DNA of 32,036 bases. Origin: a virus. The notes under the pieces were generated by a model, which was not told the DNA's origin, did no database searches, and saw only the letters and a list, made by a program, of their open reading frames with translations. This document shows, one piece after another, positions 1-32,036 of this stretch (positions are counted from its first letter, which is position 1; each line of letters opens with the position of its first letter). Made by a program: the position numbers and the translations under genes. Location: IMG/VR virus record IMGVR_UViG_3300030389_004215, positions 1 through 32,036 of that record. The stretch is one strand, 5' to 3'.

Positions 1-9
1 AAGAATTAG

Positions 10-429
10 ATGACCTTATTTAAGTGGATAGACGAACTATTCACTAAGAAAAGACCTTGGGATAGTTTTTCAAAAGAGGAACAAAAGAAGTTCAGTCCGT
101 TTATGGTAAATCGTTATTTAAGTATGAATAATGATTTCTTACCTATTGTTAATCACTTTCAGAAGTTAACCATCGAGGTAATGCCACATTCTGCTGTATA
201 TAAGTTCTATTGTTCCTTACTTCCAAATAAGAAAACTTATCTAAGATATCTTAGTGGTAAAAAAACAAAGGTCAACGAGAAGGTTGTCCCTTTTATTCAA
301 GAATATTTTGAGGTTAGCAAGATACAAGCTAGTGAATATTATCAGTTGATGAATAAAGACGAGTTGAAGTCTTTACTAACCAAGTATGGTAAAACAGAAA
401 AAGAAATAAAAAAGATGGGTGTTAGATGA
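10..429 (+). CDS. 62: T4 gp62-like sliding-clamp loader small subunit
   Basis: Probable small subunit of the phage clamp loader, which with gp44 ATPase loads the sliding clamp onto primer-template DNA for phage DNA polymerase. The 139-residue protein opens with LFKWIDEL and KKRPWDSF, then MVNRYLSMN (about residues 32-40), VYKFYCSLLPNKKTYLRYL (about 63-81) and a C-terminal YYQLMNKDEL...KYG stretch. I recall this pattern from gp62 proteins of marine T4-like phages. It is shorter than T4 gp62 (about 187 residues) and purely helical-looking, as expected for this non-ATPase subunit. Bases 1-9 read aag aat tag, so the gene follows directly on, or overlaps, an upstream gene that is probably gp44. 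The downstream gene overlaps by ATGA. The assignment is from remembered family similarity, not a search. Confidence 0.72.
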   Translation: MTLFKWIDELFTKKRPWDSFSKEEQKKFSPFMVNRYLSMNNDFLPIVNHFQKLTIEVMPHSAVYKFYCSLLPNKKTYLRYLSGKKTKVNEKVVPFIQEYFEVSKIQASEYYQLMNKDELKSLLTKYGKTEKEIKKMGVR

Positions 430-770
430 ATAAATTATTTATGGCTATGTCCATATCGTTGTTAGGACATATTATTGCTTGGTTTCATATGCAAGGTCAG
501 TTTAAGTATGAGTGGGCAAAAAGTTTATGGTGGATAGTTCTTGGTGGAATACCTATAAGTTTTTGTTTTTTCTATGGAACAAAGTGGTACTATGACTATT
601 TTCAAAATTATTGGTATGTTAGACCAATAGGATTTGGTATGGCAACGCTAACTATGGGTATTTTAACTTGGTTGGTTTTGAATGAAGTGCCAGATACAAG
701 AACTATCATATCGTTAGTTTTATCAGTTGTTATTATTGCGATACAATTATCACATTTAATTATAAAATAG
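426..770 (+). CDS. Small four-helix integral membrane protein
   Basis: A 114-residue hydrophobic protein with four likely membrane spans (about residues 5-21, 33-51, 66-85 and 93-113) joined by short loops rich in Trp, Tyr and Lys. It would sit in the host inner membrane. No catalytic motif is visible. The size and four-span layout resemble small multidrug-resistance/EamA-half proteins, but I see no diagnostic residue to prove transport. It starts in an ATGA overlap with the gp62-like gene, so it is probably translated from the same replication-gene transcript. Function unknown. Confidence 0.7.
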   Translation: MNKLFMAMSISLLGHIIAWFHMQGQFKYEWAKSLWWIVLGGIPISFCFFYGTKWYYDYFQNYWYVRPIGFGMATLTMGILTWLVLNEVPDTRTIISLVLSVVIIAIQLSHLIIK

Positions 771-778
771 AGGTTATA

Positions 779-1156
779 ATGAATATAAAAGAAAGAGAAC
801 TTAATAAGTCAAGTGACACTCATCCCGTTGTAGAACAAATGGAGAAAGAATGGCCACAGATGACTAGAGAGTTTAAGAGATTACAGAGAGAACAGTACGA
901 ATTGTTTTGTAGAAAACAACATGATTATGGTCCTGGTAATATTTCAGTTGGAACTATGTTACAAACCGATGAAGAAGTTCACTTATCACTTACAGGTTTG
1001 TGGTTTAGAATGAACGATAAAATTCAGAGGTTAAAGACTTTGATTATGACTGGCAGAGAATCTGCTGTAGACGAACCATTAGAGGATGCATATTTAGATG
1101 TATCTAACTATGGTATTATGGCAACAATCGTTAAAAATGGTAAATGGGGTAAATAA
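779..1156 (+). CDS. Nmad1 / DUF1599 nucleotide-modification-associated protein
   Basis: The 125-residue protein carries the Nmad1 (DUF1599) signature: KQHDYGPGN at residues 46-54, GLWFRMNDKIQRL at 73-85, and DEPLEDAYLDVSNY at 98-111. The family is found mainly in phages and was named for association with enzymes that modify bases or nucleotides; its exact reaction is not established. The protein looks all-alpha and rich in acidic and Lys/Arg residues. It starts nine bases after the previous stop behind a GAGG ribosome site within the sequence gaggttataATG, a context repeated at other free-standing starts in this window. The family call is strong; a role in base modification here is inference. 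Confidence 0.8.
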   Translation: MNIKERELNKSSDTHPVVEQMEKEWPQMTREFKRLQREQYELFCRKQHDYGPGNISVGTMLQTDEEVHLSLTGLWFRMNDKIQRLKTLIMTGRESAVDEPLEDAYLDVSNYGIMATIVKNGKWGK

Positions 1157-1758
1157 TGGAAAGACATTGGGGAGAAAAACAAAAGAAAAAACAACCAAGA
1201 AAAGCTGATGCGTCTACTGGTGAAAAACACATATCGGTACAAGATAACAAGATATACTTTTACTCTGGCGTCAATAGAAATTCTTGTGTAGAGTTAAATA
1301 AAAAAATTGGTGAATTAGAAAGTAAAAGCTTGACATTATCCAAAACTCTTAGTATATTACCACCGTCAATAAAGATATTTATCAATTCAGGTGGTGGCAC
1401 TATAGTTAGTGGTATTGCTTCTATGGACACCATATTGAGATGTAAAGTTCCTGTTGAGACATATGTTGATGGTTTTTCTGCCAGTGCTGCTACATTCTTA
1501 ACAGTAGTTGGTAAGAAAAGATATATGAGTAGGAATTCATATATGCTGGTTCATCAATTATCTACTACATTTTGGGGAACTTATTCTAACTTTGAAGATG
1601 AGAAGCAAAACTTGGATTTGATGATGAAGAATATTAAGAACATCTATAAACAATACACAAAGATACCAATGAAGAAACTTAACGAAATACTAAAACACGA
1701 TTTGATGTGGGATGCTAAAACTTGTTTAGAATATGGAATGATTGACGAAATTATTTGA
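1156..1758 (+). CDS. ClpP-like serine protease
   Basis: A 200-residue ClpP/crotonase-fold protease. The nucleophile lies in GFSASAA (Ser110), the catalytic His in MLVHQLS (His133), and the Asp in the HDLMWDA segment (Asp182), matching the Ser-His-Asp order of ClpP. FINSGGG (residues 76-82) forms the expected oxyanion-side glycine strand and EYGMIDEI closes the domain. The first 30 residues are Lys/Arg-rich and lack the ClpP axial-loop sequence, so partnering with host ClpX/ClpA is uncertain. Phage ClpP-like proteins are often prohead proteases, but this gene lies in a replication block rather than beside capsid genes. It overlaps the previous stop (TAATG) and runs into the nuclease gene. Confidence 0.85.
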   Translation: MERHWGEKQKKKQPRKADASTGEKHISVQDNKIYFYSGVNRNSCVELNKKIGELESKSLTLSKTLSILPPSIKIFINSGGGTIVSGIASMDTILRCKVPVETYVDGFSASAATFLTVVGKKRYMSRNSYMLVHQLSTTFWGTYSNFEDEKQNLDLMMKNIKNIYKQYTKIPMKKLNEILKHDLMWDAKTCLEYGMIDEII

Positions 1759-2621
1759 TGGCACATATATCACATAGTCAGTTTACCACTTATAACGATT
1801 GTAACCTTAAATGGAAACTTCGTTATATAGATAAATTAGGAACTTTCGTAGGTAACATACACACTCTCTTTGGTTCAGCAATGCACACCGTGATACAAGA
1901 ATATCTATCGGTAATGTACAACAAATCTATTGTTGCTGCTGAGAAGATTAACATGGAGTCTCGGTTAAAAGAAGAGATGGTTGCTGAGTTTACTAAGATA
2001 AAAGAAAGTCAAAATGTGTTACCTTGTAGTCAAGACGAAATGATGGAGTTCTATCAAGATGGTCTTGCCATCTTAGAACATTTCAGAAAGTATCGTAATA
2101 AATACTTTATGAAACAGAATTGGGATTTAGTTGGTATAGAAGTTCCAATCCTAAAAGATGTCCAAGAGGGTGTGGAAATGATGGGTTTCTTGGATGTTGT
2201 CTTACGAAACAAGATATCAGGTAAGGTGGTTATCATTGACCTAAAAACTGCTACTCGTGGTTGGACAGATTATCAGAAGAAAGATTTCAATAAGAAATCT
2301 CAGTTGTTGCTTTACAAGAAATATTACTCAGAACTATTTGATGTTCCATTGGATAAGATAGATGTAATGTTTTTGATTTTAAAAAGAAAGATAGCTAAGA
2401 ATCCTGATTTTCTAATCACAAGACTACAGAAGTTTGAACCGGCAAACGGAGTTCCAAGCATCAATAAGGTTATGGCTAAGTTTGATGAGTTTAGAAAAGG
2501 TGTCTTTGATGATAAGGGTAAATATCTATTAGAAAGAACTTATGCTGCGAAACCAGGTAAGGTATGTAAGTTCTGTGAATTTTACGATACGGAGCATTGT
2601 AAATGGGGGAAAATCCTATAA
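1758..2621 (+). CDS. PD-(D/E)XK nuclease of the Cas4/RecB-like family with four-cysteine Fe-S motif
   Basis: A 287-residue exonuclease-type protein. Nuclease motifs in order: FGSAMH (His43), GFLDVV (Asp146), IDLKT (Asp161 and Lys163) and QLLLY (Gln182 to Tyr186). One Cys near the N terminus (Cys15) and three near the C terminus (Cys270, Cys273, Cys281 in CKFC...HC) match the [4Fe-4S] arrangement of Cas4 and AddB nucleases. It would act on phage or host DNA ends in recombination or replication; no CRISPR genes are present. I chose ATG 1758, which overlaps the previous TGA by one base, over an in-frame TTG three bases upstream. It overlaps the next gene by 19 bases. Confidence 0.85.
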   Translation: MAHISHSQFTTYNDCNLKWKLRYIDKLGTFVGNIHTLFGSAMHTVIQEYLSVMYNKSIVAAEKINMESRLKEEMVAEFTKIKESQNVLPCSQDEMMEFYQDGLAILEHFRKYRNKYFMKQNWDLVGIEVPILKDVQEGVEMMGFLDVVLRNKISGKVVIIDLKTATRGWTDYQKKDFNKKSQLLLYKKYYSELFDVPLDKIDVMFLILKRKIAKNPDFLITRLQKFEPANGVPSINKVMAKFDEFRKGVFDDKGKYLLERTYAAKPGKVCKFCEFYDTEHCKWGKIL

Positions 2622-3019
2622 AGGTAGGAATTGTAGGGAGTCGTAAGTACGAAAACCGAAAGAAAATAAAAGAGTTTATCTTCAAGTTGAAGACAGATAA
2701 AGGTGCTGATACAATAATAGTTAGTGGTGGATGTAAAACAGGTGCTGATAGGTACGCTAAAAAGTATGCCTTAGAGTTAGGATTACAGTATCAAGAGTTT
2801 CCACCGTTTCATGAAACCTGGAACATCTATTGTCCGAAAGATAAACAAGATTATGGTAGGCCATATAGTATTAAAAACTTTTTTGCTCGTAACAAAATAA
2901 TAGCAGCTTACTCTGATTATGTGGTAGCTTTCATTCCACGAGGTGTAGAGTCAAAGGGTTCTATGTCTACAATTAATTATGCCAAGAAATTTGGAAAAAA
3001 ACATCTTGTTATTGATTAA
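2603..3019 (+). CDS. SLOG-family nucleotide-binding protein (YspA/DUF2493-like)
   Basis: A 138-residue Rossmann-like protein with the SLOG signatures VGIVGSRKY (residues 8-16) and VSGGCKTGADRYAKKYA (about 40-56), followed by a FPPFHETW strand and a C-terminal VVAFIPRG sheet. This is the YspA/DUF2493 branch related to DprA and lysine-decarboxylase-like proteins. The family binds nucleotides or nucleotide-derived ligands; some members act in nucleotide metabolism or signalling, but this one's ligand is unknown. ATG 2603 has GGAG at 2591-2594, eight bases upstream. It lies inside the end of the nuclease gene and closes the first operon before a 42-base spacer. Confidence 0.78.
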   Translation: MGENPIKVGIVGSRKYENRKKIKEFIFKLKTDKGADTIIVSGGCKTGADRYAKKYALELGLQYQEFPPFHETWNIYCPKDKQDYGRPYSIKNFFARNKIIAAYSDYVVAFIPRGVESKGSMSTINYAKKFGKKHLVID

Positions 3020-3025
3020 AGTATA

Positions 3026-3033
3026 TATTTATA
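3026..3033 (+). promoter_or_regulatory. TATTTATA intergenic motif, candidate phage promoter element (copy 1)
   Basis: The spacer 3020-3061 is almost pure A/T around TATTTATA and ends 28 bases before ATG 3062. The same octamer appears in the spacers before 20718 and 30528. Its complement is TATAAATA, identical to the core of the T4 late promoter but pointing the other way. A loose sigma70 reading also exists (TTGTTA at 3006-3011, 17 bases, TTATAT at 3029-3034). A promoter role is inferred from position and recurrence only. Confidence 0.35.
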
Positions 3034-3061
3034 TATACGAGTTATAAACAAGGAATCGGTT

Positions 3062-3265
3062 ATGAAAAAAGATACTTTAACGAAGTTGACATCTGTAAAA
3101 ATACTTAAATCACTATATGAACAATTTAAGTTTAAAACGGTCAACTCATCAATGAATTTACAAAAGTTAGTCAATCGTTCTATTCATCAATACATCCACG
3201 ACAATGTTATTCAGGAACAAATAGAAACTTACGACCAACTTCATGTAAGTGGGAGTCAATTCTAA
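3062..3265 (+). CDS. Small ribbon-helix-helix-like protein
   Basis: A 67-residue protein whose first half (LTKLTSVKILKSLYEQFK) reads as a short strand followed by a helix, and whose second part (LQKLVNRSIHQYI) reads as the second helix of a ribbon-helix-helix fold. Such proteins bind DNA as dimers and commonly act as repressors or phage transcription regulators. The last 15 residues are polar. It is the first gene after the AT-rich spacer at 3020-3061, with AAGGAA upstream of ATG 3062, and is coupled by TAATG to the next gene. The fold call is from pattern only and could be wrong for a protein this short. Confidence 0.5.
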   Translation: MKKDTLTKLTSVKILKSLYEQFKFKTVNSSMNLQKLVNRSIHQYIHDNVIQEQIETYDQLHVSGSQF

Positions 3266-3507
3266 TGAGAGAAGAATTAATTAAAGCAAGTGCAATACAC
3301 TTTGAGGCACACATAGAAAAACATCGTATAAACGTTGAAAATCTATTACACAATTCAGTTGGTGTAGCAGAACACGCTGATATCATGGAAACCATAGAAA
3401 AAGAGTTAGAAATTATCGCCGAATATGATGATAAATTAAGTGTTCTGAATAAATATTTTCCTAAAAATTATCAAGGTGATGACACAAGGAAGTTGATAAA
3501 TGGCTAA
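3265..3507 (+). CDS. Small conserved phage protein of unknown function
   Basis: An 80-residue acidic helical protein beginning MREELIKASAIHFEAHIEKH, with VGVAEHADIMETIEKELE (about residues 32-49) and EYDDKLSVL after it. I recall similar short proteins, with the same N-terminal helix and a GxxEHxDxxE segment, from T4-like marine phages, but no function is attached to them. There are no cysteines, membrane spans or catalytic motifs. It overlaps the previous stop by one base and its end overlaps the glycosyltransferase start at 3500 by eight bases, so it is translationally coupled to the glycan operon. Confidence 0.65.
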   Translation: MREELIKASAIHFEAHIEKHRINVENLLHNSVGVAEHADIMETIEKELEIIAEYDDKLSVLNKYFPKNYQGDDTRKLING

Positions 3508-4858
3508 GAAAAAAATATTATTAATGTCTGATGACTTAAGGATGCATAGCGGAGTAGCTACTGTATCAAAAGACATTGTGTTTGAAACACTAAATGAATA
3601 CGATTGGGTTCAGATTGGTGGTGCAATAAAACATCCTGAAAAAGGTAAAGTTATTGATATGTCACAAGGTCTTGACGAGTTTGGAATAAAAGATGGTTAT
3701 TTAAGAGTATATCCTGTTGATGGTTATGGTAATGAAGACATCCTTAGAGAAGTTATGGCTTTAGAAAAACCAGATGCTATACTCCATTATACAGATCCTC
3801 GTTTTTGGATATGGTTCTATAACATGGAGTCTGAGATTCGTAGAGAAATTCCAATATTTTATTACAATATTTGGGATGATTTACCAGATCCACAATATAA
3901 CAGAAACTACTATAGAAGTTCAGATTTGTTGATGGCAATATCTAAACAGACATATGGTATAAACAAAAGACTATTACCTGAGTATCAGGATTGGCAAATA
4001 ACTTATGTGCCACATGGTATATCGGAGAGAAGATTTCATAAAGTAGAAGATGATAATACTTCACTATTAGATTTTGATGCTAAATATGGTCTATCTGATA
4101 AGACCTTTAAAATACTTTATAGTAATAGAAACATTCGTAGAAAAATGCCAGGTGATGTTCTATTATCTTATAAATACTTTATGGATGAATTAACACCTGA
4201 ACAAAGAAAAGAATGTGTTCTCATCTTTCATTGTGCTCCAATAGATGAAAACGGCACAGATTTACCAAGAGTGCAAAAACATCTATGTCCAGATTATGAT
4301 ATCTGTTTTACATACGATTTAGAAAATAGACCGTTCAATGATTCAGAAATGAATTTATTATTTAACTCGTCCGATGTCTATATTAACCTTGCTAGTAACG
4401 AAGGTTTTGGTTTAGGTAGTTGTGAAGCGATGACCGTTGGAACACCGATAATTGTAAATGTTACTGGTGGATTACAAGACCAATGTGGATTTAGAAAAGA
4501 TGGTGAGTTCTTAACACCTGATGATTATATCGAGTTAGGTTCTAATCATTTAGGAACTCATACTGAACATGGTGAGTGGGTATTTCCTGTTTATCCATCT
4601 AATAGAAGTTTACAAGGTTCACCAGCCACACCTTACATTTGGGATGATAGATGTAAACCAGAAGATGCGGCAGTTCAGTTAAGAAAACTATACGACTTAG
4701 GTAGAGAACAAAGAAAAAGATTAGGTTCAATTGGAACGGATTTTTGTAGGGAAAATCAAATGACAGCAAAAGCAATGGGACAAAATTTTATTGATTCTAT
4801 GAATAGTGCTTTTAAAAATTGGAAACCAAAATCAAAATATCATATGGAGGCAGTATGA
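3500..4858 (+). CDS. GT-B glycosyltransferase, GT4-like
   Basis: A 452-residue retaining-type glycosyltransferase of GT-B fold. The N-terminal domain starts with ILLMSDDLRMHSGVATVSKDI, including the Gly-containing acceptor-side loop. The linker carries YVPHGI (about residues 169-174). The C-terminal domain has the EX7E motif EGFGLGSCE (Glu301 to Glu309) that contacts the nucleotide-sugar donor in GT4 enzymes. No membrane segment is present, so it should be cytoplasmic. It is the first gene of a 27-kb glycan block. ATG 3500 is preceded by AAGGAAG at 3486-3492. Donor and acceptor cannot be read from sequence. Confidence 0.85.
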   Translation: MAKKKILLMSDDLRMHSGVATVSKDIVFETLNEYDWVQIGGAIKHPEKGKVIDMSQGLDEFGIKDGYLRVYPVDGYGNEDILREVMALEKPDAILHYTDPRFWIWFYNMESEIRREIPIFYYNIWDDLPDPQYNRNYYRSSDLLMAISKQTYGINKRLLPEYQDWQITYVPHGISERRFHKVEDDNTSLLDFDAKYGLSDKTFKILYSNRNIRRKMPGDVLLSYKYFMDELTPEQRKECVLIFHCAPIDENGTDLPRVQKHLCPDYDICFTYDLENRPFNDSEMNLLFNSSDVYINLASNEGFGLGSCEAMTVGTPIIVNVTGGLQDQCGFRKDGEFLTPDDYIELGSNHLGTHTEHGEWVFPVYPSNRSLQGSPATPYIWDDRCKPEDAAVQLRKLYDLGREQRKRLGSIGTDFCRENQMTAKAMGQNFIDSMNSAFKNWKPKSKYHMEAV

Positions 4859-6210
4859 AACGGATTGTGTTAATGATAGCACCTTTCAACACGCGTAGTG
4901 GTTATGGTGATCACGCTCGTTCAATATATTATTCTATCATGGATAGACAAGATTTGGATATTAAATGTATTGATGTGAAATGGGGAAACACACCACGAAA
5001 TCATCTTAGACCTGAAGTTCCAAGACACAAGAAGTTATTAGATACCTTTATAAATCAAGACCAAATAAAAGGTCAGCCAGACATATTGATTGATATCAGA
5101 ATACCTAATGAGTTTGCTACTGGTGGAAAAGTTAATATTGGTATAACTGCTGGTGTAGAAACTGATGTTGTTTCGCCTGAGTTTTTAGATGGCATGAACC
5201 GAATGAACTTTAATATAGTTCCATCTAAATTTACAGCAGAAACATTTAATCGTTGTACTTATGACCGAATGGAAAATCAACCAAACGGAGAAAAGGCAAA
5301 AGTTGGTGAAGTTAAGAACGAAAGACCTATCCATGTTTTGTTTGAAGGAGTTGATACTAACGTATATTCTCCGAAACAAAAACATGAATTAGAGGGTAAA
5401 CTATATGAAGAATTAGATGAACTTATCAAAGAAGATTTTGCCTATCTACATGTAGGTCAATGGGGAAATGCTAAATTTGGTGAAGACAGAAAAAATATCG
5501 GAGTTTTAATAAAATCATTTTTAAAGTCTTTCGCCAACATACCTAATGCACCAGCACTTGTTCTTAAAACGAATGGTGCCAATTTTAGTATTCTTGATAG
5601 ACATGATATGAAAAAGAGAATACAAGAAGTAAAAGAAATGTTTTCAGGAGTAAACTTACCAAACATTTATTTAATACACGGCGACCTTACTATTGATGAA
5701 ATGTCAACACTTTATAATCATCCTAAGATTGGTGCTTTCATCACTTGTACTCACGGTGAAGGATTTGGAAGACCGATGTTAGAAGCTAGTTGTTGTGATT
5801 TACCTGTAATTGCTACTAAATGGAGTGGCCACCTTGACTTTTTAACAGATTCAGAATCTATGTTGATTGATGGTTTTCTAAAGGAAGTTCCTAAATCGGC
5901 TTTATGGAAACCAATTATTGTAGAACCATCAAAATGGTTTAACGTAAATGAAGCTGACGTTGTGAGAAAAATTAGAACTTTTCACAAGAAAAGAAAATTA
6001 ATACAAAAGAAAGCTGTTCGTTTAGGCAAAAAAAATAGAAGAGAGTTTTCTCTGATAAAAATGAAAAATGAATTTAATAAAATATTAGATGAAGTTTTAA
6101 AGTCAGTACCACAATCTGTGAGTTTGAAATTGCCAAAACTTAAAAAAGTAGGCGGTGAAAAATCACAACCAGCAAAACTTAAATTACCTAAATTGAAAAA
6201 GGTGACCTAA
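4855..6210 (+). CDS. GT-B glycosyltransferase, GT4-like, with basic C-terminal repeat
   Basis: A 451-residue GT4-like enzyme. The N terminus has APFNTRSGYGDHAR (residues 9-22, the Gly loop), the middle has FEGVDTN (about 163-169), and GEGFGRPMLE supplies the EX7E donor motif (Glu302 to Glu310). The extreme C terminus is unusual: two copies of LKLPKLKKV (residues 424-432 and 442-450) separated by nine residues, strongly basic. I chose ATG 4855, which has GGAGG at 4846-4850 and overlaps the previous TGA, over an in-frame TTG at 4819. Together with the preceding gene this forms a tandem GT4 pair that may add consecutive sugars. Confidence 0.85.
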   Translation: MKRIVLMIAPFNTRSGYGDHARSIYYSIMDRQDLDIKCIDVKWGNTPRNHLRPEVPRHKKLLDTFINQDQIKGQPDILIDIRIPNEFATGGKVNIGITAGVETDVVSPEFLDGMNRMNFNIVPSKFTAETFNRCTYDRMENQPNGEKAKVGEVKNERPIHVLFEGVDTNVYSPKQKHELEGKLYEELDELIKEDFAYLHVGQWGNAKFGEDRKNIGVLIKSFLKSFANIPNAPALVLKTNGANFSILDRHDMKKRIQEVKEMFSGVNLPNIYLIHGDLTIDEMSTLYNHPKIGAFITCTHGEGFGRPMLEASCCDLPVIATKWSGHLDFLTDSESMLIDGFLKEVPKSALWKPIIVEPSKWFNVNEADVVRKIRTFHKKRKLIQKKAVRLGKKNRREFSLIKMKNEFNKILDEVLKSVPQSVSLKLPKLKKVGGEKSQPAKLKLPKLKKVT

Positions 6211-6599
6211 TGGAAGATTTTGTGTTAAGAGTCAAGTGTCCATTAGACTCTTGTAGTGAGGTAGAAGAGTCAATGGTATTGTTAGGTGATAATGAACAGA
6301 ACATGCAATGCTTAGCCTGTGGATACGCTTCTAATAGTAGTATGAAAACTCACATCAAACCTTTTCCTGAAGATTTTAAAGATGTGTGTGTAGAAACAGA
6401 TAAGGGTAGGTATTGGGCACCATCAGTATTCACTACGGAAAACTATAATGTTGTTCCTATGGTCGATGAAGGTGTATTAAAGTGGAGAATATTCCCACAT
6501 CAGGATCCTGAAACAGAAGTGATAGTTCCTAACTTTATAGATGCTTATAAAATGGTAGAAAAAATGGAGAAAGTTCTTGGCGAGACGATACAACAATAG
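6210..6599 (+). CDS. Small zinc-ribbon protein of unknown function
   Basis: A 129-residue protein with an N-terminal zinc ribbon formed by two cysteine pairs: Cys10/Cys15 (CPLDSC) and Cys34/Cys37 (CLACG). The rest is an acidic domain with FPEDFKD, GRYWAPSVF and VLKWRIFPHQ. Proteins of this shape occur in T4-like marine phages, to my recollection without assigned function. It might bind nucleic acid or act as a partner of the neighbouring glycosyltransferases. Its ATG overlaps the previous TAA, and the next gene starts within its last 23 bases. Confidence 0.65.
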   Translation: MEDFVLRVKCPLDSCSEVEESMVLLGDNEQNMQCLACGYASNSSMKTHIKPFPEDFKDVCVETDKGRYWAPSVFTTENYNVVPMVDEGVLKWRIFPHQDPETEVIVPNFIDAYKMVEKMEKVLGETIQQ

Positions 6600-7035
6600 A
6601 AGAATAGTTAAGTCTATTCAGACAATATCATTTGGTAGATTGTTACCTGGTATGATAGTCACTTTTAACTATTCAGAAAGTGGTGTTACGGATCCTCGTC
6701 CTATTTTACTTTTTCTACATAGGAATTCGATAAGTAATAACCTTGAAGGACTAAACTTAAATTATCTTAATCCAACAAAGTTGAAAAAATTATTTCAAGT
6801 TATGGATTTTAAAAAGACTAAACTGGATGAGGTTGAGAATTTAATTAACTTAACAGACGATTACTTTCGAATTCAGATTTCTAATCCAAAGAAAAGGTCT
6901 GCTATGTCCACTAAAAGATTTTATAGTGACGTTGTATCATCAGATAAATACTTTCAAGAGGCATATAGAGCATATAAACTTAGTAAATTAACTTCATTAA
7001 AAGTTACACAAATAAACACACAATTTATTCAATGA
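6577..7035 (+). CDS. Hypothetical protein with TTG start
   Basis: A 152-residue protein I cannot assign. It has a beta-rich first half (ISFGRLLPGMIVTFNY, then VTDPRPILLFLHRN and LEGLNLNYL) suggestive of a small barrel or SH3-like domain, and a basic helical second half ending SKLTSLKVTQINTQFIQ. The phrases LLPGMIVTFNY and LNLNYL recur in phage proteins of unknown function, as I remember them. There is no ATG until codon 26. TTG 6577 is the best start because GGAGA lies at 6566-6570, six bases before it. Bases 6577-6599 are shared with the preceding gene. Confidence 0.6.
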   Translation: MARRYNNRRIVKSIQTISFGRLLPGMIVTFNYSESGVTDPRPILLFLHRNSISNNLEGLNLNYLNPTKLKKLFQVMDFKKTKLDEVENLINLTDDYFRIQISNPKKRSAMSTKRFYSDVVSSDKYFQEAYRAYKLSKLTSLKVTQINTQFIQ

Positions 7036-7673
7036 AAATTAGTTATTCAATGTTGGTTCACAATGAAACCGACACTCTTGAAAAGTTATTAGAATTTTTA
7101 GTAAAATTCAAACAACCACAAGACGAAATTGTTGTATTAGACGATTACTCTACCGAGGAAAAAACTAAAGCCATTTTAGATTATTATTCTTCAGCGGAGG
7201 GTATTATATTAGACCAACGAAATCTACTGCATGATTTTGCAAGTCAAAAAAACTACCTTAAGAATATGTGTTCGAGTGATTATAGTTTTAATTTAGATGC
7301 AGATGAAATGGTTTCACATTGGTTCATGAAAGACATACACGAGATACTTGAAGGTAACGAAGTTGATTTAATATATGTTCCAAGAATAAATACAGTAGAT
7401 GGGATAACGGAGGAACATTGTAGAATGTATGGTTACACGATGAATGAAAAGGGGTGGATAAACTTTCCTGATTGGCAACCTCGTATCTTTCGTAACAGAC
7501 CAAACATTCGTTGGGAAAAACCTGTACATGAACGGGTAGTCGGTTTTCAGACTTATGCCCATTTACCAATGGAACAAAAGTATTCTATTATCCACACTAA
7601 AACAATAGAAAGGCAGGTAGAACAAAACAGATTCTACAATGAAGAAATAACTGCAAAACTTAGAGGAATTTAA
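7032..7673 (+). CDS. GT2-family glycosyltransferase (GT-A fold, WaaE-like)
   Basis: A 213-residue GT-A enzyme. VVLDDYSTEEKT (about residues 34-45) is the nucleotide-binding strand, and NLDADEM (Asp89, Asp91, Glu92) is the metal-binding DxD-type motif. The later WINFPDWQPRIFRN and IRWEKPVHE segments are typical of WaaE/KdtX-type GT2 proteins that modify lipopolysaccharide cores. It is somewhat short for the family (about 250-300 residues), with little after the acceptor domain. It is soluble, with no membrane helices. It overlaps its neighbours on both sides by ATGA or equivalent. Confidence 0.82.
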   Translation: MKISYSMLVHNETDTLEKLLEFLVKFKQPQDEIVVLDDYSTEEKTKAILDYYSSAEGIILDQRNLLHDFASQKNYLKNMCSSDYSFNLDADEMVSHWFMKDIHEILEGNEVDLIYVPRINTVDGITEEHCRMYGYTMNEKGWINFPDWQPRIFRNRPNIRWEKPVHERVVGFQTYAHLPMEQKYSIIHTKTIERQVEQNRFYNEEITAKLRGI

Positions 7674-8242
7674 TGGCACATAAAGAACAATGGGTATTTT
7701 GTGGTAAAGTAAAAGCTTTACATCCACATTATTTTGAAAATAAAAAAGTTTTAGATATTGGTTCATTTGATGTAAACGGAAATGAAGAGTTTTTGTTTAA
7801 AAACTGTGAATTCACAGGACTGGATATAGGTCCTGGTGATGGAGTGGATGTTGTTTGTCCGGCTGAAAAATATGATAAACCAGATAATTATTTTGACACA
7901 ATAATTTCTTGTGAGTGTTGGGAACATAATCCTAATTATAAAGAAAGTATTCGAAATGCAATTAGAATGTTGAGAAGTGGTGGTTTGTTTTTCTTTACAT
8001 GTGCTACAACAGGTCGTCCAGTTCATGGAGTTTCTTATTTAGAAGAACAATGTTCAAAACAATATGATAATTGGAAAACACTACCAAATGTACAGAGAGA
8101 AAATTGGGATAATGATTACTACAAAAACATAACCGAGCAAGATATAAGAGAAGCTATTGATGTAGATAAAATATTTAGTAGTTACCAATTTGAAGTGGAA
8201 GAAAATCATTGTGATTTATACTTTTGGGGAATTAAGAAGTGA
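7673..8242 (+). CDS. SAM-dependent methyltransferase (class I)
   Basis: A 189-residue class I methyltransferase. Motif I is VLDIGSFDVNGN (residues 26-37), the acidic end of strand 2 is FTGLDIGPGDGVDVV, and the post-II segment is DTIISCECWEHNP, the usual Methyltransf_11-type order. A late FFFTCATTG strand follows. In a glycan cluster such an enzyme would most likely O- or N-methylate a sugar, though no substrate residue can be read. Its ATG shares the base A with the preceding stop and it ends in a GTGA overlap with the next gene. Confidence 0.82.
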   Translation: MAHKEQWVFCGKVKALHPHYFENKKVLDIGSFDVNGNEEFLFKNCEFTGLDIGPGDGVDVVCPAEKYDKPDNYFDTIISCECWEHNPNYKESIRNAIRMLRSGGLFFFTCATTGRPVHGVSYLEEQCSKQYDNWKTLPNVQRENWDNDYYKNITEQDIREAIDVDKIFSSYQFEVEENHCDLYFWGIKK

Positions 8243-9273
8243 TAAAAGTAAGTTTACTTGAATTAGACAAACACCGCAACGAAACTTCTTTTAGGTATTA
8301 TGTCGTTAACCAAAATCTTTTTAGGGATGTTGGTATAGAATTTACAACATCAGATACCTATGATTTTGCTATGGTCGGTCAGGCAAGTATCATAGATAAA
8401 AAGTTACCTTTAAAAGAATCAATAGATAAAGGACTTGATTTTATATCAAAAATAAATGGTGATTATATAATATTTGATGGCCAAGATTCTACTACTTTGA
8501 TGGGAACATTCGATGTTTTTTCACAATCCTCTGCAATATTGTTTTTGAAAACGGTTTATCTAAGTGATTTTGAATTATACAAACAAGGTTGGGCTAATGG
8601 TAGAGTATATTGGGGCAAAGGTGATTACTCTGTTCCTAATATAGATGAGTATAAACACAAGATGAAATTGTCCGGCACTAATTGGGGTAATACTTTTTTT
8701 CCAAATGGTATTTTTAATTTTCACGGTTACGATTCTAATAAAAAGTATGATGTATGTGGTATGTTTCAATATCCTTTATTAGAACAAGTTTATGAACATG
8801 AATTATGTCAGACATCTTATTACAATAAATGTAGAAAACCTGTCTACGATCTTATTCAATCAGATAGATATAATGCTTGTAAGTTAATTGATGGTCAACG
8901 AATTCCACAAGAAGAATATTTACAAAACATGTATAATTCAAAAATAGTATTTTCTCCATATGGCTTTGGTGCTTATGGAGCTCCAAGAGATGTACAGGCT
9001 GCACAATTTGGTTCTGTGTTAATAAAACCAAGAATTGATTGGATAGATACGACACCTAATATGTATGTTGAAAATGAAACTTATATTGCTTGTGCACAAG
9101 ATTTTCATGATTTGGAAGAAAAGGTAGATTATGTATTAAGTAACTTCAATGAGTTACAACCTTACCTTACCGAAAATTTTAGAAAAAGACTAACAGAGGT
9201 TTACAATCCAATTAATCTTGTTAAACATACATATAATTTATTTAATGAACTAGACGAGGTAGAAACATCATGA
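8239..9273 (+). CDS. GT-B-like glycosyltransferase, exostosin/GT90-like paralogue A
   Basis: A 344-residue protein probably of GT-B fold. Landmarks: MIKVSLLELD at the start, LPLKESIDKGLDF, GDYIIFDGQDST, HELCQTSYYNKCRKPVYDLI, and a C-terminal donor-site-like segment KIVFSPYGFGAYGAPRDVQAAQFGSVLIKP in which SPxGxG and RD precede a Gly and Lys-Pro. It is clearly related to the protein at 25889-26902, which keeps the same landmarks in the same order. Exostosin-like and GT90 proteins show a similar SPxG...RxxE C terminus, so a transferase call is reasonable but not proven. It starts at GTG 8239 (GTGA overlap) with GGGGA at 8226-8230. Confidence 0.62.
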   Translation: MIKVSLLELDKHRNETSFRYYVVNQNLFRDVGIEFTTSDTYDFAMVGQASIIDKKLPLKESIDKGLDFISKINGDYIIFDGQDSTTLMGTFDVFSQSSAILFLKTVYLSDFELYKQGWANGRVYWGKGDYSVPNIDEYKHKMKLSGTNWGNTFFPNGIFNFHGYDSNKKYDVCGMFQYPLLEQVYEHELCQTSYYNKCRKPVYDLIQSDRYNACKLIDGQRIPQEEYLQNMYNSKIVFSPYGFGAYGAPRDVQAAQFGSVLIKPRIDWIDTTPNMYVENETYIACAQDFHDLEEKVDYVLSNFNELQPYLTENFRKRLTEVYNPINLVKHTYNLFNELDEVETS

Positions 9274-10283
9274 AGTTTGGTTTAATGACAGACGACACAG
9301 CAATAAATTCTTATTATATAAAAGATGGAACTGCTTTTGGTTATCATAATGATGAGCCGTACATTTATCACCATGCTTTTTCATCTGAATGTTTTGTTGC
9401 TATGATGAACTTACCATTTTTGTTTGAGTTTGGATGTTACATAAATTGGATAGAGTGGCAAGACAAAGGGTTGCCAGATTATGACTTGGATTTAATATTA
9501 TATGACAATGGAAAAATTGGACTTGAAGATAAACATTATGGCGACTACAAGGTAGACATACTGAGAGAAAAATATCCAAACGCTAAAATAATGGGTTGGA
9601 TAAAAGAAGTAAATGTGGCAAACGAAAGAAGATTAGAAAACAGAGTCAGATTTTTGAATGATTGTGATGCTATAATCACATCTGGTATTTCAGAAAATTT
9701 TAAAAATATTGATATGTTTAAGTATTTGAGAAGTGTTGTAGATAAAAAGTGGTATTTTATATCACAACCAGTGAATACTAATTATCTATTTGATAACTTT
9801 TATTCCGAAGAAAAGGAAAATGTTATTTACGCTTACTTACCTAATCCAATGTACAGAAGAGGTAGGACGTATGACTTTACAAACTATCTTGGTGACAAGT
9901 ACAACATTGAAGTTAGAAGAAAACCACTTTTACCAGGTCAAGATTTTGCTCACATGAGTCAATGGGAGTTTATTGATATGTGGTCAAAATGTGCTTACCA
10001 CTTCAACATGGATCCATCTGATATTCATCCTGGCAATCAAATTATGCAAACTGCTTCTGTTGGATGTATAAATCTTGGTGGTTTAAACGAGTCCCACAAT
10101 ATATTGTATCCACAAACAGCAACTTGTGATGAAAGTATTTTAGAAGAAAAATTTGTAGAGTATTTGAATGATGAAAATAAGAGATTTGAAACGATTCAGT
10201 ATGCATGGGAAAAGGTAAATGAGGTCTATGGATATAAATCAGTTTTAAATCAAATAAATAAAATATATGGAGAACTTAAATGA
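9270..10283 (+). CDS. Putative GT-B glycosyltransferase
   Basis: A 337-residue soluble protein. The second half looks like the donor domain of a GT-B enzyme: IYAYLPNPMYRRGRTYDF, YHFNMDPSDIHPGNQIMQTASVGCINLGG (about residues 242-264) and a C-terminal helix-rich end VLNQINKIYGELK. The GNQIMQTASVGC segment occupies the place where GT-B enzymes keep the acidic EX7E motif, but the two glutamates are absent, so the exact family is uncertain. ATGA overlaps with both neighbours place it inside the glycan operon. It could alternatively be a sugar-binding or inactive homologue. Confidence 0.5.
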   Translation: MKFGLMTDDTAINSYYIKDGTAFGYHNDEPYIYHHAFSSECFVAMMNLPFLFEFGCYINWIEWQDKGLPDYDLDLILYDNGKIGLEDKHYGDYKVDILREKYPNAKIMGWIKEVNVANERRLENRVRFLNDCDAIITSGISENFKNIDMFKYLRSVVDKKWYFISQPVNTNYLFDNFYSEEKENVIYAYLPNPMYRRGRTYDFTNYLGDKYNIEVRRKPLLPGQDFAHMSQWEFIDMWSKCAYHFNMDPSDIHPGNQIMQTASVGCINLGGLNESHNILYPQTATCDESILEEKFVEYLNDENKRFETIQYAWEKVNEVYGYKSVLNQINKIYGELK

Positions 10284-11143
10284 AAGCTTTAGTAACTGGT
10301 GGCGTAGGATTTATTGGTACTAATTTAGTTAAACGATTATTGGACGATGGTAATAAAGTTGTTAGTTTAGATAACTATACAACAGGAGTGAAAGAAAATG
10401 AAATACAGCAAAAAGGTGTTCAATACTTTGATGTTGATTTGAGATATGTACACGATTATGACTTTTTTATGGATAAACCTGATGTTATTTTTCATACAGC
10501 TGCACTTGCTAGAATACAGCCATCATTACAGGATCCAACTACGACCATTCAAAATAATTTTGATAGCACACTTAACATATTAGAGTGGGCTAGACGTAAA
10601 AAATGTCCTGTTATATTTGCTGGTTCAAGTTCTTTTCATCAAGGGTTGTGGGGTAGTCCTTATGCTTGGTCAAAGTTTGCTGGTGAACAACTTTGTGAAC
10701 TATACAATAAGGTTTATAATTTACCAACTGCTATTTGTAGGTTTTACAATGTGTATGGTCCACATCAGATAGAGGGTGGTGACTATGCTGCTGTCATTGG
10801 TATTTTTGAAAGACAATATAAAAACCATGAACCGTTAACCATAACTGGTGATGGGGAACAAAGAAGAGACTTTACTCATGTAGATGACATTGTTGATGGT
10901 CTAATTAGATGTGGAGAAAAGATAAATAAAGTTAGTGGTGAAGAATTTGAACTTGGTAGTGGGGTTAATTTTTCAATTAATGAAGTAGCAAATATGTTTG
11001 GAGATGATTATTCAAAAGAGTATATTCCTGCAAGAGATGGGGAGTATGAAATGACATTATGTACTGATGATAAAGCCAATAAATTATTGGGTTGGAATCC
11101 AAAAAATAATATTAACGACTATATTAAGGGAGTTGTAAGATGA
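10280..11143 (+). CDS. Extended SDR NDP-sugar epimerase/dehydratase (GalE/WbpP-like)
   Basis: A 287-residue extended SDR enzyme acting on a nucleotide sugar with NAD(P). The dinucleotide motif is GGVGFIG (residues 7-13), the cofactor-side acidic end is SLDNYTTG, and the catalytic set is intact: AGSSSF (Ser116-118) and YAWSK (Tyr128, Lys132). RFYNVYGP and RRDFTHVDD follow, both typical of the sugar-binding half. This pattern fits UDP-hexose 4-epimerases and related dehydratases; substrate specificity cannot be fixed. It is compact, about 30 residues shorter than usual. It precedes the thiamine-enzyme pair with an ATGA overlap. Confidence 0.82.
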   Translation: MKALVTGGVGFIGTNLVKRLLDDGNKVVSLDNYTTGVKENEIQQKGVQYFDVDLRYVHDYDFFMDKPDVIFHTAALARIQPSLQDPTTTIQNNFDSTLNILEWARRKKCPVIFAGSSSFHQGLWGSPYAWSKFAGEQLCELYNKVYNLPTAICRFYNVYGPHQIEGGDYAAVIGIFERQYKNHEPLTITGDGEQRRDFTHVDDIVDGLIRCGEKINKVSGEEFELGSGVNFSINEVANMFGDDYSKEYIPARDGEYEMTLCTDDKANKLLGWNPKNNINDYIKGVVR

Positions 11144-11772
11144 GTGTAAAAATACCAAAACATCTTGAGAAAAAAAGAGATGTTACAATTACGAAAGAAG
11201 AGCTCATAGAGTTTGAAACTGAAGTTAAAAATAAATACGAAGATGGAGAAGTAAAAGCTCCTATTCATTTAGCTAAAGACAACGAAGATGAGTTAATTGA
11301 AATTTTCCAATACATAGGTGTAAATGATTGGGTGTTTCAGGCTTGGAGAAATCACTACCACGCTTTACTACATGGTTTTGACAGACAACAATTAATGGAT
11401 GACATTGTTGAGGGTAGAAGTATGGCTACAAGTAGTAATATCCATAAGTTTTATTCTTCTGCGATAGTAGGTGGTGTAATACCAATCGCTCTTGGAACTG
11501 CCATGGCTTTAAAGAGAAACGACTCGGATGATAAAGTGTGGTGTTTTGTTGGGGATATGACTTTTGAAACTGGTGTTTTTCACGAGTCATATAAATATGC
11601 TAAAAACTTTGACTTACCAATTCAGTTTGTAGTCGAAGATAATAATTTAAGTGTTCACACACCAACAGATGCTGCTTGGGGTATTAGACAAGAAGTACCA
11701 GATGATGTTGTGTACTATAGATATGAAAATGGATACCCACACCACGGTACTGGTGCTTGGGTTAACTTTTAA
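11140..11772 (+). CDS. Thiamine-diphosphate enzyme, PP-domain subunit (E1-alpha/transketolase-N type)
   Basis: A 210-residue ThDP-binding subunit. GDMTFETGVFHES (residues 138-150) and VVEDNNLSVHTP (164-175) form the GD-to-NN cofactor motif, with Asp139 as metal ligand and Asn169 closing it, as in E1-alpha of 2-oxoacid dehydrogenases and the N domain of transketolase. An N-terminal RNHYHALLHG (70-79) matches the E1 YRDH segment, and YSSAIVGGVIPIALG fits the next helix. It is much shorter than E1-alpha (about 330-360 residues) because the sequence stops soon after the NN motif. Ten bases separate it from its partner. With that subunit it should transfer or release a two-carbon ketol unit; its position beside a sugar 3-dehydratase suggests a sugar acceptor (inference). 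Confidence 0.82.
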   Translation: MSVKIPKHLEKKRDVTITKEELIEFETEVKNKYEDGEVKAPIHLAKDNEDELIEIFQYIGVNDWVFQAWRNHYHALLHGFDRQQLMDDIVEGRSMATSSNIHKFYSSAIVGGVIPIALGTAMALKRNDSDDKVWCFVGDMTFETGVFHESYKYAKNFDLPIQFVVEDNNLSVHTPTDAAWGIRQEVPDDVVYYRYENGYPHHGTGAWVNF

Positions 11773-11781
11773 GGGGTTATC

Positions 11782-12312
11782 ATGAAATACAAAGATGAAT
11801 TAATTAGGTCAATGAAATGGCTTGGTGAAAAAGAAAATACATTATTTTTAGGTCAAGCTACAGCATTTAGTGGTCACGCTATTTCTGGTACTTTAACTGA
11901 AGTACCTAAAGACAGACTAATTGAGTTACCTGTGATGGAAGAAGTTCAAATGGGTATGTGTGCTGGTCTTTCACTTGAAGGATATGTACCAATATCAATA
12001 TATCCAAGATTTAACTTTATGATGTTGGCAATAAATCAGTTAGTTAATCATATTGATAAAATGAAAAAAATGAGTAAGGGTATGTTAGTTCCGAAAGTAA
12101 TTGTTAGAGTTGCTGTTGGTGCAAGAAAACCATTAGACGGTGGAGAACAACACACTCAAGATTTTACTAAATCAATAGAATGTATGTTAACCGATACAAC
12201 TTTAGTTGAGTTAACGGAGCCAGAACAAGTATTTGACACCTTTGTTGACGCTTATAATAGAAATGGCTCTACTGTAATTGTTGAGTGGGGAGATTTTTAT
12301 AGTGAAAAATAA
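11782..12312 (+). CDS. Thiamine-diphosphate enzyme, PYR-domain subunit (E1-beta/transketolase-central type)
   Basis: A 176-residue pyrimidine-binding subunit, partner of the gene just upstream. ELPVMEEVQMGMCAGLSLEGY (about residues 48-68) carries the glutamate that activates ThDP; YPRFNFMMLAINQLVNHIDKM and GGEQHTQDF (about 120-128) match E1-beta. The C-terminal transketolase-C domain of about 120 residues is missing, so each half of the enzyme is reduced to its cofactor domain. Such minimal PP + PYR pairs are known as two-subunit decarboxylases, but the sequence here is E1/transketolase-like. The start follows AAGGGG at 11771-11776 in the context ggggttatcATG. It overlaps the PLP enzyme gene by 11 bases. 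Confidence 0.82.
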   Translation: MKYKDELIRSMKWLGEKENTLFLGQATAFSGHAISGTLTEVPKDRLIELPVMEEVQMGMCAGLSLEGYVPISIYPRFNFMMLAINQLVNHIDKMKKMSKGMLVPKVIVRVAVGARKPLDGGEQHTQDFTKSIECMLTDTTLVELTEPEQVFDTFVDAYNRNGSTVIVEWGDFYSEK

Positions 12313-13471
12313 GTTCAAGTGGCAACTGATAAATGATAGTATCACAGATGGTGACAAAAAAGCATTAACAGATTTTATCAATACACCCAATCAAAGGTTT
12401 ACAAATGGTCCTAAAGTTAAAGAATTTGAAAAAGCTTGGTCTGAATATGTGGGATGTGATTTTAGTGTATTTGTAAACTCAGGTGCCTCAGCTAATTATA
12501 TTATGGCTTCAATTATGAAAGAAGAGAAAGGAGTTGGTGAGGTTATCGTGTCTCCTTTAGGTTGGGTTTCGGATGTATCACCATTAGTTAATTTGGGATT
12601 TACTCCTGTCTTTGTTGATGTCAGTATGGAAAATATGTCTATCACTCTTGATAATATCAAGACTGCTGTTACGGATAAAACAGTTGGTGTTTCTTTAGTT
12701 CATGTTCTTGGGTTTGCTGCTGTAACAGATGAGATGAAAAAGTTTTGTGATGATAACGATTTATTTTTTATTGAAGACTGTTGTGAGTCTCATGGAGCAA
12801 CTTATAAAGGGACTAAAGTGGGTAACTTTGGTGCGGTCTCTAACTTTTCTTTTTACTTTGGACATCACATCACTACGATTGAAGGTGGCATGGTTTGTAC
12901 AAACGATGAAAGGTTATATGATTACGCAAAACTATTTAGGTCACATGGAATGACGAGAGAAGCTTCAGTTCAACTTCAAGAACAATATGAAAGAAGTAGA
13001 CCAGACTTAAATCCACTATTTACTTTTGCCGTGCCGGGTTACAACATGAGAAACCAAGAGTTAAACGCCGTCTTAGGATTAGAACAATTAAAAAGACTCA
13101 ACTATAATTGTGACAAAAGACGAGAAAACTTTAAGTCATGGGTTGACTCATTAAATTCAGATAAATTTTTTGTTGATTTTCATCAGAACGGAAATAGTAA
13201 TTTCGCATTACCATTAGTTTTAAAAGAAAAAGACTTGGAATTGTTTGAAAAATGTTGTATATTATTAGAAGAACAAAATGTAGAATATCGTGTCGGAACT
13301 GCTGGTGGTGGTAACCAAGCAAGGCAACCATATTTAGATAAGTATAATTTTATTGCACATGACTTATCAAATGTAGACCACATCCATGATTTTGGTCTGT
13401 ACATTGGAAACCATCCAGAATTGGTAGATGAAGACATTGTAAATTTATGTAAGGAATTAAATAACTTATGA
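12302..13471 (+). CDS. PLP-dependent NDP-sugar 3-dehydratase, ColD/RfbH-like (DegT fold)
   Basis: A 389-residue DegT/DnrJ/EryC1-family protein. It keeps NRFTNGPKVKEFE-type N-terminal residues, FVNSGASAN (residues 57-65) and FIEDCCESHGA (156-166; Asp159 pairs with PLP). The lysine that normally binds PLP is replaced: the motif reads SFYFGHHITTIEGG with His188-His189. His in place of Lys defines the sugar 3-dehydratases ColD (GDP-4-keto-6-deoxymannose) and RfbH/E1 (CDP sugar). I see no RfbH-type [2Fe-2S] cysteine cluster after the motif, which favours ColD. The start is GTG 12302, with GGGGAG at 12287-12292; an in-frame TTG at 12278 would add eight residues. The expected product is a 3,6-dideoxy-4-keto sugar nucleotide. 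Confidence 0.83.
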   Translation: MKNKFKWQLINDSITDGDKKALTDFINTPNQRFTNGPKVKEFEKAWSEYVGCDFSVFVNSGASANYIMASIMKEEKGVGEVIVSPLGWVSDVSPLVNLGFTPVFVDVSMENMSITLDNIKTAVTDKTVGVSLVHVLGFAAVTDEMKKFCDDNDLFFIEDCCESHGATYKGTKVGNFGAVSNFSFYFGHHITTIEGGMVCTNDERLYDYAKLFRSHGMTREASVQLQEQYERSRPDLNPLFTFAVPGYNMRNQELNAVLGLEQLKRLNYNCDKRRENFKSWVDSLNSDKFFVDFHQNGNSNFALPLVLKEKDLELFEKCCILLEEQNVEYRVGTAGGGNQARQPYLDKYNFIAHDLSNVDHIHDFGLYIGNHPELVDEDIVNLCKELNNL

Positions 13472-14376
13472 TTGATTTAAACAATAAAAACATATTAGTC
13501 ACTGGTGCTAATGGTATGATTGGTAAAGAGTTAGTTCGAATACTAAAAGAAGAATATTCTCCAAGATATATAAGTGAAGTTGACTTACCACATTATGATT
13601 TAAGAGAAAGATCAACTTGTGAAACAGTATGTGATGGTCAAGAGATTGTTTTTCATTTAGCTGGTATAAAAGGTTCACCACAAAGATGTATGGAATCTCC
13701 AGCTTCTTTTAGTGTACCAATGATTCAGTTCAATGCTAATATGATTGAGGCTTCGTACAACGCTAATGTAGATTGGTTTCTATACACAAGTTCTGTTGGT
13801 GTTTATCATCCAGCAGAGGTATTTGAAGAAGATGATGTATGGGAGACGTTCCCATCAAAAAACGATTGGTATGCTGGTTGGGCTAAAAGACTAGGTGAAA
13901 TGAATGTTGGTGCATATATGAAACAATATGATTGGAATAAATGCTCAATAGTAAGACCGGCAAATGTATACGGACCTAATGATAATTTCGGTAAATGGTC
14001 AATGGTCGTACCATCATTAATAAAAAAAGCTATGGAGAATGATACTTTATCAGTATGGGGTGATGGTTCACCGATAAGAGATTTAATATATGCTGAAGAT
14101 GTTGCTCGTGGTATGATACATATGGTAGAAAACCAAGTTACTGAACCAGTTAATCTTGGTAGTGGTACAGGAGTTACTGTAAAAGAAGTAGCAGACATTG
14201 TTGCTGGATATTTTAATAAAAAAATAGAATGGGATACTAGTAAACCTATGGGTGATATGAAAAGATTGATGAGTACGAAGAAATCACAGAGTCATGGTTT
14301 TACACCCAAAGTTAGTTTAGAACAAGGTATAATAAAAACAATACAATGGTATAAGGAGAATAAAGATGTTTTATAA
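13468..14376 (+). CDS. Extended SDR, GDP-fucose-synthase/ColC-like, atypical active site (copy 1)
   Basis: A 302-residue extended SDR. The cofactor loop is TGANGMIG (residues 12-19), FHLAGIKGSP is the strand-4 region, and YTSSVGVYHP holds the catalytic serines (108-109). VRPANVYGPND and GSPIRDLIYAEDVARG mark the sugar half. It resembles the GDP-fucose synthase/WcaG/ColC group that epimerises and reduces GDP-4-keto sugars. The active-site run is DWYAGWAK: the Tyr is five, not four, residues before Lys140, and Ala136 occupies the normal Tyr position. Activity is therefore uncertain. It lies directly after the ColD-like gene, where a ColC-type reductase would be expected, and is followed by a relative. 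Confidence 0.75.
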   Translation: MIDLNNKNILVTGANGMIGKELVRILKEEYSPRYISEVDLPHYDLRERSTCETVCDGQEIVFHLAGIKGSPQRCMESPASFSVPMIQFNANMIEASYNANVDWFLYTSSVGVYHPAEVFEEDDVWETFPSKNDWYAGWAKRLGEMNVGAYMKQYDWNKCSIVRPANVYGPNDNFGKWSMVVPSLIKKAMENDTLSVWGDGSPIRDLIYAEDVARGMIHMVENQVTEPVNLGSGTGVTVKEVADIVAGYFNKKIEWDTSKPMGDMKRLMSTKKSQSHGFTPKVSLEQGIIKTIQWYKENKDVL

Positions 14377-15313
14377 AAATAAAAAAGTGTTAGTAACTGG
14401 TGCTGGTGGTTTACTTGGTTCACAAGTAGCAAAGATGTTAGTTGAACAAGGTGCTACTGTTAGAGCCAGTTACAGAGGTAGAGAAGTTCCGAGTTGGGTT
14501 GGAGATGTTGAGTCCGTGAAGGCAGACTTTATGAACATTGAAGATGTTAAAAAATGTGTGAAAGGAATGGACATAGTTTTTGTTTGTTCTGCTAATACAT
14601 CAGGTGCTGGAGTTATGGCTCACGATCCACTACAACATGTAACGCCTAATTTAATTATGAACTCTACGTTAATGGAAGAGTCCTATAGAGCTGGAGTAGA
14701 TAGATTTTTCTTTGTTAGTAGTGCAACAACATATCCACCAGCAGACTATCCAATAAAAGAAAATGAGGTTTATAACGGAGAACCTTACAAAACTTACTTT
14801 GGTGTTGGTTGGATGAAAAGGTACACAGAAATACTTGGACAATTTTATCAAAGAAATGAAATGATGAAAATAGCTACAGTTAGACCAGCAAACATATATG
14901 GTATTCAAGGCGACTTTACTGATGAGACTGGTCATGTGTTACCTGCTCTGATAAGAAGAGCTTTGGAAAAACAAACTCCTTATCAAGTTTGGGGTAATCC
15001 TGATGTAGTTAGAGACTTTACACATTCTGTAGATATGGCTCGTGCTTGTCTAGATGTAGTCGAACATTATGCTGTTTGTGATCCTATCAACATTGCCTCT
15101 GGTAATTTAGTTACTATAGGAGAAAGTGTTGATTTAATATTAAAATGTGCTGGTCATGATGTTACGCCAGAGTATGATGAAAGTAAACCTGTAACTATTC
15201 AGTACAGAGCATTAGATACTACAAAAGCTAAAGAGGTAATTGGTTATGAACCAACAATATCTTTTGAAGATGGTATTCAAGAAACTGTGGATTGGATTAG
15301 GGATAACATGTAA
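14366..15313 (+). CDS. Extended SDR, GDP-fucose-synthase-like, atypical active site (copy 2)
   Basis: A 315-residue relative of the preceding SDR. It has TGAGGLLG (residues 11-18), VFVCSANTSG, FFVSSATTYPP (Ser118-119), VRPANIYG and PDVVRDFTHSVDMARA. The run before the catalytic lysine is YFGVGWMK: Lys151 is present but Val147 stands where the catalytic Tyr is expected, four residues earlier. Tandem copies that both depart from YxxxK suggest either a shared alternative active site or a non-canonical role such as epimerase-only or heteromer partner. It overlaps the upstream gene by 11 bases, and the next start lies just after its TAA. Confidence 0.75.
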   Translation: MFYKNKKVLVTGAGGLLGSQVAKMLVEQGATVRASYRGREVPSWVGDVESVKADFMNIEDVKKCVKGMDIVFVCSANTSGAGVMAHDPLQHVTPNLIMNSTLMEESYRAGVDRFFFVSSATTYPPADYPIKENEVYNGEPYKTYFGVGWMKRYTEILGQFYQRNEMMKIATVRPANIYGIQGDFTDETGHVLPALIRRALEKQTPYQVWGNPDVVRDFTHSVDMARACLDVVEHYAVCDPINIASGNLVTIGESVDLILKCAGHDVTPEYDESKPVTIQYRALDTTKAKEVIGYEPTISFEDGIQETVDWIRDNM

Positions 15314-15314
15314 T

Positions 15315-16046
15315 ATGATAACTAAGGATATGCAAACGACATTGACTTATTTATATGAAAAGCTAGATACAGAATCTAAAGTTTATTATAGTCGTTTTGG
15401 AGATGGTGATTTCCAAATCATTAAAGGTGAGCGTGAGATGATGCATAAATATTCGCCAGAACTTGCTGACGAATTGAGGGAATCCTTCGGAATAGTTGAT
15501 AATAATTACATTCGAGGCACAATGTATAATGAACCTACATATAACGGAAGTCAATTGATAAATCAATCATCTGAAAATTTCAAACATATCCTTGAGATTA
15601 TTAAAGATAACTTTTCGAATTACAAAGAGTTCGTGTTATATTCTCATGTGTTATTTACATATATAGTTATGCATGAACAAGATATATTTTTAGATTTTAT
15701 GAACAATTTTATTCGACCAAAAAGAAAACTCTTTATAGGATCTATAAAAAAATCATCAATAGAAAGATTGGTCGGTGATGTTCATTATTGTGTAGCAGTT
15801 CCATCAAGAGATGCTTATTACAACATAAATGAATGGTGGCCAGAGGTTTTAGATTGTATTAATGATGTTGAATTAGTTTTACCTTCTGCTGGTATGGCGG
15901 GTAGAGTTATTCAAAAAAGATTGTGGAACTTAGATAAGAATATTCATAGTATAGAATTAGGTTCAATGGTTGATGTGGTAGACGATTTAAATACGAGAAG
16001 TTGGATGAACAATAAAAAACAAATTATAGATAGGATTTTAATATGA
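15315..16046 (+). CDS. GT-D-fold glycosyltransferase (DUF1792-like)
   Basis: A 243-residue protein with the GT-D family hallmark YYSRFGDGDFQIIKGE near its N terminus (residues 24-39). In DUF1792/GT-D enzymes this loop carries a DxE-type metal motif; here it reads Asp30-Gly-Asp32. Later segments KLFIGSIKKSSIERL, VAVPSRDAYYNI and VLPSAGMAGRVIQKRL are also typical of the family, which transfers hexoses onto protein-linked or polymer glycans in known members. I chose ATG 15315, one base after the previous stop, over an in-frame upstream codon at 15240 that would lie inside the SDR gene. It is soluble and overlaps the next gene by ATGA. Confidence 0.72.
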   Translation: MITKDMQTTLTYLYEKLDTESKVYYSRFGDGDFQIIKGEREMMHKYSPELADELRESFGIVDNNYIRGTMYNEPTYNGSQLINQSSENFKHILEIIKDNFSNYKEFVLYSHVLFTYIVMHEQDIFLDFMNNFIRPKRKLFIGSIKKSSIERLVGDVHYCVAVPSRDAYYNINEWWPEVLDCINDVELVLPSAGMAGRVIQKRLWNLDKNIHSIELGSMVDVVDDLNTRSWMNNKKQIIDRILI

Positions 16047-17011
16047 ACATATTAATAACAGGTGGTACTGGTTTTGTAGGTAGTCATATGATTGATTACA
16101 TATTAAAGTATGCTATAAAACCGAATCAAAAATTATATTGTACAAAAAGATGGATGGAAGATACTAAAAATGTTGATCACATCGATGATAAAAGATTTGA
16201 ATTTATTGATTGTGATTTACTAGACGCTAATAGTATACGAAGGGCAGTGGAAATTTCTAAACCAGAAAAGGTATTTCATTTTGCTGCTCAAAGTTTTCCT
16301 GAAGTTAGTTTTAAAATACCTATTATAACACTACAGACAAACACAGTTGGTACTACACATTTATTGGAAGCTATAAAAGAATCAGATTATGATCCTGTAA
16401 TTGTTAGTGTTTCAACAAGTGAGGTTTATGGTATGCCAGAAGAAGATGAAGTTCCGATTAAAGAAACAAACCCTATTAGAGCTGCTAATCCATACTCAAT
16501 ATCAAAGGTTGGTCATGATTTGATGTCTCAGTATTATTACAAAGCATACGGTATGAAAATTATCGTGACTCGTATGTTTAGTCATGAAGGTGCTCGTAGG
16601 GGTAAACAATTTGCTCTATCTTCTTTTGCGTATCAGATTGCTAAAGCTGAAAAACTTGTGGGTGAACAATTTATATATCATGGTAATTTGGATTCAACAA
16701 GAACCTATGCTCATATTGACGATGCGATAAGCGCTTATTGGGTGTGTTCTAATAGTCAAAAGTTTGGAGAGGTTTACAATATCGGTGGAGACCAAACTTG
16801 TACGGTCGGAGAAGCATTGGATAAGTTAATCAGTATGTCCACGAAGAAAGACCTAATAAAAAAATTAGACAAAGATAGATTAAGACCTACTGATATCACA
16901 TTACAGATACCAGACACCACCAAGTTCAGACATGAGTTTGCTTGGACACCGATGAAAAATCTAACAAACGTATGTGAGGATTTATTAAAGTATTGGAGAG
17001 GTGTTTTGTGA
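16043..17011 (+). CDS. GDP-mannose 4,6-dehydratase-like SDR
   Basis: A 322-residue extended SDR of the NDP-sugar 4,6-dehydratase type. It has TGGTGFVG (residues 6-13), FHFAAQSFPEVSF (78-90) and NTVGTTHLLEAI, with the dehydratase triad region STSEVYG (124-130; Thr125, Glu127) and YSISK (Tyr151, Lys155). RMFSHEGARRGKQFALSS aligns with the GMD RRG loop that binds NADP in a neighbouring subunit. It is less typical than the GMD at 24933, and NADP-GMD, CDP-glucose 4,6-dehydratase or a related enzyme are all possible. It sits just before an RmlC-like epimerase, so a 4,6-dehydration followed by 3- or 5-epimerisation is plausible. Confidence 0.8.
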   Translation: MNILITGGTGFVGSHMIDYILKYAIKPNQKLYCTKRWMEDTKNVDHIDDKRFEFIDCDLLDANSIRRAVEISKPEKVFHFAAQSFPEVSFKIPIITLQTNTVGTTHLLEAIKESDYDPVIVSVSTSEVYGMPEEDEVPIKETNPIRAANPYSISKVGHDLMSQYYYKAYGMKIIVTRMFSHEGARRGKQFALSSFAYQIAKAEKLVGEQFIYHGNLDSTRTYAHIDDAISAYWVCSNSQKFGEVYNIGGDQTCTVGEALDKLISMSTKKDLIKKLDKDRLRPTDITLQIPDTTKFRHEFAWTPMKNLTNVCEDLLKYWRGVL

Positions 17012-17481
17012 TAAACGGTGTGGTAATTAGAGAACAAGATACTTTTACTGATTATAGAGGTGACCTTTATACCATTTGGAAAGATGGTGATTTTGATTTG
17101 GAATTCAATCATGATAAAGTCTCTACATCAAGAAAAAATGTTTTGCGTGGGATACACGGTGACCAAAAATCTTGGAAACTAGTAACTTGTCTTTATGGCG
17201 AAATATACTTTGTCATCGTAGATAATAGAGAATCTTCAGATACATTTACACAATGGGAATCTATGTTATTAAGTGATAGAAATAAAAGACAAGTTTTATT
17301 ACCACCAGGTGTTGGTAATGGTTTTTTAGTGATGAGTAATACTTCAGTTTTTCATTATAAATGGTCTTACGAAGGGGAATATCCAGATGTGGATAAACAA
17401 TTTACGATAAAATGGAATGATCCAATAATAGGAATAGATTGGCCAATACAAAATCCAATTTTATCAAGGAGAGATAAATGA
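17008..17481 (+). CDS. dTDP-4-dehydrorhamnose 3,5-epimerase-like (RmlC) protein
   Basis: A 157-residue cupin of the RmlC group. FTDYRGDLYTIW, then NVLRGIHGDQKSWKLV (His50 corresponds to the catalytic base of RmlC), WESMLLSDRNKRQVLLPPG and IKWNDPIIGIDWP follow the family order. One departure is GVGNGF around residue 104, where RmlC usually has AHGF with a histidine, so this may be a 3-epimerase or otherwise altered enzyme. The start is GTG 17008 overlapping the previous TGA, with GGAGAGG at 16995-17001; an in-frame TTG at 16993 is less likely. The likely substrate is the 4-keto sugar from the dehydratase just upstream. Confidence 0.8.
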   Translation: MINGVVIREQDTFTDYRGDLYTIWKDGDFDLEFNHDKVSTSRKNVLRGIHGDQKSWKLVTCLYGEIYFVIVDNRESSDTFTQWESMLLSDRNKRQVLLPPGVGNGFLVMSNTSVFHYKWSYEGEYPDVDKQFTIKWNDPIIGIDWPIQNPILSRRDK

Positions 17482-18257
17482 AAATTAGCATAATGTGGAT
17501 GACTAGAAAAAGGTCACATGAACTAATTTATTCTTTATCATCTTTTATCATGAGAGCAAAAGATAATTCTAATGTGGAATACATAGTTATTTCAGATCCT
17601 GATGATGATGACACATACGAGGCTATTGAAAAAATAAATAGAATGTGTTTTGTCGATGATGTAGAAATAAAAAACTTAGTTTCTGATAAAAGATATGGAT
17701 ACGAAGAATTAGAGCAGTATCAAAATATTGTTGGAGAGGTTTTCACTGGCGATTGTTTATTTATAATGAATGATGATGTGGTATGTTTAAATGATGATTG
17801 GGATGAAGAAATAAGGAACTCACTAAAACCTCATGTCGAAAATGCAAGATGGATAGGTTTGGCCGGAGTAAATGAAAATTGGAAAGGTTCTACGACTTTT
17901 GTGGGTATTAATCGAAAGTGGTATGACATAACAAAAAGAGTTTCAGGAAACAGAGCTACAGATGGTTACATAATGACGCTTGGTAAAAAGTTAGGAATAG
18001 AGCCACTAAGACCTAAAGTAGAAATGGTTCACTTACAAAGAGGTAGAGAAACTGTTACATTTGAACGAAACAATAAGAGATATATTACTGGTGGATTACC
18101 AGACGATGGTTTAGGTGGATATCCAACTGAAAGTCCAAAACCACCAAAATATTACCACGATCATAATGAGTTCACAAATGACTACACCGATTTTGTAGAG
18201 GGTAAAAAAAGATTTGATAAAGACTTCAAAAAATTAAAGGAACACTATGCAAAATAG
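17478..18257 (+). CDS. GT2-like glycosyltransferase
   Basis: A 259-residue GT-A-like protein. The start MKISIMWMTRKRSHELIYSL and VISDPDDDDTYEAI (37-50) match the nucleotide-binding sheet, and LFIMNDDVVCLNDDWDE (94-110) holds the metal-binding acidic pair Asp99-Asp100, replacing a strict DxD. A C-terminal PPKYYHDHNEFTNDY segment is His/Tyr-rich. No membrane span is seen. It overlaps the RmlC-like gene by ATGA and the next small gene by 11 bases. A glycosyltransferase is the most likely role; the sugar is unknown. Confidence 0.68.
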   Translation: MKISIMWMTRKRSHELIYSLSSFIMRAKDNSNVEYIVISDPDDDDTYEAIEKINRMCFVDDVEIKNLVSDKRYGYEELEQYQNIVGEVFTGDCLFIMNDDVVCLNDDWDEEIRNSLKPHVENARWIGLAGVNENWKGSTTFVGINRKWYDITKRVSGNRATDGYIMTLGKKLGIEPLRPKVEMVHLQRGRETVTFERNNKRYITGGLPDDGLGGYPTESPKPPKYYHDHNEFTNDYTDFVEGKKRFDKDFKKLKEHYAK

Positions 18258-18636
18258 AAAATACTTACCAACAATTGCAGAATTGATAGATAGGCTTTCT
18301 ATCATTCAGTTAAAAGAGGTTTTTATTACAGAACATAAAGAAGAGTATGCTAAAGAAATAGAAGATATAGTTCATGATTTGTCGGAGCTTGGTTTGAACG
18401 GAGAGATGATAAGAGCAATCATAGTATTGGCTCAAATGAATTTACACATCTGGCATAACGAAACAAAATATAGAGCGGGTGAAGGTGATGGAAATCTTGG
18501 TTTGACTCACGGACTAAATGGTATCAGAAATACAGCAAAGAATATTATACAAGACCATGTTGATGATAATAGTAGAAAAGATTATAAGATAGATTGTATC
18601 GCTGCTGAGTTCAAAGATTGGGAAGTGTCTTGGTAG
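18247..18636 (+). CDS. Helical hypothetical protein, possibly DUF4254-like
   Basis: A 129-residue helical protein. LPTIAELIDRLSIIQLKEVF (residues 6-25) and AQMNLHIWHNETKYRAGEGDG (about 62-82) resemble the IxELIDRLSIxxLK and NxxxWHxED phrases of DUF4254, a family of unknown function often found beside LPS glycosyltransferases. I am not certain of the match. There are no catalytic motifs of known sugar enzymes and no membrane span. Its start is inside the end of the preceding gene and its end overlaps the next, so it is tightly coupled to two transferase-like genes. Confidence 0.55.
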   Translation: MQNRKYLPTIAELIDRLSIIQLKEVFITEHKEEYAKEIEDIVHDLSELGLNGEMIRAIIVLAQMNLHIWHNETKYRAGEGDGNLGLTHGLNGIRNTAKNIIQDHVDDNSRKDYKIDCIAAEFKDWEVSW

Positions 18637-19466
18637 AATATGATCCACCACTATGTGTATTTACTTCTGATAAATACATGAGATGTTTACCTATTTGGTG
18701 TCACTTATTCAATAAGTATTGGCATAGTTATAGAGAAAAAAATGTGATCATACTTGGTTATTCTATTCCTAAATTTAAGGATTGGGATTTTCCAAATAAT
18801 ATTAAATATTTTTCATTAGGGGAACATCAGCCGGTAGAGAGGTGGTCTAATAAAATCTTAGAGTTCTTACAAGCACAAAAATTTGATCATATTCAGTGGT
18901 GCACTGAGGATTCATTCCTATCATCTCCTGTAAATTTTTCAATTTATTTTCAATTGATGAATGAGTTGATAGATCCAACAGTTGGTCGTATTGCTCTTAC
19001 AAATGATTTTCAAGCAGTGACACGAAACCATTCAGTTATCAAAAAATTACCTGATTTTACTTTACTTGAAGCAAATAAAGATGCTAAAAATAGAATTTGT
19101 GGAACATGGTCTGTTTTTTCAAAAGATTGTTTTTTCAAAGTTATAAAACCAAATATGTCACCTTGGGATTTAGAGGATTATGGTAACCCTAATTATGATA
19201 TTAAAAACAACATTGATTTTAGAATTTTAGGTGCTGGAAATAATTGGCCATTGAGAACCACTTGTGCTATACGAAGCACAGGAAAATATCAAAAAATAAA
19301 AATGAAACCTGACGAAAGACCGTTAATGTTACAACCTATAAATGAGGAGGCAGGAAATCACTTTGGATTTTCAAATAGAGAATTTCCTAATGACTCATTG
19401 GATGAATTAAAAGAATTAAGATTTATAGACAACAATCATAAAATGATTATAGAAATGGAGATTTGA
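18630..19466 (+). CDS. Glycosyltransferase-like hypothetical protein
   Basis: A protein of about 278 residues with GT-A-like features: an N-terminal strand LCVFTSDKYMRCLPIWCHLF, NVIILGYSIPKF, then FDHIQWCTEDSFLSSPVNF, in which TEDSF sits where a DxD-type motif would be. KNRICGTWSVFSKDCFF resembles the acceptor-side GxW...S segment of many cluster-encoded transferases. The start is ambiguous: TTG 18630 (used here, GGGAAG at 18620-18625) or TTG 18618; no ATG exists near. The call is by shape and context, and the sugar is unknown. Confidence 0.5.
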   Translation: MVEYDPPLCVFTSDKYMRCLPIWCHLFNKYWHSYREKNVIILGYSIPKFKDWDFPNNIKYFSLGEHQPVERWSNKILEFLQAQKFDHIQWCTEDSFLSSPVNFSIYFQLMNELIDPTVGRIALTNDFQAVTRNHSVIKKLPDFTLLEANKDAKNRICGTWSVFSKDCFFKVIKPNMSPWDLEDYGNPNYDIKNNIDFRILGAGNNWPLRTTCAIRSTGKYQKIKMKPDERPLMLQPINEEAGNHFGFSNREFPNDSLDELKELRFIDNNHKMIIEMEI

Positions 19467-19467
19467 C

Positions 19468-19920
19468 ATGACACTACAACATGGAAATATAAAAACACAA
19501 GTTGCTATGGAAAGTTGTCATATTCCTAAAGGTTGGGGTGAAGAAATTATTATAGAAAATAATGAAATGTATTGTGGGAAGATATTAGTTTTTAAAAAAG
19601 GATGTAAATTTTCCATGCATTACCACATGAATAAAGATGAGACTTGGTGGATAGAAAAAGGTGAATTTAATTACACTTTCATAGATACTGAGACAGCGTA
19701 TCCGACAACAATTAAACTAACACCTGGTTGGGTAGTTAGACAATATCCTGGTCAACCACATCAGTTGGAAGCCTTGACTGAGGGTAGGATATTCGAAGTT
19801 TCCACACATCATGAAGACTCAGACTCTTATAGAGTATTACCAGGCGATAGTCAAGCGGCAGTATGGGATAGTATTGAAAATTTTAAAAAAGATGAAAAAT
19901 TAGGAGACAGACACAAATGA
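19468..19920 (+). CDS. Cupin-domain sugar-phosphate isomerase-like protein
   Basis: A 150-residue single cupin. Motif 1 is FSMHYHMNKDETWWIEKGEF (residues 48-67; His51, His53 and Glu58 as metal ligands) and motif 2 includes PGQPHQLEA (His98). The HYHxxKDE pattern is that of the C-terminal cupin of type II mannose-6-phosphate isomerases and of related stand-alone sugar isomerases. Because GDP-mannose is the probable precursor of this cluster, a phosphomannose-isomerase-like role is attractive, but a stand-alone cupin could equally be an epimerase or binding protein. It is followed by an ATGA-coupled sugar kinase. A ribosome site ggaga precedes ATG 19468. Confidence 0.72.
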   Translation: MTLQHGNIKTQVAMESCHIPKGWGEEIIIENNEMYCGKILVFKKGCKFSMHYHMNKDETWWIEKGEFNYTFIDTETAYPTTIKLTPGWVVRQYPGQPHQLEALTEGRIFEVSTHHEDSDSYRVLPGDSQAAVWDSIENFKKDEKLGDRHK

Positions 19921-20684
19921 AGATATTAGTAGTGGGGGATAGTTGTAAAGACATTTTTATATATGGTAAAGTTAAGAGGTTAACACCAGAAGCACCAGTG
20001 CCTGTATTTAATCCAACTAAAGAAAAATCAAATGATGGCATGGCAAAAAATGTTTCCAATAACATTGAAGCATTGAATGTTAATATATGTACAATAACTA
20101 ATAGAAATAGTATTAAGAAAATTCGTTATGTAGATGATAAGTCAAATCAATTAGTGATAAGAGTTGATGAACATGATTACTGTAGGAGAATACAAACGGA
20201 TGTGTTGACACAGATAAAGGACAATCATTGTAAACCACATTTCAATGACATCACAAAAGTTGATGCTATTGTTATTTCTGATTATGATAAGGGTTTTTTA
20301 GAGGAAGAAGATATTAAATACATATGTGAAAATAACAAAAATGTTTTTATTGATACTAAAAAGAAAATGGGCGATTGGATAGTAGATGCCGATTTTTTAA
20401 AAATAAATGATTTAGAATTTGAACAAAATAAAGAGTTTTTTGAATCATCAAAAGTTATGTTAGACAAGACAATAATAACGAGAGGTAGAGAGGGTTGTAT
20501 ATACAAAGGTAAGGTCTATCCAACTGATGATGTGCCAGTCAAAGATATATCTGGAGCTGGTGATACTTTTCTTGCTGGGTTAGTAGTGGAGTATGTAAGG
20601 AGTAATAACATAGAAAAGGCAATAGACTATGCTCAGGAATGCACAAAGATAGTTGTACAAAAACATGGTGTGTCTACTATTTAA
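19917..20684 (+). CDS. PfkB-family kinase, HldE/RfaE N-domain-like (heptose-7-phosphate kinase)
   Basis: A 255-residue ribokinase-fold kinase. The start VVGDSCKDIFIYG and RLTPEAPVPVF (residues 21-31) are the HldE/RfaE kinase-domain signature. VISDYDKGFL (119-128) and DISGAGDTFLAGL (210-222, catalytic Asp216) complete the PfkB pattern. HldE kinase domains phosphorylate D-glycero-D-manno-heptose-7-phosphate. Here the domain is short (255 versus about 310 residues) and the nucleotidyltransferase half of HldE is absent. No heptose isomerase, phosphatase or nucleotidyltransferase gene is seen in the window, so it may feed into a host heptose pathway or use another sugar phosphate. Confidence 0.82.
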   Translation: MKILVVGDSCKDIFIYGKVKRLTPEAPVPVFNPTKEKSNDGMAKNVSNNIEALNVNICTITNRNSIKKIRYVDDKSNQLVIRVDEHDYCRRIQTDVLTQIKDNHCKPHFNDITKVDAIVISDYDKGFLEEEDIKYICENNKNVFIDTKKKMGDWIVDADFLKINDLEFEQNKEFFESSKVMLDKTIITRGREGCIYKGKVYPTDDVPVKDISGAGDTFLAGLVVEYVRSNNIEKAIDYAQECTKIVVQKHGVSTI

Positions 20685-20689
20685 GTTTA

Positions 20690-20697
20690 TATTTATA
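20690..20697 (+). promoter_or_regulatory. TATTTATA intergenic motif, candidate promoter element (copy 2)
   Basis: The 33-base spacer after the kinase stop contains TATTTATA within a run of alternating A and T, 20 bases before ATG 20718. It is one of three spacers in the window carrying this octamer, and the only break of this length inside the glycan block, so it may start a second glycan transcript. No convincing -35 box is present. Promoter function is inferred. Confidence 0.35.
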
Positions 20698-20717
20698 TAT
20701 ATATGAAAGGGTTATAA

Positions 20718-21323
20718 ATGTATAAAAAAGTTTTAGCTTTAGCACCACATACAGATGATGTCGAACTAGGATGTGGTGGGTACTTATCTAAATTAACGAA
20801 GAATAAAGTTGTTGTGGATGTGATTGCTTTTTCTGAAGCACAACCTTTATCTGTTGGTGATCCTGTACAAGAATTTGAAAATGCCATGGAAATCATAGGG
20901 GTTAATAAAACAGATTTCTTAGGTTACAGACCAAGATATTTTCATGAAAGAAGACAGGATATTTTAGAGTATCTTTGGAGCACAAATAAAAAAGATAACT
21001 ATGATTTGGTTTTGTGTCCATCATCACATGACCACCACCAAGACCATCAAGTTATATATGAAGAGTGTTTTCGTGCATTTAAAAAGACAAGTATATTTGG
21101 TTATGAGATGCCTTGGAACAATAGAACTTTTTCAACAGATATTTTTGTAAAATTGACAAAAGAAAATTTGGATGAAAAATTTAAAATGTTAGATTGTTAT
21201 AAAACTCAAGGTGAGAGAGCTTTCATGAATAAAAATTATATTTTTGACATGGCTAGAACAAGGGGTTTACAAATAGACTCTGAGTTTGCAGAGTGTTATG
21301 AAGCAATAAGGGTGGTTCTATGA
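20718..21323 (+). CDS. PIG-L/LmbE-family deacetylase
   Basis: A 201-residue zinc deacetylase. LAPHTDDVELGCGG (residues 8-21; His11 and Asp14) and CPSSHDHHQDH (100-110; His107 and His110) are the two zinc-binding and catalytic motifs of the LmbE/PIG-L fold. Family members remove acetyl groups from N-acetylglucosamine-type sugars, sugar nucleotides or small glycosides. Length and motif order are as expected. It opens a new gene run after the spacer at 20685-20717, with AGGG then TTATAA before ATG. It would supply free-amine sugars for the later transferases. Confidence 0.85.
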   Translation: MYKKVLALAPHTDDVELGCGGYLSKLTKNKVVVDVIAFSEAQPLSVGDPVQEFENAMEIIGVNKTDFLGYRPRYFHERRQDILEYLWSTNKKDNYDLVLCPSSHDHHQDHQVIYEECFRAFKKTSIFGYEMPWNNRTFSTDIFVKLTKENLDEKFKMLDCYKTQGERAFMNKNYIFDMARTRGLQIDSEFAECYEAIRVVL

Positions 21324-22660
21324 GTAAAAACGTAGTTTTTTGGGTTGGGGTAAAGAACCAACATTATTCAGAGAAATATGGTGGATGGGAATGGATGGAT
21401 ATTAGTCGTAAGACTTGGGAGTATTGGTGTAAAAAACATGATGTAATATTCTTTCCTTTTGAAAAACCAATTAATAATGATTTAGTAAACTATAGAATTA
21501 ATTGGCAAAAATCAATATATTGTTTTGATTTGTTGGACGAGGCTGGTATTGATTATGACCAAATATTTTTAGTAGATGCCACTTGTATGGTCAAATGGGA
21601 CATGCCGAATATATTTGAGTTAACAGATAACAAGTTTACTGCTTGGAGAGAAACAGATAATTTAAATTGGGTTTACGATAGTGTAAGGGGTTACGAAGAA
21701 TTCTTTTCTTATAAACTAAATAAACACAACTATTTTAGTTCTGGTGTAATTATTTTTAACAAATCACATAAGGATATGTTTTTAGATTTTAAAGATTTGT
21801 ATCTTAACAACACCGAAGAGTTTGTAGAGTTGCAAGATAAAACTGTTCGTAAGGGTACAGAGCAAACACCTTTAAATTATTGGGTTCAGAAAAATAATGT
21901 AGAACTTAATTTAGATTTACCTTTCAGTTATAAGTTAACTCACATGCATCGTAAAGATATGTTTAAACCTAATTGGCAACTAAATGAGGATTCGACACCG
22001 TTCTTTATTAAATATGGTTACAATTGGGTTTTTAATGGCATACCAAAAAATCAAAGAACTGAAGTGATGTCTCAAACTTGGGGGTTTGTAAAAGATAACT
22101 ATGATGAGGATTATTTTCTTAATAGAGTTGTCCATAAAGATAAGTGGTGTAAAACAACATCAAGAAAATTCAAAGAAGATGTGCTTAGAATTTTTAGAGA
22201 TAGAAAAATGGACAATTGTATAGAAATAGGTTCGTGTAGAGGTGATACTACAAGAGTGTTGTCTGAGTGTTTCAAAAAAGTATATTCATTTGAACAATCA
22301 TCGGATAACATAACTTATATAAAAGAAAGGTGTTCTGATGTAGACAATGTAGAAATAAGTCAAGCCGATGTGTATGACTCAAACTTTGAAATACCAGATG
22401 TTAATGTAGCATTTATTGACGCCGGTCATTCAACTGAATTAGTAAAAAAAGATATCAGTAGATTTCTAAATAAAAATCCAAATATGGTTTTAGTATTTGA
22501 TGATTATGGGCAAAAAGATGAATCTATAAAGAAAGCTATTCTTGAGACTGGTGTAAAGGTAAGTAGACATATTGGTGAATATAATGGATTTAAGTTCAAC
22601 AGAATTAACGGAGAAGAAGTTACCATGATTGGTAGAGAAGGAGTTATTTGTAACTTATGA
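21320..22660 (+). CDS. Fusion: GT8-like glycosyltransferase domain plus SAM methyltransferase
   Basis: A 446-residue two-domain protein. Residues 1-260 match the stand-alone transferase encoded just downstream (WxxxIYCFDLLDEAGIDYDQIFLVDA, FSSGVIIFNKSHK, GTEQTPLNY). Residues about 298-446 form a Methyltransf_24-like domain: CIEIGSCRGDT (300-310), VYSFEQSSDN, VAFIDAGHS (363-371) and MVLVFDDYG (389-397). The transferase domain's metal motif is altered: VDAT (Asp86, Ala, Thr88) where the paralogue has VDAD. The domain may therefore bind without transferring, or use another metal ligand, while the second domain methylates the glycan. ATGA overlaps join it to both neighbours. Confidence 0.8.
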   Translation: MSKNVVFWVGVKNQHYSEKYGGWEWMDISRKTWEYWCKKHDVIFFPFEKPINNDLVNYRINWQKSIYCFDLLDEAGIDYDQIFLVDATCMVKWDMPNIFELTDNKFTAWRETDNLNWVYDSVRGYEEFFSYKLNKHNYFSSGVIIFNKSHKDMFLDFKDLYLNNTEEFVELQDKTVRKGTEQTPLNYWVQKNNVELNLDLPFSYKLTHMHRKDMFKPNWQLNEDSTPFFIKYGYNWVFNGIPKNQRTEVMSQTWGFVKDNYDEDYFLNRVVHKDKWCKTTSRKFKEDVLRIFRDRKMDNCIEIGSCRGDTTRVLSECFKKVYSFEQSSDNITYIKERCSDVDNVEISQADVYDSNFEIPDVNVAFIDAGHSTELVKKDISRFLNKNPNMVLVFDDYGQKDESIKKAILETGVKVSRHIGEYNGFKFNRINGEEVTMIGREGVICNL

Positions 22661-23436
22661 AGAATGTAGTTTTTATAGTAGACATAACTTTAAAAGGTTC
22701 ACAAAGAGAGGTTGGTAGATGGGCTGAAACTCGTAGTGATCCTTATGTGTTTTGTACGAAAGCTTGGAAGAAATGGTGCGATAAAAATGGTTGTGAGTTA
22801 TTTGTGTTGAATGAAGAGGTCTTACCACACAGTACGATGCCTGTTTCTTGGCAAAGATATTATGTTTTTGATTTATTAGAGGCAAGCGGTATCGAGTACG
22901 ACCAAATTTTATATGTTGATGCTGATACTATACCACATCCTGATTGTCCTAATGTATTCGAGATGAGTGATAGGAAGTTTTGCTTCGTTCACAATGAAGG
23001 TAGTTATGATTGGATTTTAAGAAGTATTGAGAATTATGGTAAATATTTTTTTGATGGGTATATGATACCTTGGACAGACTATTTTGATTCTGGTATGTTA
23101 ATATTCAATAAACAACACAAACAATTTTTTCAAAAAATAATAGAGTTTTTTCATGATAATAGAGAAAACTTGTTAAAGGTAGAGAGTGAGTGGCACGCTG
23201 GTACAGACCAAACTCCTGTTAATTTTTTGACTCACATCTTGAACATTGACTATAAGAGGTTACCATATGAATTCAATATGTGTGATATGTTCAGAAAAGA
23301 AATATTAAATAATGATATGACTTTTACAAAATGGGGTTGGATATATCAGTATAATAGCATTCCAAACAATGTAGAAGACAGACTAACTTTTCATTGGATG
23401 GAAAAAACGTATAATCTTTTATGGAAAGGAAAGTGA
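22657..23436 (+). CDS. GT8-like glycosyltransferase (GT-A fold)
   Basis: A 259-residue GT-A transferase. YVDADTIPHPDCPNVFEM (about residues 86-103) carries an intact DxD (Asp88, Asp90); YFDSGMLIFNKQHKQFF and GTDQTPVNFL are the acceptor-side segments seen in GT8-like proteins. It is paralogous to the first 260 residues of the fusion protein just upstream and probably arose by local duplication. There are no membrane spans. The start overlaps the upstream stop (ATGA), and the end overlaps the next gene by one base. Confidence 0.78.
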   Translation: MKNVVFIVDITLKGSQREVGRWAETRSDPYVFCTKAWKKWCDKNGCELFVLNEEVLPHSTMPVSWQRYYVFDLLEASGIEYDQILYVDADTIPHPDCPNVFEMSDRKFCFVHNEGSYDWILRSIENYGKYFFDGYMIPWTDYFDSGMLIFNKQHKQFFQKIIEFFHDNRENLLKVESEWHAGTDQTPVNFLTHILNIDYKRLPYEFNMCDMFRKEILNNDMTFTKWGWIYQYNSIPNNVEDRLTFHWMEKTYNLLWKGK

Positions 23437-23948
23437 TGGCTCAAGGTATAACGATAAACGAAAATTGTGTTAACCTAATAAAAAGATTATTACCGAATGG
23501 TGGAACTATATTGGAGTTCGGTAGTGGTGAAGGGACGACTTGGTTATCCGATGCTGGATATACAATGTTTTCTGTTGAGAATCAAAAAGAGTGGATGGAT
23601 AAGTTTCCAAATCATACGACATACATAAATTGTAGAATTAAATATTATGATTCAGAATATCTTGCTCCTAATAATATATTTGACCAAAAAGGTTGGTATC
23701 ATCCTGATGATTTATTTCCTAACTTACCTAATGACTATGATTTAATTTTAGTCGATGGTCCTGGAAGTGCATGGGGAAGGGCTGGTTTTTTTAAACATAT
23801 AGATAAGTTTAATACTGATGTGCCTATGGTTTTTGATGACATACATAGAACACAAGATTCAGATGTAATGGAAAGTGTATCTGAATATGTTAGTAGAGAG
23901 TATGAGGTGATAGACATTTTTACTGGAGTGATATATGGCAAATCTTAG
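23436..23948 (+). CDS. SAM-dependent methyltransferase-like protein
   Basis: A 170-residue class I methyltransferase-like protein. TILEFGSGEGTTWLSDAGY (residues 24-42) is motif I, MFSVENQKEW is strand 2, YDLILVDGPGSAWGRAGFF is motif IV with a Gly-rich loop, and VPMVFDDIHR is strand 5. The DGPG...GR pattern resembles FkbM/Methyltransf_24 relatives that modify sugars. I chose ATG 23436, coupled to the previous TGA and preceded by AAAGGA at 23425-23430, over ATG 23421, which would add five residues. It is followed by a 14-base overlap with the next transferase. Confidence 0.75.
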   Translation: MAQGITINENCVNLIKRLLPNGGTILEFGSGEGTTWLSDAGYTMFSVENQKEWMDKFPNHTTYINCRIKYYDSEYLAPNNIFDQKGWYHPDDLFPNLPNDYDLILVDGPGSAWGRAGFFKHIDKFNTDVPMVFDDIHRTQDSDVMESVSEYVSREYEVIDIFTGVIYGKS

Positions 23949-24936
23949 TAGAACATATGTAATCGGAACTCATGTAATGTGGTTTGAGATAGAAATGTAT
24001 TCTGATTTTATAGATGGGATGATAAATCTTTTACAAACGGTAGAGAATAAAGAAAATGTAACAATAGATTTATGTCTAAATTTACTTCAACATTTTGAAG
24101 AAGTTGATACTGATAAAATTAAAAAACATGAGATATTCGTAAAGTTTAAAAGAGGAATTGCTAAATTAGAAGAGTTAGGTTATTGGGTTAACTTTGAAAT
24201 AAAAGACGATGATGAATTTTATTTTCATGCCGATTATAGACGAGACTTAAATTACAACTATTGTAAAAAAGTAGATTATGTTATGTGGGGTGAAACAGAT
24301 AGTTTCTTTCCACGAGAGGCATTTCAAGTGATAGAGTCATTAGCTAAATATACAGATGAACAAAACATTCACAGATATTTACTAAGTTTTTCAGATAGAA
24401 AGATGTGGGATGCTAGTTGGGATCCGTTAGTACACAATGATTATGTGAACTTACAATTCATAGATGATGACAAAGGACATTTGAATCCTAATCAAGCTAA
24501 GTCACCTATGTCAATTGAAAAAATGAATGAAATAAACAGTAAGGCTGAAGAGTTCGATTTTTCATACATTCAACATCCAAAAATAAGTGGTGCTTGTTTA
24601 GTATTATCATCAGATTTAATAAAATCTGGTGTAAATATCCCACCTTGTTTATTATATAACGATGATGAGGGTTTGTCAATAATGGCACATAAGTTACTTG
24701 GAGATAAATACATTCAGTTTGTAGTTAAAAATGTATTACATGTTCATGCTAGAAGACACCCTCAAAAGAGAATGTATGTTAAAGGTGAAGATAATCCTTA
24801 TTCTTTTATCGGAGATAAAAATGATAATTTTCAAAAGTTTTTAAGTATGTCAAAACAAAACATACAAACTCTTGTTACAGAACAAGGTAAATTTAAAGAA
24901 TATAATGATTTAAAAAAGTTATTGGAGTCAAAATGA
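23935..24936 (+). CDS. GT-A-like glycosyltransferase
   Basis: A 333-residue protein with GT2-like features: an N-terminal [27 protein letters not shown], the acidic motif [16 protein letters not shown] (about residues 115-130, with Glu120 and Asp122), and [13 protein letters not shown] followed by [19 protein letters not shown], where the ED-type acidic pair of inverting enzymes would be. [13 protein letters not shown] is a basic end segment. GGAG at 23925-23928 supports ATG 23935. It lies immediately before gmd, with ATGA coupling. A transferase role is likely but the family is distant from textbook GT2. Confidence 0.62.
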
Positions 24937-25892
24937 AGAGAGTATTAATTACAGGTATTAATGGAATGGATGGAAGTCACCTTGCCGATTTTCTTTTAGA
25001 AAAAGGATATGAAGTGTACGGTATGGAAAGAAGGACATCAAGTCCAAATAGAACAAATACTAAACACTTAGAAGGCAAGATAACATTTGTAAATGGTGAC
25101 TTGACAGACCAAAATTCATTGGTAAGATGTTTAAGAGAATCAAATCCAGATGAAGTTTACAACCTTGCTGCCCAATCTTTCGTTGGTGAAAGTTGGAATA
25201 CACCTGAACAAACAGGTGATGTTACAGGTCTTGGTGCTTTGAGAATGCTAGAGGCAATAAGAGAGTATGGAAAAGAGATTAGGTTTTATCAAGCGTCAAC
25301 CTCAGAGCTTTATGGTAGAATGATTGAAAACCCAGCAAACGAAAACACACCTTTTTATCCTCGTTCACCTTATGGAGTTGCTAAACTATATGGGCATTGG
25401 ATTACTAAAAATTATAGAGAGTCTTATGATATGTTTAATGTAAGTGGTATCTTATTTAACCATGAGTCAGAAAGACGAGGTATTGAGTTTGTAACTCGTA
25501 AGATTACAGATGGTGTTGCTCGTATTAAGTTAGGGTTGTCGGATAATTTAACTTTAGGTAACTTAGATAGTAAAAGAGATTGGGGATATTCACCTGATTA
25601 CGTTAAGTCAATGTGGTTGATGTTACAACAAGATGAACCAGACGATTATGTTATTGCTACAGGAGTTGAACATTCTATAAGAGATTTCTTGGATTGCGCT
25701 TTCGATTACATAGGTGTTTCTGATTGGTCTAAATATGTTTTACAAGATGAAAGATATATGCGACCAGCAGAGGTTGCTGTATTATGTGGTGATTCATCGA
25801 AAGCTCGTGAAGTTATAGGATGGAAACCAGAGACTTCTTTTGAACAGATGGTTTTCAATATGGTAGGTAACGATATAAAGTTATTAGGATGA
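24933..25892 (+). CDS. gmd: GDP-mannose 4,6-dehydratase
   Basis: A 319-residue GMD converting GDP-mannose to GDP-4-keto-6-deoxymannose, the precursor of fucose, rhamnose, colitose and perosamine. It matches the family strongly throughout: [21 protein letters not shown] at the start (Gly8, Gly11 and Gly14 of the cofactor loop), [21 protein letters not shown] (Thr123, Glu125), SPYGVAK (Tyr147, Lys151), FNHESERRG and [15 protein letters not shown]. It is about 30-50 residues shorter than cellular GMDs, mostly in the C-terminal part. Its product is the expected substrate of the ColD-like enzyme at 12302, 12 kb upstream in the same orientation. Confidence 0.93.
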
Positions 25893-26902
25893 TAAAAGTA
25901 AAGTTAACAGATTCAAGTAATATGAAATGTTTTAGTGGGTTAATTCACACTAAAGATTTATTAAGAGATTACAGTATAGAGATAACAGATTCGGATGATT
26001 ACGATTACGAGTTTGTTCACGCGGATGAGTTTGTTAATTTGTCCTTACCACTACAAGAAAGCATAGATAGGGGTATAGATAACCTAAGTAAAAAGTCTGG
26101 TGATTACTTTTTGTTTCACGGTGGAGATTCCACCTCTATAATGGGAGCATATGAAGTGTTCATAGAATCTGAAGCTAAATTTCTTTTTAAAAAACAACTT
26201 CTATCTCAAGATGACTATAAGAACAAAACTACCATAAATAAATGGTTCTTCGGAAACGGTTCAGATTTAGATAAAGGTTATGATATATCGGATAATGTTT
26301 ATGATAGAATAAAACTCACTGGTTATAATGTTGCTCATAACTGGCCTCACTTACAACAGATGCAGGTTGGTAATGTGGATAGAGATGTAGATGTGTGTGC
26401 TATATATCAAGGTATATTGGATAATGGTAATATGGATCACGAGTTGAGAACTGATGTGTTGTATACTAAACATAGAAAAACAGCTTGGGATATACTTGAT
26501 AATTTGAATGATAAATATAATGTAGTAAAAGGTCAATCAACTCCACAACAATTTGTTGAAGTGATGAAAAGGTCAAAGGTAGGATTATCTCCATTTGGTA
26601 TGGGAGAGTTATGTTACAGAGACTTAGAGTTAATTCAATGGGGTTGTTTGTTAGTCAAACCTGACATGAGTAAAGTTCTAACAGAGCCAGACTTTTTTAA
26701 ACCAATGGAGACCTATGTGCCAGTAAAAACCGATTGGTCAGATTTAAATGAGACGATAGAAAAAGTTCTTGCTAATTTTAAAGATTATCAGTATATTATA
26801 GACAATGCTAGAAACAAAGTGGTTGAGATGTATTCTTATCAAAATGTTTGTATGTATTGGTATAACTTTTTCGCTAATATGAGTGGAGTAGAAAATGCAT
26901 AA
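25889..26902 (+). CDS. GT-B-like glycosyltransferase, exostosin/GT90-like paralogue B
   Basis: A 337-residue paralogue of the protein at 8239-9273. The shared order is MIKVKL at the start, [55 protein letters not shown], and the C-terminal [29 protein letters not shown]. In this copy the last segment keeps RDLE, the Arg-acidic pair typical of exostosin/GT90 donor sites, more clearly than copy A (RDVQ). It follows gmd with ATGA coupling and ends eight bases into the next transferase. The presence of two diverged copies suggests two related linkages or two acceptors. Confidence 0.65.
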
Positions 26903-27794
26903 AATAACATCAGTAATTCCAACTTATAATAATTTACCTTTTTTAAAATTAACAGTACAATCAATTAGACAGAATTGTTATTACAGTGATATGCCGATTT
27001 TCATATTTGCAGAAAATTGTACTGATGGTACTAACGAATGGTTGGCAAAAAGTGCCGATAAACTTAAATTACAATACTATATAGAAACCGACAATGTAGA
27101 ACAAAGAGGTATTGGCGGTGGTATTGATTTATGTGTTAGTCAAGTAAAGACTGAGTTCGTAAATATATTACACTCAGATTTTTGGTTAGCTCCTAATCAA
27201 GATATTGAATTACTTAAACTTTACGATGATGTAAAACCAAGTGAAAGATTGATTGCTTCTTCATTTAGAATACAACCAAATATATTTCCAAATGATCCTC
27301 CTTATAGACCAGGTACTGTGTTCGTTGACTTTGACGAGTTTGGTGCTCACGATGATGAATTTGAATCTGAATACTTTGATAGATGGGCTACAGAATTTTC
27401 AAAAGACAACGATATTCATGTTAGGAAAGCTGGTGGTGCTGGATATTTCTGTAGGGTAGAAGACCACATCCATATTGGTGGTAATGATCCTCGTTTTGAA
27501 CCAATGTATTGGGAAGACAAAGACCTTTTTATGAGAATGCAGATGGAAGATTACAAATTTATAATGACAAGTAAATCAGTTATCTGGCATTTTACATCAA
27601 GGACTTCAAGGTTTCCTGATGGTACAAAGGAGTTGGATAATAATAAAAGACCACCTCATTTAGTTGAGTGGGAAAGAAGAGCAACACAAAGATTTATAGA
27701 GAAATGGGGTAGACTACCACAAGAGGATGAGGAGTCGTTTGTAGTACCCATTACAGGAACAAATAACCCAAATAGAATAGAGTGGCCGTTTTGA
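26895..27794 (+). CDS. GT2-family glycosyltransferase
   Basis: A 299-residue GT-A protein. ITSVIPTYNNLPFLKLTVQSI (residues 4-24) is the classical GT2 opening, FAENCTDGTNEW (38-49) the nucleotide-binding loop, and ILHSDFWLAP (91-100; Asp95) stands in the DxD place. GGNDPRFEPMYWEDKDLFMRM supplies the catalytic ED pair, and WHFTSRTSRF the product-side histidine segment. It shares this layout with the 409-residue protein at 29270. It is soluble. Donor and acceptor cannot be read. Confidence 0.82.
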   Translation: MHKITSVIPTYNNLPFLKLTVQSIRQNCYYSDMPIFIFAENCTDGTNEWLAKSADKLKLQYYIETDNVEQRGIGGGIDLCVSQVKTEFVNILHSDFWLAPNQDIELLKLYDDVKPSERLIASSFRIQPNIFPNDPPYRPGTVFVDFDEFGAHDDEFESEYFDRWATEFSKDNDIHVRKAGGAGYFCRVEDHIHIGGNDPRFEPMYWEDKDLFMRMQMEDYKFIMTSKSVIWHFTSRTSRFPDGTKELDNNKRPPHLVEWERRATQRFIEKWGRLPQEDEESFVVPITGTNNPNRIEWPF

Positions 27795-28615
27795 GTAGAA
27801 CATTATTAGTAATTACAACGTATAACCAGTCTAAATATACTAGATTATGTTTTGAGTCTTTAAAAACAATTGAAAAAGATGTTGATGTTTTAGTAGTTGA
27901 TGATTGTAGCACAGACAACACAGTTGAACTTTGTAAAGAGTATGGTCATGAAGTTATTACTAAACCAGAAGGCATGGGACTAACCGACTCTTGGAACAGA
28001 GGTTACTATGAATTTAAACAAAGGTGGTTTGCAAATGAAAGTGGTATGGATGATAATTACGACTATTTAATACTTGCTAACAATGACATATTAATACCTA
28101 ATGGTTCTATTACTGAACTTAAGAAAACATTTCAAAAGTGGCCTTTTAGTTTGGTCGTTCCAACATCAACAGCATATGGAGTTGGTCATAATGTAGAGCA
28201 ATCTATTCTAAATTATTACAATGGATTATCTGTGGATAACCCAAATGACTATCAGAACATTCAAAACGCTATTTTCAATATAAAAGATGAATTGAAAAAA
28301 TCTAATAACATATATCAACTTGATCCTACAAGAATGAAAATGTTCAATGGATTCTTTTTTATGATGAACAGAAATATTATAAACTATCAGCACTCTGACA
28401 AAGAATTGTTTGAACCAAAATATATAATGACTAAGAATGAGGATGAATTTAATTGGGCAAAATTAATACCAAACGATGATTTTGCTGCCTTATGTAAAAC
28501 ATCTTTCGTATTTCATTATAAGGGTGTATCTACGTTTGATGTTTTTGAAAACTATGGTAAGATATCAAATGATGTTCCTGAGTGGAAAAAGCAAAGGGAA
28601 TTGCGTGGTGGATAG
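27782..28615 (+). CDS. GT2-family glycosyltransferase
   Basis: A GT2 protein of up to 277 residues. TLLVITTYNQSKYTRLCFESL opens the domain, VLVVDDCSTDNT (36-47) is the nucleotide-binding motif and LILANNDILIPNGS (96-109) is the metal motif in the N-N-D form common in GT2. MFNGFFFMMNRNII and PNDDFAALCKTSFVFHYKG close the acceptor side. The start is unclear: GTG 27782 (used here) or TTG 27791, which overlaps the preceding TGA and would give a protein beginning SRTLLVITTYN. It is followed by an oxygenase-like gene that begins within its last codons. Confidence 0.82.
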   Translation: MAVLSRTLLVITTYNQSKYTRLCFESLKTIEKDVDVLVVDDCSTDNTVELCKEYGHEVITKPEGMGLTDSWNRGYYEFKQRWFANESGMDDNYDYLILANNDILIPNGSITELKKTFQKWPFSLVVPTSTAYGVGHNVEQSILNYYNGLSVDNPNDYQNIQNAIFNIKDELKKSNNIYQLDPTRMKMFNGFFFMMNRNIINYQHSDKELFEPKYIMTKNEDEFNWAKLIPNDDFAALCKTSFVFHYKGVSTFDVFENYGKISNDVPEWKKQRELRGG

Positions 28616-29270
28616 GATAACCTACGATAATTTTCTGTTTGATTTTAGGTCAATAGTCGTACAATGGTTTGAAGATGATAACATACTACCGTCAGGTGGA
28701 TTAGAACGTTTACACTTTCATAAAGTTTATGATTTGTTTGAAAGGAAAAATGACCAATCAACTATCTGGCATAAATGTTTTTATGATAAAATAAGAACAG
28801 ATAATAGATTTGACCACGAATACATGTCATTTTTATCTCAGTATATTAAACCAAGATTCAATGATAAAATAGTATATCAAAAGATACCAACACTCAGAGT
28901 TCACTTACCGAATAATGTTTCTGTTGGTGAGTTCCATAAAGATAAGCACTACCGAGATAAAAATTGGGCTGAAAAAGTACAAGAGTTAAATTACTTTGTA
29001 CCTTTAACTAAAGCATATGGGACTAATACAATATGGGCTGAGACAGAGGAGGATAAAGGTGATTTTCAAGAAATAACTGCTAATTATGGTGAATGTGTAG
29101 AATGGAGTGCTAGTAAATTAACCCACGGTAATAAACAAAACTTAACATCAATAACAAGAGTTAGTTTTGATTTTAGAGTTGTACCCAAGTCAAGGTATAT
29201 AGAGAGTGATCATTTAACAATTAACACTAAGATACCATTTGGTATCGGTGGATATTATGAGGTTATGTAA
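28605..29270 (+). CDS. 2OG-Fe(II) oxygenase-like protein (StrG-like)
   Basis: A 221-residue protein with a double-stranded beta-helix pattern. VSVGEFHKDKHY (His111, Asp113) gives the HxD iron ligands, KLTHGNKQNL (His174) the distal His, and TRVSFDFRV (Arg185) the 2-oxoglutarate-binding Arg. The same arrangement occurs in StrG-like proteins of aminoglycoside clusters. Within a glycan cluster it could hydroxylate or desaturate a sugar, a lipid or an amino-acid substituent. The start is GTG 28605 or the adjacent GTG 28608, with AAGGGAA at 28594-28600; a longer frame beginning at 28476 lies inside the GT2 gene and lacks support. Confidence 0.65.
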   Translation: MVDRITYDNFLFDFRSIVVQWFEDDNILPSGGLERLHFHKVYDLFERKNDQSTIWHKCFYDKIRTDNRFDHEYMSFLSQYIKPRFNDKIVYQKIPTLRVHLPNNVSVGEFHKDKHYRDKNWAEKVQELNYFVPLTKAYGTNTIWAETEEDKGDFQEITANYGECVEWSASKLTHGNKQNLTSITRVSFDFRVVPKSRYIESDHLTINTKIPFGIGGYYEVM

Positions 29271-30499
29271 TGAGTGAAAAAGTAATAAGTTTTATACAAC
29301 CAAGTAGAAACAACCTAAAGTATTTAAAGTGGAGTTATAATTCCATCAGAAAGAATCTTGGATATAGACATGAGATTTGTTGGGCTGATGATTTCTCTGA
29401 TGATGGAACTTGGGAATGGATGCAAGAGATTGCTGAGAAAGACGGCAATATAAAAATACATCGTAATGAAGGACCTAAAAGGTTAGGTCATACGATACTT
29501 TACGATAAATTAGTTGATATGGCTAGTAATGATATTGTGATGATTTATCATGCTGATATGTATGCTTGTCCTGGTTTAGATGAAGAAGTTCTCAAACATT
29601 TAGAACGAGGTAAAGTAGTATCTGCTACGAGAATAGAACCACCACTACATCCTGATGGTCCTGAAAAGATACTACAAGACTTTGGTATAGAACCTGAAGA
29701 GTTTAATGAGTTAGGTTTGTTAAAGTTTCTTGATGAGGATAAACAAGGTGAAGATAAAGTTACAGATGGTATCTTTGCACCTTGGGCGATATACAAAGAA
29801 GACTTCCAATCTATCGGTGGACACGACCCGTTGTATGCCCCACAATCCAAAGAAGACTCGGATATATTCAATAGATTTCAATTGGCTGGATACGAAACGA
29901 TACAGACCTGGCAAGGATTCGTATATCATATGACTTGTAGAGGTAGTAGATTTAAAGATGGTGCTATGAGAAACCCAGCAGGTCAAGTCTTTATGAAAGG
30001 TAGAGAATCATCAGAGTGGTTAGCTCAGAATCTTAGGTCTACTCGTAACTTTATTCGTAAGTGGGGACATATGGTTAAACATGATGAGTATTTGAAACCA
30101 ATAGTTCCACCTAAATATAAAGTATATTTTAAGGCTTATAATTGTAATCTTGATTTACTAAGAGAATTAGAACCTTGGTGTGATATGATATTTTTAGACT
30201 CAGGTGCTATAGGAAAATATGTTCATCAATACCGAGTCGAGGAACAACCTAACACTCAGTTTAATTTAGATAAACGAATAAAGATGTATGGTTGGAGTGA
30301 GATTACTGATAAAGAGGCTGTCGTAGTTGAGTTTGATTGTCAAAAACTAACACCAGATAATTTTCAAATAATAGTAAATCTATCAGAAATAATTCAAGAG
30401 AGTGGAGAGTTGGGGGTGATGGAACTTGATATATTTAAATTTCATATCAACTCTTTGGAAACATATGAAAAAAACTTAGTCGTTTGTAAGACTAATTAA
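29270..30499 (+). CDS. GT2-family glycosyltransferase with extra C-terminal domain
   Basis: A 409-residue protein. Residues 1-280 are GT2: ISFIQPSRNNLKYLKWSYNSI, WADDFSDDGTWEW (38-50), MIYHADMYACPGLDEEVL (91-108; Asp96), GGHDPLYAPQSKEDSDIFNRF and VYHMTCRGSRFKDGA. About 125 residues follow that I do not recognise, beginning YKVYFKAYNCNLDLL and ending in a beta-rich MELDIFKFHI stretch. The added domain may bind the acceptor. GAGG at 29259-29262 precedes ATG 29270. This is the last gene of the glycan block; a spacer with TATTTATA follows. Confidence 0.8.
   Translation: MSEKVISFIQPSRNNLKYLKWSYNSIRKNLGYRHEICWADDFSDDGTWEWMQEIAEKDGNIKIHRNEGPKRLGHTILYDKLVDMASNDIVMIYHADMYACPGLDEEVLKHLERGKVVSATRIEPPLHPDGPEKILQDFGIEPEEFNELGLLKFLDEDKQGEDKVTDGIFAPWAIYKEDFQSIGGHDPLYAPQSKEDSDIFNRFQLAGYETIQTWQGFVYHMTCRGSRFKDGAMRNPAGQVFMKGRESSEWLAQNLRSTRNFIRKWGHMVKHDEYLKPIVPPKYKVYFKAYNCNLDLLRELEPWCDMIFLDSGAIGKYVHQYRVEEQPNTQFNLDKRIKMYGWSEITDKEAVVVEFDCQKLTPDNFQIIVNLSEIIQESGELGVMELDIFKFHINSLETYEKNLVVCKTN
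30476..30495 (+). terminator. Weak inverted repeat at end of glycan block
   Basis: TTAGTC (30476-30481) and GACTAA (30490-30495) are perfect inverted repeats around an eight-base loop, spanning the end of the last glycan gene. The stem is short and AT-rich and lacks a U-tract directly after it, so it is at best a weak terminator or processing site. Confidence 0.2.
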
Positions 30500-30500
30500 C

Positions 30501-30508
30501 TATTTATA
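30501..30508 (+). promoter_or_regulatory. TATTTATA intergenic motif, candidate promoter element (copy 3)
   Basis: The 28-base spacer between the glycan block and the small-gene block contains TATTTATA two bases after the stop codon and 19 bases before ATG 30528. The distance to the start is close to that of copy 2. No clear -35 element is visible. A promoter role is inferred from recurrence. Confidence 0.35.
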
Positions 30509-30527
30509 AGTGTAATATGGGGTTATA

Positions 30528-30761
30528 ATGGAAAATAAATTAGGTTCTTATATCAATAACTTGATGACCACGATAGTAGATAAAGAAGAAAGATTTTTTG
30601 TCAGAAAGCTAGCCTTCAATGAATTGACTAGCTTAGAAAAAGACATCACCGGTTTTATATTTGAATATATAGATGAAATGGAAGATGGTCCTTGGAATGA
30701 CAAGAATGAAAACAAAAACCAAACAGAACTTAAATTTGGAGACAAAAATGAAAATAAGTAA
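30528..30761 (+). CDS. Small acidic hypothetical protein
   Basis: A 77-residue protein that I do not recognise. The first 50 residues are amphipathic helices (SYINNLMTTIVDKEERFFV, then LTSLEKDITGFIFEYIDEM); the last 25 are very polar, with a near-repeat of DKNENK, and look disordered. The start context is ggggttataATG, shared with the genes at 779 and 20718. It overlaps the next gene by 14 bases. No function can be suggested beyond an early or middle phage accessory protein. Confidence 0.6.
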   Translation: MENKLGSYINNLMTTIVDKEERFFVRKLAFNELTSLEKDITGFIFEYIDEMEDGPWNDKNENKNQTELKFGDKNENK

Positions 30762-30963
30762 TGAAGCATCAGTAGAGTTAAAAAAACTTAGAGCTGCTCT
30801 TGATGATATGTACGATAAGTTAAACGTATCTTTATACAAAAAAAATCTTGGTGCTAAGGTAAGTTACTCAGAGGTAAAACCCTTTGATTCTGTATCAGAG
30901 AACTTCGAGTACATTTCAAAAATAGTCAGAGATTTACAAGACTCTGAAAAAATCGGAGATTAA
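30748..30963 (+). CDS. Small helical hypothetical protein
   Basis: A 71-residue, mostly helical protein (SVELKKLRAALDDMYDKLNV, then a short loop and SENFEYISKIVRDLQDSE). Nothing in it identifies a family. I chose ATG 30748, which has GGAGA at 30738-30742 five bases upstream. An in-frame ATG at 30673 would add 25 residues rich in Lys and Met that mirror the other frame of the preceding gene and is unlikely. It is followed one base later by the next small gene. Confidence 0.6.
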   Translation: MKISNEASVELKKLRAALDDMYDKLNVSLYKKNLGAKVSYSEVKPFDSVSENFEYISKIVRDLQDSEKIGD

Positions 30964-30964
30964 C

Positions 30965-31186
30965 ATGGCAAACGACCACGCTAAAGACAGATACGATCCA
31001 CCAAAAGTTGGTAGTGATTTTGACAAAGAATACTTTGGTGATGTAAACATTGGAGAAGTATTTAGACTTTTTCCTCAAAATGATGCCAAGAGATTTCGTA
31101 AAGTTAAAGACAGAGTTGCTGTAGATATAAGTGATATGAAAGAAGTGATTTTGGAAGAAAAAGACGAAATCTATGTCAAGTCGTAA
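30965..31186 (+). CDS. Small charged hypothetical protein
   Basis: A 73-residue charged protein with a polar start (KDRYDPPKVGSDFDKEYFG), then VNIGEVFRLFPQNDAKRFRKV and a beta-like end VAVDISDMKEVILEEKDEI. It could be a small beta-barrel that binds nucleic acid or protein, but no motif proves this. A ribosome site GGAGA lies just before ATG 30965. The following HNH-like gene begins within its last 14 bases. Confidence 0.6.
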   Translation: MANDHAKDRYDPPKVGSDFDKEYFGDVNIGEVFRLFPQNDAKRFRKVKDRVAVDISDMKEVILEEKDEIYVKS

Positions 31187-31679
31187 CTTTCAAAAACCGA
31201 TAAGAATCAAAGGTAAGAAACTCGTTCTTACCAAGAAGATGATTGAAGATGCTCAATCTCAAACCAAATCTAACATGGCAGCTGCTCGTTGGTTAGGTGT
31301 AAGTTACTTAACTTACCGTAAGTATGCTAAAACATATGGTTTGTTTGAGGGGCATCTAAATCCATCAGGTGTCGGTATTAAAAAAGGTTATGGTAGGTGG
31401 ATAAAATCACTTGACCAAATTCTTGATGGTACTAAAAAGTATCGTATGAGAGCTGGATACATAAAGAAACGACTACTTAAAGATAAGTGGGTTGAGGAAG
31501 AATGTAGCTCTTGTGGATACAATGAAATCATAATAAATAAAGAATCAGTTGCTCTTCGTTTAGATTATGTAGATGGAGACGTAACAAATAACACATTAGA
31601 AAATCTGAGATTATTATGTCCTAATTGTTTCCTTTCACACAACGGACATATGCCATCGTCAGAGAGGTTTTATAAATGA
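31173..31679 (+). CDS. HNH-like zinc protein with helix-turn-helix, catalytic His replaced
   Basis: A 168-residue protein. Residues about 31-56 (MAAARWLGVSYLTYRKYAKTYG) look like a helix-turn-helix of the kind fused to phage HNH nucleases. The C-terminal part has two zinc-binding pairs, CSSC (Cys111, Cys114) and CPNC (Cys149, Cys152), flanking LRLDYVDGD and NNTLENLRLL, the normal HNH frame. The histidine usually found in LDHIDGD is Tyr132 here. Either the catalytic residue is supplied elsewhere or the protein is a DNA-binding regulator derived from an HNH endonuclease. It ends in an ATGA overlap with the next gene. Confidence 0.7.
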   Translation: MSSRNFQKPIRIKGKKLVLTKKMIEDAQSQTKSNMAAARWLGVSYLTYRKYAKTYGLFEGHLNPSGVGIKKGYGRWIKSLDQILDGTKKYRMRAGYIKKRLLKDKWVEEECSSCGYNEIIINKESVALRLDYVDGDVTNNTLENLRLLCPNCFLSHNGHMPSSERFYK

Positions 31680-31846
31680 AGCAAAAAGCAATGTTAATTA
31701 AAGACTTTTATAACGACAAAGGTGCTTTACATCGCGGAGATACAGTTGTCATAGAAGAAAATGTGAGTAATGGTTTAGTTAGAATTACCACCAGCACAGG
31801 TGCCATCTATACAATACCAAGACATATTCTTAAATTAATTCCTTGA
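31676..31846 (+). CDS. Small beta-rich hypothetical protein (56 residues)
   Basis: A 56-residue protein starting MKQKAMLIKDFYNDKGALHR and ending AIYTIPRHILKLIP. Alternating hydrophobic residues (GDTVVIEE, GLVRITTSTG) suggest a small SH3-like or KOW-like barrel. The ATG overlaps the HNH-like gene's stop. Its own stop, TGA at 31844-31846, lies inside the -35 box of the promoter for the next gene. Function unknown. Confidence 0.6.
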   Translation: MKQKAMLIKDFYNDKGALHRGDTVVIEENVSNGLVRITTSTGAIYTIPRHILKLIP

Positions 31847-31871
31847 CAAGTTCTATTTTTCTTCGTATATT
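31843..31871 (+). promoter_or_regulatory. Sigma70-like promoter before peptide deformylase
   Basis: TTGACA (31843-31848), a 17-base spacer and TATATT (31866-31871) form a near-consensus sigma70 promoter. The -35 box overlaps the TGA stop of the preceding gene. The expected transcription start is about 31878, which is the A of the deformylase ATG, so the transcript may be leaderless. Confidence 0.55.
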
Positions 31872-31877
31872 AATATT

Positions 31878-32036
31878 ATGAAGAAAGTAATTAATTGTAC
31901 AAAAGAACACAACCCTATTATAAACAAAAAACTTCGTGAGGTATCAGTTGAAGAAGGACTATCTATCGCAACAGAATTATTTCAGATACTTAACAAAAGA
32001 GGGGACGGTATTGGGTTGGCAGCTAATCAAGTGGGA
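31878..32036 (+). CDS. def: Peptide deformylase, 5' part (runs off the window)
   Basis: The first 53 residues of a peptide deformylase, which removes the formyl group from the N-terminal methionine of new proteins. The NKKLREVSVEE region matches the deformylase N terminus (usually L-x-x-x-A-x-x-V), and GDGIGLAANQVG (residues 42-53) is motif 1, GxGLAAxQ. The EGCLS and HExDH motifs would lie beyond the window. Phage deformylases are known in marine myoviruses, where they are thought to act on host or phage proteins. No ribosome site precedes ATG 31878; see the promoter entry. Confidence 0.85.
   Translation, partial: MKKVINCTKEHNPIINKKLREVSVEEGLSIATELFQILNKRGDGIGLAANQVG

Follow-up and report, generated by a model that had tools for sequence, protein, structure and literature searches.

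The window analysed here, a stretch of 32,036 nucleotides from an uncultured marine phage, carries a thiamine pair, a 3-dehydratase and relatives of GDP-heptose enzymes in one tight operon (Table 1; genes are called by their first position). An earlier sequence-only reading had described three adjacent genes in this operon, and all three open reading frames were confirmed in their places, tightly packed, with gaps of -4, +9, -11 and -4 nt between them and their neighbours, and each with its own ribosome-binding site, a Shine-Dalgarno-like run upstream of the start. Gene 12302 encodes 389 aa from its GTG start, or 397 aa if the TTG at 12278 is used.

Table 1. Genes of the operon, their companions and the GDP-mannose 4,6-dehydratase of the window.
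Assignment	Position	Strand	Support
Short E1-alpha-type thiamine diphosphate subunit, 210 aa	11140..11772	+	Pfam E1_dh 6.9e-13; predicted fold PDH E1-alpha-like
Short E1-beta-type subunit, 176 aa, pyrimidine domain only	11782..12312	+	Pfam Transket_pyr 1.1e-6
ColD-type PLP sugar 3-dehydratase homologue	12302..13471	+	Pfam DegT_DnrJ_EryC1 3.1e-71; best PDB match ColD
GDP-fucose-synthase-like SDR, candidate ketoreductase	13468..14376	+	NF047922 4.4e-46; PDB GDP-L-fucose synthase 2.4e-29
Second GDP-fucose-synthase-like SDR, candidate ketoreductase/epimerase	14366..15313	+	NF047922 1.6e-39; PDB 9.6e-30
GDP-heptose 4,6-dehydratase-like SDR	16043..17011	+	Best PDB match 7us5; L021 relative 2.6e-103
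GDP-4-keto-heptose 3,5-epimerase-like, RmlC family	16993..17481	+	Best PDB match 8db5 1.1e-48; dTDP-RmlC only 2e-27
Conserved all-helical companion, 129 aa	18247..18636	+	Present across module loci
Small cupin	19468..19920	+	phrog_7851 9.7e-35
PfkB kinase related to heptose-7-phosphate kinase (HldE domain I)	19917..20684	+	TIGR02198 2.6e-38, below curated cut-off
True GDP-mannose 4,6-dehydratase (GMD), outside the conserved module	24933..25892	+	TIGR01472 422 bits vs cut-off 415; PDB GMD 1.6e-117

Judged by sequence, the first two genes encode a minimal thiamine pair of E1 type, which falls in a clade of its own and not with the ordinary 2-oxoacid dehydrogenases. The matches to the Pfam profiles E1_dh and Transket_pyr bore out the two-subunit thiamine enzyme of the earlier reading. 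In the alpha subunit, R70xH72, G138-D139, E166-D-N168-N169 and H201 lined up with PDH, the GDG motif being GDM in this subfamily, a point against the pathway proposed below, and the best fold matches of the AlphaFold model (pLDDT 93.5) were to PDH E1-alpha. In the beta subunit, E53 and H124 aligned with the Glu and His that are conserved in PDH E1-beta and were invariant across four phage relatives. Both chains were unusually short: approximately 100 C-terminal residues were absent from alpha, Pfam found no Transketolase_C domain in beta, and the phosphorylation-loop region was missing together with the C-terminal parts. In a tree that did not include the characterised ketone-branching two-subunit enzymes (the AviB1/AviB2 group), alpha 11140 fell in its own clade (support 98), apart from the ordinary PDH and BKD E1-alpha chains; the sequence-only reading would have been contradicted by a phylogeny that grouped the pair with ordinary 2-oxoacid dehydrogenases unlinked to 3-dehydratases, and the tree revealed no such grouping. 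All trees were quick, with SH-aLRT support only and some long branches.

Two-subunit thiamine enzymes that add two-carbon branches are known in AviB1/AviB2 and Pau11/Pau12, and YerE of the yersiniose pathway is a single-chain flavoprotein (PMC12247030, PMC4425429, PMC4753412). Like the aKADH2 group (AviB1/AviB2, Pau11/Pau12, KbDH), the phage pair has E1-alpha and E1-beta encoded separately within a sugar-modification cluster, and the thiamine-site residues of an E1-type active site. However, 11782 lacks the full-length beta architecture with a C-terminal transketolase domain, a domain weakly present in the long pairs of loci L174 and L149, and Pau11 and Pau12 have 325 and 345 aa compared with the 210 and 176 aa of the phage chains. 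The known members serve antibiotics. By analogy of gene organisation and active-site residues, the AviB1/AviB2 group appears to be a closer thiamine precedent than YerE; homology to YerE was rejected on architecture, the phage enzyme being two short E1-type chains and not a single-chain decarboxylase-type flavoprotein. The yersiniose precedent proposed earlier thus holds for its logic, 3-deoxygenation followed by C2 addition at C4, but not for its enzyme. YerE moreover acts on CDP-3,6-dideoxy-4-keto-glucose, and RfbH-type dehydratases have Fe-S cysteines, which 12302 lacks.

The closest PDB relative of 12302 was ColD (2gms, 5.3e-54), and the first His of FYFGHHITTIEGG aligned with the residue changed in the mutant ColD entries. 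His replaced the PLP Lys in all 80 of 80 viral relatives, which disfavours an aminotransferase role. The Fe-S Cys insert was absent from 12302 and present in an RfbH-like paralogue of locus L021. By family criteria (DegT fold, His for Lys, no [2Fe-2S] cysteines), 12302 is a ColD-type 3-dehydratase homologue, which narrows the ColD/RfbH-type PLP enzyme recognised earlier to the ColD type.

We then considered the linkage of these genes across genomes. When loci were found through the 3-dehydratase alone, a two-subunit thiamine pair was present in 25 of 26 complete non-redundant viral loci (20 short E1, 3 long E1 and 3 split transketolase, kinds that overlap in count, as one locus may hold more than one), and in 23 of 42 the alpha, beta and 3-dehydratase genes followed one another directly. 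Parsimony on the 3-dehydratase tree gave at least 11 exchanges among the three thiamine kinds, a count to be taken as indicative. The juxtaposition also occurred in Parcubacteria (L091) and Verrucomicrobia (L093), and in Albibeggiatoa (L092) the pair and the 3-dehydratase shared a locus. The association is far above chance, and the triad that the sequence-only reading singled out recurs in other phages and in bacteria. In the reverse direction, a 3-dehydratase lay near 17 of 34 short-alpha loci, and 18 of the 19 contigs of short-alpha loci with none nearby, contigs that are partial, carried none anywhere. With no 3-dehydratase seen in about half of the pair loci, a 3-deoxy substrate cannot be a general requirement of the pair. 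Split transketolases occurred at nearby positions in L146, L171, L179 and L184, and L085, L047 and L055 carried both a split transketolase and an E1 pair. In some loci, the split transketolases could supply the heptose precursor instead.

Downstream of the core, 16043 was closest to the C. jejuni GDP-heptose 4,6-dehydratase among solved structures, and 16993, like its L134 relative, was closest to the C. jejuni GDP-heptose epimerases; both are putatively heptose-type, assigned by closest relative only. A single-sequence scan with 16043 returned close relatives only, in 15 loci. Both SDRs, 13468 and 14366, likewise classed by closest relative, were conserved in the module across 80 3-dehydratase-centred loci, with neighbours labelled approximately, by best match among the window's own SDRs. 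Relatives of the kinase 19917 were found in 49 of these 80 loci compared with 5 of 80 GMD-centred loci, and relatives of the companion 18247, which had no Pfam match and whose structure had no PDB fold match, in 59 of the 80 and in 22 of 34 alpha-centred loci. The cupin 19468 had a relative in phage S-SM2, near heptose-type genes. HddA, HddC and GmhA were not recognised within the 32-kb window, in which the HldE-domain-I-like kinase was the only supply-type gene, and HddA-, HddC- and GmhB-like genes adjoined the thiamine pair in cellular loci. Kinases of the HldE type are part of the ADP-heptose (beta-anomer) route, which counts against a GDP-heptose reading.

C. jejuni makes GDP-3,6-dideoxy-heptose in its HS:5/HS:11 pathway (PMC10440746), with which the phage operon shares a 4,6-dehydratase, a PLP C3-dehydratase, an RmlC-type epimerase and an Fcl-type reductase, 12302 being likened to the HS:5 C3-dehydratase by enzyme type. 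The phage system differs in being phage-borne, in its additional thiamine pair and in the heptose supply genes, only partly found in the window.

The module itself is well supported by gene families, catalytic residues, linkage and the repeated exchange of thiamine pairs; the substrate, donor, carbon addition, branch position, step order and biological role are what we infer. We consider it close to an even prospect that these three genes form the core of a phage-encoded pathway in which GDP-heptose is 4,6-dehydrated, 3-deoxygenated and then given a two-carbon branch at C4 by the thiamine pair. After 4,6-dehydration, 12302 would remove O3 using PLP and glutamate, and the RmlC-like epimerase 16993 may set C5 ahead of branching. 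The pair would decarboxylate a 2-oxoacid, most likely pyruvate, and pass the acetyl carbanion on to the ketone at C4, yielding 3,6-dideoxy-4-C-acetyl-heptose; one of the Fcl-like SDRs (13468 or 14366) would turn the ketone of the branch into a hydroxyethyl group by reduction. The glycosyltransferases of the island would then use the sugar, probably on the host surface polysaccharide. The conserved C4-reductase-like SDRs count against a C4 branch, because branching leaves no C4 ketone to reduce; if the branch is at C4, they must act on the branch ketone or on another sugar. For the deoxy, branched-sugar pathway proposed earlier, the recurrence of the pair/3-dehydratase unit in phages and unrelated bacteria is thus favourable, and the carbon addition itself stays conditional.

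Several other explanations were weighed. That the pair is an ordinary 2-oxoacid dehydrogenase E1 carried for energy metabolism is very improbable, although its best curated matches were PDH E1 models: the scores were far below the cut-offs of those models, and these scores, the truncation and the separate clade led us to reject a housekeeping E1. The pair is also found in glycan islands, and SAR11 carries a PDH E1 of its own. The route of the sequence-only reading, which leads from GDP-mannose by way of GMD (24933) to a 3,6-dideoxyhexose with a branch, could draw on the true GMD in the window, and ColD acts on GDP-4-keto-6-deoxymannose. The colitose pathway (GMD, ColD, ColC) includes ColD, in which 12302 has its nearest solved relative, and Fcl-like SDRs likewise follow, but that pathway has no thiamine enzyme, and GMD does not travel with the phage module: it lies 11 kb away, no more than 7 of 80 3-dehydratase loci had a GMD-like gene nearby, and a thiamine pair was in 1 of 28 GMD-centred loci. 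These control loci disfavour a GMD-fed colitose or yersiniose route, and the dehydratase and epimerase of the operon itself are of heptose type, which makes this route improbable. The three-gene observation of the earlier reading therefore stands, and its pathway is supported only in part, without GMD as supplier.

An unbranched GDP-3,6-dideoxy-heptose made as in C. jejuni HS:5, with the pair serving another sugar of the island, would account for the presence of all four HS:5 enzyme types (PMC10440746) and for the resemblance of both SDRs to C4-reductases. We regard it as rather improbable: the pair accompanies the 3-dehydratase in nearly every complete locus, usually adjacent, and no thiamine enzyme is named among the C. 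jejuni heptose pathways as reviewed (PMC10680097). It is unlikely, though less so, that the pair acts upstream, providing heptose synthesis with a ketose phosphate that it makes or diverts, with no branching of the nucleotide sugar. Heptose-type genes do accompany the pair, including in S-SM2, P-TIM68 and cellular loci, and both the position of the split transketolases and the half of pair loci without a 3-dehydratase are consistent with such a role. However, the pair is E1-type in sequence and fold and not a transketolase, three loci hold a split transketolase in addition to an E1 pair, the pair lies directly against the 3-dehydratase and not the kinase, and it is absent from GMD-type islands that have 3-dehydratases.

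Searches of open-access papers, a set without most subscription titles, turned up no account of such a pathway in phages. The earlier statement that none was described must be qualified: homologous pairs sit in S-SM2 and P-TIM68 without having been recognised, and ACG-2014f holds a ColD relative of the His type. The 'transketolase central region' protein of S-SM2 and P-TIM68 is a homologous pair, fused and near a kinase related to 19917; it differs in its GDG subfamily, its Zn-alcohol dehydrogenase neighbour and the lack of an annotated 3-dehydratase beside it.

These findings suggest, from gene content, that an unusual seven-carbon surface sugar, possibly with a carbon branch, is made by many water-borne phages. 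A C4-branched 3,6-dideoxy-heptose would be a nine-carbon sugar with, as far as we found, no earlier description. More tentatively, and with some doubt, a widespread pathway shared by phages and hosts may lead to C4-branched 3,6-dideoxy GDP-heptose through a minimal E1 of a new branch, with phages swapping short E1, long E1 and split transketolase to change the branch and diversify surface glycans. If the branched-heptose pathway is correct, much of a route to a rare higher-carbon sugar is encoded by phages that infect abundant aquatic bacteria. The route would unite two chemistries so far known separately: the deoxygenation of GDP-heptose in capsules and branching by two-subunit thiamine enzymes in antibiotics. 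It would also explain cyanophage proteins filed as 'transketolase' or of unknown function (phrog_34187), supply a minimal E1-type enzyme to study and open the role of glycan islands in phages to direct tests. The three thiamine kinds exchanged beside one 3-dehydratase family look like a natural series of branch-chain variants.

The 32,036-base virus record begins with phage genes at its left end (a clamp-loader A match, ClpP, and a PD-(D/E)XK nuclease), followed by approximately 27 kb encoding glycosyltransferases and nucleotide-sugar enzymes. The triad lies within a same-strand gene run in which neighbors overlap by 4-11 nt or leave a 9-nt gap, and a Shine-Dalgarno-like run is located upstream of each triad gene. 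All three reading frames occupy exactly the coordinates assigned by the sequence-only reading.

The alpha and beta subunits of the thiamine pair matched E1_dh and Transket_pyr, respectively, both far under the PDH model cut-offs. The alpha structure model (pLDDT 93.5) retrieved PDH E1-alpha as its first fold matches, and Arg-x-His, Gly-Asp, Glu-Asp-Asn-Asn, and a C-terminal His aligned with PDH; the beta retains a Glu and a His at the corresponding positions of PDH E1-beta. Compared with PDH, the alpha is missing a long C-terminal region and the phosphorylation-loop segment, and the beta is without its C-terminal domain. This loss of partner-contact parts of complex-bound E1 would fit an enzyme without an E2 partner. 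In a tree with ordinary E1-alpha from cellular genomes as reference rows, the short alphas formed a single, separate clade (98% SH-aLRT) on a long branch, with members from cyanophages S-SM2 and P-TIM68, a 735-kb phage, SAR11, Parcubacteria, Verrucomicrobia, and archaea; placement among ordinary E1, which the sequence-only reading had named as evidence against itself, was thus not observed. Relatives are encoded in more than 500 viral stretches. The short alphas include a GDM(T/S)FETG subfamily, which contains the window alpha and has a Gly-to-Met change in its thiamine motif, and a GDG(T/A)ED.GH subfamily (S-SM2, P-TIM68, and the 735-kb phage).

Among solved structures, the PLP enzyme was nearest to ColD (5.3e-54); RfbH/E1 (3.4e-45) and all true aminotransferases ranked behind it. 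A His aligned with the catalytic position marked by mutant ColD entries; it was kept in 80 of the 80 viral relatives fetched and in all 47 3-dehydratases found beside thiamine pairs, 6 of which read FGHQ with the first His retained. Because ColD is the nearest structure, His occupies the catalytic site, and the cysteine-rich insert is missing, the enzyme is, by sequence, a ColD-type 3-dehydratase. Some phages carry a second, RfbH-like 3-dehydratase; the insert is present in that of L021, the sole copy aligned.

Among 80 viral loci selected via the 3-dehydratase alone, 66 contained an alpha-type subunit. In the non-redundant complete set (redundancy removed at 85%, 6 kb required on either side), 25 of 26 loci carried a two-subunit thiamine pair, namely short E1 in 20, longer E1 (approximately 277+303 aa, matching E1_dh and Transket_pyr and, weakly, Transketolase_C) in 3, and split transketolase type in 3, kinds that can overlap within a locus. 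The sole pairless locus, L167, has a GMD-like gene in place of the pair. The exact order alpha-beta-3-dehydratase was found in 23 of 42 loci. The 3-dehydratase tree required at least 11 changes of pair kind; therefore, different pairs were repeatedly placed beside the same enzyme. The 3-dehydratase also abuts the pair in Parcubacteria (L091) and Verrucomicrobia (L093) bins and shares a locus with it in Albibeggiatoa (L092). These findings confirm the triad and its linkage. The reverse association is weaker: 34 complete alpha-centered loci contained beta in 34, an RmlC-like gene in 29, and the 3-dehydratase in 17. Of the 19 contigs with none nearby, 18 had no 3-dehydratase anywhere along the contig, although these contigs are partial.

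The window GMD, earlier proposed as the supplier of the pathway, is a genuine GMD, yet it does not travel with the module: in control loci centered on true GMD, the pair occurred in 1 of 28 and a His-type DegT in 8 of 28. The closest relatives of other window enzymes point instead to heptose. The window dehydratase was nearest to C. jejuni GDP-heptose 4,6-dehydratase, its L021 relative more clearly so (2.6e-103 vs. about 1e-41), and the epimerase was nearest to C. jejuni GDP-4-keto-heptose epimerases (1.1e-48 vs. 2e-27 for dTDP-RmlC), as was its L134 relative. The PfkB kinase is akin to heptose-7-phosphate kinase, with relatives in 49/80 3-dehydratase-centered loci vs. 5/80 GMD-centered loci. 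In cellular loci, the pair lies beside GHMP kinases (best match HddA) and nucleotidyltransferase and phosphatase genes resembling HddC and GmhB. These similarities suggest that GDP-heptose is more likely than GDP-mannose to be the module substrate.

In C. jejuni HS:5, GDP-3,6-dideoxy-heptose formation involves a 4,6-dehydratase, a PLP C3-dehydratase with glutamate, an epimerase, and a C4-reductase (PMC10440746); the reviewed C. jejuni heptose pathways do not mention a thiamine enzyme (PMC10680097). In antibiotic sugars, C3 or C4 ketones receive a pyruvate-derived C2 unit through the action of two-subunit E1-type enzymes, whereas in yersiniose such an addition is performed by single-chain YerE (PMC12247030, PMC4425429, PMC4753412). 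On the basis of HS:5 deoxygenation combined with two-subunit branching chemistry, the pair would most likely use the C4 ketone of GDP-(3,6-di)deoxy-4-keto-heptose as the acceptor for a transferred acetyl unit, and an Fcl-like SDR would reduce the branch. The yersiniose-like interpretation is supported in part: it retains its triad linkage, but GMD supply is the less likely route, and the two-subunit group is a closer enzyme precedent than YerE. Because full-length beta, a defining feature of the group, is not seen in the phage pair and the activity of the pair is only predicted, we leave the pair outside the group; it may well work like a member.

The main weakness of the branching proposal is the frequent absence of the 3-dehydratase beside the pair, implying that the pair can accept a substrate with O3 still present or acts otherwise there. 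That the pair supplies a heptose precursor rather than the branch is a less likely alternative: its E1-type architecture, its adjacency to the 3-dehydratase, and the coexistence of a separate split transketolase with the E1-type pair in L085, L047, and L055 argue against this.

For pelagimyophages, a proposed function of the glycan genes is modification of the host O-chain, which would exclude competitors (PMC7029224). The same thiamine pair in SAR11 genomes (L085, L086, and L090) would be consistent with phages and host surface clusters exchanging such genes. Virion glycosylation is another role the glycan genes could have.

Coordinates of the triad and associated features
Feature	Locus	Position
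Thiamine pair, alpha	window	11140-11772
Thiamine pair, beta	window	11782-12312
ColD-type 3-dehydratase (by sequence)	window	12302-13471
Fcl-like SDRs	window	from 13468; from 14366
Dehydratase	window	from 16043
RmlC-like epimerase	window	from 16993
129-aa all-helical protein	window	18247-18636
PfkB kinase	window	from 19917
GMD	window	from 24933
RfbH-like 3-dehydratase	L021	5338-6675
RfbH-like 3-dehydratase	L027	5329-6675
RfbH-like 3-dehydratase	L009, L012-L014, L016	left ends
"Aminotransferase," Synechococcus phage ACG-2014f	L100	8992-10185
"Phosphoheptose isomerase" proteins, S-SM2	L001	19980-20291; 21621-21950
B12-binding radical SAM enzyme	L146	6185-7714
B12-binding radical SAM enzyme	L171	7745-9283
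B12-binding radical SAM enzyme	L093	12352-13917
B12-binding radical SAM enzyme	L092	11291-14826

Two existing annotations merit comment. The "aminotransferase" of the ACG-2014f phage group is probably not an aminotransferase because the 3-dehydratase His is present, and the "phosphoheptose isomerase" label in S-SM2 looks wrong because the proteins are approximately 105 aa long with a HAD phosphatase-like start (VDIDETIC). GMD adjoins a His-type DegT without a thiamine pair in the GMD-centered loci L202, L219, L220, L230, L235, and L244, which are possibly phage colitose-like pathways. The 129-aa protein, kept in 59 of the 80 3-dehydratase-centered loci, had no match in Pfam, PHROG, or PDB fold comparison; its near-invariant residues are ELIDRLSI, HIWHNE, THGLNGIRN, and KIDC. 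Pfam identified carbamoyltransferases in 25 and 2OG-Fe(II) oxygenases in 20 alpha-centered loci as recurrent neighbors of the pair, and these enzymes possibly add further sugar decorations. The radical SAM enzymes adjoin both the pair and the 3-dehydratase, which suggests that an additional modification, either C-C or methyl, takes place.
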